From positions 32,746 to 96,745 of the forward strand of contig JAHEGU010000004.1 in NCBI GenBank assembly GCA_024644945.1: a DNA stretch of 64,000 bases. The letters run 5' to 3'. Origin of the DNA: Gammaproteobacteria bacterium. GTDB lineage: Bacteria; Pseudomonadota; Gammaproteobacteria; Arenicellales; Poriferihabitantaceae. Shown here one piece after another: positions 1 to 64,000 of this stretch (the stretch's first letter is position 1; each line of letters begins with the position of its first letter). The translations under genes and the position numbers were made by a program. Below the pieces are notes generated by a model, which worked only from the letters and a program-made list of their open reading frames with translations, made no database searches and was not told the DNA's origin.

Positions 1-8
1 TCGCTCCT

Positions 9-72
9 GCGCATCCCTGCGCCCGCGCCATACTGACCATCCTGGTCATAAAAATGGCGGCAAATTGCCGCC
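9..72. repeat. Cluster of three short inverted repeats
   Basis: Three hairpins follow each other: GCGCA/TGCGC around TCCC (9-22), GACCA/TGGTC around TCC (35-47), and GGCGGCAA/TTGCCGCC around one base (56-72). The first two share a CATCC(C)TG-type centre. GC-rich arrays like this often belong to dispersed intergenic repeat families in gammaproteobacteria, but I see no second copy in the window, so family membership is inference. Confidence 0.4.
50..72 (-). terminator. Possible Rho-independent terminator (leftward)
   Basis: Read on the minus strand, the perfect 8-bp stem at 56-72 is followed by A and then five T (54-50), the form of an intrinsic terminator. The nearest leftward gene, the dienelactone hydrolase ending at 466, is almost 400 bases away, so either the transcript has a long 3' end or the hairpin serves another purpose. 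Confidence 0.35.
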
Positions 73-465
73 ACAATGTCCGCTAAGCGGTTGAGGAAAT
101 GCAGTACTCATTTCATGACCTTTACTGTATTCAACGCTCACGAAAAAAACTGTGAAGTGGGTCACACTTGTTTGGGTAATAGGTCACATTTTTTTCTCTT
201 AAGACTAACCGACAGCCAAGGCAATCATCGACATATGTGGTCAATCAAAGCAGGTGAAGTATGCATTTGAACTAAATCTTGCAAGTGTCAAATATAAGTC
301 AATGTATCTTTATACAATGACTAGCTAATGGATTCAGTTTGACATGTTCGATATGGTGGAGTACGCGTAATGAGTCTGGCAGATTCATTCTACCGTGTAA
401 CAAAATTAATAGAATCAGCCAGCTCATGTCAGAGTTTTGATACTAAAAACGGTGCTCGAAAGGCA

Positions 466-1194
466 TTAGAACACCTTGCGAAAAAGTTTAAGCATGGCAT
501 CCCACGAGGCGCTATCCGCGTCGGCATTATATCCCACCGGTATTCCGTACTTAGCGCCATTTTGATCTGCTTCGACGCTGCTGAAACCATGGCCGGCGCC
601 AGGGTAAATAATCACTTCATACTCTGCTTCTGCCGCATCCATTTCCTCACGAAAAGCTTCTACATCTTCCATTGAAACCATCGCATCATCCCCACCGTGA
701 CAGACCAGGATGGCAGCCTTAACCTCTCCAGCAGCTGGCCTGTGGAAAGAACCTAGTGCGCCATGAAAGCTGGCAACCGCATGCAGTGGAATTCCAATCC
801 GCGCCATATGCAAAGCCATGGCACCCCCAAAACAATATCCGATTGCCGCTGTCCGTTTAGAATCCACCTGAGATTGAGCTTGGAGTGTTTGATAAGCCGA
901 TTTTAATCGGGAAGTGCCGGTTTCCATATCTTCCAGTATGCTGTTCATCAGGGCGCCAGCAGACTCTGGGTTTTCCGCAGTCATGCCATCACCGTACATA
1001 TCAATCGCAAAGGCGCAGTATCCTTGTTCGGCCAACATATCAGCCCGGTGTTTAATGTAATCATTTAGCCCCCACCATTCGTGAATCACAATAATGCCTG
1101 GTTGTGCATCCGCGATATCCTGATCCCACGCCAGATAGCCTGAGTGTGAGGTAGCGCCCGATTGGTAGTTGATATTTTTGCTGGTCAAGTTCAT
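466..1194 (-). CDS. Dienelactone hydrolase family protein
   Basis: A 242-residue alpha/beta hydrolase of the dienelactone hydrolase family, a normal length for it. The catalytic set is visible and sits almost exactly where it does in the Pseudomonas enzyme: Glu39 in HEWWG, nucleophile Cys121 in GYCFGG, Asp170 in HGGDD and His202 in GAGHGF. Members hydrolyse dienelactone in chloroaromatic breakdown, but many are general cytoplasmic carboxylester hydrolases, and no catechol pathway genes lie here, so the substrate is unknown. The ATG at 1194 has a good ribosome site (AAGAGGT) eight bases upstream. It stands alone, divergent from the ABC transporter genes to the right. Confidence 0.88.
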   Translation of the reverse strand: MNLTSKNINYQSGATSHSGYLAWDQDIADAQPGIIVIHEWWGLNDYIKHRADMLAEQGYCAFAIDMYGDGMTAENPESAGALMNSILEDMETGTSRLKSAYQTLQAQSQVDSKRTAAIGYCFGGAMALHMARIGIPLHAVASFHGALGSFHRPAAGEVKAAILVCHGGDDAMVSMEDVEAFREEMDAAEAEYEVIIYPGAGHGFSSVEADQNGAKYGIPVGYNADADSASWDAMLKLFRKVF

Positions 1195-1363
1195 GTTTTA
1201 CCTCTTTAAAGTTTATTGGTTCCCTGTCATTCTAGAGCGCAGCGGTATCGGTGTGAAGCTCTTAACGGGTTTTAAATACTAAAACATCGAATTTTTAAAC
1301 TTAGCAGTTATACTCCTGCTCCAAGTTTCGCTGCTCGCTCACTGGCGATCATGTCCTCAAACA

Positions 1364-2290
1364 ATGTCGGCACTAATCAAAGTAACAAACCTGTCCAAGA
1401 CCTATGAGGGAGGCTTCACTGCTCTCAAGGATATCAATCTTGAGATTATGGATGGAGAAATTCTGGCATTACTGGGTCCTAATGGCGCAGGGAAAACAAC
1501 ACTGATCAGCATTATTTGCGGCATCGTAAATCCTGGCGAAGGATCAATTACTGTAGATGGTAAAAATATCATCAAAGACTACAGAGATACGCGCCGTCTT
1601 ATTGGGCTGGTGCCCCAAGAACTGACCACGGATGCATTTGAGACTGTTTGGAATACTGTTTCTTTCACTAGGGGATTGTTTGGTAAGGCTCCTAAACCGG
1701 CGCATATCGAGAAGGTCCTGAAAGATTTGTCGCTTTGGGATAAAAAGGACAATCGCATTATGCAGCTTTCCGGTGGCATGAAACGCCGCGTGATGATTGC
1801 TAAAGCGCTTTCTCATGAGCCGAGAATACTGTTTCTGGATGAACCCACCGCAGGAGTGGATGTGTCACTTCGTAAAGACATGTGGCAGGTTGTGCATCGC
1901 CTTAGAGAATCTGGCGTTACCATAATATTAACGACACACTATATCGAAGAAGCCGAAGAAATCGCGGACCGTGTCGGTGTGATCAATAAAGGTCAAATCG
2001 TGGTAGTAGAACAAAAAAAAGAGCTGATGCGCAAAATGGGTACCAAGAAGATGTTTCTTGATCTGCACCAAGCCCTGGAGTCAGTGCCTCAAGGATTATC
2101 CAGCTACGATCTCGAATTAGTGGAAGAGGGCCGGCAATTAGTCTATACCTATGATACACGCAAGGAGCGAACCGGAATAACTTCTCTACTTGGTGAGTTG
2201 AATCGTGCCGGTATCAAATTTAAAGACCTCCAGACTGAACAGAGTTCTTTGGAGGATATATTTGTCAACCTGGTTAAGGAGCAAACATGA
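1364..2290 (+). CDS. ABC transporter ATP-binding protein (YadG-like)
   Basis: A 308-residue ATPase of an ABC-2 type exporter. Walker A is GPNGAGKTT (38-46), the signature is LSGGMKRR, Walker B is ILFLDEP, and the switch histidine is in TTHYIEEAE. About 90 residues follow the core, as in YadG and other ABC-2 ATPases. It overlaps the downstream permease by four bases (ATGA), so the two are translationally coupled and must form one inner-membrane exporter; the substrate is not readable from sequence. The ATG at 1364 has no clear Shine-Dalgarno, but homology begins right after it. A TATACT at 1309-1314 could be the -10 box, though its -35 is poor. A related pair lies at 52770-54478. Confidence 0.92.
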
Positions 2291-3048
2291 ATTTGCATGG
2301 AGTGCGTGCGATATACATGTTTGAGATGGCTCGTGCGTGGCGAACCATGTTCCAGAGTGTGGTATCACCTGTAATTTCAACTTCGCTCTACTTTGTTGTC
2401 TTCGGTTCTGCAATTGGTTCGAGAATCAATGAGGTCGAGGGCGTCAGCTATGGCTCCTTTATCGTTCCCGGTCTGATCATGCTATCTCTAATGACGCAGA
2501 GCGTTTCAAATGCGTCCTTTGGCATCTATTTTCCGAAGTTTACCGGCACCATTTACGAGATTTTGTCGGCGCCTATATCGTATTTTGAAATTGTAGTTGG
2601 CTATGTCGGTGCGGCAGCCACGAAGTCTATTATTGTTGGTTTAATCATACTCGCTACTGCGGGAATGTTTGTGCCACTGAATATTGCTCATCCAATATGG
2701 ATGTTTATTTTTCTCATACTGACGTCAGTTACCTTTAGCTTATTTGGTTTCATTATCGGCATTTGGGCCGATAATTTCGAAAAACTACAGATCATACCGC
2801 TGCTTGTGGTGACGCCATTGGTCTTTCTTGGTGGCAGTTTTTATTCGGTGGATATGTTGCCTCCATTATGGCAAAAAATTACATTGTTGAATCCAGTAAT
2901 GTACCTGGTAAGCGGGTTTCGCTGGAGTTTTTATGAAATTGCGGATGTCAGTATGTTCATCAGCCTGTTCATGATTTCAGTGTTTCTTGGTATCTGCATT
3001 CTGTTGGTGTTTAAAATTTTTAGCACCGGTTACAGAGTCAAAACATGA
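2287..3048 (+). CDS. ABC-2 type transporter permease (YadH-like)
   Basis: A 253-residue integral membrane protein with six predicted hydrophobic spans and the ABC-2 pattern: an amphipathic N-terminal segment, then [12 protein letters not shown], the conserved FIVPGLIM stretch, and [16 protein letters not shown] before the last helices. It is the membrane half of the exporter encoded with the preceding ATPase. The start codon overlaps the ATPase stop, and AAGGAG lies six bases upstream inside the ATPase gene, giving a strong ribosome site. It is clearly paralogous to the permease at 52770-53543 (shared SLYFV.FG..IG.RI and FIVPGL stretches). Substrate unknown. Confidence 0.92.
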
Positions 3049-3210
3049 GGCAAGAATAGAAGCTCACGACAACAGTTCTAGTGCCGCAATGGTGTCCTGT
3101 AATAGTCATCATTCGTGGTGTATTTCAGTATAAACAAACAGGCAAATCACTGGTCACGGATCTCAGTTTTAAAGCGGATCTTATTCCACAGGATCGGAGT
3201 CGTGACTGAT

Positions 3211-4002
3211 CTAGTGTAAGGGGGTGTGTAATTTTTCCCAGGAACTAAAGTCAGTGCCTGGACTGTTAACAAAAAATACAATTGACCAGCGGGCACAGAG
3301 ACTATTTATGTCCTGTTCTTCAGGGGAATGGACCACATCATGCCATGCGGGTTTGATCTTTCCTTCAGAGGCCTGAAATAACATCCATGCTGGCATAAAA
3401 ATCGCAGTACCTTCGCGATATTTCACAGGAGCAAGAGGGTGCTGGTTGCAACATCCGATGCGTAATCCCGGTGCACTATCGGCAATGGCGAGGGTGCTGA
3501 ACCCTTTATCGAAGTGTGCCTGAGCACAGAAGCTGTGTTCTTTGCGAGGCGTATAGCACAAAAAGCGAAGGATGCCGTCGACTAAGTGATCGCCCTTGAA
3601 AATGCGGTCTCGGTACGACGGAAGATGCTGGTCGTAGATGTTCCATAGGACCGACTCCACATCCCGATAAAGAATCTCAGATGCATTAAAGAACGCATCA
3701 ACTTCTGGATAGACATCGCGTAATTCTTTGCACACCTGCTTTTTCACCAGCATTGGACTCCAGTGAAAGAACTGCTTCGGATCCTTATGATCAATTTCAA
3801 CTTTGTCAGTATAACCATCAGCGCTTGCACGATAGCTGCGTGCGGGAAAGTGTAGTTGTCGCTTTACTGAATCAGGTAAGGCAAGAAATTCTAGAAATGT
3901 AGTTGCTGTCGCTACGAGCTCAGAGCGTGTGGCTGGAAACGGGATCGATGCGTAATGCTGAGTATTGAGCGCATCGATAAATTCATCGGAGGTGTTAGTC
4001 AT
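3211..4002 (-). CDS. Isopenicillin-N-synthase-like Fe(II)/2-oxoglutarate oxygenase
   Basis: A 263-residue protein that fits the non-haem iron oxygenase fold. The iron triad is readable as His163-x-Asp165 in AHFDKG and a distal His at 221 or 225 in WHDVVH; Arg238-x-Ser240 in ARWSIVFF matches the motif that binds the 2-oxoglutarate carboxylate. The family includes isopenicillin N synthase, ethylene-forming enzyme and many hydroxylases, so the substrate cannot be named. No biosynthetic cluster surrounds it. It converges on the YadGH-like exporter to its left and diverges from the iminopeptidase to its right. The start at 4002 has no obvious Shine-Dalgarno, so a slightly later start is possible. 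Confidence 0.75.
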   Translation of the reverse strand: MTNTSDEFIDALNTQHYASIPFPATRSELVATATTFLEFLALPDSVKRQLHFPARSYRASADGYTDKVEIDHKDPKQFFHWSPMLVKKQVCKELRDVYPEVDAFFNASEILYRDVESVLWNIYDQHLPSYRDRIFKGDHLVDGILRFLCYTPRKEHSFCAQAHFDKGFSTLAIADSAPGLRIGCCNQHPLAPVKYREGTAIFMPAWMLFQASEGKIKPAWHDVVHSPEEQDINSLCARWSIVFFVNSPGTDFSSWEKLHTPLH

Positions 4003-4158
4003 ATTCTATTCTGACCGAACCAGATCATCTGTGGCCTGTGTGGAAACTGGTGTACGATTGGGTTGGAAACTAGTTAAACCAAACCAGCTTGCAACGAAGT
4101 GGAGAAGGTTTGAATAAGCAGCTAATGTAAGTCATCCTCGATCAGAATCAAATCAAAA

Positions 4159-5112
4159 ATGCCAACTTACAGAAAGTTGTACCCACCGCTAGAGCCCTAT
4201 CGAACTGGAATGCTTGCAGTTGGTGACGGCCACCGAGTTTATTTCGAAGAAAGTGGTAATCCGAATGGTAAACCTGGGGTTTACATTCATGGTGGCCCCG
4301 GAGCTGGTTCTAATCCCAGGCAACGGCAGGTATTCGATCCAGAAAAATACCGAATTATTCTGTTTGATCAACGCGGGTGTGGACGAAGTACCCCCCACGC
4401 GTGTATCGACAATAACACGACCTGGGATCTAGTAGCAGATATGGAGCGATTAAGAGAAAACCTGGACATAGATCGTTGGTTGGTTTGCGGAGGCTCCTGG
4501 GGTAGCACATTATCTCTAGCTTACGCAGCGCTGCATCCTAATCGAATAACGGCGCTCGTATTGCGGGGGATATTTACCCTGAGAAAAAAGGAGTTGGATT
4601 GGTATTATCAAGGCAGCGCAGGTGCCATCTTTCCAGATGAATGGGAGAAGTTCGTGGCACCCATTCCCGAGTCTGATCGGGGAGACATGATCGCCGCTTA
4701 CTATCGCAGACTCACGTCGAATGAATCCAAATTACAAGGTGTGGTAGCAAGAGCTTGGAGCGTATGGGAGGGCAGTACCATCAATCTACTGCAGCGACCG
4801 GCTCAGATTGAAAGTTATGCTGGTGACGAGTTTTCCATTGCTTTCGCCCGCATCGAGACCCATTACTTTTTTCACAAAGGATTTTTCGACTCAGATGGCT
4901 GGCTGTTGAACAATGTGGACTGTATTCGAGATATTCCTGCTACGATTATCCAGGGTCGCTATGATGTCTGTACACCGATGATGACGGCCTGGGATCTGCA
5001 TCAAGTGATGCCCCATGCGTTGTTCCAGGTTGTGCCTGATGCCGGGCATGCATTTGACGAGCCGGGAATTGCGGACTGCCTGGTCAATGCAACGGATCGT
5101 TATGCTGGCTAG
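4159..5112 (+). CDS. pip: Proline iminopeptidase
   Basis: A 317-residue alpha/beta hydrolase of peptidase family S33, which removes N-terminal proline from peptides in the cytoplasm. The oxyanion-hole motif is HGGPGAG (44-50), DQRGCGRS follows the second strand, the nucleophile is Ser113 in GGSWGS, and Asp269 (GRYDVCTP) and His297 (AGHAF) complete the triad. The length and the N-terminal YPPLEPYRTG..V.DGH.VYFEESGNP segment are typical of bacterial Pip. No clear ribosome site precedes the ATG. The downstream EamA gene lies 40 bases away in the same direction and may be co-transcribed. Confidence 0.93.
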   Translation: MPTYRKLYPPLEPYRTGMLAVGDGHRVYFEESGNPNGKPGVYIHGGPGAGSNPRQRQVFDPEKYRIILFDQRGCGRSTPHACIDNNTTWDLVADMERLRENLDIDRWLVCGGSWGSTLSLAYAALHPNRITALVLRGIFTLRKKELDWYYQGSAGAIFPDEWEKFVAPIPESDRGDMIAAYYRRLTSNESKLQGVVARAWSVWEGSTINLLQRPAQIESYAGDEFSIAFARIETHYFFHKGFFDSDGWLLNNVDCIRDIPATIIQGRYDVCTPMMTAWDLHQVMPHALFQVVPDAGHAFDEPGIADCLVNATDRYAG

Positions 5113-5152
5113 AATTTTCGCTGCTCTGGTTGAAATGACCTAGGAGCACAAT

Positions 5153-6007
5153 ATGTCTACCACACTGGTTTTACTCGTGTTAACTGCAGCGCTACTGCAT
5201 GCAAGTTGGAACGCTATGGTGAAATCCGGGGGTTCGCCGGTGTTCAGTATCGCTTCGTATCAGCTAGTTGGGACTGTAGTCTGCGTTCCGCTTGTTTGGT
5301 TAGTGCCTTTTCCAGGGGTTGAAAGCTGGCTGTATATCATCGCCTCGGTAGTCATTCACAATGCTTATTATTTCACATTGGCGATGTCCTATCGTAGCGG
5401 CGATTTATCCGTGGTTTATCCGCTGTTCCGAGGGCTGGCTCCGGTACTGGTGGCAATCGGCGCAGCCGTATTTGCCGGTGAACGGCTGGGCGATTCGGCG
5501 CTTCTTGGGGTTGCGTTGGTCAGTGTCGGACTGATCGCGCTGGCGCTGTTTGGCAGTCATAAAGCGCGGCCCTCGATTCCGGCCGTAAAGTGGGGGTTAC
5601 TTACTTCGTTATTGATTGCCGCATACACGATAGTCGACGGTTCCGGTGCCCGGACAGTACAGAACAGTCTTAGCTACATACTTTGGTTGTTTCTTTTTGA
5701 GTCATTCCCAATAGGTATGTGGTTATTAATGACCCAAAGAGCTGAATGGTTTGAATATATTAAGAGTAGACCCGGGAAAGTGCTTATCGGCGGAGTAGCC
5801 TCTTCTGCAGCCTACGGTCTGGTCATCTATGCGATGACGCTCGGCGCCATGGCATTAGTGTCGTCTCTGCGAGAGACCAGTGTAATATTTGCCGCTATGA
5901 TCGGTGCAGTTTTTCTAAAAGAACGCTTCGGCAGGCGGAGAATTTTAGCAGCCACAATTGTTGCTTTCGGAGTAATCGTAATACGGTATTTCGGGACTAC
6001 GACATAA
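5153..6007 (+). CDS. EamA/DMT-family transporter
   Basis: A 284-residue membrane protein with about ten hydrophobic spans arranged as two internally similar halves, the layout of the drug/metabolite transporter superfamily. Conserved features include the LLHASWNAMVK start, SVVYPLFRGLAPVLVAI at the end of the first half, and ALVSSLRETSVIFAAMIGAVFLKE in the second. Members export amino acids, drugs or other small metabolites; the substrate here is unknown. The ATG at 5153 has AGGAG seven bases upstream. The gene ends twelve bases before the convergent PHP-domain gene. Confidence 0.9.
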   Translation: MSTTLVLLVLTAALLHASWNAMVKSGGSPVFSIASYQLVGTVVCVPLVWLVPFPGVESWLYIIASVVIHNAYYFTLAMSYRSGDLSVVYPLFRGLAPVLVAIGAAVFAGERLGDSALLGVALVSVGLIALALFGSHKARPSIPAVKWGLLTSLLIAAYTIVDGSGARTVQNSLSYILWLFLFESFPIGMWLLMTQRAEWFEYIKSRPGKVLIGGVASSAAYGLVIYAMTLGAMALVSSLRETSVIFAAMIGAVFLKERFGRRRILAATIVAFGVIVIRYFGTTT

Positions 6008-6019
6008 ATAATTCAAACC

Positions 6020-6886
6020 TCACAACAAATCGTAGGCCTCCCAAACGCTACTGTTGTTGACTGGAAGTGTCTGAAGGCGGCCAAGCGTTACCCATGGTTT
6101 GTCCGGGCCATGGAAATCGGATCCGACAGATGCCGACAGACTGTATTCGTGCGCCAGCCTGGACATGTTGGCGATTTCCTGTGTTCGGGGATTGCCAGAA
6201 ACAACCTCCATCGCATCTCCACCGCAGTATTTAAATTCTCGCAGAGCTTTTCGTAGCTGTCCCATTGAGAGGGAGTATCTGGCCGGATGTGCCAGTACTG
6301 CGACGCCTCCTGCTTGATGAATGACCTTTACCGCTGCTTCAGTTTCGATCCATTCGGCCGATGCATATCCGGGTTTGCCGCGTACCATATATCGTTTGAA
6401 CACCTGCTTGAAATCTTTAGCGTATCCCTGCTCCACCAGCATCTTGGCGAAATGAAGTCGGCCTAGCAAATCGGTGCCGGCGAGTTCACGTGTTAATCGA
6501 TAAGCGCATTCAACTCCCGCTTTCTCCAACCTGGCGCCAATCAAACGTGCTCGTTCGACTCTGATCCTTTTCGCCTCAGAAATAGTAGCTTCTAATAATG
6601 GGTCGGTGGGATCAATCGAAAGTCCGACGATATGCAGTGTTCTATTCTGCCACTGTGCTGATAATTCAATGCCTGGGATCAGGGAAATACCATACTTTTC
6701 ACTGGCGATTTTTGCTTCGTCTAATCCATCTACGGTGTCATGGTCAGTTAGGGCAAGATGTTGGATGCCGTTGATTGAAGAATGGACTACCAGCTCAGTT
6801 GGTGTGTAACTTCCATCCGAGGCCGTAGAATGCGTGTGCAAATCGATCATTGAAACCATGGTATCCATTAGGTCACATGACCACAA
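6020..6886 (-). CDS. rnm: PHP-domain 5'-3' exoribonuclease (RNase AM / YciV-like)
   Basis: A 288-residue PHP-domain protein. Metal-binding motifs are in order: DLHTHSTASDG near the start, LTDHDTVDGL, GIELSAQ, HIVGL, the LAHPARYS stretch, and SDFHGPDKPW near the C-terminus. This matches YciV/TrpH, now known in E. coli as RNase AM (Rnm), which trims RNA 5' ends and degrades short oligonucleotides. Several in-frame ATGs crowd the start (6886, 6868, 6859, 6850); homology begins at MIDLHTHS (6850) and no clear ribosome site chooses between them, so the first residues are uncertain. It diverges from the DddP-like gene, sharing about 100 bases of upstream DNA. Confidence 0.85.
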   Translation of the reverse strand: MWSCDLMDTMVSMIDLHTHSTASDGSYTPTELVVHSSINGIQHLALTDHDTVDGLDEAKIASEKYGISLIPGIELSAQWQNRTLHIVGLSIDPTDPLLEATISEAKRIRVERARLIGARLEKAGVECAYRLTRELAGTDLLGRLHFAKMLVEQGYAKDFKQVFKRYMVRGKPGYASAEWIETEAAVKVIHQAGGVAVLAHPARYSLSMGQLRKALREFKYCGGDAMEVVSGNPRTQEIANMSRLAHEYSLSASVGSDFHGPDKPWVTLGRLQTLPVNNSSVWEAYDLL

Positions 6887-6914
6887 GCGAATTAACTGGG
6901 TTCAGATTGACAGT

Positions 6915-6931
6915 ATTAGTGCGACACTAAT
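6915..6931. promoter_or_regulatory. Operator-like palindrome between rnm and the dddP-like gene
   Basis: A perfect inverted repeat, ATTAGTG-CGA-CACTAAT, sits in the short region shared by two divergent genes. A TTGACA hexamer (6907-6912) lies just before it, and TACACT follows at 6937-6942, but they are 24 bases apart and do not form a normal promoter pair. The position suits a repressor or activator of the DddP-like gene; the regulator is unknown. Confidence 0.4.
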
Positions 6932-6985
6932 TTGGCTACACTCTGTCTATCTAATTTTTAAACTTTAGTGTGTGGGTTACCTGCG

Positions 6986-8221
6986 ATGAATATATCTGTT
7001 GGCAATATAGTCGCCAGACAACATGGCGCGATGGAATTCTCCGATGCCCCTGTCGATCTCGACAAGGTCCGATTTTATCGTCTCGAACGGATCCGAGAAC
7101 AACTGCGCAAACTGGATTATGCAGGTATCCTGCTGTTTGATCAGGTCAATTGCCGTTACGCCTGTGATGCGACCAATATGCAGGTGTGGTGTTCACACTA
7201 TGAAACCCGCTGTGTATTCGTTGCTACTGAAGGGCCGTTGATACTTTTCGACTACGGTAATTATCCACACCTGGCAGAAAACATTCCTACTATTGACGAG
7301 TACCGGGTGAACTCGTCATTTTACTATTTTACCGCGGGCTCTCGCACCGATGAGCGAGCAGATGAATTCGGTCAAGTAATCTCCGATCTGGTGCGTGCCC
7401 ATGGTGGAGGCAACATGCGTCTGGCGGTTGATCGCTTGTCTTACCAGGGTTCGAGCCGATTACTAGAGCAGGGGCTCACGCTGCATGATGGCCTCGAAGT
7501 AATGGAGCTGGCGCGCGTGATCAAGTCCACCGAAGAGCTGACGTTAATGCAACATGCGATAGATGTATGTGAAATTGGGGTAGAAAAAATGCGCGAGGCA
7601 CTTGAACCCGGGATTACAGAAAATGCACTGTGGTCAAAGCTGCACGAAGCAAATATTTCACTTGGCGGGGAGTGGATCGAAACTCGCCTGCTGTCTTCCG
7701 GTCCTCGGACCTATCCGTGGTTTCGGGAATGCTCAATGCGGCATATCGAAAAAGGGGATATGGTAAGTTTCGATACTGACCTGATCGGGCCATACGGGTA
7801 CTGCTCGGATATGTCTCGCAGCTGGGTCTGTGGTGACAAACCGAGCGCTGAACAAAAACGTATCTATGCATTGGCCTGGGAGCAAATCCAGCACAATTGT
7901 TCAATATTAAAAGCGGGTGTGAGCTTCCGCGAGGTGTCGGAACGCGCGTGGAAAATTCCACAAGAATTCGCCAGCTCTCGTTATAGTAGTCTGATTCATG
8001 GGGTCGGTCTTGCGGATGAGTACCCATCGATCAAGCACATACACGACTTTGACAATAAGGGCTATGCCGGTATCCTGGAACAGAATATGACGCTGTGTGT
8101 AGAGTCCTACATCGGGTCAGAGGTGAGCGGCGAGGGGGTCAAACTGGAGGAGCAGGTGCTGATTACCAGTGAGGGTTGCGAGTTGATGACCAGCTACCCG
8201 ATGGAGACTGACTGGCTATAG
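6986..8221 (+). CDS. dddP: DddP-like M24-family enzyme, candidate DMSP lyase
   Basis: A peptidase-M24 (pita-bread) fold protein of 411 residues from the ATG at 6986; an in-frame GTG at 6968 would add six residues, and neither start has a good ribosome site. The sequence follows DddP, the iron-dependent enzyme that cleaves dimethylsulfoniopropionate to dimethyl sulfide and acrylate: GGNMRLAVD, GGEWIETRLLSSGPRT and HGVGLADEYP are shared. Metal ligands are Asp263, Asp275, His338, Glu373 and Glu388, and the proposed catalytic base is Asp344. Their spacing equals that recalled for characterised DddP (295/307/371/406/421, base 377). Trp68 and Tyr333 match the DMSP-contacting Trp and Tyr. No DMSP transporter or acrylate genes lie nearby, so a different M24 activity remains possible. 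Confidence 0.8.
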   Translation: MNISVGNIVARQHGAMEFSDAPVDLDKVRFYRLERIREQLRKLDYAGILLFDQVNCRYACDATNMQVWCSHYETRCVFVATEGPLILFDYGNYPHLAENIPTIDEYRVNSSFYYFTAGSRTDERADEFGQVISDLVRAHGGGNMRLAVDRLSYQGSSRLLEQGLTLHDGLEVMELARVIKSTEELTLMQHAIDVCEIGVEKMREALEPGITENALWSKLHEANISLGGEWIETRLLSSGPRTYPWFRECSMRHIEKGDMVSFDTDLIGPYGYCSDMSRSWVCGDKPSAEQKRIYALAWEQIQHNCSILKAGVSFREVSERAWKIPQEFASSRYSSLIHGVGLADEYPSIKHIHDFDNKGYAGILEQNMTLCVESYIGSEVSGEGVKLEEQVLITSEGCELMTSYPMETDWL

Positions 8222-11200
8222 TTCTTCAAATCTCTGCAACACCGGGTAGTAAAGCGCTGTTCGAATCGGGCGTGGATCAATGGCCTTCGCCATTGCGGCA
8301 TATCGATCCATTGTGCAGCGATAGCGCTCCTTCTCCTGAACTATGAATTGATCCAAATCTTGCTGCTGTTCGTGACGACTGGATTTAAAATCGATGATCC
8401 AGCGTGTGCCATTTTTATCGATAAAGCTGCGGTCGATCACACAGTGCCAAATATTGTTATTGATCACACCGGTAATGGGCCACTCGGTAAAAATGTCCTG
8501 ATGGTTTGGTGAGAAAATCCACTCTGCCTGGGGATCTGCACGCGCGTTTATTACAGCACTTTCTACAAAAGTAAGTGCCTGGTCAGATTCATCGACCGAA
8601 ATCCCTGCCTCAATCAAGCTTGCGCGCCACTGATTTCGGTTTTCAGAGCTAACTGGCTGCTGCTGCCACCGTTCCCAACCTACTCGATCAACATTTTGGA
8701 GAACGCGATGTATAACAATGCCGCAGATTCTCGCTGATTCACCCGCCCAATCAAACTCGACGACAGTATCAGTATGACTATCGGTGTCAGGGCCTGTTTT
8801 ACTGATTTTTATTGGCTCTGGCAGCGCTGGCAGGTGCCACCCTGCCGGCAATCTTTCAATCATACATTCTGCAAATGTATCTGCTGGAGTGTTGATTTTT
8901 GAATTGTTGTCATTTTGCTGGTCGCAATTTTCAAACATTGCACCAATTGATGGCCAAAGTAAGGCTAAAAACGACGTCGTAGCAGGCTGACTGATTTCCC
9001 CTTTTTTATTCGATTTAACGTTTCCGAACAGGTGCAGACGTCGGCGCGCACGGGTGCAGGCAACATACAGTAGTCTAGTAGCTTCGTTGTGTAAATGTTC
9101 AGTCTCCAGTTGGCCCAGATAACGATAGAACGGATCGTCCCGGTCTTCGCTGGCTGGTTTTGGAGCAAGTAACAATCGATCAGGCAGGCTGCGGAACCTA
9201 AGCAATTCTGGGTCGCTGGTCCTGGTTCGTCGCTCCAGCCCTGGAACTATAACGGTATCGAATTCAAGGCCTTTTGCGGCATGAATGGTGAGTAATTGCA
9301 CGAGACAATCGACGTTTGTATTGGCCCAAAGCTCGCGAATTGACGTATCGAGTGAGGATTTATTGATCACAATCCCATCATGTTCAAGTTCGCGCACTAG
9401 ATTGATAAATCGTTGGCAATCTTCGAGATCTGATGGCTCAACGCACGCCGGCCCTCCCAGCGCGATCCAAGTGGCTTCCAGGTTTTTCCATACAGGCACG
9501 CGGCCGCGGCGGGAGCGGCTTTGCTCCATTACACCGATCAGTCTCCTCAAGTTCGATTGAGTATCTATACTCAATTTCTCGAAATCAGGTGCATTGGTCA
9601 AACTCGTCAATACAGGTTGATTACGCTCATCACCAAATAGCTGGATCATTTCATTTAGATTCAATCCGCACCATGGGGCGCGCATCAGACCAAGCCAGGC
9701 GACGCGGTCGGCGGGTTGTTGAATAGCGCAGGTCAATGCATGCAGGTCCTGGATAGCTTGTCGTTCTCCGAGCCTTTGTAAATTGATACCTTGAAAAGCT
9801 AATCCGCGTTGGTCCAGAGCGCGAGCAATCTCCGTCAAGCTGTTTCTGGTGCGCCCGAGGATGGCAATTTTCTCTTTTGGATGCTGTTTCAACAAGGTTG
9901 CTACCAGATCCGAAAGCCTTGATGCCTCTAGCTCTGGAGTCGCATCGATAGATGGATGCACTTCGACCTTGCAATCAGTTTGACTAGAGAGGAAAGAATC
10001 GGCGGCCGCATAACTGACGGCTCCATTAATTTCGTCGCTGCGTTCAGGCATGACTTGATGGAACACGGAATTTATCCAGTCCACTATTGTCTTGTCTGAA
10101 CGAAAGTTGGTTCTTAATAATAATGATTTAGGCATTACATCGCCAATGCCATGTGACTGTGTGTGCAGGAAGTTTGCAACTTCGGCCTCTCTAAATCGAT
10201 AGATAGACTGCATTGGGTCGCCAACAAAGAATGCGGTGCGCCCATCGTCGGATTGCCACCCTGCAAATAACTTTTCAAGCAGGCTTAACTGTCCGGTTGA
10301 AGTATCCTGAAACTCGTCAACTAATATATGCTTTAACTGATAATCAAAAACGAGCGCGAGATCACTGGGTTCGGATTGGTCACCCAGTGCGAGCTCAGCA
10401 CGTTGTGACAATTCAATATAGTCCGCCTGATTGTTTTCACTAAACAGTAGTTTTAGCTCTGCCGCCGCTATCGGCAATAGCTCTAGGATGGCATCCAGTG
10501 ACTGCCATTGATCGTCGGAGTAGCCTGCGCCAGGCAGCCTGTGTATCCAGATAAGTGCACGTTCAAGCGAGGTGTTTTCTCGGTGTGCCGCGAGAAATGC
10601 GGACATATCTTTTTTCTTGTCTGGATTGGATGGGGGGAAACCGGATTGAACATTTACTGTTTTTCGTAATCCCTTGCCATCAGCCAGCAATAGTAGTTCG
10701 GTAATACCTTGCCAATATGCCAGCTGGCTAGAGACCGGTTTTGGAAACCCCCGCATGCTGACACAGGATTCTAATCTTGAGGCTGGTTTGTGCTTCTCCC
10801 GGTTGTAGATTTGAATATTCTGAGCCGCATAAGGAGTGAGTTCGTTAAGATGCTGACGCATTTCATCAGTCATCATTGCGTTACAACGGACCAGGCTGTC
10901 CTCGATAGTCTGTTGCCACCACGACTCCAGCAGTGTCCTCTGGTGTCTACCAAGCAGTCGCATCCATTTGTCCCGCTTTCTAAGCATCCCTGCGATCAAA
11001 ATAATTGCTGCCCCTAAATTTGCATCAAGTAAATTTAGTACCTGGCTGCAGGCTTTTGATAGTCGATCGTTGTCATCATCTTCAAGATGAGCAAGAGTGC
11101 GGTTGGCTGCTTCACTATAGAATTGCTCAGCATCCTCAAGAATAGTTGGTGCGGCGCCGAAACGTGATGACCAGGGCATTCGCTGCACCAGTTCGCTACA

Positions 11201-11560
11201 GAGGCTGTCAATGGTTTGTATACGCAATCGCCTGGTATTGTGAATCAGATTCCAACCCTGTTTATGATCGTTGGCCAGCGCATGCGCAGCAAGTTTTCTC
11301 AATTCAGGATCACTTTCCACGTTGCCTTCATCATCAACACCTTGCAAAGCAGCTGTAATGCGCCGTCGCATTTCTGCAGTGGCCTTTCGAGTAAAAGTAA
11401 TGCTGAGAATTTGCTCCGGCTCCTCGACACGCGCAAGCAGCATAAGAAATCGACGTATTAACAATCCGGTTTTTCCCGATCCTGCGGGAGCCTGTATGAT
11501 GACGGACTTCGAGGGATCGAGCGCGCATTCACGCGCTTCCTGGTCCACAGGGGGTCTCAT
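8216..11560 (-). CDS. AddA/RecB-like UvrD-family helicase-nuclease
   Basis: A 1,114-residue superfamily-1 helicase with a C-terminal RecB-type nuclease domain. Walker A is APAGSGKT (24-31), motif Ia follows in SITFTRKATAEMRRR, the DEXX box is LVDEFQDTS, and a late helicase motif is LTIHAAKGLEFDTVIVPG. Near the C-terminus WIIDFKSS is the PD-(D/E)xK nuclease core. With the adjacent AddB-like gene it should form a heterodimer that resects double-strand ends for RecA-dependent repair. The ATG overlaps the AddB-like stop by four bases, so the subunits are made in step. The stop codon lies inside the last codons of the convergent dddP-like gene (8216-8221). No recBCD-type gene is in the window. Confidence 0.88.
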   Translation of the reverse strand: MRPPVDQEARECALDPSKSVIIQAPAGSGKTGLLIRRFLMLLARVEEPEQILSITFTRKATAEMRRRITAALQGVDDEGNVESDPELRKLAAHALANDHKQGWNLIHNTRRLRIQTIDSLCSELVQRMPWSSRFGAAPTILEDAEQFYSEAANRTLAHLEDDDNDRLSKACSQVLNLLDANLGAAIILIAGMLRKRDKWMRLLGRHQRTLLESWWQQTIEDSLVRCNAMMTDEMRQHLNELTPYAAQNIQIYNREKHKPASRLESCVSMRGFPKPVSSQLAYWQGITELLLLADGKGLRKTVNVQSGFPPSNPDKKKDMSAFLAAHRENTSLERALIWIHRLPGAGYSDDQWQSLDAILELLPIAAAELKLLFSENNQADYIELSQRAELALGDQSEPSDLALVFDYQLKHILVDEFQDTSTGQLSLLEKLFAGWQSDDGRTAFFVGDPMQSIYRFREAEVANFLHTQSHGIGDVMPKSLLLRTNFRSDKTIVDWINSVFHQVMPERSDEINGAVSYAAADSFLSSQTDCKVEVHPSIDATPELEASRLSDLVATLLKQHPKEKIAILGRTRNSLTEIARALDQRGLAFQGINLQRLGERQAIQDLHALTCAIQQPADRVAWLGLMRAPWCGLNLNEMIQLFGDERNQPVLTSLTNAPDFEKLSIDTQSNLRRLIGVMEQSRSRRGRVPVWKNLEATWIALGGPACVEPSDLEDCQRFINLVRELEHDGIVINKSSLDTSIRELWANTNVDCLVQLLTIHAAKGLEFDTVIVPGLERRTRTSDPELLRFRSLPDRLLLAPKPASEDRDDPFYRYLGQLETEHLHNEATRLLYVACTRARRRLHLFGNVKSNKKGEISQPATTSFLALLWPSIGAMFENCDQQNDNNSKINTPADTFAECMIERLPAGWHLPALPEPIKISKTGPDTDSHTDTVVEFDWAGESARICGIVIHRVLQNVDRVGWERWQQQPVSSENRNQWRASLIEAGISVDESDQALTFVESAVINARADPQAEWIFSPNHQDIFTEWPITGVINNNIWHCVIDRSFIDKNGTRWIIDFKSSRHEQQQDLDQFIVQEKERYRCTMDRYAAMAKAIDPRPIRTALYYPVLQRFEEL

Positions 11561-14268
11561 ATTTCGATCTCTTCACCCGCAGGCTTGCTATTACGACAGA
11601 TTACAGGTGTGGGGCAATTGCTACAAACTCCCAGGTTTGTGGGGTCACGTCTCGCATCGCCAGTAATGAATTCAGTTGCTATATTGCCGAGGGCCTGGTT
11701 CCAGAAAGACAGCAGCGTATCCCAGTCAGCAATTTTTTCAGCAACATGTTTATTTTGTTCGAGTTTTCTAACGTTAATTTCCCTCACGCCTTCAATGCCG
11801 AACTCATGTCGATTCGAGAGTCCGATGAACTGGCATTTTCCCAGTCCAACCTGTGCCCAGGTAACGGCTTCGATGGGCGATTCCTGTGATAAGGCGTAAA
11901 GTGGAAGCTGGGGAGCCTGCGGTCGCTCTGAGGTCCAGGCGTTAACCGAATTCCGGCTTCCGGTTTTGTAATCGATTAATACCAGCGAGCCGTCGTCCAA
12001 TTGATCGATACGGTCGATCTTAAAACTTAGTGGCAGGCCGGCAAGATCGAGTCGACTCTGCTGTTCAACACTCAGTATTTCAAAAGGTTGATTTCTATTT
12101 CGCTCTATTGAAAACCACTCCATCAAAGTGGCGACCAGCCAGCGTTTTACGTTTAAGAAGTACTGATCACCACATCCACTACCAGGCTGGAAAGGTTTCA
12201 ATGCGCGCAAACTACATTGTGAAATTAGTTTCTCGAGTTGACCGAGTGAAGTCGTGTGGAGCTCGCTTGATGTGCCAAGTGATTGCCACGCCATTTCAAG
12301 AACTTTGTGCACTAGCGAACCCCGTTCCAGAGTATCAAGTCCAGGTTCATTATCATGCAGTGCTTCAGCCCCCAGTCGAAAGCGAGCGAACGCGCCACGG
12401 GGACACAACGACTGGGCCTGGATCAACCCGGTTCCACCGTCTATTGTGCTACCGAGGTTTAATGTTGGGCCGCGTGTATCCTCTACAGAGTTAAGTATAG
12501 GTCGTTGCTGGTTGAGTCTTTGATCTACAGTTTCTGGAATTACAACCTGTGTAAATGTTTCGGCCACCTCAAAATTTAATAGCGAACTTGGCTCCATCAT
12601 AATTTCTGACTCGAAAAGATGATGGCTGCAAATTATTTCTCTGGCGCTAGCGAATAACCGATGCTGTTGCGCTTCCGCATAACTTAAGTTTTCGCTGGCC
12701 GATGCTTGCTCGACACCTGCCTCACGCTGCACAGAAACAGGAATAAATGGGTCTATTTTTAGTTTTGCGGGCCAATCTGTCTCGGTCAATCCACCAAACC
12801 AAAGGTGATCGAATTCAAGCCCTGCCATCTCTATTACACCCATTACCTCAACCTGCACTTCAGGTGCTTCAGGCTGAAATGTTATGTTGTTCAGTCTCTG
12901 ATGAAACCAAGTGAGTGCGGAATCAAGGCTGACTGGTCGGCTATTCAGATCAAGTTCGCCAAGCCGATGTAGTTGTTCACGAAATGCCCGCACGGCCTGG
13001 AACATATCGCTGTCGAGATTTACCCCCGAGGGCCAACCGATCTTCTGCAGTAATTTATCAAATTGTTTCGACCACGCGTTGAAGCTATCTCTGGAAGGTG
13101 ATTGATTCACTAAGTGAATACAACTACTTAAAATTATGCGAAGCTTTGGACACGGGTCACGTTTGTGTTTTGCTAACTGGTAGTCCAGATGTTCGAGCAC
13201 TTGAGCAATGCTGGAATTTTTTGCCAGCCGCTTTCGCAGTTCAACGTCCAACGTGCCTCTTGCCGCCAACTCTTCGATGGCGCCATCGATGTGCGGAGAT
13301 AAAATCAAGTCACCAATCTGATCAATTGCAACGTTTCGACAACTGATCGTCAGCAGAAGATTTATGGCGCTAGTTATAACGGGTTGTTTGCTAAGACTCG
13401 TGCCAAGAGATAGATGGAACGGCATCTTGCTGCTATCTTCGACTTCTACTAGATCCAATGGATACAGTGTTTGCCTCAATGCGTATTCTATATTGACCTT
13501 AGATTTCGCAAGGTCAGGAACGACAACTGCAATCTTGCTGTCTGGGTTGCGTTCCAGTCTTTCTCTGGCCCAATTTCCAGCGGCCATCCATTGCGACATA
13601 TCGTCGGTAAATTCAAGTCTCTTAATACTCGAAGTATCCATCGCTCTGTGCGATTGGATTTGCACCGGTATTCCTTTGTGTTCAAGTGAATGAATTAGTG
13701 CCTGTTGGGTGGGTAGTAATCGGTCAAAGCCGATAAGGTGAATATTTCCAGGGTTCAGGTTTGTAATGTTCTGCACCAGAAGGTCTGCGATCTGGAATCG
13801 ATCAATCCAATTCTTATTCCTGCTCTCAGCTTCATAAACATTTAACCAGCGAGCAAAGCAACGGTGGTCCGGGTGCGCGGATTTTTTTAGTTGCTCGAAG
13901 TCAATCTGCCAGTCTCTGATCAGTTGCAGTGTCCTGATAGCGGCCCGAGCAGTGGCCCTGGTGTTCCAAAGAGGAAGGCTGCCCGATTCAGTTCGCCTGA
14001 TATCGTCGGTGACGATCTGAGACCATATGATCTCCATCTGGCCTTCTGTCAGAACCAGGGGCTGCATTTTAGTGAGTGGCGCAATATCGTTCCAACAGCG
14101 CCGTATCCAGGCGTCCCATGGCAGCACGTCGGCACTGGGCCAGGCAGAATCGCCAGATTGAAAGCGAGCTTGATCGAATTGCCGTATCAGTTCTCTGGAA
14201 AGGCGACGGGTGGCTGTGATAACCGTGGCACCGTAGTCAATTGCCTTGAATACAGGTGACCGACTCAA
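11557..14268 (-). CDS. AddB-like nuclease subunit (PD-(D/E)xK, iron-sulfur)
   Basis: A 903-residue protein resembling the family of about 900 residues related to AddB and annotated as a probable DNA repair protein. The N-terminal two thirds look like a worn helicase domain with no canonical Walker A. The C-terminal nuclease domain carries VLIDYKTGSRNS. A cysteine in SLCPRGAFARFR before that domain and the C-terminal triad CSNCPTPVIC are placed like the four cysteines that form the iron-sulfur staple of AddB. It is coupled on both sides by four-base overlaps (with the helical-protein gene upstream and the AddA-like gene downstream), which suggests one operon. Confidence 0.82.
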   Translation of the reverse strand: MSRSPVFKAIDYGATVITATRRLSRELIRQFDQARFQSGDSAWPSADVLPWDAWIRRCWNDIAPLTKMQPLVLTEGQMEIIWSQIVTDDIRRTESGSLPLWNTRATARAAIRTLQLIRDWQIDFEQLKKSAHPDHRCFARWLNVYEAESRNKNWIDRFQIADLLVQNITNLNPGNIHLIGFDRLLPTQQALIHSLEHKGIPVQIQSHRAMDTSSIKRLEFTDDMSQWMAAGNWARERLERNPDSKIAVVVPDLAKSKVNIEYALRQTLYPLDLVEVEDSSKMPFHLSLGTSLSKQPVITSAINLLLTISCRNVAIDQIGDLILSPHIDGAIEELAARGTLDVELRKRLAKNSSIAQVLEHLDYQLAKHKRDPCPKLRIILSSCIHLVNQSPSRDSFNAWSKQFDKLLQKIGWPSGVNLDSDMFQAVRAFREQLHRLGELDLNSRPVSLDSALTWFHQRLNNITFQPEAPEVQVEVMGVIEMAGLEFDHLWFGGLTETDWPAKLKIDPFIPVSVQREAGVEQASASENLSYAEAQQHRLFASAREIICSHHLFESEIMMEPSSLLNFEVAETFTQVVIPETVDQRLNQQRPILNSVEDTRGPTLNLGSTIDGGTGLIQAQSLCPRGAFARFRLGAEALHDNEPGLDTLERGSLVHKVLEMAWQSLGTSSELHTTSLGQLEKLISQCSLRALKPFQPGSGCGDQYFLNVKRWLVATLMEWFSIERNRNQPFEILSVEQQSRLDLAGLPLSFKIDRIDQLDDGSLVLIDYKTGSRNSVNAWTSERPQAPQLPLYALSQESPIEAVTWAQVGLGKCQFIGLSNRHEFGIEGVREINVRKLEQNKHVAEKIADWDTLLSFWNQALGNIATEFITGDARRDPTNLGVCSNCPTPVICRNSKPAGEEIEI

Positions 14269-14765
14269 TTCGGATGGGCCCGCTGCATTGCTTCGGTATA
14301 GTTACATGCAAGGGAAACGGCTTCCAGTTCACTCAATTTCGCCTCGAACAATGGGAATAGTGAGTCTATCTGCCGCAAATGGTGCCGAGTCAGTATATTA
14401 TTCAAGCGCACAAAAATATCCAATCGGTTAACCAGTTGAGCGCGTAATGAACTGGGTTGCACTTGCTCCAGCTGCTGCAGTTCGGTCAAACTACGTTCAG
14501 CCAGAGCCAGGGTTCTGGTTAGTATTAAGTGATCAGCCATGACCATTTGAGTTGATTCATCTGTTTCATCCAAAAGTTCTTCAATTCGTTGGTCGCTAAA
14601 CCTGATGCTGGTATTCAGGAGATTTGAAAACAATATTAAATGTCTCTGGGCATCATCCAGTTCTAATGCAGTGAGGCTTTGTAAAAACTGTTGATAGCGC
14701 AGACTGGTAACATCGTGCCAGTGCGTATACTCATTGTTTAATGGATAGGTCGTTTTCTCAGACAT
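14265..14765 (-). CDS. Uncharacterised helical protein, weakly hemerythrin-like
   Basis: A 166-residue soluble protein that I cannot assign with confidence. It is leucine- and glutamine-rich and predicted to be nearly all helix. Histidines occur at 15, 17, 42, 79, 128 and 129, and the segment around RHHLRQIDSLFPLFE (from 127) recalls the H-x-x-x-E...LFP helix of hemerythrin domains, but the full ligand set is not clear. Its stop overlaps the AddB-like start by four bases, and the pterin dehydratase gene ends only three bases upstream, so it belongs to the same minus-strand operon. Context hints at a link to the repair nuclease, but its role is unknown. Confidence 0.6.
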   Translation of the reverse strand: MSEKTTYPLNNEYTHWHDVTSLRYQQFLQSLTALELDDAQRHLILFSNLLNTSIRFSDQRIEELLDETDESTQMVMADHLILTRTLALAERSLTELQQLEQVQPSSLRAQLVNRLDIFVRLNNILTRHHLRQIDSLFPLFEAKLSELEAVSLACNYTEAMQRAHPN

Positions 14766-14768
14766 TAA

Positions 14769-15068
14769 TCAGAGCAGAGCATCCATTTTCTTTGCTAGTT
14801 TGAAATCGAGTTCAGTGATCCCACCCGCTTCATGGGTGACTAGATCTACCACCACAGTTCGATATATATTGGACCACTCAGGATGATGATTAAGTGTTTC
14901 CGCATGGATTGCCGCGCGGGTCATGAACCCAAACGCCTCTATAAAATTCTTAAAGCTGAAGCTTTTATGCAACTTGCCACCGATGATCGACCATTCCTGG
15001 TCACTGCTGTGATTTAGTTCATCCAGTTGCTGCTGAAGTGCAGTAAGATTTAACGCTTGTTGTGCCAT
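14769..15068 (-). CDS. phhB: Pterin-4a-carbinolamine dehydratase
   Basis: A 99-residue PCD/DCoH-type protein. The active-site signature is clear: F.F.NF.EAFGFM, then the HAETLNHHPEWSNIY stretch, and L.THEAGGITE.D..LAKKMD at the end. The enzyme dehydrates 4a-hydroxytetrahydropterin formed by aromatic amino acid hydroxylases, and related proteins help molybdopterin handling. An upstream in-frame ATG at 15095 would give 108 residues, but GGGAG sits seven bases before the ATG at 15068, so I place the start there. No phenylalanine hydroxylase gene lies nearby, which makes its place at the head of a DNA-repair operon unusual. Confidence 0.9.
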   Translation of the reverse strand: MAQQALNLTALQQQLDELNHSSDQEWSIIGGKLHKSFSFKNFIEAFGFMTRAAIHAETLNHHPEWSNIYRTVVVDLVTHEAGGITELDFKLAKKMDALL

Positions 15069-15101
15069 TGTTCGCTCCCGATCGGCTCTTATCATTTGTG
15101 T

Positions 15102-15914
15102 CTAGGTCATTGGGGGCATGCCGCCATCGGCCCAAATCGGCCCCGAGATAATTGGATTTTCAACCATATGGACAATAGTGCTGGCTATTTCCTCTGGTTT
15201 AATCATTCTATCAATTGGAACTAGCTGTCTTAACTGTTGTTCAAACATCCCGTCAGGTAATTGGCCGATCATAGGGGTTTCAACAAATCCAGGGTGGATA
15301 ATCTTAGTTTGAATTCCGTAATATGCACCTTCCGCATTAAGGGTTTTTGCTACCGCACCCAGGCCTGATTTGGCGCTTGAGTATGAAACCTGGCCACGAT
15401 TACCACGTGATGACACTGAACCAATAATAACCGCTACTCCCTGTATTTCTTCTTCGCTGGACCATTTTCCGAGATTCTCAGTTAATCTGTGCTCGGCGAT
15501 ACCTGCCATCATCTGCATGCTCCAGTAGGCAGGGTGCATCAAATTAACCTCCAGCACCAGGCGGAACAAGTCTTCGGAATACAGCTCGGATTTACCGGTT
15601 TCCTTGTCAATTTTTACTGCCATGGCGTCACGCAATATGCCGGCGGCCGGGACACAAATCCTCGGAATACCTATTTTTGCTGTTTCAGTAAATACATGCT
15701 GTCGAAACTCAGTGTTACTCACGTCACCCTGGAAAGCGGTGGCGACAGTTCTCCCGGCTTCTTTATTTAGTTCTTCCGTCCATTTGTGCACACTATCGGT
15801 CAGATCGGCCATTGCGACCGCTCGGGCTCCGCGAGATACCAAGCTCTGGGCGACGGCTTTGCCTATGCCACTTGCAGCCCCGGTCACCACTGCCACTTTA
15901 TCTTCGATTTTCAT
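15102..15914 (-). CDS. Short-chain dehydrogenase/reductase
   Basis: A 270-residue classical SDR. The nucleotide-binding motif is TGAASGIG (11-18), the Asp at 37 in MADLTD follows strand two, and the catalytic residues are a serine in IIGSVSS near 166 and Tyr178-x-x-x-Lys182 in YSSAK. The usual NNAG motif reads PAAG. PGFVETPM after the active site and GPIWADGGMP at the end are typical of FabG/acetoacetyl-CoA-reductase relatives. Substrate and pathway are unknown. It ends 33 bases before the phhB start and could head the minus-strand operon. The ATG has no clear ribosome site. Confidence 0.88.
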   Translation of the reverse strand: MKIEDKVAVVTGAASGIGKAVAQSLVSRGARAVAMADLTDSVHKWTEELNKEAGRTVATAFQGDVSNTEFRQHVFTETAKIGIPRICVPAAGILRDAMAVKIDKETGKSELYSEDLFRLVLEVNLMHPAYWSMQMMAGIAEHRLTENLGKWSSEEEIQGVAVIIGSVSSRGNRGQVSYSSAKSGLGAVAKTLNAEGAYYGIQTKIIHPGFVETPMIGQLPDGMFEQQLRQLVPIDRMIKPEEIASTIVHMVENPIISGPIWADGGMPPMT

Positions 15915-16080
15915 GGTTTAGTCCGAATTTAAACAGCGGATAAAACCACATATCGACTAATTTGCAAAGTAGACGATCGAATTCCGAAACCTGAATTGCA
16001 GAGCTATTGATCATCTTATAAATATCCTCGTCACCATCAAAAAAGGAACATTCTCAACATGGGTTAATTTTTAAGATTTT

Positions 16081-16089
16081 TGATATAAT
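16081..16089 (+). promoter_or_regulatory. petABC promoter, extended -10
   Basis: TGATATAAT is a perfect sigma70 extended -10 element (TG-n-TATAAT). No good -35 hexamer is present, which is normal for this promoter type. Transcription should start near 16096, leaving an untranslated leader of roughly 145 bases before petA. Confidence 0.65.
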
Positions 16090-16115
16090 CGCCCGCTTAT
16101 TTAGGCAACGAAGAA

Positions 16116-16204
16116 GCCCGGGGGGCTAGCCTGCGGTTTGAACGGATGGAAGGCCGTGAAAATCCAGCCTGCGACTAGACTCCGAAAATTGGCGGATGCC
16201 GGGC
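16116..16204 (+). promoter_or_regulatory. Candidate structured 5' leader of petABC
   Basis: The leader can close on itself through GCCCGG (16116-16121) and CCGGGC (16199-16204). Inside lie GGCTAGCC near 16123, TGGA/TCCA (16147-16150 with 16163-16166) and TCCG/CGGA (16181-16184 with 16193-16196), so a multi-branched fold is possible. AGCCTGCG occurs twice. It does not match any riboswitch consensus I know; the GTGAAAATCC piece only loosely recalls cobalamin riboswitches. A regulatory role is inference. Confidence 0.35.
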
Positions 16205-16241
16205 ACCAATCACTTTTATTATTCATTTTTTGAGGTAAACC

Positions 16242-16820
16242 GTGACTGACGATCATGTAGATTACAAGCGTCGGCGAATGCTTACTATTGCCACATCAGG
16301 GCTGGGAATTGTCGGGGGCACCGCGCTCCTGGTGCCATTTGCCGGTAGCATGATTCCGAGCGAAAAAGCCAAAGCCGCTGGCGCTCCGGTGAAAGTTGAT
16401 ATCAGCAAGCTGGAAACCGGACAGCAGATCACAGTTGAATGGCGTGGCAAGCCAGTATGGATCATTCGCCGAAGCCAGGAAGCGTTAGATTTTCTGCCCA
16501 GCATGGTCGACCTGCTGGTGGACCCAGCTTCGGAAAAACCACAACAACCTGAATATGCGCAAAATGAGTACCGCTCAATAAAACAGGAAATCCTGGTGCT
16601 TGTCGGCATCTGCACGCACCTTGGTTGTTCCCCTAAGTTTCGACCTGAACTCGTCGCGAGTACTGATGGTGCATTTCTTTGTGCTTGCCACGGTTCAAGG
16701 TTTGACCTGGCCGGTCGCGTTTACAGTAACGTTCCTGCGCCGACAAACCTTGAGGTGCCACCGCACATGTATCTGAGCGATAGTGAGATCTTGATTGGTT
16801 CTGACGAGGGGGCTGCATAA
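16242..16820 (+). CDS. petA: Ubiquinol-cytochrome c reductase, Rieske iron-sulfur subunit
   Basis: A 192-residue Rieske protein of the cytochrome bc1 complex, which passes electrons from ubiquinol to cytochrome c1 on the periplasmic side. A KRRRML twin-arginine-type motif (10-14) precedes one membrane anchor (about 16-36). The [2Fe-2S] ligands are Cys124 and His126 in CTHLGC and Cys147 and His150 in CACHGS; Cys129 and Cys149 would form the stabilising disulfide. The start is GTG, supported by GAGGT six bases upstream. The ATG of petB overlaps the petA stop, so petABC is one operon. Confidence 0.96.
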   Translation: MTDDHVDYKRRRMLTIATSGLGIVGGTALLVPFAGSMIPSEKAKAAGAPVKVDISKLETGQQITVEWRGKPVWIIRRSQEALDFLPSMVDLLVDPASEKPQQPEYAQNEYRSIKQEILVLVGICTHLGCSPKFRPELVASTDGAFLCACHGSRFDLAGRVYSNVPAPTNLEVPPHMYLSDSEILIGSDEGAA

Positions 16821-18232
16821 TGAGTTTTAATGAATGGTTTAACGACCGCCTTCCGGTGGCTCAAGTGGTCAAGGATCATCTTACCGAGTACTACGCACCG
16901 AAAAATTTTAATTTCTGGTATTTCTTTGGCAGCTTGGCGATGGTGGTGTTGGTGCTTCAGATTGTTACAGGCATCATACTAGCAATGAACTATAAGCCGG
17001 ATGCAGACCTTGCCTTTGCCTCGGTTGAGTACATCATGCGGGACGTATGGGGTGGTTGGTTTGTGCGATATATGCATTCCACAGGGGCCTCATTCTTTTT
17101 CATCGTGATCTATCTGCATATGTTCCGCGGCTTGATGTATGGCTCATACAAAAACCCGAGAGAACTTATCTGGATATTCGGTATGATCATCTATATCGCG
17201 ATGATGGCCACTGCGTTCTTCGGATATCTGCTGCCATGGGGGCAGATGTCCTATTGGGGAGCACAAGTAATCGTGAATCTATTCGAAACTCTGCCAATCA
17301 TTGGTGGGACATTGTCGGAATGGATACGTGGAGACTATGTTATCTCCGACATCACATTGAACCGTTTTTACGCGTTTCACTACCTAATTCCGTTCATTCT
17401 TGTGGCTCTCGTCTATCTGCATATTCTTGCCTTACACCAGGTTGGCTCTAATAATCCGGATGGTATAGAGATAAAAAAGGGCCCCAAGGGAAACCGTTGG
17501 AGTAAAGATGCGCCGGCAGATGGGGTACCGTTCCACCCGTATTTCACGGTTAAAGATGTGATGGGCCTGGTGGTTTTTCTGGGTCTGTTCTTTGCAGTGG
17601 TGTTTTTTGTGCCGGAGTTGGGAGGATATTTTATAGAGCAACCTAATTTTGAGCCGGCCAACCCTCTTAAAACACCGGATCATATTGCACCAGTCTGGTA
17701 TTTTACTCCTTACTACGCCATTCTTCGTGCGGTGCCCAGTTTTGCAGGGACCCAGGTGTGGGGTGTTCTGGCAATGGGTGCTGCTATCGTGGTGTTCTTT
17801 TTCCTCCCATGGCTTGATCGCAGTCCTGTCAAATCCGTACGCTACAAGGGTCCACTGACTCGAATCTATTTGATTATCTTTGCGATCACTTTCCTGGTGC
17901 TCGGATGGCTTGGAACTCTTGCGCCTACGGTAGAGTATACCGCTATGGCCCAGTTTTTAACCGTGGTGTACTTCCTGTTTTTCTTATTAATGCCTTGCTA
18001 TAGCGGCACTGGCGATAACCTGGGATTCAGTGGGTTTCTGCTGTTTGTAGTGTCGCTTTTGCTTACCCTTAGCGGGTTGTATATTTGGTGGGTGGAAACA
18101 CCAGATCTCGCGATGTCGATGAAATGGATCTATTCCGTTACCAGCGTTGTTTTATTGTTTTGGTTTGGCTTTAAGCCAGGCTGGATTAAACCCGATCCGG
18201 TAAAACCTGTCCCAGAGAGGGTCACCGGATGA
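16820..18232 (+). CDS. petB: Ubiquinol-cytochrome c reductase, cytochrome b
   Basis: A 470-residue, full-length bacterial cytochrome b with about nine membrane helices, spanning both the b6-like and subunit-IV-like parts. The two b haems are held by His86/His187 and His100/His201, each pair fourteen residues apart as in the family. The quinol-oxidation loop reads PVWY (291-294) in place of the mitochondrial PEWY, a variant I know from other beta- and gammaproteobacteria. It forms the membrane core of complex III and moves protons through the Q cycle. The start shares a base with the petA stop, and the end overlaps petC by four bases. Confidence 0.97.
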   Translation: MSFNEWFNDRLPVAQVVKDHLTEYYAPKNFNFWYFFGSLAMVVLVLQIVTGIILAMNYKPDADLAFASVEYIMRDVWGGWFVRYMHSTGASFFFIVIYLHMFRGLMYGSYKNPRELIWIFGMIIYIAMMATAFFGYLLPWGQMSYWGAQVIVNLFETLPIIGGTLSEWIRGDYVISDITLNRFYAFHYLIPFILVALVYLHILALHQVGSNNPDGIEIKKGPKGNRWSKDAPADGVPFHPYFTVKDVMGLVVFLGLFFAVVFFVPELGGYFIEQPNFEPANPLKTPDHIAPVWYFTPYYAILRAVPSFAGTQVWGVLAMGAAIVVFFFLPWLDRSPVKSVRYKGPLTRIYLIIFAITFLVLGWLGTLAPTVEYTAMAQFLTVVYFLFFLLMPCYSGTGDNLGFSGFLLFVVSLLLTLSGLYIWWVETPDLAMSMKWIYSVTSVVLLFWFGFKPGWIKPDPVKPVPERVTG

Positions 18233-18981
18233 GAAAGTTTGCCTTAGTTTTCTTAGTTGTAATGGTGCCGATGGCCTCCTTAGCAGCGAGTGGTTCTGGC
18301 GTTGAGCTAAAGTCAATGGAGGTTCGACTCAACGATACTCGATCCCTTCAGAATGGCGCGAAGTTATTCGTCAATTATTGTCTGTCCTGCCACAGTGCCG
18401 AGTTCATGCGATATGGTCGGATGGCAGAAGATCTCGAGATGCCAGTCCAACTGGTCGAACAGAATATGATCTTCTCCGACGCCAAGATTGGTGACCCGAT
18501 GACTGCCACAATGCCTGCTGATAAAGCCGCGGAATGGTTCGGAGTAGCCCCACCCGACCTGTCTCTGACTGGACGGCTGCGAGGTCCAGACTGGTTGTAC
18601 AATTATCTGATCAGTTTTTATGTAGATGAGTCCACAGTCAGCGGCTGGAATAATATAGTGTTTGAAAATGTTGCAATGCCTCACGTACTGACCGAGTTAC
18701 AGGGACGACAGCGCGCTGTGTTTCGAACAGAGCCCTCGGAAGATGGAACGGAGCATAAAGTTTTTGATCGCTTTGAAATGGAGACCGAGGGGACCATGTC
18801 GGCTGAAGAATTTGATCATGCGATGCGCGACCTGACTAACTTTTTGGTCTACATGGGGGAGCCTGCCAAGCTAGATCGAATTCGATACGGCATGTTCGTT
18901 ATGTTGTTTCTGATTGTGATGTTCGTCTTTGCTTACATGCTGAAGCGTGAATACTGGAAAGACGTTGACGTCTCTCACTGA
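18229..18981 (+). CDS. petC: Ubiquinol-cytochrome c reductase, cytochrome c1
   Basis: A 250-residue c-type cytochrome. An N-terminal signal peptide ends near LAASGSG (about residue 20). The haem c attachment site is Cys51-Leu-Ser-Cys54-His55, and the sixth ligand is probably the methionine in NVAMPHVL. A single C-terminal membrane helix (about 220-240, MFVMLFLIVMFVFAYM) anchors it, followed by a short charged tail facing the cytoplasm. It accepts electrons from the Rieske protein and passes them to soluble cytochrome c. It is the last gene of petABC; sspA follows after 18 bases and is probably read through. Confidence 0.96.
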   Translation: MRKFALVFLVVMVPMASLAASGSGVELKSMEVRLNDTRSLQNGAKLFVNYCLSCHSAEFMRYGRMAEDLEMPVQLVEQNMIFSDAKIGDPMTATMPADKAAEWFGVAPPDLSLTGRLRGPDWLYNYLISFYVDESTVSGWNNIVFENVAMPHVLTELQGRQRAVFRTEPSEDGTEHKVFDRFEMETEGTMSAEEFDHAMRDLTNFLVYMGEPAKLDRIRYGMFVMLFLIVMFVFAYMLKREYWKDVDVSH

Positions 18982-18999
18982 CCTCGCGGGGAGACCAGC

Positions 19000-19641
19000 T
19001 TGAACGAATTAAATACCTTAGTTAATCGACGTCCTGCGATGATCCTTTTATCGGGTCATTTATGCGTGCTTAGTCATTGCTGTAGAATTGTCCTGCTCGA
19101 AAAAGATGTGGAATGTTCAGTTGACTATGTTTCGCCCAACGATGATCCCTCTGTAGTCGGCGAGCACAACCCTTATGGTGAGACCCCGACTCTGCTGGAC
19201 CGGGATCTGGCACTATATGATACCGGCGTAATACTTGAGTATCTGGATGAACGATTTCCTCATCCACCACTAATGCCAGTGGATCCGATTACTCGAGCTA
19301 AGACTCGGTTGATGATTTCACGCTTGACCCGAGATTGGCTGGCCCCAATTCGCAGTCTTGGTGAATCTTTACCTCTAAAACCATCCGCTGAGCTGAGAAA
19401 AAGTATCCACGATGGTCTTGTCTCGTTGTCTCCGTTGTTTAGAGAGCAGCCCTTTTTCCTGGGTCTTGAATACTCTCTGGTGGATGCATATATGGCATCC
19501 CTCATCTGGCGTCTGCCGGTTCTCGGGATCGAATTACCCAAACAAGCTTCTACAGTAGTTGAATATGGAGATAGGTTGTTCAAACGTCCGGCGTTTCAGG
19601 AAAGTTTAAGCGAGCAGGAAACTGAACTGCGGGAATTGTGA
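19000..19641 (+). CDS. sspA: Stringent starvation protein A
   Basis: A 213-residue protein of glutathione-transferase fold that binds RNA polymerase and changes promoter choice in starvation and acid stress. The thioredoxin-like N-terminal half includes SHCCRIVLLEK and the NPYGETPTLLDRDLALYDTGVILEYLDERFPHPPL region typical of SspA. The C-terminal half is helical. The start is TTG with GGGGAG upstream. It sits directly behind petABC and overlaps sspB by four bases (GTGA), the usual gammaproteobacterial petABC-sspAB order. Confidence 0.94.
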   Translation: MNELNTLVNRRPAMILLSGHLCVLSHCCRIVLLEKDVECSVDYVSPNDDPSVVGEHNPYGETPTLLDRDLALYDTGVILEYLDERFPHPPLMPVDPITRAKTRLMISRLTRDWLAPIRSLGESLPLKPSAELRKSIHDGLVSLSPLFREQPFFLGLEYSLVDAYMASLIWRLPVLGIELPKQASTVVEYGDRLFKRPAFQESLSEQETELREL

Positions 19642-20078
19642 GTAATTCGGCAGGATCGGATTCAGGCTCTACCAAGCCTTACCTTGTTCGAGCGATTTAC
19701 GATTGGTCGCTAGATGAGGGATTGACTCCTCAAATTATGGTTGATGTGGATTCTGCAGGGGTTACCGTTCCATTGAGTTATGCTAAAGATGGAAAAATTG
19801 TTCTGAATCTACATCCCAATTCGGTGCGGGGGCTTGAGATAGGTAACGAACATCTTCTGTTCTCGGCGCGTTTTTCCGGACGCGCTGAAAATATTACAGT
19901 TCCAATTGACGCAGTTCTGGCCGTATACGCGCGGGAAAATGGTCAGGGAATCGTGTTTCAGCCTGACGGAAGTGGTGTGACTCCTCCTCAACCTGAACGT
20001 GTCAGGCGGGATGCCGCCAAAACGACGCAGAACCAGGATGGACAGCGCTCGGGTTCTCACCTCAAAGTAGTTAAATAG
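19638..20078 (+). CDS. sspB: ClpXP protease specificity-enhancing factor SspB
   Basis: A 146-residue adaptor that delivers ssrA-tagged peptides from stalled ribosomes to ClpXP. The substrate-binding domain covers about residues 12-115 (RAIYDWSLDEGLTPQIMVD, then the VLNLHPNSVRGLEIGNE region). A flexible linker follows, and the protein ends in HLKVVK, matching the LRVVK-like tail that docks on the ClpX zinc domain. The start is GTG, coupled to sspA. Together with hslVU just downstream it places several protein-quality-control genes side by side. Confidence 0.95.
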   Translation: MSNSAGSDSGSTKPYLVRAIYDWSLDEGLTPQIMVDVDSAGVTVPLSYAKDGKIVLNLHPNSVRGLEIGNEHLLFSARFSGRAENITVPIDAVLAVYARENGQGIVFQPDGSGVTPPQPERVRRDAAKTTQNQDGQRSGSHLKVVK

Positions 20079-20125
20079 GGCACTTCAATTTGATCATACG
20101 CTGTAAAGGCGTAAGTGAGTTTCAG

Positions 20126-20153
20126 ATTGAAATTGTGGCGAAAGGCCGCATTG
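20126..20153 (+). promoter_or_regulatory. Sigma32-like heat-shock promoter of hslVU
   Basis: TTGAAA (20127-20132) is followed after exactly 13 bases by CCGCATTG (20146-20153). This fits the heat-shock sigma consensus (CTTGAAA, 13-15 bases, CCCCATnT) with few mismatches. It lies 27 bases before the hslV ATG, and hslVU is a classic sigma32 operon. RpoH itself is encoded three kilobases downstream. Confidence 0.65.
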
Positions 20154-20180
20154 CACTCAAAAGTTCAGGGGATTCTCTAA

Positions 20181-20720
20181 ATGCAACAATATCGTGGTAC
20201 CACAATACTTTCTGTGCGCAAAGGCAACCAGGTTGTAGTTGGTGGAGATGGACAGGTCTCCCTGGGTGATACCGTCATGAAAGGAAATGCGCGCAAAGTA
20301 AGACGACTCTATCGAGAGCAGGTGCTGGCCGGATTTGCTGGGGGCACCGCTGACGCTTTTACCTTGTTTGAGCGTTTTGAAGGCAAGCTGGAAAAGCATC
20401 AGGGACAGCTGGTTCGGGCTGCAGTTGAGATGGCTAAGGACTGGAGGACCGATCGGATGTTGAGGCGCCTAGAGGCGTTGTTAGTGGTTGCAGATAAAGA
20501 GTCTTCATTGGTAATCAGTGGTAACGGTGATGTAATCGAGCCAGAAGAAGGCATTATGGCGATCGGTTCGGGGGGCAACTATGCCAAAGCCGCTGCCATG
20601 GCACTATGTGATAACACACAGCTGAACGCTCGGGAGGTGGTGGAAAAGTCCCTGTCTATTGCAGCCCAGATATGCATATATACAAACAGTAATCTGACTA
20701 TTGAGGAGCTCAATTTCTAG
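20181..20720 (+). CDS. hslV: ATP-dependent protease subunit HslV
   Basis: A 179-residue proteasome-beta-like peptidase. After removal of a six-residue propeptide (MQQYRG) the N-terminal threonine of [10 protein letters not shown] becomes the nucleophile; [24 protein letters not shown] is the family hallmark. Double hexamers of HslV pair with HslU rings to degrade misfolded and regulatory proteins such as SulA. AGGGGA lies eight bases before the ATG, and a sigma32-like promoter lies just upstream. The stop is one base from the hslU start, so expression is coupled. Confidence 0.97.
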
Positions 20721-20721
20721 A

Positions 20722-22047
20722 ATGAGCAACATGACCCCAAGAGAGATCGTTGAAGAACTCGATAACCACATCATCGGGCAGAAAGAAGCTAAACGGGCGG
20801 TAGCCATAGCCCTCAGAAACCGTTGGCGCCGAACTCAGGTTGAGCCAACACTGCGCGCTGAAATTACACCAAAAAACATTCTGATGATTGGTCCAACCGG
20901 GGTTGGAAAAACCGAGATATCAAGACGCCTTGCTAAATTGGCGCATGCGCCTTTTATCAAAGTTGAGGCGACTAAATTTACTGAAGTCGGTTACGTAGGT
21001 CGGGAGGTGGATTCGATTATTCGCGACCTGATGGATATGGCGGTAAAGCTGACCAGGGAAGAAGAAATGGAGAAGGTTAGACCCCGGGCAGAAGATGCGG
21101 CTGAGGAACAGGTGCTTGATCTTTTACTGCCGCCAGCAAGAGGTGATGAAACGGCCGCAAATGACGGAGCGGGAAGACAGCGATTCCGTAAAATGCTCAG
21201 GGAAGGTACATTGAATGACAAAGAGGTTGAAGTCGAAGTAAGTGCCACGGTCGCCGGAGTTGAAATATTTGCACCACCCGGAATGGAGGATATGACCAGC
21301 CAGTTGCAGGGAATGTTCCAAAACCTCGGCGGACAGAAAAAGAAAACCCGTAAAGTGAGAGTAAAGGAAGCACTAAAATTGCTTACCGAAGAAGAGGCGG
21401 CCAGACTGATCAATGACGATGATATCAAGCAATATGCTCTTGAGAGGGTTGAACAACACGGCATTGTTTTTCTCGACGAAATCGACAAAATAGTCAGCCG
21501 CAGTGCTGGTGGTACTGGCGGTGCAGATGTGTCTAGAGAAGGCGTACAGAGAGATTTGTTGCCGCTGGTAGAGGGTGCAACAGTGTCAACCAAGTTTGGA
21601 ATGGTCAAAACTGATCACATATTATTTATTGCGTCGGGCGCATTTCAGCTTTCCAAACCCTCCGACTTGATTCCTGAGTTGCAGGGAAGGCTGCCAATTA
21701 GAGTGGAACTTAGGGCACTTTCAAGCGAGGACTTTGTGAGAATACTGACGGAACCGGACGCGTCATTGACCGAACAGTATCAAGCACTGCTCGGAACCGA
21801 GGGGGTATCGCTCAAATTCACTGAAGAAGGGGTTGAGCGAATTGCTGAAGTGGCCTGGCAGGTGAATGAGAGCACTGAAAATATTGGAGCCCGGCGACTG
21901 CACACGGTGATGGAAAGGTTGCTTGAAACGATTTCATTCGAGGCCGCTGATCGCAGTAACCAGGATGTTGTGGTTGATGTCGAATATGTAGACAGACATC
22001 TTAAAGATCTGGCTGAAGATCAGGATTTGTCGCGCTATATCCTCTAG
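20722..22047 (+). CDS. hslU: HslU ATPase subunit of the HslUV protease
   Basis: A 441-residue AAA+ unfoldase. Walker A is GPTGVGKT (57-64); Walker B is [11 protein letters not shown]; the central I domain (about 110-230) precedes it; the C-terminal domain ends in LSRYIL, the tail that inserts into HslV. The reading frame is open from 20701, but homology starts at [14 protein letters not shown], so I use the ATG at 20722, with GAGGAG inside the hslV end as the likely ribosome site. It forms the hexameric ring that feeds substrates to HslV. Confidence 0.97.
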
Positions 22048-22077
22048 GCGCGGTAAATGCATCCCTAAAATTTGATT

Positions 22078-22815
22078 ATGTGGAATCTGGTAGCCATGGT
22101 CCGTGTGTTGCTGGCTCTGCCAGTGATCGCGTTCGGCTTGTTGGTCAGTCCCTTTATCGGGTTAATGTCTGCAAACGTCTTCTCGAACATAGCAAGAACT
22201 TGGTACCGCAGTTTGTTGACGATAATAGGCGTTCGCTGCAGGTTTAGCGGGGAGAGCATTGGAGAGGTAACGCTGGTAGTAAGCAACCATATTTCCTGGG
22301 CAGATATTCTTGTAATCGGTGTTCATTGGCCCTTTGTGTTTTTGGCAATGAAGGACGTTGCCAGCTGGCCCATTTTAGGCTGGCTCGCGAGGCGGGCCGG
22401 TACCCTGTTTATTGAGCGAGGTAGTGGTGCGCATCATGCGATCGAAGAGGTATCAAAGGTTTTGGCATCCGGGCGTCACGTCGTTTTATTTCCTGAAGGG
22501 AAGACCACCACTGGCACAACTGTGAGGCGATTCCACTCCCGCATCTTTCAGGCTGCTGTGGAGGCAGAAGTTGCGGTGCAGCCCATCGGTATTTTTTATC
22601 ACGATTCCGGTCAACCGAGACAGCATGGCAGCCGAATCACATTTGCTGATGAGTCGGGTCTGGTTGCTAGTGTATGGCGAACATTGGCGGGACCTCCTGT
22701 CAACGCAGAAGTGCGCGTTTTTGAACCCATTGGCCCCCATACAGACCGCGACCACCTGGCCACGATGGCTCACGGTCGAGTCCGCGATCATGTTGAGTTC
22801 ACGCTGAATTCATAA
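22078..22815 (+). CDS. 1-acyl-sn-glycerol-3-phosphate acyltransferase family protein
   Basis: A 245-residue PlsC-type acyltransferase with an N-terminal membrane helix (about 5-30). The catalytic HX4D motif is His71 to Asp76 in NHISWAD, and FPEGKTTTG is the conserved substrate-binding block. Such enzymes add an acyl chain to lysophosphatidic acid or related lipids at the inner membrane. A TTG six bases earlier (22072) is a possible start; I prefer the ATG. It follows hslU by 30 bases on the same strand. Whether it is the main PlsC of the cell or a paralogue such as an ornithine-lipid or lysophospholipid enzyme cannot be told here. Confidence 0.88.
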   Translation: MWNLVAMVRVLLALPVIAFGLLVSPFIGLMSANVFSNIARTWYRSLLTIIGVRCRFSGESIGEVTLVVSNHISWADILVIGVHWPFVFLAMKDVASWPILGWLARRAGTLFIERGSGAHHAIEEVSKVLASGRHVVLFPEGKTTTGTTVRRFHSRIFQAAVEAEVAVQPIGIFYHDSGQPRQHGSRITFADESGLVASVWRTLAGPPVNAEVRVFEPIGPHTDRDHLATMAHGRVRDHVEFTLNS

Positions 22816-22922
22816 CAAGTAGGTTAACATACATCAAATTCAGCGAAAGTTCGATGAAAGTGTTACTAAAATCTGCTTACGTGCAGCAAAAATCATCGTA
22901 TTTGTTTGAACTTATATGCTGA

Positions 22923-22949
22923 TTAGCACTCTTACAGCTAGAGTGCTAA
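22923..22949 (+). promoter_or_regulatory. CIRCE operator (HrcA site) upstream of rpoH
   Basis: TTAGCACTC-N9-GAGTGCTAA is a perfect match to the CIRCE element, the binding site of the heat-shock repressor HrcA, with the exact nine-base spacer (22932-22940). It ends 31 bases before the rpoH start codon, where a repressor would block transcription. CIRCE normally sits before groESL or dnaK. hrcA is not in the window. Confidence 0.93.
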
Positions 22950-22980
22950 AATCGATTAAATTGTTGAGGAGATGACCAGA

Positions 22981-23844
22981 ATGACAGAAAGGCTACCGAT
23001 CCCCGTAAACGTTTCCGCAAGTGATAACCTGAGTGGTTATATCAGTGCTGTCAACGCGGCACCAATTCTTAGTGCCGAGCGCGAGAGGGAGCTTGCGGTT
23101 CGATATCATGATGAGGGGGACCTTGAAGCGGCTCGGGAACTGGTAATGTCCCATTTGAGGCACGTTGTGAAGGTTGCCCGGGGTTTTATGGGATATGGAT
23201 TACCGTTGACTGATCTGATTCAGGAGGGAAGTATTGGACTGATGAAAGCGGTTAAACGATTCGACGCCAGCCGCGACGTAAGGCTCGTGTCATTTGCGGT
23301 ACATTGGATTCGGGCTGAAATTTACGACTATGTGCTCCGCAACTGGCGCATGGTTAAGGTGGCAACTACCAAATCTCAACGCAAACTATTCTTCAACTTG
23401 CGAAAATCTCGCGCCAGACTTGGCTGGATGCAAGATTCGGAGGTTGAGCAGCTTGCGAAAAATCTAAATGTAGAATCCGATACCGTCCGGGAGATGGAAT
23501 CCCGACTTAGTGGAACAGATGTTTCATTTGATGCAACTTTTGAACAGGATGAGGACGACACTGGTTACCTCGCACCGTCTGAGCATCTTGGAGACAACCG
23601 ATTTGATCCTGCGTTGGTAGTTAGCCGCTCCGAACAGACTGATTTGCGCGAATCTCAGTTGGCGATGGCGCTCGAAGAGCTCGATGCGCGCAGCAAGGAC
23701 ATCGTGCTCAGGCGCTGGCTAGGGGATGAAAAACCGACGCTTCATGAATTAGCAGATGAGTATGGCGTTTCCGCAGAACGAATTCGTCAGATTGAAAAGC
23801 GAGCAATGGAAAAAATGCGGACATTGATTGAGGTCGACGCGTAA
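22981..23844 (+). CDS. rpoH: RNA polymerase heat-shock sigma factor sigma32
   Basis: A 287-residue group-3 sigma factor. Region 2 (about 50-120) includes LIQEGSIGLMKAVKRFD; the RpoH box QRKLFFNLR (133-141), unique to sigma32, follows; region 4 carries the helix-turn-helix LHELADEYGVSAERIRQIEKRAM. It directs RNA polymerase to chaperone and protease genes, probably including hslVU nearby. An ATG at 22972 is in frame, but GAGGAG directly abuts it and is nine bases from the ATG at 22981, so the later start fits. A perfect CIRCE operator lies upstream and a strong terminator downstream. Confidence 0.96.
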   Translation: MTERLPIPVNVSASDNLSGYISAVNAAPILSAERERELAVRYHDEGDLEAARELVMSHLRHVVKVARGFMGYGLPLTDLIQEGSIGLMKAVKRFDASRDVRLVSFAVHWIRAEIYDYVLRNWRMVKVATTKSQRKLFFNLRKSRARLGWMQDSEVEQLAKNLNVESDTVREMESRLSGTDVSFDATFEQDEDDTGYLAPSEHLGDNRFDPALVVSRSEQTDLRESQLAMALEELDARSKDIVLRRWLGDEKPTLHELADEYGVSAERIRQIEKRAMEKMRTLIEVDA

Positions 23845-23859
23845 AAATCTCAAAATACC

Positions 23860-23889
23860 AAAAAAGGGCCCTTTTAGGGCCCTTTTTTT
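23860..23889 (+). terminator. Bidirectional Rho-independent terminator after rpoH
   Basis: A GGGCCC stem repeats on both sides of TTTTA and is flanked by six A on the left and seven T on the right. It ends the rpoH transcript. The A-run gives a T-run on the other strand, so it can also stop the convergent gene that ends at 23926. Confidence 0.93.
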
Positions 23890-23925
23890 ATTGCGCTTGT
23901 GGGAAATAAAAACTGGTCGATTCGG

Positions 23926-24810
23926 CTACAGCGCATTGATTGGAATTCGAATGAACTGCCTGCCATGGCTATCTGTGGGTATTTTACCTGCTCTCATATT
24001 AGCCTGCAGTGAGGGAATAATCAGGCGTGGCATATCCAGACTCGAATCACGGTCGTTACGGATTTTGATAAATTGATCTCGAGTACATCCCGCACCAACG
24101 TGAATATTGCTTTTCTTTTGCTCTGCAACAGAAGTTTGCCATTGAATTTCCCTACCACCAGGGCCATAGTCGTGGCACATAAACAACTGCGTCTCCAGGG
24201 GTAACTCAAGCAGTTTCTGAATGGAATCATAAAGTTGGCCAGCATCCCCCCCGGGAAAATCTGCTCTAGCCGTGCCGGCGTCAGGCATAAATAATGTATC
24301 TCCGACAAATGCGGCATTGCCGATAATATGTGACATACACGCAGGGGTGTGCCCCGGTGTTTCCAGGGCTAATGCTTTTATCGAACCTATTTGGTAGGTG
24401 TCACCATCTTTGAACAGGCAGTCAAATTGAGAGCCATCACAACTGAAATCCGGGCGTTCCCTAAAAATTTTTGAAAAAGTCGTCTGCACTGAAGAGATGT
24501 TCTTTCCAATACCGATTTTCCCCCCCAGAGTGTTTTGAATGTATGGTGCGGCAGAAAGATGATCGGCGTGCACGTGTGTCTCAATCAACCATTCGAGTTG
24601 CAGTTCATTCTTCTTGATGTGACTAATCAGTTTATCAGCACCGTCGTAGCTAACACGCCCGGCGGCATAGTCGAAGTCAAGCACCGGATCGATCACCGCG
24701 CAGAATTCGCTATTGGGATCCTTTGCCACATAACTGAAGGTACTTGTATCCTTATCAAAAAATGTTTGAACATCTGGCTTGATGCTCAGGTCTATCGGGT
24801 AATGGGACAT
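23926..24810 (-). CDS. MBL-fold persulfide dioxygenase-like protein (ETHE1/Blh type)
   Basis: A 294-residue metallo-beta-lactamase-fold protein. The metal motif is THVHADH (His79, His81, Asp83, His84), with further ligands in ETPGHTPACMS, VGDTLFMPDAGTARADFPGGD and LFMCHDYGPGG. That last set marks the ETHE1/Blh group of mononuclear-iron sulfur dioxygenases, which oxidise glutathione persulfide to sulfite. In many bacteria these genes pair with a rhodanese or the repressor BigR; neither is seen here. It converges on rpoH and shares its terminator. A leftward promoter should lie in the 170 bases before 24983, but none stands out. Confidence 0.86.
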   Translation of the reverse strand: MSHYPIDLSIKPDVQTFFDKDTSTFSYVAKDPNSEFCAVIDPVLDFDYAAGRVSYDGADKLISHIKKNELQLEWLIETHVHADHLSAAPYIQNTLGGKIGIGKNISSVQTTFSKIFRERPDFSCDGSQFDCLFKDGDTYQIGSIKALALETPGHTPACMSHIIGNAAFVGDTLFMPDAGTARADFPGGDAGQLYDSIQKLLELPLETQLFMCHDYGPGGREIQWQTSVAEQKKSNIHVGAGCTRDQFIKIRNDRDSSLDMPRLIIPSLQANMRAGKIPTDSHGRQFIRIPINAL

Positions 24811-24982
24811 AATCGCGATTCGTGAAATTTTTTATTAATTGTAACCAGCTTATCCAGTTTTTATTGAGCCAGGTGGAGGTAGATGCTTGCGTCGGCATTA
24901 AGATGCAGCAATATTAAGATGTAATGATCTCCCTAAGTTTAATGAAAAAGTATAACGTTCAATAGATTATTACTTCGCCAGT

Positions 24983-27403
24983 TTAAAACAAAGATTCGGA
25001 TACGTTCTGGTTGTTGCCCTGAGTGCTGCCGTCTTTTGAAACGTCAACGAGCGGCTGGACGGTATTTGTCGGTTCGGTACCCGCAAGGTAGTACTCTTCG
25101 AATCCATCTGGATCATTAATAGATGTCAGCTGACCACTATCTTTACTAATAAACCTCACCACGATTTGTTCTGGGATAGACTGAGGTTGCTCGGGAAAAT
25201 CGCTAAGTACTGTGCCCATAAAATCAACCCAGATTGGTAATGCTGCACTTGCACCAGACTCTCGTCTCCCCAAGTGAGCGGGATCGTCGAAACCTACAAA
25301 AACTGTTGTTGTGACATCTGGATTAAAGCCTGAAAACCAGGCGTCTCGGTAATTATTAGTGGTGCCGGTTTTGCCTGCCAGGTCTCCGCGACCAAGCACC
25401 AAAGCCTTTCGACCAGTACCCGATAGGATGACTTGTTTCATCAGACTGCGGGTCAGAAACGCATTTTGCGGCGAGATGGTCTGCACCGGTTCGCTTTTTA
25501 ACGGAGCAAGTTGCACAGACCTTATGTCTGGAATGTCGTCTTCATCGGCTTCACAATCGGCGCATATTATCGACTGCTCTGGCAAAAGCGTAACAGGGTT
25601 GCCATCTGCGTCTTCAATTTTTTCAATAAAGTAAGGCGTCGTGAGTTTTCCCCCATTTGCAAAAACGGCGTAGCCCCGAGCCATTTCAATTGGGGTGATA
25701 GTTGTAGAGCCCAGTGACAACGATAGGCTTCGAGGCAGTCTCTCTCGATCGAAACCAAATTTTTCCAGGTGCTGAATTGTTGGCTCGATCCCAATAGCCC
25801 GGAGTAGCCTCACAGATACAAGATTAAGCGAGAGGCTGAGTGCTTTCCTCAGTCGGGTCGGCCCGAAAAATTTCTTGCTGTAGTTCTCCGGGCGCCAGAT
25901 TCCCTCAAGGTTATCCTCGACCACTATTGGCGCTCCGCTAACCAGGCTGCTTGCGGTAAAGCCGTTATCCAGCGCGGCGGAATAAATAAACGGCTTGATG
26001 TTTGATCCCGGTTGCCTTTCTGCCTGGATAGCGCGATTGAACTTGCTCAGGTAGTAGTCAAATCCGCCAGTCAACGCGAGGATCGCTCCGGTGCGGGAAT
26101 CTAGGGAAACTAGAGCTCCGGACACCTCCGGCATCTGGCTCAAGCTCCAATTATTCTCCTCATCACTGGTCACGTAAACAACGTCACCTATTTTTACTAC
26201 CTCACCGGCAGCTGCAGGCTCGGGACCTTGACTATTGGGATTTTTGTATTCGGCTGCCCAAGTCATTTTATCGAGTGATACTTTGATCTGCTCCCCACCT
26301 CTTGTGTGTGCAGTAAAACCGGAATCTTGCACTGAAAGCACAACGGCTGGTATTAGTTCCTGGCTGGCTGGGTATTCGAGTAGCTTCTGTACCAGGTCGC
26401 TTTCCTTTATACCATCGACTTCAATTTCACCTGACGGCCCCCGGTACCCGTGACGGGCATCATAGCCAAGTAGACCTTTGCGCAAGGCTTGATTTGCTTT
26501 TTCCTGATACTTGCTGTTTAAGGTAAGAGTGACGTTGAGCCCTTGGCCATACGCATCGCTTCCCATTCGATTGACCAGATACTGACGCGCCATCTCAGCG
26601 ACATAGGGCGCCTGTAATTCCACTTCAGCGATGTGGCGTTCTGCAGTTATTGGGGCTTTGCGGGCAGTTTCCATGCTCAGTTTGTCTATTTTTCCAAGGT
26701 CATAGAGGCGTTGTAGGACGTAGTCCCGGCGCTCGCTCGCGCGCACCGGATTGGAAATTGGATTATCCCTGGAGGGTGCTTTTGGTAGACCTGCAAGCAT
26801 GGCTATTTCAGGCACACTTAAGTTTTCCAGAGACTGCCCGTAATAGACCTGGGCTGCAGCGGCAAAGCCGTAAGCACGATGCCCCAGAAAGATTTTGTTG
26901 AGATAAAGCTCAAGAATTTCATCTTTAGTCAACGCCCGTTCCATGTTGAAGGCGAGTAGTATTTCCTTGAGCTTGCGGGTGTATGTTTTTTCTGGATTCA
27001 GGAAAAAATTTCGCACGACCTGCATGGTGATAGTGCTGGCCCCTTGGCCTCGGGACTGACTCCGTAAATTGCTCAGGAAGGCCCGCAATATTCCGGAAAA
27101 ATCCACTCCGGTATGATGGTAGAAACTGTCGTCTTCGGTGACCAGTATCGCATCGATCAGCAGTGGAGGAGCCTGATCCAGGGTAACTGGAACGCGTCGT
27201 TCGTCGCCATACTCAGCAATTAGCTTACGATCTGCACTATAAATGCGCAGGGGTACATTCAGCGGTATTTGACGGATCTGTTCAACAGTCGGCAGATCTG
27301 GTAGCAGGGAGATGGCATAAAATGCCAGACCTGCACCCATGGCGCTTGCAAAAGCAAATCCGAACAAAAACAGCTTCGCGAGTAACCGAAAGAGCAGCCT
27401 CAT
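24983..27403 (-). CDS. mrcA: Penicillin-binding protein 1A, bifunctional peptidoglycan synthase
   Basis: An 806-residue class A PBP. An N-terminal membrane anchor (about 8-32) is followed by the glycosyltransferase-51 domain with Glu90 in TEDDSFYHHTGVD and GASTITMQ (121-128), an OB-like insert (about 290-420), and the transpeptidase domain with Ser467-x-x-Lys470 in GSNIK, SLN, and KTGTTNNYRDAW. It polymerises and cross-links the cell wall from the periplasmic face. It is divergent from pilM, the order found in Pseudomonas (ponA-pilMNOPQ). The 222 bases between them hold the two symmetric repeats described at 27527-27595. Confidence 0.95.
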   Translation of the reverse strand: MRLLFRLLAKLFLFGFAFASAMGAGLAFYAISLLPDLPTVEQIRQIPLNVPLRIYSADRKLIAEYGDERRVPVTLDQAPPLLIDAILVTEDDSFYHHTGVDFSGILRAFLSNLRSQSRGQGASTITMQVVRNFFLNPEKTYTRKLKEILLAFNMERALTKDEILELYLNKIFLGHRAYGFAAAAQVYYGQSLENLSVPEIAMLAGLPKAPSRDNPISNPVRASERRDYVLQRLYDLGKIDKLSMETARKAPITAERHIAEVELQAPYVAEMARQYLVNRMGSDAYGQGLNVTLTLNSKYQEKANQALRKGLLGYDARHGYRGPSGEIEVDGIKESDLVQKLLEYPASQELIPAVVLSVQDSGFTAHTRGGEQIKVSLDKMTWAAEYKNPNSQGPEPAAAGEVVKIGDVVYVTSDEENNWSLSQMPEVSGALVSLDSRTGAILALTGGFDYYLSKFNRAIQAERQPGSNIKPFIYSAALDNGFTASSLVSGAPIVVEDNLEGIWRPENYSKKFFGPTRLRKALSLSLNLVSVRLLRAIGIEPTIQHLEKFGFDRERLPRSLSLSLGSTTITPIEMARGYAVFANGGKLTTPYFIEKIEDADGNPVTLLPEQSIICADCEADEDDIPDIRSVQLAPLKSEPVQTISPQNAFLTRSLMKQVILSGTGRKALVLGRGDLAGKTGTTNNYRDAWFSGFNPDVTTTVFVGFDDPAHLGRRESGASAALPIWVDFMGTVLSDFPEQPQSIPEQIVVRFISKDSGQLTSINDPDGFEEYYLAGTEPTNTVQPLVDVSKDGSTQGNNQNVSESLF

Positions 27404-27526
27404 GGGATATCAGGGCATCTGTATGTATTGCGGGCAGGAGGAAAACACGTTTTTAAACCGTATTATATCGCCATTGCCTATAAAGTCGCTGGAGATTTTG
27501 TGAGAGATTGGCTATATTATTTCTTA

Positions 27527-27595
27527 AAAAGCTGTAATAAGCCGTTGATCTGTGGCATTATATGTGAATAAATGGGGCTAAAAGCCGTAATAGGC
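27527..27595. promoter_or_regulatory. Paired symmetric repeats between mrcA and pilM
   Basis: AAAAGCTGTAATAAGC (27527-27542) and AAAAGCCGTAATAGGC (27580-27595) are direct repeats that differ at two positions. Each contains a small dyad, GCT-GTAATA-AGC and GCC-GTAATA-GGC, and the two differences preserve the pairing. The repeats start 53 bases apart, close to five helical turns. The layout suggests two binding sites for one regulator of pilM or mrcA; the protein is unknown. Confidence 0.45.
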
Positions 27596-27625
27596 AAATA
27601 AACAAACTACGCTGAGGGGTGATCG

Positions 27626-28687
27626 TTGTTATTTTCCAGTAAAAACCGAAACCGGCTAGTCGGAATCGATATTGGCACAACTGCGGCCAAATTAATTGAG
27701 CTGTCTCGCGTTGGACGAGCAATTCGGGTGGATCATTATTCATATGAACCGATTGCGCCCGGGCTAATCATCGAGCATCAAATCAAAGATATAGAGCAGG
27801 TCGGCGCCGCGGTGCAGAGGTTGCTGGCGCGTTCAGGGACTAAACTCAAACGAGCCGCCGGTTGTGTGTCTTCGACTAACGTCATTTCTAAAGGTATCAC
27901 GGTGCAGTCTGATATTGGTGAGGATGAGCTGGATGCACTTGTCGAGGTCGAAGCCGATCGAGTTGTGCCTTACGCATTAGACGATGTCAATATAGATTAC
28001 GTCAATCTCGGTAAGTCGCCACAAGGCGATGGCGAGGATCAGCTTCAGCTTGTGGTATGCAGAAAAAGCGTAGTTGAATCGCTAGCAGCGGTAATGGAAG
28101 AAGCCGATCTTGAGCCTGCCGCGGTGGACGTTGATCATTTTGCTCTGGCGCGAGTCAATTCATTTGTTAGCGAGAGTGAGATGGGTAGTGGAAAGAACAA
28201 GACCGCAGCTCTGATGGACTTCGGTTTCAATACGAGCCGTCTGCTCGTGTTTCACGATAATCGGATAATTTATACGCGGGAGAATCCGTATGGCGGACGG
28301 CAGCTTATAGACAGTATTTCGCAGAAATACGGATTGCCACCGCAGGATGCCGCACATGCTTTGCGAAACAATGAACTGGCTGACACATTTAAGAACGATG
28401 TGTTGAAGCCTTTTGTTAAAACACTGATGCAGGAGATTTTGCGCACGTTGCAGTTCTTTTACTCATCAAGTACGCATAATAAAGTCGACAAATTTCTTAT
28501 TACCGGGGGGTGTGCTCAGATTGGCAACATCGATAAATTTATCGAAAAACGGATCGAAGTACCTACCGCAATTCTCAATCCATTTGCGGCAACTAGGTTA
28601 GGACCGAAAGTCGATCAAGCTAGATTTCGACGGGATATTCCGTCGCTGGGCGTAGCTGCTGGACTAGCGTTGAGGGGTGTAGAGTGA
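27626..28687 (+). CDS. pilM: Type IV pilus assembly protein PilM
   Basis: A 353-residue actin-like ATPase fold protein of the inner-membrane alignment complex. The N-terminal phosphate loop is VGIDIGTTAAKLIELS, followed by the SHS2-type insertion and a second nucleotide loop around ALMDFGFNTSRLLVF. PilM sits on the cytoplasmic side and binds the N-terminus of PilN. The start is TTG with GAGGGG upstream, and this fits homologues that begin a few residues before the GID motif. It is the first gene of pilMNOPQ, overlapping pilN by four bases. Confidence 0.94.
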   Translation: MLFSSKNRNRLVGIDIGTTAAKLIELSRVGRAIRVDHYSYEPIAPGLIIEHQIKDIEQVGAAVQRLLARSGTKLKRAAGCVSSTNVISKGITVQSDIGEDELDALVEVEADRVVPYALDDVNIDYVNLGKSPQGDGEDQLQLVVCRKSVVESLAAVMEEADLEPAAVDVDHFALARVNSFVSESEMGSGKNKTAALMDFGFNTSRLLVFHDNRIIYTRENPYGGRQLIDSISQKYGLPPQDAAHALRNNELADTFKNDVLKPFVKTLMQEILRTLQFFYSSSTHNKVDKFLITGGCAQIGNIDKFIEKRIEVPTAILNPFAATRLGPKVDQARFRRDIPSLGVAAGLALRGVE

Positions 28688-29256
28688 CTATGAACATAAA
28701 TCTTTTACCGTGGCGTGAAGAGCGCCAGCGGCTTCGAGATCGCAAAATGATGGCAAATGGAGTGCTGATTTGGGCTCTATGCGGCGTAGTGGTGTTTTCC
28801 GGGCTGACCTTCTTGAAAAACAAGCAGGCTTATCAAGAAACGCGCAACAATTATCTTTCTGGCGAAATCCGTAAGCTTGATAAGAAAATAGAGGAAATTA
28901 AAACTTTACGGGCTGAGAAAGAAAATTTATTAGTACGTATGCAGGTGATTCAAAATTTACAGCGTGAGCGACGTAAGGTTGTGCACCTGTTTGACGATAT
29001 CGTGCGGAAGCTACCAGAGGGAGTCTACTACACCTCATTATCTAAAAAGAAAAAGAATTTTAATCTTAATGGAACGGCGCAATCTAACGCTCGAGTGTCT
29101 GATCTAATGAACAAGCTGGATGCATCTGACTGGTTCGCAAATCCCAGTTTAAATGTGATTGACGTAACACCACGCGAAGGGGTGCGTCTGAGTCAGTTCA
29201 AGCTTAAGATTTCGGAGGAAAAAAATGAGAACGATGGCCTGGTGGAGGTTAACTAA
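28684..29256 (+). CDS. pilN: Type IV pilus assembly protein PilN
   Basis: A 190-residue bitopic membrane protein. The cytoplasmic start carries INLLPWREERQRLR, the conserved segment that docks on PilM. One membrane helix (about 20-43) is followed by a coiled coil rich in Lys and Glu and a periplasmic ferredoxin-like domain. The GTG at 28684 overlaps the pilM stop and has GAGGGG six bases upstream; an ATG two codons later is the alternative. It pairs with PilO to connect the motor to the outer-membrane secretin. Confidence 0.92.
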   Translation: MTMNINLLPWREERQRLRDRKMMANGVLIWALCGVVVFSGLTFLKNKQAYQETRNNYLSGEIRKLDKKIEEIKTLRAEKENLLVRMQVIQNLQRERRKVVHLFDDIVRKLPEGVYYTSLSKKKKNFNLNGTAQSNARVSDLMNKLDASDWFANPSLNVIDVTPREGVRLSQFKLKISEEKNENDGLVEVN

Positions 29257-29885
29257 TGCAATTATCTGATCTTCAAGACGTCGATATCGCTGATTTTACT
29301 ACGTGGCCACATTGGTTTCGCTGGGTGATAATATTCTTGGTGGGCGCGGCACTACTTTATGCTGGGTATCATTTTTTAATAGAGCCAGAACAACAAACCT
29401 TGGCAAAAATGGAACGAACTGAGAAACAGCTTCGTGAATCGTTCCTTATTAAGAAGGAGCAAGTCGTCAATCTTCCAGCTTATCGTGAGCAGATGGTAGA
29501 AATACAGGATAGGTTCGGCGTCGTATTGAAGCAGCTCCCCAATAAAACTGAAGTGCCAGCATTGCTGATTGATATTTCCCAGGCCGGCCTGTCGAGAGGT
29601 TTGGTTTTCAATCAGTTTAAACCGGCCAACCCTCGGACCGAGGAGTTCTATGTCACACTGCCAATTTCAGTTAAAGTGTCCGGGACCTATCACCAGTTAG
29701 CGGAGTTTATTAGCGACTTAGCCGCCTTACCGCGAATTGTTACTGTTGGCGATATGGTAATTACGGGTGGTGGTATTAACGACAGCACAGCCTTGAGCAT
29801 GACTGCGCAAGTGTTTACCTACCAATACCTGGAAGAGCAAACCTTCAACAAGACAGAATCTGGGTCTACGAGGGTGCAAGGCTGA
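29256..29885 (+). CDS. pilO: Type IV pilus assembly protein PilO
   Basis: A 209-residue protein with one membrane helix (about 27-47), a coiled coil (50-95) and a periplasmic domain with LPNKTEVPALLIDISQAGLSRG, the best conserved part of PilO. It forms a heterodimer with PilN in the periplasm. The ATG overlaps the pilN stop by one base, and GGAGG lies in the end of pilN as ribosome site. It in turn shares one base with pilP, so the operon is tightly coupled. Confidence 0.92.
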   Translation: MQLSDLQDVDIADFTTWPHWFRWVIIFLVGAALLYAGYHFLIEPEQQTLAKMERTEKQLRESFLIKKEQVVNLPAYREQMVEIQDRFGVVLKQLPNKTEVPALLIDISQAGLSRGLVFNQFKPANPRTEEFYVTLPISVKVSGTYHQLAEFISDLAALPRIVTVGDMVITGGGINDSTALSMTAQVFTYQYLEEQTFNKTESGSTRVQG

Positions 29886-30403
29886 TGAAAAGATTCTGGA
29901 TATTTTTATTTATATTTTCGGTCGCAGGCTGTAGCGAGAACAAAGATGTTTCTGATTTGGAACGATTTACGCAGGAAGCGTTTAAGGACCATACGCCAGA
30001 AGTGGAGCCTCTTCCTGCTTTGCAGCCACAAGCGGTTTTTATCTACACCGCTTCTAAGTTGATCGACCCGTTTGACCGAGAGAACCTCAAAGAGAAAGTC
30101 GAGGACCTGCCTAGCGTTGCAGGTGCCGAAGGTCCGGATCGTTCGCGTCGTAAGGAGCCACTAGAAGCGTTTCCCTTGGATTCACTAAAGCTGGTAGGTG
30201 TCCTGGCCCAGAACGATCAGAACTGGGCGGTAATTCGGGCGCCGGATAAAACCGTACATCGGGTAAAGGAAGGAAATTATATGGGAGTGAACGACGGAGA
30301 AATACTGGTGGTCGATGATAATACCGTCGCCGTCAGCGAATTAGTTAAAAATCCGGTTGGCCGCTGGGAGAAGAAGGAGGCTAATCTGATTTTGGTAGAA
30401 TAA
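29885..30403 (+). CDS. pilP: Type IV pilus assembly lipoprotein PilP
   Basis: A 172-residue inner-membrane lipoprotein. The signal peptide ends in a lipobox, VAGC, with Cys18 (or its neighbour) as the lipidated residue. A disordered stretch with DPFDRENL follows, and the C-terminal beta domain (about 95-172) includes LDSLKLVGVLAQNDQNWAVI and VKEGNYMG, the PilP hallmark. It bridges PilNO to the periplasmic N-domains of the PilQ secretin. It is last of the overlapping set; pilQ follows after 146 bases. Confidence 0.93.
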   Translation: MKRFWIFLFIFSVAGCSENKDVSDLERFTQEAFKDHTPEVEPLPALQPQAVFIYTASKLIDPFDRENLKEKVEDLPSVAGAEGPDRSRRKEPLEAFPLDSLKLVGVLAQNDQNWAVIRAPDKTVHRVKEGNYMGVNDGEILVVDDNTVAVSELVKNPVGRWEKKEANLILVE

Positions 30404-30549
30404 TGATTTGTTTGTGTATAGAATCTTGATATCACTACAAGCGATTACCAGTTTACCTGATCTTGCATTCCCAAAAGCACAGGCAACTTGCCGGCTGTGT
30501 TTTAGTTTTCGTGGAGATCAATAAGTAACCGAGGGGAAGACAAAAAATT

Positions 30550-33087
30550 ATGAAAATAGCTGGCTTGAGAGGTAAATTGGTGCTTGGCTGTGCTGCGCTG
30601 GCGATGGGCTTCTGCTCATCCACAATCGCTTCCCAGCTCGAGTCGATGAATGTAATGGGTAGTCAACTGCGGCAAATAGTAGAGATGCAGTTCAATGACT
30701 ACCCTATTTATGAAATCACCGAACTGTCCGATGGCAATGGCATTACGATCACTTTTCGTGACACAGCTTTATCCGCAGACTATCAGGCGCCAGATTCTCT
30801 CGGCAGTGGACTGATCACTGATCTAAACGCTAATGCTGAAAATGGTGACATGGAAGTGGAGATTTCTCTGGAAACCGCTTCAAAGTACACCCTGACCCGC
30901 GCCGATGGAGGCTATCAGCTCTCTCTTATTCCTCTCGATCGACAGCAGCAGGATTCAACAGGGATTTCCCCCCAGCTCACCAACCTCACGTTCGCGCGAA
31001 TTAGTGGCGACCGAGTGCAGCTCGACCTGCGTATTGAAGGTGAACCGGGGGAGCCGGTTGTTTTCAGAACCGTAGAGCCGCCGCGTATCGCACTGGACTT
31101 TTTCGGAATGACCAATGGTTCCGGAAAGCAGGTACATAAAGTCGGTATTTCAGCGGTTGATTCAGTTGTGCTGGCGGAGGATGAGGATCGTATGCGGATG
31201 ATTCTGAATCTGCAAAACCCCGCCGATTATAGCCTCGAGCAAATGGACGGTGGACTGGTTTTGACTGTTCTGGCAGGCACTTCCGCTCCAAAGGCCGGGC
31301 CCGCCACCGAAGCTGTTACTCGGGCATCGAATTTCGCGCTCAGTGAAGATTTCGGGCTCAGAGGAGGAGGTGCTCAACCCCACGAGATCAGTAATGTTGA
31401 CTTCCGCCGCACTCCAAACGGTGCAGGCAGGGTCATCGTCAAACTTTCTGATACTGAGCTGGCCGTCGACCTGCAGGAAATTGGTGGTGAGATAATTGCC
31501 GTCTTCTCCAACACAACGATACCATCTGAGCTGGAACAACGGTTGGACGTTACAGATTTTGCAACGCCAGTATCGACTATTGACGCGTTCGCTGATGGAA
31601 GAGACGTGCGGATGGTGATCACACCCAGCGGTCAATATAAGCAGTCTTCGGTTCAGTCGGGGGATACCCTGGTAATCGATATTTCTCCGTTATCCAAAGC
31701 CGAACTTGAGGCGGCGCGTGCAGATGAATTTGGATATACCGGTGAACGACTGTCGCTCAACTTTCAGCAGATCAGTGTCCGCGCTGCGCTTCAGGTCATA
31801 GCAGACTTTACCGGGCTGAACTTTATTACCAGCGATGCAATCTCCGGAAATCTGTCACTGAGACTGAAAGATGTGCCTTGGGACCAGGCGCTGGACGTGA
31901 TACTTCAGACCAAGGGTCTTGCCATGCGTCAGAAGGGTAACGTAGTGTGGGTGGCGCCGGCGGAAGAGATTGCGGACAAGGAGCGGCAGGCTCTCGAAGC
32001 ACGGCAGGAGGTCGGTGAGTTAGCGCCACTGGTCAGCGAAATGTTTCCGATAAGCTATGCCAAGGCAAATGATATTGCTGGAATTTTGAAGTCCATTAAG
32101 CCGGTTGAATCAGGCATCACCCAATCCGCATTTGGCAGTGTATCCATAAGTGAGATCACGACGGTGGAAAACACCTTACTTTCCTCTCGTGGCAGCGTTA
32201 CCGTAGATAAACGGACCAATTCGTTGCTTATTCAAGATACCGCACTTAAGTTGCGCGAAATTCGGGAACTAATTGCCAAGCTTGATATACCAGTTAGGCA
32301 GGTACAGATAGAAACCCGAATTGTAGAAGCCACTGATGATTTCAGCAGGAACATTGGTGCACGCCTCGGATTTGCCAGGGTCGTGCAGGACGCCGATGTA
32401 ATAGGGCCTGGGACGGCAGATGTGTTCTCCGGTGCGACAGTTGCCAGCAACGCTGCCACTCGACTCGAAGGTACTCTTGACAATACGGACGCGCTCAGCG
32501 TTAACCTGCCGGCCGGCTCACTCGGAGATGAATCTGCGGCATCCTATGCATTCAGCCTGGCGAGGTTCGGCTCCGGCTTTCTGAGTCTGCTTGATCTGGA
32601 GATATCAGCTCTTCAGGCGGAAGGCAGAGGTCGAGTCCTGGCGAATCCGAAAATACTGACTACCGATAAGAACGAAGCCAAGATAGAACAGGGTCAGGAG
32701 CGGCAAATCACCTTTGGCTCCGCATTCGGCACATCTGCAACGCAGGGTCAGAAGGCGGTATTAAGCCTCACCGTTCGGCCACAAATTACACCAGATGACA
32801 AGATCACTCTGGATGTGGAGATTACCAACGACTCCTTCGAAGGTGTTGACGACACGATCAATACCAAGCGAATCGAAACACAGACGCTGCTTGAAAATGG
32901 AGAAACGGTGGTAATAGGAGGGATCTACCAGCAGGAAGACGGTGAGCTGGTCACCAAAGTCCCGTTTCTCGGCGACATACCCATTATTGGCAATTTGTTC
33001 AAAAAGCGTCAAAGAGTTAATAACCGTTCCGAGCTAATCATTTTTCTAACACCACGTATTATTGATCCTGCGCTAGCTTTACAATAA
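30550..33087 (+). CDS. pilQ: Type IV pilus secretin PilQ
   Basis: An 845-residue outer-membrane secretin, somewhat longer than many homologues. A signal peptide ends near residue 27. Two AMIN-type domains that bind peptidoglycan occupy about 30-380, the short STN domain starts near LSLNFQQISVRAALQVIADFTGLNFI (about 400), a secretin N-domain follows, and the beta-barrel secretin domain covers about 610-845 with GRGRVLANPKILTTDKNEA and a C-terminal SELIIFLTPRII. It forms the gated channel through which the pilus leaves the cell. The gap before it has no clear promoter, so it is probably co-transcribed with pilMNOP. Confidence 0.95.
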   Translation: MKIAGLRGKLVLGCAALAMGFCSSTIASQLESMNVMGSQLRQIVEMQFNDYPIYEITELSDGNGITITFRDTALSADYQAPDSLGSGLITDLNANAENGDMEVEISLETASKYTLTRADGGYQLSLIPLDRQQQDSTGISPQLTNLTFARISGDRVQLDLRIEGEPGEPVVFRTVEPPRIALDFFGMTNGSGKQVHKVGISAVDSVVLAEDEDRMRMILNLQNPADYSLEQMDGGLVLTVLAGTSAPKAGPATEAVTRASNFALSEDFGLRGGGAQPHEISNVDFRRTPNGAGRVIVKLSDTELAVDLQEIGGEIIAVFSNTTIPSELEQRLDVTDFATPVSTIDAFADGRDVRMVITPSGQYKQSSVQSGDTLVIDISPLSKAELEAARADEFGYTGERLSLNFQQISVRAALQVIADFTGLNFITSDAISGNLSLRLKDVPWDQALDVILQTKGLAMRQKGNVVWVAPAEEIADKERQALEARQEVGELAPLVSEMFPISYAKANDIAGILKSIKPVESGITQSAFGSVSISEITTVENTLLSSRGSVTVDKRTNSLLIQDTALKLREIRELIAKLDIPVRQVQIETRIVEATDDFSRNIGARLGFARVVQDADVIGPGTADVFSGATVASNAATRLEGTLDNTDALSVNLPAGSLGDESAASYAFSLARFGSGFLSLLDLEISALQAEGRGRVLANPKILTTDKNEAKIEQGQERQITFGSAFGTSATQGQKAVLSLTVRPQITPDDKITLDVEITNDSFEGVDDTINTKRIETQTLLENGETVVIGGIYQQEDGELVTKVPFLGDIPIIGNLFKKRQRVNNRSELIIFLTPRIIDPALALQ

Positions 33088-33132
33088 CCACCTTGTTATT
33101 GATTATTCGGGTGTACCGATTACCGCTAAGCG

Positions 33133-33693
33133 TTGAGCAACAATGTTTTCCTCATCGGCCTGATGGGATCAGGAAAGACTACTGTCGGGCGAAAACTGTC
33201 AAATCTTCTCGGATTCGAGTTTATTGACATCGACCAGGTGCTGATTGAGCGCACTGGTGTCACCATTTCGCATATCTTCGAAGTAGAAGGAGAGCAAGGG
33301 TTTCGGGATCGGGAGAGCCGTATTCTAAAAGAAATCTCTGCAATGAGTAATATCGTGGTGTCCACAGGAGGTGGGATTGTGATCCGCGACGAAAATTGTG
33401 AATTGATGCATGACAGCGGCACCATCGTGTATCTGGATGTTCCGATTAGAATCTTGTGGAATCGACTAAAGGACTGTCAGCACCGGCCATTATTGGATGT
33501 GGAAAATCCTCGGGACAAGGTGGTTCAGCTTATGCGCGAACGCACCCCTCTGTACCTTAAATCTGCCGATATTCACCTGAAAGTAGCATCTGATTCCGCT
33601 AACCGCACAGCGAAAAGAATACAGCAGAGGTTGAAACTGGCCCAAGTTGAAAAGAGTAATGATCAGCGGGATGATACGGGGCTCATTGCGTGA
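33133..33693 (+). CDS. aroK: Shikimate kinase
   Basis: A 186-residue P-loop kinase that phosphorylates shikimate at O3 in aromatic amino acid synthesis. Walker A is GLMGSGKTT near residue 9, the DID motif binds magnesium and shikimate, FRDRE and STGGGIV are the shikimate-binding stretches, and RPLL is in the lid. The start is TTG, since no ATG lies before the conserved NNVFLIGLMGSGK. The ribosome site is weak. It overlaps aroB by four bases, as in many proteobacteria. Confidence 0.94.
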   Translation: MSNNVFLIGLMGSGKTTVGRKLSNLLGFEFIDIDQVLIERTGVTISHIFEVEGEQGFRDRESRILKEISAMSNIVVSTGGGIVIRDENCELMHDSGTIVYLDVPIRILWNRLKDCQHRPLLDVENPRDKVVQLMRERTPLYLKSADIHLKVASDSANRTAKRIQQRLKLAQVEKSNDQRDDTGLIA

Positions 33694-34775
33694 GCACCGT
33701 CAGCATAAACTTGGGTTCACGTAGCTACGATATACGGATTGGGAGGGGATTACTCTCCATTCCTGAAGAAATTACTCGATGGGTTAAGGGTAAACAGGTA
33801 TTCATTATTTCCAACGAAATTGTGGCGCCGTTGTATCTTGATCGTCTTAAAGCTTCTCTTGATTCGTATGAAGTGCATGAATTGCTGCTTCCTGATGGCG
33901 AACAAACAAAAAATCTGGAGAATTTTTCTCTTGTCCTAGATAAAATGTTATCCGTGCCATGCAATCGGTCGGTAACGGTTATCGCGTTGGGTGGGGGGGT
34001 CGTTGGTGACCTCGCTGGATTTGTCGCCGCGTCTTATCTTCGCGGGGTTAATCTTATTCAAGTTCCGACAACATTGTTATCTCAGGTTGATTCTTCCGTT
34101 GGCGGAAAGACCGGGGTCAATCACGAGCTCGGAAAAAACATGATCGGGGCCTTTTACCAACCAAAGAGGGTTCTGATAGATACAGAAACCCTTTGTACTT
34201 TGGATCCCAGGCAGCTTTCATCGGGGCTAGCAGAGGTTATCAAGTATGGGTTGATTGCTGACCATGAATTGTTTTGCTGGCTAGAACTGAACATGGAATC
34301 AGTACTGGCGCTCGATCCGCTGGCAATAGAGCATGTTGTTACCAGATCGTGCATCAATAAATCCAAAATTGTTGAGCAAGATGAACTCGAAGGAGGTGTG
34401 CGTGCGCTTCTTAACCTTGGTCACACTTTTGGGCATGCAATCGAGACCGCCACTGGTTATGCCAGCTGGTTGCATGGCGAGGCGGTTGCCACTGGAATCA
34501 TGATGGCAGCGCATATGTCTAGCTTGTATGGTTGGTTAGGCAAGAAAGAATGTGATCGGGTAGAACGGCTGCTTGGTAAAGCGGCACTGCCAGCTTCCCC
34601 ATTCCAAGGAATTGGCCCAGCTAAAATGCTGGAATTGATGCAGCTTGACAAGAAAGTGCAGGATGGTCAGCTGCGGCTGGTATTGCTCAAGGGGCTGGGC
34701 AATGCTTCAGTGATTGAGGGCCCCGATTCAAAATACCTGAATGCAACTCTTGAGTATTTTGCCGGGAAAGATTAG
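33690..34775 (+). CDS. aroB: 3-dehydroquinate synthase
   Basis: A 361-residue NAD- and zinc-dependent enzyme, the second step of the shikimate pathway. Seen motifs are LPDGEQTKNLE, the NAD-binding GGGVVGDLAGFVAASYLRG, PTTLLSQVDSSVGGKTGVN, and zinc ligands in HTFGHAIE and LHGEAVATG. The start is GTG, overlapping the aroK stop (GTGA). In Pseudomonas a SPOR-domain gene separates aroB from gltB; here only a 214-base gap is found. Confidence 0.96.
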   Translation: MSTVSINLGSRSYDIRIGRGLLSIPEEITRWVKGKQVFIISNEIVAPLYLDRLKASLDSYEVHELLLPDGEQTKNLENFSLVLDKMLSVPCNRSVTVIALGGGVVGDLAGFVAASYLRGVNLIQVPTTLLSQVDSSVGGKTGVNHELGKNMIGAFYQPKRVLIDTETLCTLDPRQLSSGLAEVIKYGLIADHELFCWLELNMESVLALDPLAIEHVVTRSCINKSKIVEQDELEGGVRALLNLGHTFGHAIETATGYASWLHGEAVATGIMMAAHMSSLYGWLGKKECDRVERLLGKAALPASPFQGIGPAKMLELMQLDKKVQDGQLRLVLLKGLGNASVIEGPDSKYLNATLEYFAGKD

Positions 34776-34847
34776 TAAGATTCGCTTATACGAACACCCG
34801 TTGCTCATATAGCAATCGTTATTGATCTGATTTATCCTTAAGGGTTC

Positions 34848-34929
34848 GGCCTAGAGCGATTTGCCGCTCGGTAGGGCCACGGACTACACATTACATTAGT
34901 TGTGTTCGGCATTGACCTTGGCAGGTCAA
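34848..34929 (+). promoter_or_regulatory. Inverted repeats in the gltB upstream region
   Basis: Two symmetric elements lie between aroB and gltB. One has GGCC ends (34848-34851, 34875-34878) around GAGCG/CGCTC (34854-34858, 34865-34869). The other is TTGACCT-TGGC-AGGTCAA (34912-34929), a 7-bp arm palindrome. They could be protein operators or RNA hairpins in the gltBD leader. The rest of the gap shows no gene. Confidence 0.35.
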
Positions 34930-34989
34930 GGTGCTGGGAGCAGATGCATGCACCACCGAAGATCCCGCAATCTCTTTTATGAGGTAAGA

Positions 34990-37900
34990 ATGACAGCACG
35001 GTCTCGACCACCCGAGCAGGGGCTTTATGACCCTAGGTTTGAACATGACGCCTGTGGTGTCGGTTTTATCGCGAGCATCAAGGGTCAAAAGAGCCACGGA
35101 ATAGTCGCTGACGGTCTCAAGATCCTGGATAACCTTACTCATCGAGGTGCAGTGGGTGCTGATCCTAAAGCGGGCGACGGGGCGGGTATGCTGTTGCAAC
35201 TATCCGATCGCTTTTTTCGCGAGGTGGTGGGTTTTGAGCTCCCTGCAGCGGGTCAGTACGCGGTTGGTATGATATTCCTACCGAGAACGCAGGCGGGTCA
35301 GGCAGAGACGCGCGGAATTATCGAGCGTTATATTCTCGACGAGAATCAGGTTCTACTGGGTTGGCGAGACGTGCCGGTCGACAATTCAAATCTCGGAGAC
35401 AGTGTACGTCCAACTGAGCCGCTAATCAGGCAAGTGTTCGTTGGACGCGGAGAAGCTATCGCGGACCAGACGGAATTTGAACGAAAGCTGTTTGTTATTC
35501 GTAAACAGATCGAAAAGCGCATCAGAGAATCGGATATTGAGGGGAAGTCGGATTTTTACATTGCCACAATGTCGTCAAGAATCATCACCTATAAAGGAAT
35601 GCTTTTGGCAGGACAGGTCGGTGAGTATTATCCCGATTTACTGGATGAGCGAATGGAGTCCGCATTGGCGCTGGTGCATCAAAGATTTTCTACCAACACT
35701 TTCCCCACCTGGGATTTAGCTCACCCGTTTCGTTTGATCGCACATAATGGCGAAATCAATACCCTTCGAGGTAACACTAACTGGATGGCTGCTCGCAAGA
35801 GCACAATGTCTTCCAGCATTCTTGGCGATGATCTGGATAAAGTCTGGCCGCTAATCCATGAAGGACAATCCGATTCGGCTGCATTCGACAACGCTCTTGA
35901 ATTGCTGTTGGCAGGGGGATACAGCTTGTCCCATGCCATGATGATGCTCATTCCAGAAGCGTGGAGCAACAATGCCGGAATGGATCCATGCAGACGTGCG
36001 TTCTATGAGTACCACGCTGCGCTGATGGAACCTTGGGATGGTCCGGCAGCGGTCGCGTTTACAGATGGTAGACAGATCGGCGCCACTTTGGACCGCAACG
36101 GATTGCGTCCCGCTCGTTACCTTGTTACGAGCGATGGCATTGTAGTGATGGCGTCAGAAATGGGGGTGCTGGATATACCTGAACATAAGATCATCAAGAA
36201 ATGGAGACTGCAGCCTGGCAAGATGCTTCTGATCGACCTTGAACAAGAGCGCATAATCGACGACGAAGAGCTCAAACAAGAGCTGGCATCGTCACATGAT
36301 TACCAGGGCTGGTTGGACCGCACCCAAATTGAGTTGGCAAATCTGAGACCCGCGGTTGGTGCGATGTCACCGGACAGAGCAACTCTAATCTCAACTCAAA
36401 GGGCATTCGGTTACAGTAAGGAAGATCTTAAATTTTTATTGACTCCCATGGTTGCGCTGGGTCAAGAGGCCATTGGTTCAATGGGTACTGACGTTCCACC
36501 TTCGGCAATGTCAAATAAGAGCAAACATCTATCCACTTACTTCAAGCAAAACTTTGCGCAGGTCACAAATCCACCCATAGATCCTATCCGGGAGGAAATC
36601 GTCATGTCTCTAATGTCACTGATAGGACCGAAGCCTAATTTGCTGGGTCTTGAGGACGGTGGCAAGGATATGCGACTGCATGTCCCGCAACCGGTATTGA
36701 CCAACAACGAGTTGGAAAGAGTCCGACAAATTGAGGACTACACTAATGCTGCTTTCCGAACAAAGACCCTCAGTCTCTGTTATCCGGCCAGTCAGGGGCC
36801 AAAGGGAATGCGTGGCGCGATAATCGCGTTGTGCGAAAAGGCGGAATTGAGAGTCAAACGGGGTTATAACATTCTGATTCTTTCCGATCGAGATATGGAT
36901 GCGGACAACGTGGCGATTCCCGCTCTGCTCGCAACATCAGCAGTCCATCATCACCTGATTACACGCGGACTGCGCACGGAATCGGGTTTGGTAGTGGAGA
37001 CGGGTGCCTGCATGGAAGTTCATCATTTTGCAACGTTAGCAGGTTATGGTGCTGAGGCTATCAATCCTTATGTCGCGTTCGACAGCATTAACCGGATGTT
37101 GCCGAATCTGGATAATTCGCTAAATTTTGAGGACGCACAGAAACGATATATCAATGCTGTGGGTAAAGGGCTCAAGAAAGTCATGTCTAAGATGGGTATC
37201 TCTACTTATCAATCTTATTGCGGCGCCCAAATATTTGATGCCGTAGGCCTGTCTACTAAATTTGTCGAGCAATATTTTTTTGGAACGCACACAGCAATTG
37301 AAGGAATTGGCCTGGAGCAGGTGGCAGCTGAATCATTTAAATGGCATCAGAAAGCGTATGAGGATAAAGCTGGCCCAAGCCAACTAGATGTCGGTGGAGA
37401 ATACGCATATCGTGTGGATGGCGAGTCACATGTGTGGAGCCCGGACACTATCACTAAATTGCAACATGCGACTCGCAGCAACAATGCACAGACCTTCGCT
37501 GAATTCTCTCGCTCTGTCGACCAGCAGGATAAAAAACTCCTCAATTTGCGAGGGTTGTTCGAATTCAACTGGGCAGAATCGTCGGTACCTATCGACCAGG
37601 TAGAGCCGGCCTCGGAAATTGTGAAAAGGTTCTCAACTGGCGCGATGTCATTCGGGTCGATTTCACACGAAGCGCACTCGACTCTGGCAATTGCCATGAA
37701 CCAGATCGGAGGCCGTTCTAATACTGGCGAGGGTGGCGAAGAACCAGAGCGATATAATCCGCTCCCGGATGGGTCAGAAAACCCACAACGATCTGCGATC
37801 AAACAAGTAGCTTCCGGTCGGTTTGGAGTCAGCACAGAGTACCTTGTGAACGCGGATGACTTGCAAATTAAGATGGCTCAGGGAGCGAAGCCTGGAGAAG

Positions 37901-39570
37901 GGGGGCAGCTGCCCGGTCATAAGGTTAACGCGCAGATCGCGTCGGTGCGTCATTCCACGCCTGGAGTGGGTCTGATCTCCCCTCCACCTCACCATGATAT
38001 TTATTCAATAGAAGATCTGGCGCAGCTGATCCACGACCTAAAAAACGTTAATCCTGAGGCGCGAATTTCTGTAAAGCTGGTTTCCGAAGGTGGGGTAGGT
38101 ACTGTCGCAGCAGGTGTTTCCAAGGCGCATGCAGATCACGTCACGATCTCTGGATTTGAAGGCGGAACCGGGGCTAGTCCACTGACGTCAATTAAACATG
38201 CTGGTATTCCCTGGGAAATTGGATTAGCAGAGACCCACCAGACTCTTGTGATGAACAAACTGCGGGGCCGGATTTCGGTGCAGGTTGATGGTGGTCTGCG
38301 TACCGGTAGAGACGTTGTAATTGGCGCACTGCTCGGCGCGGATGAGTTTGGTTTTGCTACTGCTCCGCTTATTGTTGAAGGTTGTATCATGATGCGAAAA
38401 TGCCACCTCAACACTTGCCCGGTTGGCGTTGCCACTCAGGACCCGGTGTTGCGCAAGAAGTTCTCCGGTAAACCGGAGTACCTGGTTAACTATTTCTTCT
38501 TCGTTGCAGAGGAAGTGAGAAATATTATGGGGAAACTCGGCTTTCGCACTTTAAACGAGATGATTGGCAACTCCGATCGAATTAACATGCGTAAAGCGAT
38601 TAATCATTGGAAGGCCAGAGGGCTGGATTACAGCCGGATCCTCGCAAAACCTGATACTGATGCAAGTGTCGCACTATTCAACAGTGAACGACAAAACCAT
38701 GGCCTTGAAAAGGCACTCGATCATGAGCTCATAGAAAAATCCTGGGCGGCCCTGGACCGAAAGGAAAAAGTTGAGTTTGATGTGGCAATCCGCAATGTAA
38801 ATCGTTCTGTAGGGGCGATGTTGTCTGGACGAATTGCCACTCGCTACGGGCATAAGGGTTTACCGGACGACACCATTCTGATTCATGCAAGAGGCACGGC
38901 CGGTCAATCATTTGGTGCCTGGCTAGCACGAGGAGTATCGATAGAATTGGAGGGTGAGGCGAATGATTATGTCGGCAAAGGATTATCAGGTGGACGTTTG
39001 GCAATCCGACCGCCTGTTGGCAGCGGTATAAGTAGTGCTGCCGAAAATATAATTGTTGGAAACACTGTTATGTATGGCGCAATAAGCGGTGAGGCTTATT
39101 TCAGTGGTGTCGCAGGTGAGCGGTTCTGTGTGCGTAATTCTGGAGCTACAGCAGTGGTCGAAGGGGTGGGAGACCATGGATGCGAGTACATGACGGGGGG
39201 CGTGGTGATATGTATAGGACGCACAGGTCGTAATTTCGCAGCCGGCATGTCCGGCGGAATTGCGTACGTGTTAGATGATAATGGGGATTTCAGCGCGCAT
39301 TGTAATCATGAACTAGTTGAACTTCGCCCTGTTTATCCCGATACAGGAATGGCAGATATTGCAGATATGTTGAGCGCAGATGAGACCAGACTGCGTCAGC
39401 TTATTGAAAACCATTTTTCTTACACAGAAAGTGAGGTGGCAAGAAAAATACTTGATAACTGGCAGTATCATTTACCTATGTTTATAAAAGTGATGCCAAC
39501 AGATTACGAAAATGCTCTGATTAAATTGCGGGAAGAGGCTATGCCTACTTTGGAGGTTAGCAATGGGTAA
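34990..39570 (+). CDS. gltB: Glutamate synthase (NADPH) large subunit
   Basis: A 1,526-residue enzyme that turns glutamine and 2-oxoglutarate into two glutamates, working with GltD in ammonia assimilation. Cys22 in [10 protein letters not shown] is the class-II amidotransferase nucleophile, exposed when the 21-residue propeptide is cleaved. Then come the amidotransferase domain (to about 430), the central domain, the FMN-binding synthase domain with the 3Fe-4S cysteines around [15 protein letters not shown], and the C-terminal glycine-rich beta-helix ([11 protein letters not shown]). The frame is open from 34900, but GAGGT four bases before the ATG at 34990 and homology select that start. It overlaps gltD by eight bases. 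Confidence 0.96.
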
Positions 39571-41014
39571 GCCTACAGGATTCATGGAAATCGAGCGCAA
39601 AGAGCGTCACTACCTTCCAGCTAAGCAACGAATCAAAAACTATCAGGAATTTGTAATTAACCTGGGAGATCAGGAATTGAAAGATCAGGGTGCGCGTTGC
39701 ATGGATTGCGGCATACCCTACTGTCACTCCGGTTGCCCGGTTAATAATTTGATACCCGATTGGAATGACTTGGTTTACAACGATGAGTGGGAGCTTGCCA
39801 GCGAGCGCTTACATGCGACTAACAACTTTCCAGAGTTCACCGGCCGCATTTGTCCGGCCCCATGCGAAGCTTCCTGCACATTGAATATCGATGATAATCC
39901 TGTAACTATAAAGACCATAGAATACAGCATAGTTGAGCGAGCATGGCGGGAAGGCTGGATTCAGCCTCACATTCCAAGGCATCGAAGTGGAAAACGAGTA
40001 GCGGTTGTGGGTTCCGGTCCGGCCGGCCTGGCAAGTTCCCAGCAACTGGCACGAGCTGGCCATAGCGTATCTCTGTATGAGAAAGAGGACCGAAGTGGCG
40101 GTCTCTTACGTTATGGAATTCCGGATTTCAAATTGGAAAAGAAGGTGATCGACAGGCGGATGGCGCAGATGAAAGCGGAGGGCGTGCGTTTCCATAGTAA
40201 TACACATATTGGAATTGATCTTCCAGTCAACTACCTGGTGCAAAACTTTGACGCTGTAGTGCTCGCTGGAGGATGTGAGGTGCCCCGCGACCTGTCGGTT
40301 CCCGGCCGCCAATTAGACGGTGTACATTTTGCAATGGATTTCTTACGAACAAATTCGAAAAGAGTTCAAGGTGGTGTTGTCTCTGATTCAGAGTTTATTT
40401 CCGCCCAAGGCAAACATGTCGTTGTGATTGGTGGTGGAGATACCGGTTCAGACTGCATAGGTACTTCTAACCGCCATGGTGCTGCGAGCATAACTCAGAT
40501 TGAAATTCTGTCTCAGCCACCGGAAAAGGAAGAAAAAGCTTTGACTTGGCCGAACTGGCCTCACAAACTTCGAACCTCTTCTTCCCATGAGGAGGGTTGC
40601 AGTCGTTTGTGGGACGTTGTGACGAAGGAATTTATCGGAGATGAGAATGGTAACGTCAAGGCTGTGAAATGCAAGAAGGTGGCTTGGAAATCAATAGATG
40701 GGAGCTGGAAAATGGAAGAAATTCCCGACTCTGATTTTGAGCTCAAAGCTGAGCTGGTAACTCTCGCTATGGGTTTTATTCATCCAGTTTTCCAGGGAAT
40801 GTTGGAGGACTTTGATATTTCCCTTGATGCAAGTGGCAATGTTGATGCCTCGATAGAGGGCGAAAAGGCCTACCACACTAATATTGATGGCGTATTTTCG
40901 GCCGGCGATATGCGCCGCGGGCAGTCTCTAGTTGTATGGGCTATTCGGGAGGGGCGCAAATGTGCAGAAGCGGTAGACAAGTATCTCAGGGAAGACAATA
41001 GTCTTTCTGAGTAA
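39563..41014 (+). CDS. gltD: Glutamate synthase (NADPH) small subunit
   Basis: A 483-residue flavoprotein that takes electrons from NADPH and passes them through FAD and iron-sulfur clusters to GltB. The N-terminal cysteine-rich part ([22 protein letters not shown], then [11 protein letters not shown], within about 45-110) holds two 4Fe-4S clusters. The FAD-binding [17 protein letters not shown] (about 150) and the NADPH-binding [11 protein letters not shown] are clear, and the C-terminal [14 protein letters not shown] closes the FAD site. GGAGG inside gltB is its ribosome site. Confidence 0.96.
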
Positions 41015-41045
41015 AAATTTATAGTCAAAATAACAGGGCCTTATT

Positions 41046-42104
41046 TTGCTTCCGGCACTAAAAAATGATCGTTTGTTGCGTGCGCTCAAACGACAACCAG
41101 TGGATTGTACGCCTGTTTGGATTATGCGCCAAGCAGGCAGATACCTGCCCGAATACCGGGCTGCTCGTGCCAGAGCGGGCGATTTTCTGACGCTTTGTAA
41201 AACCCCAGAGCTTGCCTGTGAAGTGACTCTGCAGCCAATTCGTCGGTTCCCACTCGATGCGGCCATATTATTTTCAGATATTCTCACTATTCCGGATGCA
41301 ATGGGGCTGGGCCTGTCTTTGAATGAAGGGGTTGGGCCAAAGTTCGCTAATCCAGTGCGGACGCCCGCTGATATTGCAGCACTTCCTGAGCTCGATATCG
41401 ATAAGGATCTTTCGTATGTGACCGATGCGGTAAAACTAATTCGCCGAGAGCTGAATGGTGAAGTCCCTTTAATTGGGTTTGCCGGTAGTCCGTGGACACT
41501 GATGACTTATATGGTCGAGGGCGGCAGTAGTAAAGATTTTTCGCGCGCAAAATCTATTTTATATGATGATCCTGCTTCCGCACACACTTTACTTCAAAAA
41601 GTTACGGCTGCGGTAACTGGCTATCTCAAAGCTCAGGCTGATGCGGGCGCGCAGGCATTAATGGTGTTCGATACTTGGGGCGGTTCGCTTTCATCTGCCG
41701 CTTATCAGGAGTTTTCATTAGCGTATATGCAAAAAATTGTCGCCGCCCTGAAAGCCGATTTCACCACCAAAGATATACCAATTACTCTTTTTACCAAGGG
41801 CGGAGGAAATTGGCTCGAAACAATTGCAGATACTGGGTGTGACGGTTTAGGGCTAGACTGGACAGTTTCAATTTCTGAAGCTTGGCAACGTGTGGGTGAC
41901 CGGGTCGCGCTTCAAGGTAACATGGATCCTTCTGTTTTGTATGCTTCAGCTGACAAAGTGGTTGCAGAAGTTAGCAGAATTATGCGGGAGTTTGGCAATA
42001 GTCCTGGCCATATTTTTAATCTTGGCCACGGCATTCATCCCGGCATCGATCCAGAAAAAGTTGGTGTCTTAGTGGATACAGTTCATAAGGAATCTAGTCG
42101 GTAG
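41046..42104 (+). CDS. hemE: Uroporphyrinogen decarboxylase
   Basis: A 352-residue cytoplasmic enzyme of haem synthesis that removes four carboxyl groups from uroporphyrinogen III. The signature [14 protein letters not shown] is near residue 25, followed by [14 protein letters not shown] with the catalytic Asp, [20 protein letters not shown], and the C-terminal NLGHGIHPG. The start is TTG, because the conserved N-terminus begins there and no ATG is available. It lies 31 bases behind gltD on the same strand. Its 3' end overlaps the convergent DUF1244 gene by eleven bases. Confidence 0.96.
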
Positions 42105-42420
42105 CTTTCTTCTGGGCATGTTCAAATTCGCTAAGCTGAGCTTCAGTAGCCTCGGCCTGGAATCTTTCCTTGTACACAGAGTAAGGCATGCCGTACACCA
42201 GTTCACGAGCTTGATCATAATCTAACTCAATGCTGTGCTCGGCTGCTTCAGACACATACCATTTGGAGAAGCAGTTTCTGCAAAAATATGCCAGATTCAT
42301 CAGATCAATATTCTGCACCTCGGGGTAGTTTTGCAGGTGCTGAATGAGTTTGCGGAACAGGGCTGCCTCAATCTCAGTACGGTCAGAAGCTGGAATTTCA
42401 GGTAATGGGGAATTGCGCAT
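42094..42420 (-). CDS. DUF1244 family protein
   Basis: A 108-residue protein that I recognise as DUF1244 from the core [18 protein letters not shown] followed by [22 protein letters not shown] and a C-terminal [10 protein letters not shown]. The paired cysteines in CRNC could bind metal, but no function is established. It is widespread in proteobacteria as a single-copy short protein. Here it is convergent with and overlaps the end of hemE, so its promoter must lie in the 533-base gap to the right. Confidence 0.85.
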
Positions 42421-42953
42421 AATTATATTCGGTTGTTTAAGCTCGCTGGCTCGCGATTATATCGTCTTGGTCGTATTGCATAAGATATTATGCGTATCGA
42501 AACTTTACTATATCTACCAGAATTGCTGCAAAAGTTACAACCTAGAAGGTCACTTCGCCCACAGGAATAATCCCATTATCGAACAGTGTCAGGAGCGCCA
42601 TGGGGGCGCTCTTCGGAGAGCAACATTATTCCCGCTGTAAATAGTATAAACGGACCAATAACTTCCCTCATCCGATTTTTTCTAGAAAAGCTGCCACCTT
42701 GTCACCTAACCAGATCTTAAGCGGGTCTTCGGTAAATAGAGCGAGGGCCATTGAGGCGCCCGCTGGCACGCATCTAGTTGAACGATCAGTATTTTGGGAA
42801 CCTGGTAGAATGAAAAATGGCGCGGACTACCTTATAGAGTGAGTGCTGGTGCAACAAGAGCCCCCGGCAGCGAGCAAACTGACAGGCAATCAAAACAGCC
42901 CCCCGCGTTTGATATACTCCGAAACCCCTTGCAAAGACATATTCACACCGTAA
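42421..42953. other. Long intergenic region before kdsD
   Basis: No gene is supported in this 533-base gap. It should contain the leftward promoter of the DUF1244 gene and contains the kdsD promoter (42910-42918). A GC-rich hairpin, GAGCGCC-ATGGG-GGCGCTC (42593-42611), has no T-run on either strand and so is not an ordinary terminator. A plus-strand frame at 42344-42640 has no family features and is probably chance. Confidence 0.5.
42910..42918 (+). promoter_or_regulatory. kdsD promoter, extended -10
   Basis: TGATATACT matches the extended -10 form (TG-n-TATACT). No strong -35 is present. The predicted start near 42925 gives a leader of about 30 bases before the kdsD ATG. The nine bases are the same as in the argG promoter. 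Confidence 0.55.
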
Positions 42954-43955
42954 ATGTCCTCTTCCTCATCAATCGATAAAGCCGCTGAATTCGCTCGTGC
43001 GGTGGTGCAGATCGAAATGGATGCAATTCGAGCCCTACTAGAGCGTATTGATAGAAGATTCGAGCACGCATGTGAGATGATTCTTGCCTGCAGTGGCCGT
43101 GTAGTGGTGATTGGCATGGGCAAATCAGGACATATCGGAGGAAAAATAGCGTCGACACTGGCGAGCACTGGTACCCCGTCATTTTTTGTGCATCCTGGAG
43201 AGGCTAGCCACGGTGATCTTGGGATGATTACACCGGATGACCTGGTGGTGGTGATATCGAATTCGGGTGAGACAACGGAAGTGATCACGATCCTTCCGAT
43301 TGTGAAACGAATTGGCAGCGGCCTGGTTGTATTCACTGGGAATCCAGATTCCACATTGGCGCGACAGGCTGACGTCTGTCTCGATATAAGCGTTGCACAG
43401 GAAGCTTGTCCGCACAACCTGGCACCAACTGCCAGTACTACTGCAACGCTGGTTATGGGAGATGCTTTGGCCGTGTCGGTACAAAAGCTTAGAGGATTCT
43501 CCGAGCTGGATTTTGCTCGCACACACCCTGGTGGAACTCTAGGTAAACGTCTACTACTGTTTGCCTCGGACCTGATGCATCGCGGTGATCAACTTCCGCT
43601 GGTGGGGGATAAAGCCAGTTTGCAAGACCTGCTGATTGAGATGTCCTCAAAGTCATTGGGGATGGCGGGTGTGATTGATGAACGGGGAAAATTATTAGGA
43701 ATGTTTACTGATGGGGATCTACGACGGACGTTGAACAGTGGAGTAGATATTTATAATAGTCGCGCCATCGATGTGGTGAATAGCGATCCTTATACTATTG
43801 GGCCAGACACTCTGGCAGCTGAGATCGTAAAGATAATGCGTGACTATGCGCAGCAAGGCCCACATGCTATCAACTGCGTATTTGTAGTAGATAAAGAAGG
43901 CGTGGTAATCGGTGCATTGAATACCCACGATCTGTTACGAGCAGGTGTTATTTAA
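42954..43955 (+). CDS. kdsD: D-arabinose 5-phosphate isomerase
   Basis: A 333-residue SIS-domain isomerase that makes arabinose 5-phosphate, the first step to the LPS sugar Kdo. The SIS domain (about 35-175) shows VIGMGKSGHIGGKIASTLASTGTPSFFVHPGEASHGDLGMI and ISNSGETTE; two CBS motifs (about 205-330) follow. The lone downstream LPS-transport genes make KdsD a better call than GutQ. In E. coli kdsC follows kdsD, but here lptC starts three bases after the stop, so the Kdo-8-phosphate phosphatase must be encoded elsewhere. Confidence 0.94.
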   Translation: MSSSSSIDKAAEFARAVVQIEMDAIRALLERIDRRFEHACEMILACSGRVVVIGMGKSGHIGGKIASTLASTGTPSFFVHPGEASHGDLGMITPDDLVVVISNSGETTEVITILPIVKRIGSGLVVFTGNPDSTLARQADVCLDISVAQEACPHNLAPTASTTATLVMGDALAVSVQKLRGFSELDFARTHPGGTLGKRLLLFASDLMHRGDQLPLVGDKASLQDLLIEMSSKSLGMAGVIDERGKLLGMFTDGDLRRTLNSGVDIYNSRAIDVVNSDPYTIGPDTLAAEIVKIMRDYAQQGPHAINCVFVVDKEGVVIGALNTHDLLRAGVI

Positions 43956-43958
43956 AGC

Positions 43959-44399
43959 ATGTTCGAGTTAAAGCAGAATATCATCTTGATTGCGGTGTTT
44001 ATTGCATTGCTGGGACTTTCTGTTTGGTTTCAATTTGGGCTGTTAGAAACGCCCGTATCCGAACTCTCAGAAGAGGAAAAGAACGCGGCTGACTACTATA
44101 TCGAGAATTTTGTATCAACAGGGATGGATGCAGACGGAAAGAAATACGAGTTGAGAGCAGATCGTATGGTTCACTATCCGCATGGCGACAGGGCGCTTTT
44201 AGACAAACCTCATTTGGTGCAGTACGATCTTGATCAGACCCCGCGCCATATCTACGCTGATTCAGGGTGGCTATACAACAGCATTTCCAGAGTTCTTTTG
44301 ACAGGCAATGTACGCGTAGTACAGAGTCGAACGGGCACTGCAGGTGGCGTATCCATGGGTGAAAAAATGGTTGTTCATCTCAATGATCGTGGCGGCTAA
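43959..44399 (+). CDS. lptC: LPS export protein LptC, short form
   Basis: A 146-residue bitopic inner-membrane protein. One N-terminal helix (about 8-28) is followed by a periplasmic beta-jellyroll segment: GKKYELRADRMVHYP, LDKPHLVQYD, WLYNSISRVLLTGNVRVVQ. LptC takes LPS from LptB2FG and hands it to LptA. E. coli LptC has 191 residues; here the reading frame stops after VVHLNDRGG, about 45 residues short, and the region behind it does not continue the fold in any frame I checked. It may be a naturally short form or a truncated one. It lies between kdsD and lptA. Confidence 0.82.
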   Translation: MFELKQNIILIAVFIALLGLSVWFQFGLLETPVSELSEEEKNAADYYIENFVSTGMDADGKKYELRADRMVHYPHGDRALLDKPHLVQYDLDQTPRHIYADSGWLYNSISRVLLTGNVRVVQSRTGTAGGVSMGEKMVVHLNDRGG

Positions 44400-44487
44400 G
44401 AAAAATGTCTGTTTCAGGCAGTATTCATTGATAATTGAGACCATATTAAACTGCTTTAAAAGTGAAGGTAGAAAGAGACTTATTAGA

Positions 44488-45093
44488 ATGTTAAATAGAA
44501 TTTTTTTTATGGTTGTAATGACCATATTCGTCGCCAATGTATATGCCCTCGATAGCGATCAGGATCAGCCAGCAACCCTTGAGGCAGATGACTTTGAACT
44601 CGATCTAAGAACTGGAGTGAGGATCTATCGAGGCAACGTTCTGTTTCGGCAGGGAAGTATTCGTCTTGAATGCGATGAGTTGGTTACCTACTTCAATGAT
44701 GACGATGAGCTCGACAAAGCAGTCTGCTCCGGCGATCCTGGAAAGTTCAAACAGCGACCCGAAAATTCGGAGGAAGACATGATTGGCAAGGCCAGGGTAA
44801 TTACACTTGATCAAGTGGCAGAATTGGTGATCATGAAGAGTCGAGCCGATATTACGCAAGGTGGAACGCGCCTCACTGGTCGACTGTTAACCTATAATCT
44901 GGCCACCGAGAAAGTCGTAGTTAAAGGTGGTTCAGACAGTCAAACAAAAACCACCACAAATACTCCCTCTGAATCTACGACCACGGAAGAATCGGCCGCG
45001 ACAAATGAAGAGCAGGCTGCAACCGCTGAGGAGTCGACCACTAACGCACGCCCAACAATTATCATTCAGCCAAGAAAAAAGAAAAAAAATTAG
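44488..45093 (+). CDS. lptA: LPS transport periplasmic protein LptA
   Basis: A 201-residue periplasmic protein. The signal peptide MLNRIFFMVVMTIFVANVYA ends at residue 20, and the OstA-like beta-jellyroll follows (about 25-145: ATLEADDFELDLRTGVRIYRGNV, IRLECDELVTYF, RADITQGGTRLTGRLLTYNL). Subunits stack to form the bridge that carries LPS to LptD. The frame is open from 44344, but only the ATG at 44488 starts a signal peptide. The C-terminal 55 residues are Thr/Ser/Glu-rich low complexity ending in a lysine run, unlike the compact E. coli protein. Confidence 0.88.
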   Translation: MLNRIFFMVVMTIFVANVYALDSDQDQPATLEADDFELDLRTGVRIYRGNVLFRQGSIRLECDELVTYFNDDDELDKAVCSGDPGKFKQRPENSEEDMIGKARVITLDQVAELVIMKSRADITQGGTRLTGRLLTYNLATEKVVVKGGSDSQTKTTTNTPSESTTTEESAATNEEQAATAEESTTNARPTIIIQPRKKKKN

Positions 45094-45144
45094 GCGGCAG
45101 TAATTAACTAGTTTAAACGAAACAGCAAGAACTGTAAGCACGGC

Positions 45145-45870
45145 ATGCGAACCCTTACCGCAAAATCACTGGTAAAAAGTTACAAAAACAATGTCATTGT
45201 GAATGGGGTAGACCTTGTGGTCAATGACAATGAAGTTGTGGGGTTACTTGGAGCGAATGGGGCCGGCAAAACCACGTGTTTTAATATGATTATTGGATTA
45301 GTTCGGGAGACGGATGGAAAGATATTCCTTGAGGATGAGGATATAACCGGCCTGCCAATGCACGAACGTGCGAGATTAGGTATCGGTTATTTACCTCAGG
45401 AGCATTCGGTATTTCGAAAACTAACCGCGGAAGAGAATATTCTGGCAGTTCTGGAGACTATTGGTAAACATGATGCTGAAGACAGAAGTCGGATTAGTCA
45501 AACTCTTCTTGAGGAGTTTGGTATCTATCATCTCAGGGATAAGCTTACTATTCAGCTTTCAGGAGGGGAGCAGCGGCGGGTGGAGATTGCAAGAGCGCTC
45601 GCTCTAGAGCCATCGTTTATACTCCTCGACGAACCCTTTGCAGGAGTGGATCCTATCGCAGTGAAAGAAATTCAGCATATTATTACTGTGCTTAAGGAGC
45701 GGGGTATAGGCGTCCTCATTACTGATCATAATGTAAGGGAGACCCTTGGGATTTGCGATCGTGCCTACATCCTGCACCGGGGAGAGGTGCTAATCTCAGG
45801 ACCCCCGGAAACAATCATGCAACACGAGCGGGCGAGAGAAGTCTATCTGGGTCAGGACTTCCGAATGTAG
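45145..45870 (+). CDS. lptB: LPS export ABC transporter ATPase LptB
   Basis: A 241-residue ATPase of the LPS extractor LptB2FG. Walker A is GANGAGKTT (36-44), the Q-loop is in GYLPQEHSVF, the signature is LSGGEQRR, Walker B is ILLDEPFAGVDP, and the H-loop is ITDHNVRE. The branch shared with the amino acid ATPase LivF is excluded by the LptA/LptC neighbours. It follows lptA by 51 bases. lptF and lptG are usually encoded elsewhere and are not in the window. Confidence 0.96.
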   Translation: MRTLTAKSLVKSYKNNVIVNGVDLVVNDNEVVGLLGANGAGKTTCFNMIIGLVRETDGKIFLEDEDITGLPMHERARLGIGYLPQEHSVFRKLTAEENILAVLETIGKHDAEDRSRISQTLLEEFGIYHLRDKLTIQLSGGEQRRVEIARALALEPSFILLDEPFAGVDPIAVKEIQHIITVLKERGIGVLITDHNVRETLGICDRAYILHRGEVLISGPPETIMQHERAREVYLGQDFRM

Positions 45871-46172
45871 GTAAAGCGCATGTGTGGCAACTCGTTTACG
45901 TCAAGCTAATTGGTAAACTAGTTAGTTAAGTGCTTTAAGAAGACGTCATCTGGAAATCGGAGAGCTCGAAGAGAGCCTAAAGAGCCTTTGCAACTTGCTG
46001 CGTCATACCTATTCCATGGCCTTGTGTGCCCGATTTACAACGCAGGTCGACACACCCCCGACGCTAACTAAGAACTATAACACAAATCCTAGGACTCTTG
46101 GCTTTACTGCCAGACTTACCCCTTAACTGGAATTTGGGTAAAATGGGTTCCTAATGATATACGCAGCCTTGG
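45871..46172. other. Intergenic region before rpoN
   Basis: No gene is recognisable in these 302 bases. Two inverted repeats stand out: GTTTAC/GTAAAC with a 13-base loop (45894-45918) just behind lptB, and TTACCC/GGGTAA (46116-46141) overlapping a TAAAAT that could be the -10 of rpoN. The middle is unstructured to the eye, apart from a duplicated AGAGCC. Confidence 0.45.
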
Positions 46173-47594
46173 ATGAAGCCGGCACTAAATCTTAAGCAAA
46201 GCCAGCGTCTTACAATGACGCCTCAGTTGCAGCAAGCCATCAGGCTGCTGCAGATGAATACTGTCGAACTATCCGAAGAGCTTATCCAGGCTCATGAGAG
46301 CAATCCCTTGCTTGAAATGGAGGACCCATTAGAAAGACAGGAGGTCAGTCACGATGAAGAGACGATCGAAGCTGAATCTAGTGATGAATCCAGAGAGTCC
46401 CTTGACGAGGATTGGGTAAGTGCTCAAACATATAATCGTGTTAGTGGACCGAATGCTCAGCTCGACTTTGATTTCGATATTCCTGACCGTTCTGGTCCAG
46501 CGACTCTTAAACAATCGCTGGAGGATCAGCTTTCCCTTCTGGGATTGAGTCCTGAAGTTAAATTAGTCACTGATCGGATTGTTCAGTATCTTGATGATGC
46601 TGGATACCTGCAAGTTGATCTAGAAGAAATTTATAATGAAGTTTCTTCGGAGATGAAAAACGAACCCGAGATTGAGCGCATTCAGATGGAGCAATGTCTG
46701 AACATAGTCCAATCGTTGGAGCCTACGGGAGTTGGCGCTCGTGCTCCGAGTGAGTGTCTGTTATTGCAGCTTGGGGCAATAGATGGTGAAACCCCTGGAC
46801 ACCACGAGGCAGGAGAAATTGTGCGTAATCACCTTCATCTGCTCGCCGATCGGGATTACCAATCATTGAAACGAAAATTGGGAGTAGGAGAATCTGAATT
46901 AAAACAAGCTGTTGACTTAATTAAGCACTTGAACCCGCATCCAGGTTTTAGTGTGGGAGACATTTCGGTAAATTATATTGTGCCCGATGTGGTAGTCGAG
47001 CATCACCGTGGTGCATGGCTGGCAAGGTTGAATACTGGTGCTTTGCCACGGGTTGTAATAAATCAAGACTACCAACAATTGGTTACTGATAACTCAGCGA
47101 GTGAATCATTTTCAAAAATGAAAGAGCAACTACAGGATGCAAGATGGTTATTGTCCAATATTGAGAAACGTCATTCCACCATTCTATCAGTGGCTTCCGA
47201 GATTGTGGAAAGACAGCAAGCCTTCTTTGATCATGGCCCTGCTGCAATGAAGCCGATGATATTGCGTGACGTCTCGGAAGCTTTGGATATACATGAATCA
47301 ACGGTGTCCCGTGCTACAAATGGGAAATATATGCTAACTCCTCTTGGAGTGTATGAATTACGATATTTCTTCTCCACTGAATTAGGTGCCGAGGACGGCA
47401 ATCAAGCTTCTTCAGTAGCAATCCAAACCTTGATACGTCAAATGATTGAGAATGAATTTACAAAAAAACCAATCAGCGACATGAAAATATGTGAGGCGCT
47501 CAAAGATCAAGGTTATGAAATCGCGCGTCGTACTGTAGCCAAATATCGGGAACAAATGAATATCCCGCCTTCGAGTAAACGAAAGTCTCTATAG
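46173..47594 (+). CDS. rpoN: RNA polymerase sigma54 factor
   Basis: A 473-residue sigma54. Region I (1-50) is glutamine-rich with LKQSQRLTMTPQLQQAIRLLQM, which meets activators; an acidic region II (about 50-100) follows; the core-binding and DNA-binding parts include the helix-turn-helix around LDIHESTVSRATNGKYM; the RpoN box ARRTVAKYRE (451-460) ends the protein. It serves nitrogen control and often pili and flagella. It heads the classic rpoN-hpf-ptsN-hprK-rapZ cluster. Confidence 0.96.
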   Translation: MKPALNLKQSQRLTMTPQLQQAIRLLQMNTVELSEELIQAHESNPLLEMEDPLERQEVSHDEETIEAESSDESRESLDEDWVSAQTYNRVSGPNAQLDFDFDIPDRSGPATLKQSLEDQLSLLGLSPEVKLVTDRIVQYLDDAGYLQVDLEEIYNEVSSEMKNEPEIERIQMEQCLNIVQSLEPTGVGARAPSECLLLQLGAIDGETPGHHEAGEIVRNHLHLLADRDYQSLKRKLGVGESELKQAVDLIKHLNPHPGFSVGDISVNYIVPDVVVEHHRGAWLARLNTGALPRVVINQDYQQLVTDNSASESFSKMKEQLQDARWLLSNIEKRHSTILSVASEIVERQQAFFDHGPAAMKPMILRDVSEALDIHESTVSRATNGKYMLTPLGVYELRYFFSTELGAEDGNQASSVAIQTLIRQMIENEFTKKPISDMKICEALKDQGYEIARRTVAKYREQMNIPPSSKRKSL

Positions 47595-47663
47595 AAGGAG
47601 GGTCCTGTATATTTCTTCCGCGCCGTCATTCCGGCATCACATTAACCAATAGGAGACGTAAGT

Positions 47664-47987
47664 ATGCAAATATCAATTAGCGGGCATCATCTTGACATCA
47701 CAGAGTCGCTTCATAACCACGTATCGGAGAAGGTTGAAAAAATCGTCAGGCACTTTGATCACGTTACAAACACTAACGTGGTGTTGCAAGTCGAAAAAAA
47801 GAGACACATGGCTGAAGCGACAATAAATGCTAAAGGCGCGAAAATTCACGCTTCCAGTACCTGTGATGACATGTATGCTGCTATTGATTCAATGGTAAGC
47901 AAACTCGATCGCCAGGTTTTGAAGCATAAAGAAAAATTGACTGACCACCATCGTACAGATGCAACACTCAAACAATCCTTTGACTGA
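47664..47987 (+). CDS. hpf: Ribosome hibernation promoting factor (short HPF)
   Basis: A 107-residue HPF/RaiA-family protein of the short type. The beta-alpha fold carries HHLDITESLHNHVSEKVEKI at the start and the conserved HASSTCDDMYAAIDSMVSKLDRQVLKHKEK helix near the end. It binds the 30S A/P site and helps dimerise 70S ribosomes in stationary phase. AGGAG lies about nine bases before the ATG. Position behind rpoN is conserved across gammaproteobacteria. Confidence 0.95.
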   Translation: MQISISGHHLDITESLHNHVSEKVEKIVRHFDHVTNTNVVLQVEKKRHMAEATINAKGAKIHASSTCDDMYAAIDSMVSKLDRQVLKHKEKLTDHHRTDATLKQSFD

Positions 47988-48028
47988 TCTGCCAGACCAA
48001 ATTAGATTCACCCAATGAGGTGCGAAAG

Positions 48029-48499
48029 GTGAATCAAGCAGAGAATAATATAAACCAATTTCTAAGCGAAGACCGGATCATACTGGATCTGTCTACAACT
48101 AGTCGGAAGCGGTTATTCGAGCACATCGCGCAAGTGTCGAGCGGAAATCTTGACAAGATAAGTGAAGATTGTGTTTTTAAGACGATAACCGAGAGAGAAC
48201 GATTAGGTAGCACGGGGCTTGGAAAGGGTATAGCGGTTCCTCACGGGCGTATCGAAAGTCTCGAACAGCCTGTGATTTCTATAATTCGATTAAAGCAACC
48301 AATTGACTATGATGCTCCAGATGGTCGACCGGTTTGGCTGGTGGTTGGCTTGCTGGTCCCAGCGGAAGCAAATGAAACGCACTTGAAACTTCTCTCAATG
48401 CTGGCTAGTTGTTTTCAGGATTCAAATTTTGTTGAAGCATTAAAAAGTTGCCAGACTCCAGATCAGGTAAGTGAGTTGTTTGAAGGTGTAAAGAGGTAA
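48029..48499 (+). CDS. ptsN: PTS IIA-like nitrogen regulatory protein EIIA-Ntr
   Basis: A 156-residue PTS EIIA type-2 domain protein. The phosphorylated histidine is His72 in GKGIAVPHGRIESL. It receives phosphate from the HPr encoded two genes further and regulates potassium transport, metabolism and stress rather than sugar uptake. The start is GTG; an in-frame GTG at 48020 exists, but GAGG ends right at it and is eight bases from the GTG at 48029, which I prefer. The stop overlaps the hprK ATG by one base. Confidence 0.92.
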   Translation: MNQAENNINQFLSEDRIILDLSTTSRKRLFEHIAQVSSGNLDKISEDCVFKTITERERLGSTGLGKGIAVPHGRIESLEQPVISIIRLKQPIDYDAPDGRPVWLVVGLLVPAEANETHLKLLSMLASCFQDSNFVEALKSCQTPDQVSELFEGVKR

Positions 48500-49443
48500 T
48501 GCAATCGGTAGAGTCAGCTCCACAACCTGAACCACTACCGGTACAGGAATTACTACAACAGCTTCCGGACGTCCATTGGTATCAACGCACAGGAAAAACT
48601 GTAAAAAGCTGCTTACAGCATGCGAATCTTTACGGCTTTCTTAATCCACTGCGCATAACACCCTTGCAAATCGTCGATCAGGCTGCAATCGAGTGGCTTT
48701 ATCGAATGCGAGATAGTGAATTGCGAAAATCTCCATGTTTCGACTTGCAGGGTTCAGTAGCGACTATATTGTGTGACGGGTTGAGCCCTAATCCAAATAT
48801 TATCGAAGTATGTAAGGCCAATAATATTGCGTTATTGAAAACATCCCTTGGGTCTGCCGCAGTCCTGGATTACTTGCAGGGGCAGTTGCCCCGGCTGTTG
48901 TCACCTCGGTGTAACCAACATGGAGTATTTCTCGCTGTTATGAATACGGGGGTGCTGATTACCGGGGCAAGTGGCGTTGGTAAGAGTGAGGTTGCGTTAG
49001 ATCTAGTGCAGAGAGGCCATCAGCTAGTTGCTGATGATGCTGTGGATATATACCGGCGTGACGGCGCTGAACTTGTTGGTGAGTGTTCGCCGACCCTGAA
49101 AGGGTATGTCGAAATCCGAGGTCTTGGAATAATTAGTATTGAGAAGATGTTTGGGCCGGCTTCGGTACTAGATTTCTATCGCCTGCAACTGATTATAAAC
49201 CTTAAGGATGCCACTAATAAGGAAATTCGAAGTCTTGACCGATTACAGCCAAGTTTGAATATGGTAGAGATTCTCGGAATTAAGGTGCCGCGCTTAAGTA
49301 TGTTGGTCGCACCAGGCCGTAATTTAGCGGTTTTAGTTGAAGCTGCCACCCGTGATTTTTTATTACGTAAGTCTGGCATTGATAGTAGTTTTGATTTCGT
49401 CAACAGCCATGATCGGATTATGGGTATCGAGGAGAAAGGATGA
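48499..49443 (+). CDS. hprK: HPr kinase/phosphorylase
   Basis: A 314-residue HprK, which phosphorylates and dephosphorylates a serine of HPr. The N-terminal domain (1-130) is variable; His141 in QHGVFL, the P-loop GASGVGKS (156-163) and the signature EIRGLGIISIEKMFGP (from about 205) are typical. The enzyme is absent from E. coli but present in part of the proteobacteria. Its target serine is conserved in the HPr encoded nearby. AGAGGT precedes the ATG inside the ptsN end; it overlaps rapZ by four bases. Confidence 0.95.
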   Translation: MQSVESAPQPEPLPVQELLQQLPDVHWYQRTGKTVKSCLQHANLYGFLNPLRITPLQIVDQAAIEWLYRMRDSELRKSPCFDLQGSVATILCDGLSPNPNIIEVCKANNIALLKTSLGSAAVLDYLQGQLPRLLSPRCNQHGVFLAVMNTGVLITGASGVGKSEVALDLVQRGHQLVADDAVDIYRRDGAELVGECSPTLKGYVEIRGLGIISIEKMFGPASVLDFYRLQLIINLKDATNKEIRSLDRLQPSLNMVEILGIKVPRLSMLVAPGRNLAVLVEAATRDFLLRKSGIDSSFDFVNSHDRIMGIEEKG

Positions 49444-50327
49444 AACTTCGTGCAACCGATTTGATTATTATTAGTGGCTTGTCCGGTTCTGGTAAGAGTC
49501 TGGCTTTGCAATCACTGGAAGACATCGGCTACTACTGCATCGATAATCTTCCGGCAGTCTTGCTTCCGGAATTTAATCGCTATCTGCCTGATCATACTTC
49601 GGGTGGAGAAGAAGAGATCGCCGGAGCAGCAATCAGCATTGATTCGAGAAACAATCAGTTTCTTTCTGAGCTTGACCAGATTCTTGAGGAACTGGAGCAA
49701 CATGGTCGGTCTTGCAGAATACTCTTTTTGGATGCGGAAGAACAAAAACTAGTCAGACGTTATAGTGAAACCCGCCGAAAACATCCTTTAACTAGCGGAT
49801 CTACACCACTTATAGACGGCATACGTCGAGAGCGGGAGGTGTTGCAGCCACTGCATGCGCGTGCAGAGAAAATCATCGATACTACCGAAACCACTCCTCA
49901 TGAGTTAAGGGGGTTAGTGCGTGACTTTGCTGGCGGATCAAGTATTTCCGGACCGTTGCTACTGCTGGAATCATTTGGTTTCAAATATGGTTCGCCGAGA
50001 GAAGCTGATTTTATATTTGATGTGAGATGCCTGCCGAACCCGCACTGGGAAGATGATTTACGGGCACTGACCGGATTGGAGGCACCAGTAGCTGAATTCC
50101 TTGAACGACAACCAATGGTGGTAGAAATGACAGAGGAGCTTTTTAGTTTCTTGCTCAAATGGTTGCCTGGCTTCGCCAGTGAAAACCGCAGTTACATCAC
50201 GGTTGCGATTGGGTGTACGGGCGGTCAACATCGCTCGGTTTATATTTGTGAACAGCTTGTAAAACGATTCCGTGATAGAGAAATTAATGCTCAAGTGCGG
50301 CATCGACAGCTCGCAAAAAATGATTGA
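49440..50327 (+). CDS. rapZ: RNase adapter protein RapZ
   Basis: A 295-residue P-loop protein. Walker A is GLSGSGKS (13-20), with SLEDIGYYCIDNLPAVLLP behind it; the C-terminal RNA-binding domain ends with CTGGQHRSVYICEQL and HRQL. In E. coli it presents the sRNA GlmZ to RNase E to control glucosamine-6-phosphate synthesis. In other bacteria the sRNA partner may differ. It is coupled to hprK (ATGA overlap), and its end overlaps the HPr start. Confidence 0.96.
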   Translation: MKLRATDLIIISGLSGSGKSLALQSLEDIGYYCIDNLPAVLLPEFNRYLPDHTSGGEEEIAGAAISIDSRNNQFLSELDQILEELEQHGRSCRILFLDAEEQKLVRRYSETRRKHPLTSGSTPLIDGIRREREVLQPLHARAEKIIDTTETTPHELRGLVRDFAGGSSISGPLLLLESFGFKYGSPREADFIFDVRCLPNPHWEDDLRALTGLEAPVAEFLERQPMVVEMTEELFSFLLKWLPGFASENRSYITVAIGCTGGQHRSVYICEQLVKRFRDREINAQVRHRQLAKND

Positions 50328-50589
50328 GGCTCAAATCCCAGTCGTCAACAAGCTTGGATTGCATGCACGCGCTGCTTCAAAACTGGTAAAGTTGACCGCG
50401 GGTTTCGAGAGTTCGATAAAATTTATCGGAAAGAATCAGGAAGTAGACGCCAAGAGCATCATGGGAATTCTTATGTTGGCTGCAACACAAGGTACGCAAA
50501 TCCGGGTGATTGCGGATGGCTCGGATGAGCGGGATGCAGTGGATGCTATCAGCGAAATGTTCGAGCAATGCTTCGGTGAAGACGAATAA
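50320..50589 (+). CDS. ptsO: Phosphocarrier protein HPr (NPr-type)
   Basis: An 89-residue HPr. His15 in NKLGLHARAASKL is the EI phosphorylation site, and Ser46 in AKSIMGILML is the site modified by HprK. Both sit at the canonical positions. The reading frame is open from 50272, but MIEAQIPVVNKLGLHARA fits the family length, so I start at 50320, overlapping rapZ by eight bases. It passes phosphate from the EI encoded behind it to PtsN. A cysteine near the C-terminus is unremarkable. Confidence 0.93.
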   Translation: MIEAQIPVVNKLGLHARAASKLVKLTAGFESSIKFIGKNQEVDAKSIMGILMLAATQGTQIRVIADGSDERDAVDAISEMFEQCFGEDE

Positions 50590-50641
50590 TGCATAGCCAC
50601 CGGTATAGATTGAATGAGAAACTAGCTCCAGGAGGACTTTA

Positions 50642-52372
50642 GTGCTGGCGCTACATGGAACGGGAGTCGGGGCAGGAATCGCAGTCGGTCGAGCACGAAT
50701 AATCAACCGCAACAGCGATAAGATCAGCCAGTATACGATAGCTCAAGAACATGTAAACAAAGAAATAGAGCGGCTGGAGAGAGGTATAGAGACGGCTCAA
50801 CACTCTTTACTCGAGTTGGGCAAACAGTTTGGTAAAGAAATCCCAGACGAAGTGCGAGCCTTGCTTGAAGCGCATAGCCTGATGCTTAAGGATCCATTGA
50901 TACTTCAAGAATCGTCGAGGCTTATTAGCGAACAGTGGGTTAATGCCGAATTCGCGCTGAACCAGTATGGCATGCGCTTAGAACGAGTGTTTGAGCAAAT
51001 TCAAGATCCATACCTGAGCAGCAAATCGATAGATGTGGCACAAGTGATTCAACGCGTACTAGGCGCTATGACAGATTCACAGGAAGCCATCGGTGGCCAG
51101 CCAGAAGGTACGTATGACGGTGAGATTATTATAGTTAATGACCTCACTCCGGCAGACACAATCGAGTTGCGAAAACATCAAATTATCGGGTTCGTAACAA
51201 AGTTAGGAGGACCTACTTCACATACCGCTATTTTAGCGCGCAGTATGAAAATTCCGGCGATTGTCGGTATGCATGGATCGGTTGGTTATCTTCGCACTGG
51301 GGATTTGCTGATTATCGACGGTAAGCGTGGAGTCATTCTGGCAAATCCGGATGACCAAGCTTTAGCTGCCTATCAGCGGCGACGTGAAAAAATCATTCGG
51401 CGCACCCAGGCCCTTGAAACATTACGTGATGCGGAATCAGTCTCGCTAGACGGGCAGAGAATCATGTTGATGTCTAATGTGGAGTTGCCAGATGAGGTCA
51501 GCTACAGTGTAAAACAGAATGCAGAAGGTGTAGGGCTATATCGCACCGAATTCATGTTCATGAATCGTGAGCAGATGCCTGACGAGGAAGAACAACTGGA
51601 GGTATACAAACAGGTGCTCGAAAAGAGCGATTGCCCGGTTACTATTCGAACCTTGGACTTAGGCGCAGATAAACAGGTTGACGGTGGGCGTTCGGCAGAT
51701 CATCAATCCACAAATCCTGCGCTTGGTTTACGTGCGATTCGACTTTGCCTGCATGATCTTGGCTTGTTTAAACCACAACTGCGTGCGATTTATCGTGCAT
51801 CTGTTTTTGGTAAAGCCCGAATGATGGTGCCCATGATCTCAAACGTGGAGGAACTGAACCAACTGTTCAAACTGATTGATGAAGTTAAGCAGGAGCTTGC
51901 TGAGCAGAAATGTCCTTTTGATTCGACACTGCAGGTTGGGGGAATGATTGAAGTACCTGCAGCCGCTATCGCAGCGGATATTTTTGCTCGGAAGCTGGAT
52001 TTCCTCTCTATAGGCACTAACGATCTGATTCAGTATACCCTTGCCATAGACCGAATTGATGATGAAGTTAACTACTTATATGATCCGATTCATCCTTCTA
52101 TATTGCGTCTGGTAAAAAACGTTATTGATGCGGGTTTTGACGCTGGAGTGCCGGTTTCAATGTGTGGTGAAATGGCCGGCGATCCGGCATATACCCGTAT
52201 ACTGTTGGCGCTGGGTCTTCGCGAGTTCAGCATGGATCCTGCGAGATTGCTCGAAGTAAAGCAAATAATTCGTATGAGTGATGTGTCACAGCTAAAAATG
52301 GCGCTTCCAAAATTCATGAATGCCACTGAACCTGAAGAGCTCCGCCAGCAGCTGGTTGAGCTTAACCAGTAA
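50642..52372 (+). CDS. ptsI: PEP-protein phosphotransferase, enzyme I
   Basis: A 576-residue enzyme I that takes phosphate from phosphoenolpyruvate and gives it to HPr. The active histidine is His194 in GGPTSHTAILAR; the PEP-binding barrel shows GLYRTEFMFMNR and the late VSMCGEMAGDP motif. It is the length of sugar-type EI: the N-terminal GAF domain of EI-Ntr (PtsP) is missing, although the partners are of the nitrogen type. The start is GTG with AGGAGG six bases upstream. No EIIB or EIIC gene lies nearby. Confidence 0.94.
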   Translation: MLALHGTGVGAGIAVGRARIINRNSDKISQYTIAQEHVNKEIERLERGIETAQHSLLELGKQFGKEIPDEVRALLEAHSLMLKDPLILQESSRLISEQWVNAEFALNQYGMRLERVFEQIQDPYLSSKSIDVAQVIQRVLGAMTDSQEAIGGQPEGTYDGEIIIVNDLTPADTIELRKHQIIGFVTKLGGPTSHTAILARSMKIPAIVGMHGSVGYLRTGDLLIIDGKRGVILANPDDQALAAYQRRREKIIRRTQALETLRDAESVSLDGQRIMLMSNVELPDEVSYSVKQNAEGVGLYRTEFMFMNREQMPDEEEQLEVYKQVLEKSDCPVTIRTLDLGADKQVDGGRSADHQSTNPALGLRAIRLCLHDLGLFKPQLRAIYRASVFGKARMMVPMISNVEELNQLFKLIDEVKQELAEQKCPFDSTLQVGGMIEVPAAAIAADIFARKLDFLSIGTNDLIQYTLAIDRIDDEVNYLYDPIHPSILRLVKNVIDAGFDAGVPVSMCGEMAGDPAYTRILLALGLREFSMDPARLLEVKQIIRMSDVSQLKMALPKFMNATEPEELRQQLVELNQ

Positions 52373-52389
52373 ATCGTCGCGTTATTTGA

Positions 52390-52731
52390 ATGAGGCGATT
52401 GATCAAAGCCGCTGGGTATTCCTGGCAAGGGTTTCGCGCTGCCTGGAAGAATGAACCTGCATTTAAGCAGGAGGCCGTTGGTTGTCTAATACTGATTCCA
52501 CTAGGGGTATGGCTCGGTGACAATGGCACAGAACGCGCACTGCTTATATTCAGCGTCTTGTTGGTGCCTCTTGTTGAGCTCTTGAACTCGGCCATTGAGT
52601 CGGTGGTTGACCGTCATGGTGCCGAACATCACCCCCTCAGCGGGCGTGCCAAGGATATGGGCTCTGCTTCAGTGTTGATGGCACTGATAATTCTGTTAGT
52701 TGTTTGGGCTAGCGTGCTGTTTACCGACTGA
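52390..52731 (+). CDS. dgkA: Diacylglycerol kinase
   Basis: A 113-residue integral membrane kinase with three helices. The conserved active-site part is LVELLNSAIESVVDRHG followed by LSGRAKDMGSASVL, and an amphipathic N-terminal helix carries GYSWQGFRAAWKNEPAFKQE. It recycles diacylglycerol, for example from membrane-derived oligosaccharide synthesis, to phosphatidate. It follows EI after 17 bases, so it may be co-transcribed, and converges with the ABC permease gene. Confidence 0.95.
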   Translation: MRRLIKAAGYSWQGFRAAWKNEPAFKQEAVGCLILIPLGVWLGDNGTERALLIFSVLLVPLVELLNSAIESVVDRHGAEHHPLSGRAKDMGSASVLMALIILLVVWASVLFTD

Positions 52732-52769
52732 ACCTGGAGAGAGCTAGGGTCTACTCGAAGCGGTAATGA

Positions 52770-53543
52770 TCAACTGCGGATGCCGTAGCCCTTATTAAGA
52801 AGGCGCAGATTAATCAGAAACAACACTACGCTAAACGCGATAATAATAGTATACGAAGTAGATAGGCTAATATCTGAAATCCCTAGAAATCCATATCTAA
52901 AAGCATTAATCATATACAAAATTGGATTCGCGTGAGAGACCCCTTGCCAGAACTCCGGTAGTAACCTGATCGAGTAAAAAATACCCCCGAGATATGTAAG
53001 AGGAGTGAGTACGAAGGTTGGTATAATTGATACATCATCGAATTTGCGGGCGAATAGACCGTTCATAAAACCGCCGAGTGCGAACAGCAGAGCCGTGAGA
53101 AAAATGATGCTTAACATCACAAAAACATTATGCACAGATAGTTTACTGAAGAACAAAGATACAATGGTCACTACAACTCCTACTAGAATTCCCCTGGCCA
53201 TCCCACCAGTAACGTATCCTAAGAGAATTACGCTGCTTGGTGTGGGAGAGACTTGAATTTCTTCGATCGAGCGCTGAAATTTACTGCTAAAGAATGACGA
53301 AGAGACATTGGCATATGAGTTTGTTATGACTGACATCAGGATTAGCCCGGGCACAATAAAATCCATATAGCGATAACCTTCCATATCTCCGATCCTTGGC
53401 CCGATTAGATTTCCGAATATGACGAAATATAGTGACGTGGTGATTACGGGCGGTATCAGAGTCTGTTGCCAAATACGGGTAAATCGCGTTATTTCCTTGC
53501 GCACAATTGTGAGATAGGCCACCCAGATTTGTGACCATTTCAT
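52770..53543 (-). CDS. ABC-2 type transporter permease (YadH-like)
   Basis: A 257-residue membrane protein with six predicted spans and the ABC-2 hallmark segments ITTSLYFVIFG, FIVPGLILMSVI, and LTYLGGIFYSIRLLPEFWQ. It is the membrane half of an exporter with the ATPase encoded just upstream, whose stop it overlaps by four bases. It is a clear paralogue of the permease at 2287-3048 and is closer to E. coli YadH by its FSSKFQRSIEEIQVSPTP stretch. Substrate unknown. Confidence 0.93.
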   Translation of the reverse strand: MKWSQIWVAYLTIVRKEITRFTRIWQQTLIPPVITTSLYFVIFGNLIGPRIGDMEGYRYMDFIVPGLILMSVITNSYANVSSSFFSSKFQRSIEEIQVSPTPSSVILLGYVTGGMARGILVGVVVTIVSLFFSKLSVHNVFVMLSIIFLTALLFALGGFMNGLFARKFDDVSIIPTFVLTPLTYLGGIFYSIRLLPEFWQGVSHANPILYMINAFRYGFLGISDISLSTSYTIIIAFSVVLFLINLRLLNKGYGIRS

Positions 53544-54478
53544 AGCCGCTTTTCCTTGCGATCTGATGAGCTGTCAATCATATCGAGAAACAGTTGTTCT
53601 AATCGATTGGATTTATTACGCATGCTCTGGACTCGTATATGATTGTCATTGAGCTGGCTGAAAATACCATTTATTCCCTGCTCCTTTGAGATATCAACTT
53701 CCAAAGTGGTCGAATCGACAAGCCTCCATTTTCCTCGGCTGAACTCTGGTAGCCTGTCTAGAGGTTGGTGTAGGTCAAGAACATAAATTTCTCGCTGGAG
53801 TCTGGAAAGCAGCTCCCGCGTACTTGTGTTTTCGATAACGTTGCCATTATCGATAATGGCAACATTTTTACAAAGACTTTCCGCCTCTTCAAGATAGTGG
53901 GTGGTCAGAATAATGGTTGTTCCCTGCTGATTTATCCTTGAAATGAATTCCCACATCGAACGCCTGATTTCAATATCAACTCCTGCGGTAGGCTCATCAA
54001 GAATTAACAGCCTTGGGTGATGCACCAAGGCTCTGGCAATCATCAGCCGTCTTTTCATACCACCCGAAAGCTCTCTGGAAATGTCGTTACGCTTCTCCCA
54101 TAATCCCAGCTGTTCAAGATACCGTTGTGCACGCTCTCTGGCTATTCGTGAATTTATACCGTAGTAACCGGCTTGATTCATGACAATTTGCATTGGCGTT
54201 TCGAAAACGCTGAAATTTATTTCCTGTGGAACAATTCCTATATAAGATTTAGCCAGCGGGAAGTTTTGATCTATGTCTACGTCAAATATTTTGACGGTTC
54301 CAGAAGTTTTGTTGACAAGTGACGAAATAATTCCGATTGCTGTTGATTTACCCGCGCCATTCTTACCAAGTAGGGCGAAGAAATCGCCTTCATTAACTTC
54401 GAGATCGATCCCTTTAAGTGCGCGTAGACCATTGGTATAGACCTTCTCGAGATTCTCGATTTTCAGAGCCGCTGTCAC
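53540..54478 (-). CDS. ABC transporter ATP-binding protein (YadG-like)
   Basis: A 312-residue ABC ATPase. Walker A is GKNGAGKST, the signature LSGGMKRR, Walker B LLILDEP, and the H-loop TTHYLEEAE. A C-terminal extension of about 80 residues ends with the LEQLFLDMI segment typical of ABC-2 exporters. It is coupled to the permease downstream. E. coli yadG/yadH is the nearest known pair. It lies 19 bases behind the GNAT gene and could share its transcript. Confidence 0.93.
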   Translation of the reverse strand: MTAALKIENLEKVYTNGLRALKGIDLEVNEGDFFALLGKNGAGKSTAIGIISSLVNKTSGTVKIFDVDIDQNFPLAKSYIGIVPQEINFSVFETPMQIVMNQAGYYGINSRIARERAQRYLEQLGLWEKRNDISRELSGGMKRRLMIARALVHHPRLLILDEPTAGVDIEIRRSMWEFISRINQQGTTIILTTHYLEEAESLCKNVAIIDNGNVIENTSTRELLSRLQREIYVLDLHQPLDRLPEFSRGKWRLVDSTTLEVDISKEQGINGIFSQLNDNHIRVQSMRNKSNRLEQLFLDMIDSSSDRKEKRL

Positions 54479-54497
54479 GAAATCAGTAGTCGGTAGG

Positions 54498-54926
54498 TTA
54501 GTACAGACAACGCTTCATTCTGATATGCGGAATTCCTGCATCCATGAACTCACCACCGTGCGAAACAAACCCCTCAGATGAGTAAAATCCGGCGGCGTGA
54601 ATCTGGGCGTCCAGTTCAACTTCATTCATTCCATGGCCCCTTGCGGCTTCCATTAAAGCGTGAAGTAACGTTCGGCCAACACCCTTGCCACGCCACGATT
54701 CAATGACCGCCATTCGACCAATTTTTCCGCTATACATCAAACGCCCGGTACCTATCGGGCTGCCTTCCTCATCAATCGCTAACGCATGGATATACTGACT
54801 GTCCATGGGGTCGTGCTCGAGTTCAACCGGAACCTTCTGCTCATGAATGAATACCTGGTTGCGGATCTCCGTCATTAGGTCGCCGTGTTTAGACCACTCT
54901 ACTATCGCCACCTGATAATTATTCAT
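54498..54926 (-). CDS. GNAT family N-acetyltransferase
   Basis: A 142-residue acetyltransferase. The first part (IRNQVFIHEQKVPVELEHDPMD) resembles the ElaA/YjcF branch; the acetyl-CoA loop is WRGKGVGRTLLHALMEAAR, preceded by IGRMAVIE and followed by VELDAQIHAAGFYSSEGF. The substrate, a small molecule or a protein amine, is not known. Its ATG overlaps the stop of the DUF3108 gene by four bases, so the two are made together. Confidence 0.9.
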   Translation of the reverse strand: MNNYQVAIVEWSKHGDLMTEIRNQVFIHEQKVPVELEHDPMDSQYIHALAIDEEGSPIGTGRLMYSGKIGRMAVIESWRGKGVGRTLLHALMEAARGHGMNEVELDAQIHAAGFYSSEGFVSHGGEFMDAGIPHIRMKRCLY

Positions 54927-55633
54927 TCCATTAAAGTCATGGTTGTTTCTCTGTCATCTTTACTGGTGGTTATTTTTACTGGTATCTGCCGGTCCCCCGT
55001 ATTCAACCACACGTTGACCTTTCGATCAGGACTATCGGTTCTAACGCCTACAATTTTGATGGTGGAAAACTCACCAGCGGGGACCGACACGCTCTCCTGC
55101 TCGGGTTCTTGGTATACATACTGACGCGCACGTTTGGGGCTGACCGAGAGGTAGGTCTGCCCAGCAAGCGAGTCGAGGTCGCTACACATTAGCAGCAGGG
55201 GAAACGAATCCGCCTCTATCCTAGTGCCTTCTGGAAAATTCAAGGGCTCTCCAGCAGAGAACGAAAGGACATTGTTGTCATGATCGACATTGAACTCTCT
55301 CTGCACTTCTCCCGTTTCGCTTAGTATTTCTTTGCCGGATTTCAGTTGTAGCTTTTCCCCATCAAAACTAAATCGAGATTCCAGGGTATAACTTTCAAGA
55401 AACATCTGTGCTATCAGGCTGGGATGACTGATCGATGTGACCAGATATTCGTCACCTTCGCGTTTGATGATGACTTCAATTTCGCCGGCGGATTGACCAA
55501 TAAAATCGACAGCATAGCGAAGAGTCTGTTCCGCAGGAGATGCGGCATGTAGGCCAGAGGTAAAAATCGAAGCGAAAAGCGTCAATAGCCAGTATGTGTA
55601 AAATATACGCTTTGTATAGATGGATTTTTTCAT
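54923..55633 (-). CDS. DUF3108 domain-containing exported protein
   Basis: A 236-residue protein with an N-terminal signal peptide (about 8-30, ending SGLHAASP). The mature part is predicted beta-rich and matches DUF3108: LRYAVDFIGQSAGEIEV near the start, SFPLLLMCSDLDSL in the middle, and NVWLNTGDRQIPVKI at the end. Function unknown; it is likely periplasmic. It sits next to purN, an arrangement I know from many beta- and gammaproteobacteria, and couples to the GNAT gene downstream. Confidence 0.86.
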   Translation of the reverse strand: MKKSIYTKRIFYTYWLLTLFASIFTSGLHAASPAEQTLRYAVDFIGQSAGEIEVIIKREGDEYLVTSISHPSLIAQMFLESYTLESRFSFDGEKLQLKSGKEILSETGEVQREFNVDHDNNVLSFSAGEPLNFPEGTRIEADSFPLLLMCSDLDSLAGQTYLSVSPKRARQYVYQEPEQESVSVPAGEFSTIKIVGVRTDSPDRKVNVWLNTGDRQIPVKITTSKDDRETTMTLME

Positions 55634-55671
55634 GTTTGGTTGCCTGTACCCGGGACAAATACCAGTTTTGA

Positions 55672-56280
55672 TTACTCCGTTGGCACTTTTCCTTGTGCGA
55701 ACAATTTAATTGCTTGCGGATAAATTATATGCTCCTGTTCGAGCACCCTCCTACGTAAAGACTCCGCGTCATCATCACGCTCGACCGGCACTCGTGCCTG
55801 AATCACAATCGGGCCGCCATCGAGTTCTTCCGTTACCAGGTGAACGCTGGCACCATGCTCGGTTTCACCTGCATCGATCACCCTTTGGTGCGTGTTTGTA
55901 CCTTTGTATTTTGGCAGCAGTGACGGGTGAATATTGAGAATCTTGCCAGAATATCTAGTCACGAACCAGGGCGAAAGAATCCTCATAAATCCAGCAAGTA
56001 TAATAAGGTCAGGGGAGTATCTGTCAACATGTCGAGCTAATACCTGGTCGTACTGCTTCCTGTCAGAATATTGTTGATGAGGCTCTACAATGGTTTCGAT
56101 TCCGGCTTTTGAGGCTCTCTCCAGGCCGTAGGCATCGGAATGATTGCTAATCACTGCCGTGATTCGAGCTTTAATGGTGCGATCAGCGATAGCATCGATT
56201 ATGGACTGCAGATTACTGCCGCTTCCCGAAATCAATACCACCAGGGTAAGAACTTTCCCTTGATTCTGGTCGTTTGTCAT
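55672..56280 (-). CDS. purN: Phosphoribosylglycinamide formyltransferase
   Basis: A 202-residue enzyme that formylates GAR with 10-formyl-tetrahydrofolate, the third step of purine synthesis. The phosphate-binding GSGSNLQSIID (17-27), ILAGFMRIL, HPSLLPKYKG with the catalytic His, and GASVHLVTEELDGGPII with the catalytic Asp are all present. The start shares a base with the purM stop, so the pair is one operon. Confidence 0.96.
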   Translation of the reverse strand: MTNDQNQGKVLTLVVLISGSGSNLQSIIDAIADRTIKARITAVISNHSDAYGLERASKAGIETIVEPHQQYSDRKQYDQVLARHVDRYSPDLIILAGFMRILSPWFVTRYSGKILNIHPSLLPKYKGTNTHQRVIDAGETEHGASVHLVTEELDGGPIVIQARVPVERDDDAESLRRRVLEQEHIIYPQAIKLFAQGKVPTE

Positions 56281-57332
56281 TACTCTTGATATTGAACCCG
56301 CGCCGGCCCCCCTGTATTGACTAATCTTCCAAGTTTACAGACGGTATCGCCGCAGTCGCGAAGAATCTGGGTGGCCATATCTTGGTCAGATTCATCGACA
56401 GCAATGATCATTCCAATGCCACAATTGAATGTGCGCAACATCTCGGACTGCTCAATATTACCGTGTTCTTGCAACCACTCAAATACAGGTGGAAGATCCA
56501 AAGAATCAAGATCTATTTCTGCGCTTATGCCATGAGGTAACACTCGGGGCAGATTTTCAGTAATTCCTCCTCCTGTAATATGGGCAATCGCGGTGACCGG
56601 AATTTGCGCCAGAACCTTCAATATGGATTTAACATAGATTCGGGTTGGGGCCAACAATGTCAGACCTAGAGTGCTCGATCCAAACGGGGTATCAAGCGCT
56701 TGGCCACTTCGCTCAAGCACTTTTCGAATCAGTGAATAACCATTTGAATGGGGCCCGCTGGACGCGAGGCCCAATAGGGCTTGCCCTGGTCGGACTCTGT
56801 CCGGGGATTGAATTGCATCCTTTTCAACTACTCCAACCGCAAATCCGGCCAGGTCATAATCCCCAGAGGCGTACATTCCCGGCATCTCAGCAGTTTCACC
56901 GCCACTCAGTGCACAGTTAGCCTGGCGGCAGCCTTCTGCAATGCCTTTAATCACCTCTTCAGCCTGCGATATATCGAGCTTTCCTGTCGCAAAATAGTCG
57001 AGGAAATAGAGAGGCTCGGCGCCGGACACGACAATATCATTTACACACATTGCGACCAGGTCAATGCCGATTGTGTCATGAAGACCCATCATGGAAGCCA
57101 GTTTTAACTTTGTACCGACTCCGTCGGTGCCCGATACCAGCACTGGATTGCGATACCGTTCGACAGGCACCTCAAACAACCCACCGAATCCACCTATATT
57201 TCCGAGCACTCCTGGTCTGACAGTGCGTTTTATCAATGGCTTAATACGGTCTACCAGGGCGTTACCTGCTTCAATATCAACGCCACTATCGCGATAATTC
57301 AAGGGTGGTTCGGGCGGAATAGGATTAGCCAA
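56280..57332 (-). CDS. purM: Phosphoribosylformylglycinamidine cyclo-ligase
   Basis: A 350-residue AIR synthetase, the fifth step of purine synthesis. The start region [52 protein letters not shown] and [13 protein letters not shown] are family hallmarks. It is transcribed leftward with purN. The 123 bases to its right carry its own promoter and that of the divergent phosphatidyltransferase gene, as in many gammaproteobacteria. Confidence 0.96.
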
Positions 57333-57390
57333 GATAGCCAGGTCGGTTTTTCGAGATTCCGAATTATGCCTGATAAGGAGCCAGAGGTGG

Positions 57391-57419
57391 ATGACCGGTC
57401 ATTATTTCCAACGTAAAAT
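57391..57419 (+). promoter_or_regulatory. Promoter of the phosphatidyltransferase-hda operon
   Basis: ATGACC (57391-57396) and TAAAAT (57414-57419) are 17 bases apart, the ideal sigma70 spacing. A perfect ten-base palindrome, TGACCGGTCA (57392-57401), overlaps the -35 and could be a repressor site that may also affect divergent purM. Confidence 0.45.
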
Positions 57420-57455
57420 AGGGCGCAGATACCCTTCCATTGACCCTGTCAATTA

Positions 57456-58010
57456 GTGCTTTCACTGGTTCCAAATTTACTGACACTTTTGAGAATTGCC
57501 GCATGCCCGGTTCTTGTACTGGTGCTGTATGAAAGGAACTATGAGGTTGCCTTTCTGTTATTTCTGGCTTCAGGCATTACAGATGGTCTGGATGGATTTA
57601 TTGCAAAGAAATTTGACTGCGTTTCGACCCTCGGCGCGATTCTTGATCCAATTGCAGATAAGCTGTTAATCAGCAGCGCATACGTGATGCTTGTATTGTT
57701 AGGGGATTTGCCATTTTACTTGCTCGTAATAGTCATTTTCCGAGATTTGGTGATTGTGGTGGGCTACCTAGTTATGCGGGTACTTATGAATGAGGAGGTG
57801 CCGATAAGACCAATCTACTCAAGTAAGTTTAATACTTTCCTGCAGATCTCTTTAGTAGTATTTGTTCTTATCGAAAAATCGGGCTGGCTTATGATCCCAT
57901 TTGCGACAGATTTTTTGATATTGGGCGTCGTCATCACATCGGTTCTGAGCGGCAGTTTGTACGTATGGCATTGGGGAATCAAAAGAGATCTTAGGGGGCA
58001 GGGTCTCTGA
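57456..58010 (+). CDS. CDP-alcohol phosphatidyltransferase family protein (PgsA-like)
   Basis: A 184-residue membrane enzyme with about five helices. The CDP-alcohol motif starts at DGLDGFIAKKFD and continues with TLGAILDPIADK, the divalent-metal site. It transfers a phosphatidyl group to an alcohol such as glycerol 3-phosphate. The cell probably has a canonical pgsA elsewhere, so this may be a paralogue; the same gene next to hda is common in gammaproteobacteria. The start is GTG with no clear ribosome site. It shares one base with hda. Confidence 0.85.
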   Translation: MLSLVPNLLTLLRIAACPVLVLVLYERNYEVAFLLFLASGITDGLDGFIAKKFDCVSTLGAILDPIADKLLISSAYVMLVLLGDLPFYLLVIVIFRDLVIVVGYLVMRVLMNEEVPIRPIYSSKFNTFLQISLVVFVLIEKSGWLMIPFATDFLILGVVITSVLSGSLYVWHWGIKRDLRGQGL

Positions 58011-58705
58011 TGAACCAGCAGACTGTGATTCCACATGCTGGATTAAATGAGCAGACTTTAAGTAGCTTTTACGTTGGAGAGAATGGAGACCTTTTACTTC
58101 AAATAAAGGAAGCAGTGGCAGGAACCCGGGCTGATCCGATGTTATACCTCTGGGGTGAACGCGGAAGTGGGAAAACTCATCTGTTGAATGCATGCTGTGA
58201 TCTCGCAATAGCTAATGATCGCCCATATAGATATCTGTCTTTAGAGGACTTTTCCCAATTGAATGGGATGTTTGGGAAAATGTCATCCTCTCTGCTGGTA
58301 TGTCTGGACAACCTGCATCTGGCAGAGACAGATTCAGGCATAGAGATTAAACTGCTGACACTATACGAGCAGGTAAAATCATGTAACGGACATCTGATAG
58401 CGGCCGGTCTCATGCCTCTAAACGAGATCAGGCTCGGTCTACCTGACCTTGTTTCGAGACTGTCTTCAGGTGGATCATTTCGTTTAGTCCCTCTTTGCGA
58501 TTCTGATAAGCGCAAAGCCCTCGAACAGCGAGCAAGTTTACGTGGATTCTCGCTCGAACCTGCAGTGCTTGATTTCATCATGACACACTTTGATCGGGAC
58601 ACCACTTCCTTATTTTCACTTTTGGATAGGATAGACAGCGCTTCGCTCTCAAGCCACCGTAGAGTCACTATTCCATTTCTAAAAGATTTTCTGCGCTCTG
58701 ATTAA
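58010..58705 (+). CDS. hda: DnaA regulatory inactivator Hda
   Basis: A 231-residue AAA+ protein homologous to DnaA domain III. Walker A is GERGSGKTH (about 50), Walker B is LLVCLDNLHL, and sensor motifs follow in the C-terminal helices. With the DNA-loaded sliding clamp it stimulates ATP hydrolysis by DnaA after initiation. The clamp-binding segment near the N-terminus reads QTVIP, less canonical than the QLSLP-type motif of E. coli. The ATG is directly coupled to the phosphatidyltransferase stop. Confidence 0.9.
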   Translation: MNQQTVIPHAGLNEQTLSSFYVGENGDLLLQIKEAVAGTRADPMLYLWGERGSGKTHLLNACCDLAIANDRPYRYLSLEDFSQLNGMFGKMSSSLLVCLDNLHLAETDSGIEIKLLTLYEQVKSCNGHLIAAGLMPLNEIRLGLPDLVSRLSSGGSFRLVPLCDSDKRKALEQRASLRGFSLEPAVLDFIMTHFDRDTTSLFSLLDRIDSASLSSHRRVTIPFLKDFLRSD

Positions 58706-58737
58706 GAGTTTTTGCTCGTATGCGAATATAATCGCCG

Positions 58738-59340
58738 TCAACACTCAGTCCGATGAATTGCGACCGCGAGTTTGGCCACTCTTTCGCCCAATAGTCTTCC
58801 AAGCTGAATTTCATCTGTGCTAAACGCCGTGTTGTTGTCTCCCCCGGCAACGTGGCTCGCGCCATATGGCGTACCACCAGATTGGGTGTGGCCAAGTGAA
58901 GAGCCACTAAACGGTAAGCCTACGATAACCATACCGTGGTGGATCAGTGGCAGCATCATTCCAAGCAGCGTGCTTTCCTGACCTCCATGCATACTGCCTG
59001 TTGAGGTGAACACCGCGGCAGGCTTGTCTTTCAATGCTCCGGCCAGCCATTGGGCGCTAGTTTGATCGAAAAAATACTTTAGTGGTGAGGCAATGGTGCC
59101 AAAGCGAGTCGGACTGCCAAGAATCAGTCCGTGGCATTTCTCGAGATCATCCGGTGAGACATAAATATCACCGTCTCTTGGAATATCGGGCTCAGTCGCT
59201 TCGGAAACAGCAGAGATCGCCGGAACTGTCCGCACTAGCGCTTCGCACTTATCAACGCTTTCAACGCCGCGCGATACATGAGATGCCAGTTCTTTTGTCG
59301 AGCCATGGCGACTATAGTACAGAACCAGAATTTGCTTCAT
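58738..59340 (-). CDS. wrbA: WrbA-like NAD(P)H:quinone oxidoreductase
   Basis: A 200-residue flavodoxin-fold enzyme. The FMN-phosphate loop is YYSRHGSTKELA (from about residue 8), GSPTRFGTIASPLKYFFDQT is the WrbA signature, TSTGSMHGGQESTLLGM follows, and GGTPYGASHVAGGD binds flavin. It reduces quinones by two electrons and protects against oxidative stress. It lies behind argF on the same strand with a one-base overlap and converges with hda. Confidence 0.93.
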   Translation of the reverse strand: MKQILVLYYSRHGSTKELASHVSRGVESVDKCEALVRTVPAISAVSEATEPDIPRDGDIYVSPDDLEKCHGLILGSPTRFGTIASPLKYFFDQTSAQWLAGALKDKPAAVFTSTGSMHGGQESTLLGMMLPLIHHGMVIVGLPFSGSSLGHTQSGGTPYGASHVAGGDNNTAFSTDEIQLGRLLGERVAKLAVAIHRTEC

Positions 59341-60245
59341 TAACTTGTCAGTAGGAATTCCATTAGCGCTTTCTGAGCATGCAGACGATTTTCTGCTTCA
59401 TCCCAAACTACGCTCTGCGGGCCATCAATAATTTCGGTGGTTACTTCAACACCACGATATGCAGGCAGGCAGTGCATAAACAAGGCTTTGTTGCTGGCTT
59501 GAGACATTAACTTTTCATCGACACGGAACCCTGCGAAATTCGCCTCTCTTTGGCTTTTTTCCTGCTCCTGCCCCATACTTGCCCAAGTATCCGTCACGAC
59601 CAGATCTGCACCCGAGGCTGCCTCAGCGGGATTATTGGTTAACAGCACAAACTCCTGGCAGGCTCGCGTTAATCCCTGATCAGGTTCATACCCAGGCGGT
59701 GTGGCCACTACCAGCTGAAACTCTAATAAGCGTGCCGCATTCATCCACGAATGGCAAACATTGTTTCCATCGCCAACCCAAGCTACCCTGATGCCTTTTA
59801 TTTCGCCTCGATGCTCAAACCATGTTTGTAAATCTGCCAGCTGCTGGCAGGGGTGATTAAAATCTGATAAACCGTTGATAACAGGTATGCTTGCAGATTT
59901 TGCCATTTTTTCAACGCGATCGTGGGAGCCGGTTCGCATAATAATCAGGCTCGCCATACGAGACAAAACTCTAGCTGTATCCTCGATCGGCTCACCTCGA
60001 CCAATGTGGGAATCCGACGGCGCTAGAAAAATTGCATTACCGCCCAAATGTGTGACTCCGGTTTCAAAGGAAACCCTAGTTCGCGTTGAAGATTTTTCAA
60101 ACACCATGGCGGCTGTACGGTGACGCAACAAATCCATTGTGACGCCATCAGCGAGTTCTTTCTTCATTTCGATAGCACGCGAAATGATCGAACGGATTTC
60201 ATCCGGCTTCAAGTCCATCAAACTAAGAAAGTGTCTCGTTGTCAT
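59340..60245 (-). CDS. argF: Ornithine carbamoyltransferase
   Basis: A 301-residue cytoplasmic enzyme that joins carbamoyl phosphate and ornithine to citrulline in arginine synthesis. The carbamoyl-phosphate motif is STRTR (53-57), HPCQQLAD and the HCLPAYRG motif with its catalytic Cys are present. The next enzyme, argG, is divergent across a 236-base gap. That gap holds a leftward terminator-like hairpin (60331-60353) that could attenuate argF. The start has no clear ribosome site. Confidence 0.96.
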   Translation of the reverse strand: MTTRHFLSLMDLKPDEIRSIISRAIEMKKELADGVTMDLLRHRTAAMVFEKSSTRTRVSFETGVTHLGGNAIFLAPSDSHIGRGEPIEDTARVLSRMASLIIMRTGSHDRVEKMAKSASIPVINGLSDFNHPCQQLADLQTWFEHRGEIKGIRVAWVGDGNNVCHSWMNAARLLEFQLVVATPPGYEPDQGLTRACQEFVLLTNNPAEAASGADLVVTDTWASMGQEQEKSQREANFAGFRVDEKLMSQASNKALFMHCLPAYRGVEVTTEIIDGPQSVVWDEAENRLHAQKALMEFLLTS

Positions 60246-60330
60246 GTGAGAAAAAGTTGTTACTACAATAGGATAATGAGCGATTCCAGCAGCAAGCTAG
60301 GCTGATCGAATCAATATATTCCCAAAAACT

Positions 60331-60363
60331 AAAAAAGCGCCTGCTTCAGGCGCTCGCTGAGCG
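60331..60363 (-). terminator. Leftward terminator with an overlapping alternative hairpin, upstream of argF
   Basis: On the minus strand, GCGCCTG-AAG-CAGGCGC (60353-60337) is followed by six T (60336-60331), a good intrinsic terminator. A second hairpin, CGCTC/GAGCG around three bases (60351-60363), overlaps its first arm, so only one can form. This is the form of an attenuator, but it may simply end an unseen leftward transcript. On the plus strand there is no T-run. Confidence 0.5.
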
Positions 60364-60438
60364 GAAAGTTTACAGAATTGCCTGCGTAATTGCCAATTAG
60401 TGAACCAAGTAAACTGCGGGTGGTGTGTAAAATCCAAG

Positions 60439-60447
60439 TGATATACT
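60439..60447 (+). promoter_or_regulatory. argG promoter, extended -10
   Basis: TGATATACT (TG-n-TATACT) lies 34 bases before the argG ATG and predicts a start near 60454. There is no good -35. ATCGT/ACGAT arms six bases apart lie just downstream. I see no convincing ArgR box. Confidence 0.5.
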
Positions 60448-60481
60448 CGCGTTTTTTCCAATCGTATTAAAACGATCAACT

Positions 60482-61702
60482 ATGTCAGAGATAACCAAAG
60501 CAGTATTGGCCTATTCCGGCGGACTCGATACTTCTATCATTCTTAGGTGGCTGCAGGATGTATATCAGTGTGAGGTGGTGACGTTTACCGCAGATATCGG
60601 TCAAGGAGAAGAGCTAGAGCCCGCGCGAAAGAAAGCTGAACAATATGGAATCAAAGAAATCTTCATCAAGGATCTGACCGACGAATTTGCGCACGACTAT
60701 GTATATCCAATGTTCCGGGCCAACACAATTTATGAGGGCGAGTATCTCCTGGGCACATCCATTGCTCGGCCCCTAATCGCAAAGTATTTGGTTAAAACGG
60801 CTGCCGAAACAGGGGCCGATGCCATTTCTCACGGTGCAACTGGTAAGGGCAATGATCAGGTGCGATTCGAAATTTCATCGTATGCACTCAATCCCGCAAT
60901 AAAAATCATCGCTCCGTGGCGGGAGTGGGATCTGACATCGCGAGAAAAATTGCTTGAATATGCGGCAAAACACAATATTGAAATCGCTAAAAAGAAAGGG
61001 GGAGGGTCGCCGTATTCCATGGATGCAAATTTGCTTCATATTTCCTATGAAGGACTAGAGCTAGAGGACCCGTGGCATCCTCCGGCTGAGGACATGTGGA
61101 CCTGGACTGTTTCACCCAGGGAGGCCCCGGATCAGGAAGAAGAATTGGTATTGACGTTTTCAATGGGTGATATTGTGGCGATAAATGGAAAACAATTGAC
61201 ACCGCGTCAGGTGATGGAGGCATTGAATACTGCCGGTGCAAGAAATGGTGTAGGGCGGGCTGACATTGTCGAAAATCGATACGTTGGGATGAAATCCAGG
61301 GGGTGTTACGAAACCCCAGCTGGCACAATCATGTTAAAAGCGCATCGCGCGATTGAATCCATCACTCTGGATCGTGAGGTTGCCCATTTAAAAGATGAAT
61401 TAATGCCACGTTATGCAAAGCTTATCTATAACGGATATTGGTTCAGTCCTGAGCGGCAGATGATGCAAAAAATGATCGATGCTTCCCAGGAAATGGTAAA
61501 TGGTCGTGTAAGGCTCAGGCTCTTTAAAGGCAATGTCAGTATTTTAGGTAGGGAATCAGACGATTCGCTGTTCGATGAGAAAATTGCTACTTTTGATGAG
61601 GATGCCGGAGCCTATGACCAGGCAGATGCGACGGGTTTTATTCGCTTGAATGCTTTGCGCATGCGAATTGCGGCACAAAAGGGTCGTAAGTATATAAGTT
61701 AG
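60482..61702 (+). CDS. argG: Argininosuccinate synthase
   Basis: A 406-residue ATP-dependent ligase that joins citrulline and aspartate. AYSGGLDTS (from about residue 9) is the ATP PPi loop; [15 protein letters not shown] and the [11 protein letters not shown] stretch bind substrates. It works directly after argF; argH is not in the window. The ATG has no Shine-Dalgarno in a leader of only about 28 bases, so initiation may depend on other features. Confidence 0.97.
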
Positions 61703-61743
61703 CTGGAACAAACTTCCAGTGAGAGGTTAGGCCGCACGAACTA

Positions 61744-62430
61744 TTGCTTTCAGTCATTATTCCGACATTGAATGAGGGTCGAACGATAGTCACCCTCGTA
61801 CAGAATCTGATGAACTTACCGGGCGTCGGGGAGGTCGTTATTGTTGATGCTAGCGACCAGGATGAATCGTTACAAGCGTTAAGACAGGTTCAACGATCTG
61901 AACTGGTTTCCGTGATTACAAGTAACCGACGTGGGCGCGCAGTTCAGATGAACCTGGGTGCTGATTCCTGCACGTGTGAAACACTATTGTTCCTGCACAG
62001 CGATACCGAGCTTCCGCAAAATGTTTACGATCTTATTGATGAACAACTATCCAAGGCGAAATGGGGCAGATTCGATGTGAGATTGGACCACCCCGGAGTT
62101 CAATTTCGACTTATCGAGACTATGATCAACATACGATCCAGGCTAACCAATCTCGCTACGGGAGATCAGGCGATATTTGTTGAGCAAGAGTTTTTTATCA
62201 ATCATGGCGGATTCGCTGAAATTGGCTTGATGGAAGATGTTGAATTTTCCCGTCGTTTATCACGACGGTGGCCTCCAGCTTTAATAAAGACGCCGGTCAC
62301 AACGTCAGCACGGCGCTGGATAGCTCAAGGGACTCTGAAAACTATTCTTCTTATGTGGAAATTACGTTTGCTTTATCGACTTGGGGTTGATCCGGATAAA
62401 CTGGCGTTAAAGTATCAGGATAAAAAATAG
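61744..62430 (+). CDS. Glycosyltransferase family 2 protein (TIGR04283-like)
   Basis: A 228-residue GT-A fold glycosyltransferase. LSVIIPTLNEGRTI is the nucleotide-binding start, VDASDQDESL follows, and the HSDTELP stretch holds the metal-binding acidic motif. GDQAIFVEQEFFINHGGF and MEDVEFSRRL resemble the active-site end of this small subfamily, which I know paired with the type of gene that follows. The start is TTG, four residues before the conserved motif. Its sugar donor and acceptor are unknown. The next gene starts one base after its stop. Confidence 0.85.
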   Translation: MLSVIIPTLNEGRTIVTLVQNLMNLPGVGEVVIVDASDQDESLQALRQVQRSELVSVITSNRRGRAVQMNLGADSCTCETLLFLHSDTELPQNVYDLIDEQLSKAKWGRFDVRLDHPGVQFRLIETMINIRSRLTNLATGDQAIFVEQEFFINHGGFAEIGLMEDVEFSRRLSRRWPPALIKTPVTTSARRWIAQGTLKTILLMWKLRLLYRLGVDPDKLALKYQDKK

Positions 62431-62431
62431 T

Positions 62432-63121
62432 GTGATTGATCAACCGTCCATACCGCTGTATCTATTCGCCAAAGCACCGGTGCCGGGCAATGTTAAAACA
62501 CGCTTACAGCCTCAACTCGGTTCAGAAGGCTGTGCTGCCCTGGCAGTACAGATGCTTACTCAATCAATAAAGAAAATTGCGAACCACTGGCCAGGAAAGT
62601 TTGTGCTTTGTGTGACACCCGACCAGGAAAACTCACACTTTATCAGCCTCTCAGATCGCTACGGGTGTGAGGTGATTAGACAAACAGGTTCAAATCTCGG
62701 TGACCGGATGTTGGGGGCGCTGGGTCATGGCGTCGCTGAATCGGGTGCTGCTGCAGTGATGGGATGTGACGTCCCGCAAATTACGGGCAGGGTTATAGCC
62801 GATGCGTGGAAATATATGCAACAAGGTGAGAATGTTTTAGGTCCCGCAATTGATGGAGGATTCTATCTTCTCGGTTTGCATGCGCTTCGACAGGAGATAT
62901 TTGAGGGAATTGAGTGGGGCGAGGATACAGTAATGGATCAGTTGCTAAGACAGGCAGAGCAACTTGGCGTCGGATTTCGTAGGTTGGCGATTCTTCGGGA
63001 TATTGATCGTTGGGAAGATCTCAAATGGCTCGCGGCTCACGATTCTCGCTATGCCAAGTATGTCAATGCCAATCCGGGTGTTGCGAGCTCGGAACCTAAT
63101 CTTTTGAGTTTTAGTGATTAG
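62432..63121 (+). CDS. DUF2064 / TIGR04282-family glycosyltransferase
   Basis: A 229-residue nucleotidyl/glycosyltransferase-like protein. FAKAPVPGNVKTRLQP near residue 12, GSNLGDRMLGAL, MGCDVPQI and GPAIDGGFYLLGL are the hallmarks of the family sometimes tied to arsenosugar synthesis. The link is by family name only; no arsenic genes are seen. The start is GTG, and it forms a pair with the preceding glycosyltransferase. The acyltransferase start follows two bases after the stop. Confidence 0.85.
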   Translation: MIDQPSIPLYLFAKAPVPGNVKTRLQPQLGSEGCAALAVQMLTQSIKKIANHWPGKFVLCVTPDQENSHFISLSDRYGCEVIRQTGSNLGDRMLGALGHGVAESGAAAVMGCDVPQITGRVIADAWKYMQQGENVLGPAIDGGFYLLGLHALRQEIFEGIEWGEDTVMDQLLRQAEQLGVGFRRLAILRDIDRWEDLKWLAAHDSRYAKYVNANPGVASSEPNLLSFSD

Positions 63122-63123
63122 AG

Positions 63124-64000
63124 ATGACTTCTAGCGATAAAGACCGATCTGGTAAAGAGCCCAGCCTGGAATTTCAGTGGAGATTTTTAGGGCCCAGATT
63201 CTGGAGCACTTGGATATTATTAGGTCTTCTCTGGCTGGTGATGTTTCTGCCAAGACACTGGGTGATGGCGCTGGGTGCTTGGATCGGCGATCAGTTTCGC
63301 AAGCGAAATGAGAAGCGCCGACGCATCGCGGAAATCAACATAGCGCTCTGCTTTCCTGAGCTTGATCCGCAACAGCAACAACAACTTTGCATTGACCATT
63401 TTCGATGCTATGGGCGCGGATTGGTCGATATGGGACTTTCACTATGGGGTTCAGAAAATCGGTTACGAAAGTTGGTCTCGTTGGAGGGATTTGAGTCACA
63501 TAGGAAATTGGTGCAAACACAGAATGTGCTGGTTGTGACCTGGCACCTGACCACTCTGGAAATCAGTGCAAATGTGTTGACCCTTGCCGGAGATTCGGTA
63601 TCAATGATGAAACCGTTGTCGAGCCCGTTGTTGACATGGCAAATTGCAAGAGGCCGTAGGCATCTCCATGCTGGAGATCCGATTTTGGTGACTCGCAGTA
63701 CCGGTTTAAGACCTCTGTTACGAGGGCTCCGCGACGGGCGTCAATGCATCCTATTGCCTGACGAAGATCTTGGAGACCAGGAGGCAGGTTACGTTTTCGT
63801 CCCATTTTTTGGGGTGCCCCGAGTTAATCTGACTACCCCAGGCAGATTGGCTAAGTCTGCCGGAGCAGCGGTGGTAACTTGCGCCACTCGACTGAATCCG
63901 GACACTGGAAAATATGTCTTCACCATCTCTCCTCCACTGGAGAATATTGATGGCAATGATGCGGAAGCAGATGCTATTGCGATCAGCCAGGCTATGCAGC
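63124..64000 (+). CDS. LpxL/HtrB-family lipid A acyltransferase (cut by window end)
   Basis: An open frame from the ATG at 63124 runs without a stop off the right edge, giving 292 codons so far. A short N-terminal membrane helix (about 27-45) precedes the acyltransferase core; WHLTTLE contains the HX4E catalytic motif of the LpxL/LpxM group, and LLPDEDLGD and GYVFVPFFGVPR follow as expected. It adds secondary acyl chains to lipid A at the inner membrane. LpxL, LpxM or LpxP cannot be told apart here. The start is coupled to the previous gene. Confidence 0.85.
   Translation, partial: MTSSDKDRSGKEPSLEFQWRFLGPRFWSTWILLGLLWLVMFLPRHWVMALGAWIGDQFRKRNEKRRRIAEINIALCFPELDPQQQQQLCIDHFRCYGRGLVDMGLSLWGSENRLRKLVSLEGFESHRKLVQTQNVLVVTWHLTTLEISANVLTLAGDSVSMMKPLSSPLLTWQIARGRRHLHAGDPILVTRSTGLRPLLRGLRDGRQCILLPDEDLGDQEAGYVFVPFFGVPRVNLTTPGRLAKSAGAAVVTCATRLNPDTGKYVFTISPPLENIDGNDAEADAIAISQAMQ

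Follow-up and report, generated by a model that had tools for sequence, protein, structure and literature searches.

An exact CIRCE operator overlaps predicted sigmaE- and sigma70-type promoters of rpoH in a gammaproteobacterium

The rpoH locus

The window, by which we mean the whole stretch of DNA that was analysed (64 kb), carries rpoH, the gene for sigma32, downstream of hslV, hslU and an acyltransferase gene. A CIRCE operator lies between the acyltransferase gene and rpoH, and the elements of two predicted promoters overlap it. The features are as follows.

about 20127-20151, + strand: sigma32-like promoter TTGAAA-N13-CCGCAT before hslV, read by eye
20181..20720, + strand: hslV, heat-shock protease subunit
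20701..22047, + strand: hslU (TIGR00390, 692 bits)
22072..22815, + strand: acyltransferase (PlsC-like), between hslVU and rpoH
22907..22913, + strand: predicted sigmaE (RpoE)-type -35 element TGAACTT, part of the octamer TTGAACTT (starting at 22906), which E. coli rpoH P3 shares
22923..22949, + strand: CIRCE operator (predicted HrcA site), TTAGCACTC-TTACAGCTA-GAGTGCTAA, exact match
22923..22952, + strand: predicted sigma70-type promoter TTAGCA-N18-TAAAAT with a TG-extended -10, formed by both CIRCE arms and the AAT that follows
22930..22934, + strand: predicted sigmaE-type -10 element TCTTA, 16 bp after the -35, the spacing of E. coli rpoH P3
22981..23844, + strand: rpoH (sigma32; TIGR02392 rpoH_proteo, 381 bits, cut-off 323)

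The sequence at 22923-22949 is TTAGCACTCTTACAGCTAGAGTGCTAA. It matches CIRCE with 0 mismatches (18 of 18 arm bases), and the exact HrcA palindrome TTAGCACTC-N9-GAGTGCTAA claimed in a preliminary description of this DNA is confirmed. No second match at up to 3 mismatches occurs in the 64 kb. The chance expectation at this threshold, estimated from dinucleotide shuffles, is 0.02, which rules out a chance palindrome.

The rpoH gene is single-copy in the genome; a paralogue or a misannotation was ruled out because only one gene scores over the TIGR02392 cut-off. Two in-frame ATG codons are available. The Shine-Dalgarno sequence GAGGAG (22966-22971) is better spaced for the ATG at 22981, and the alternative ATG at 22972 falls directly on it. 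The distance of 31 bases between operator and rpoH given previously is correct for the ATG at 22981, which is the likely start.

The listed open reading frame of hslU overlaps hslV, and its true start is probably slightly downstream. No terminator-like site was found between plsC and rpoH. Given this and the sigma32-like promoter before hslV, read-through into rpoH is possible. The latter promoter (20127-20151) lies three genes upstream of rpoH, and such read-through might provide positive feedback onto rpoH.

HrcA and CIRCE sites in the genome

The genome assembly comprises 3.79 Mb in 152 contigs and is 92.6% complete. The proposed HrcA control depends on the presence of hrcA elsewhere in the genome, and one copy of the gene was found. 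Its product scores 217 bits over the HrcA C-terminal domain, likewise contains the winged helix-turn-helix domain HrcA_DNA-bdg, and is related to the solved Thermotoga-type HrcA (1stz). With both domains present, a missing or broken hrcA was ruled out. The gene adjoins one that reads as NAD kinase. The list of all CIRCE sites, proposed earlier as a check, comes to exactly two in the 3.79 Mb assembly at up to 3 mismatches, one upstream of rpoH and one upstream of groESL. The predicted HrcA regulon therefore consists of groESL and rpoH.

Conservation of the operator

We aligned the window with 80 rpoH loci of other genomes, which gave 59 alignable rpoH-linked CIRCEs. CIRCE is conserved in most of the 80 loci. 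Among the 59 aligned sites is that of Xanthomonas pisi, in which the left arm is degenerate. Within the family to which the window belongs, CIRCE sites were found in 24 of the 24 genomes searched, and rpoH CIRCEs were confirmed in many of these genomes, including relatives from the same genus. Neither an rpoH CIRCE nor an hrcA match was found in the sampled loci and genomes of Vibrio, Photobacterium, Halomonas, Legionella, Francisellaceae and Methylophaga. An rpoH CIRCE was also not found in some relatives that do carry hrcA, namely Nitrococcus, Thioploca and Thiomargarita.

A predicted sigmaE-type promoter fused with the operator

The -35 element of sigmaE is GGAACTT. In the window, 22906-22934 reads TTGAACTT-ATATGCTGATTAGCAC-TCTTA. 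The -35 element (TGAACTT) ends 9 bp upstream of CIRCE, and the -10 element (TCTTA) is composed of the last two bases of the left CIRCE arm and the first three bases of the loop. Each is one base off consensus. When tested against an rpoH P3-type pattern (GGAACTT as -35, TCNNA as -10, spacer of 16), the window fits with one mismatch in the -35. The P3 promoter of E. coli rpoH is an established RpoE promoter (PMC8103513). The region upstream of E. coli rpoH reads TTGAACTT-GTGGATAAAATCACGG-TCTGA, with an N16 spacer and without CIRCE. Upstream of rpoH, then, stands TTGAACTT-N16-TCTGA in E. coli and TTGAACTT-N16-TCTTA in the window. RpoE itself is encoded in the genome of the window (TIGR02939, 282 bits), and rseA and rseB adjoin rpoE (RseA_N and MucB_RseB domains).

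In the aligned rpoH sites, GGAACTT is conserved at a fixed distance of 9-10 bp upstream of CIRCE. The third loop base, A, is conserved as well, and the -10 is typically TCTAA or TCCAA. We compared dereplicated CIRCEs from 74 rpoH loci with those from 37 groES loci, which served as the control, and 13 hrcA loci. A GGAACTT-like -35 (up to 2 mismatches) at 9-10 bp is present at 58 of the 74 rpoH sites, against 0 of the 37 groES sites (p 4e-17) and 0 of the 13 hrcA sites; 22% of the rpoH CIRCEs have no sigmaE -35 at this distance. The third loop A, which completes the -10, was found in 52/74 rpoH sites versus 0/37 groES sites. The N9 loop of the rpoH CIRCE is therefore not free, but carries a promoter element.

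The sigmaE promoter with its 16-bp spacing is retained in five rpoH loci that lack CIRCE, two of them from Nitrococcus. The two elements are thus separable. Nitrococcus has hrcA and the sigmaE-type rpoH promoter; the rpoH CIRCE is missing, but groES and hrcA keep their HrcA sites.

A likely sigma70-type promoter

The CIRCE arms also contain the hexamers of a likely second promoter of the sigma70 type, of which we are less sure than of the sigmaE one. In sequence, TTAGCA-N18-TAAAAT has 9 of 12 consensus matches (TTGACA / TGnTATAAT) with the TG present, and shuffled sequences contain a mean of 0.6 such sites. The extended -10 with TG is TGCTAAAAT (22944-22952). The -35, TTAGCA, matches the consensus at 4 of 6 positions; its sequence is dictated by CIRCE, and it reads TTGGCA in about a quarter of the rpoH sites. 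A blind promoter scan of 22600-23000 returned the TTAGCA/TAAAAT pair as the sole sigma70-type site, although a single site of this kind is no rarity in shuffled sequences. The sixth base of the -10 lies outside the operator, at +3 after CIRCE. A T at this position turns the right arm into TGC-TAAAAT, an extended sigma70 -10, and is found in 69 of 74 rpoH sites, compared to 12 of 37 groES sites.

The composite site follows hrcA

A composite pattern (GGAACTT-N9-CIRCE-NNT, up to 3 mismatches) was searched for in 276 genomes drawn evenly from the Gammaproteobacteria. It occurs in 117 of these genomes and in 94 of 216 genera. As a control, the pattern was reversed; in this form it occurs in 0 of the 276. 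We fetched 30 of the composite loci, and rpoH adjoins the composite in 29. The remaining match (3 mismatches) is not beside rpoH, looks like background and was rejected as an rpoH site. The gene hrcA is present in 116 of the 117 composite-bearing genomes, and the composite is absent from 70 of the 71 genomes lacking hrcA (Fisher p 2.7e-19; the genomes are related by descent, so that this value overstates their independence).

These comparisons bear on another explanation, which takes the site for an HrcA operator and nothing more, with the sigmaE and sigma70 features secondary or due to chance. Transcripts of rpoH would then start at another promoter or run on from hslVU-plsC, and bound HrcA would be a roadblock. 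The absence of a terminator-like site between plsC and rpoH and the sigma32-like promoter before hslV are in keeping with the read-through part. However, GGAACTT at a fixed spacing before most of the rpoH sites and none of the groES sites, the conserved -10 bases in the loop and the empty reversed control argue against a plain operator. We consider this explanation unlikely.

Alishewanella agri, an alteromonad, has a weaker hrcA match (138 bits), and the exact CIRCE at its rpoH is the only site found in the genome. The sampled Vibrio and Photobacterium loci have neither; hrcA and the rpoH CIRCE could be a lateral gain in A. agri.

An operator variant shared by rpoH and groES

In Xanthomonadaceae, the rpoH operator is TTAGCAGTC-N9-GACTGCTAA, with CAGTC/GACTG arms. 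The same C-to-G change is seen in the groES operators of this family, in many cases in one arm. A variant common to both operators fits one protein reading both. In three sequences of Xanthomonadaceae HrcA, the DNA-binding domain has SQTLA or SKTLA and TIRNIL in place of SRTLS and TIRNVM. Judged from these sequences, it is possible that repressor and operator changed together. At a Competibacteraceae locus, the rpoH site has symmetric CAGTC/GACTG arms, the arms at groES and hrcA are canonical, and HrcA keeps SRTLS/TIRNVM. The operator variant can thus arise without a change in the repressor.

The variant also bears on an RNA-level reading, in which the inverted repeat forms a hairpin or thermometer in the mRNA and thereby controls the translation or stability of rpoH. 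The full repeat does fold well (-17.5 kcal/mol, z -2.85). However, transcripts from either of the predicted (not mapped) start points, near 22939-22942 for sigmaE and near 22958-22960 for sigma70, lack the left arm and fold no better than shuffled sequences (z about +0.9), which makes an RNA hairpin very unlikely. Also against it, the presence of the site tracks hrcA, and the operator letters themselves are conserved rather than pairing alone, with the variant letters common to groES. That the site is a relic through which HrcA no longer regulates rpoH here is highly improbable: although the site is evidently dispensable, as some hrcA-bearing lineages lack an rpoH CIRCE, its 18/18 arm match, the CIRCEs in all 24 family genomes, the confirmed rpoH sites in genus relatives and its absence from nearly all hrcA-less genomes speak against decay.

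Proposed control of rpoH

On the sequence evidence, it is quite probable that 22923-22949 functions as an HrcA operator and forms part of the rpoH promoter region with its sigmaE- and sigma70-type elements. Both predicted promoters overlap the operator; bound HrcA would therefore lie across the -10 element and the start of the sigmaE promoter as well as both sigma70 hexamers. HrcA stays active only with GroEL, and sigmaE answers envelope stress. Our best reading is that sigmaE and sigma70 would drive transcription of rpoH and that HrcA, hence the supply of GroEL, would gate it. We infer HrcA binding, repression, the link to GroEL and the logic of the gate from the known HrcA, sigmaE and sigma70 families.

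With plentiful GroEL, HrcA would be active and would block both rpoH promoters, and both rpoH and groESL would be low. Once GroEL is taken up by unfolded protein, HrcA would lose activity, and rpoH and groESL would be released. Envelope stress, acting through sigmaE under RseA/RseB control, would add to rpoH transcription only within the limit set by HrcA.

The preliminary description had placed HrcA above sigma32. As a prediction this is well supported, in view of the hrcA gene, the groESL operator, the conservation of the site, the co-occurrence in 116 of 117 genomes and the variant shared in Xanthomonadaceae. It does not hold for HrcA alone, as sigmaE and sigma70 would add layers of activation. 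The contrast drawn there with E. coli, in which a control search gave no HrcA match, is incomplete: the operator here lies on top of a sigmaE-type promoter that corresponds to P3 of E. coli rpoH.

The three-input module of sigmaE, sigma70 and HrcA operator may be ancestral for gammaproteobacterial rpoH. E. coli, Vibrio and others would then be derived, having kept only the sigmaE promoter after the loss of hrcA. We put this forward tentatively, at slightly less than even weight. If true, sigma32 could rise under envelope stress only if GroEL ran short at the same time. The textbook account of sigma32 control derives from E. coli, which is without HrcA. If HrcA acts at rpoH, a repressor that senses the chaperonin gates both sigma32 and its envelope-stress input, and control by translation and proteolysis of the E. 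coli type may not be the general rule.

Comparison with known systems

A CIRCE before rpoH is not unprecedented. Rodionov et al. 2004 reported an exact CIRCE upstream of rpoH in Geobacter sulfurreducens (PMC545781, Table 8). As listed there, TTAGCACTC-N9-GAGTGCTAA lies at -51 of rpoH, and groESL is also under CIRCE, as in the genome studied here. The differences are that G. sulfurreducens is a Deltaproteobacterium and that hrcA-grpE-dnaKJ is under CIRCE as well (PMC545781). The rpoH site is a prediction listed for one studied genome, and the pertinent part of that report describes no overlapping sigmaE promoter (PMC545781).

In Agrobacterium, sigma32 and HrcA also both control heat-shock genes in one cell (cited in PMC11764788). 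Going by the title of Nakahigashi et al. 1999, as cited in PMC11764788, RpoH and HrcA act differentially and independently there, whereas in the present genome rpoH itself is a predicted target of HrcA. Control of groESL by CIRCE and HrcA uses the same operator and repressor as the rpoH site. At groES, however, CIRCE comes after the -35 and -10 elements (TTGATTT...CACTAT type), at the likely start point, whereas the rpoH CIRCE itself contains promoter elements.

HrcA goes unmentioned in a 2016 paper on regulons in Proteobacteria. The presence of CIRCE before rpoH was already known; its fusion with a sigmaE promoter may be new. No description of such a fusion in Gammaproteobacteria was found in the open-access literature searched, which did not extend to Permina and Gelfand 2003, said to be the likeliest place for earlier gammaproteobacterial reports. 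Ueki and Lovley 2007 is reportedly a paper on Geobacter RpoH.

E. coli strain S1 (NZ_CP010226) has an atypical rpoH copy flanked by a DUF4231 gene, downstream of which it lies, and an encapsulin shell gene. As this is not a standard rpoH locus, the copy was set aside for the P3 comparison and another E. coli record was used. Copies of rpoH occur on plasmids too.
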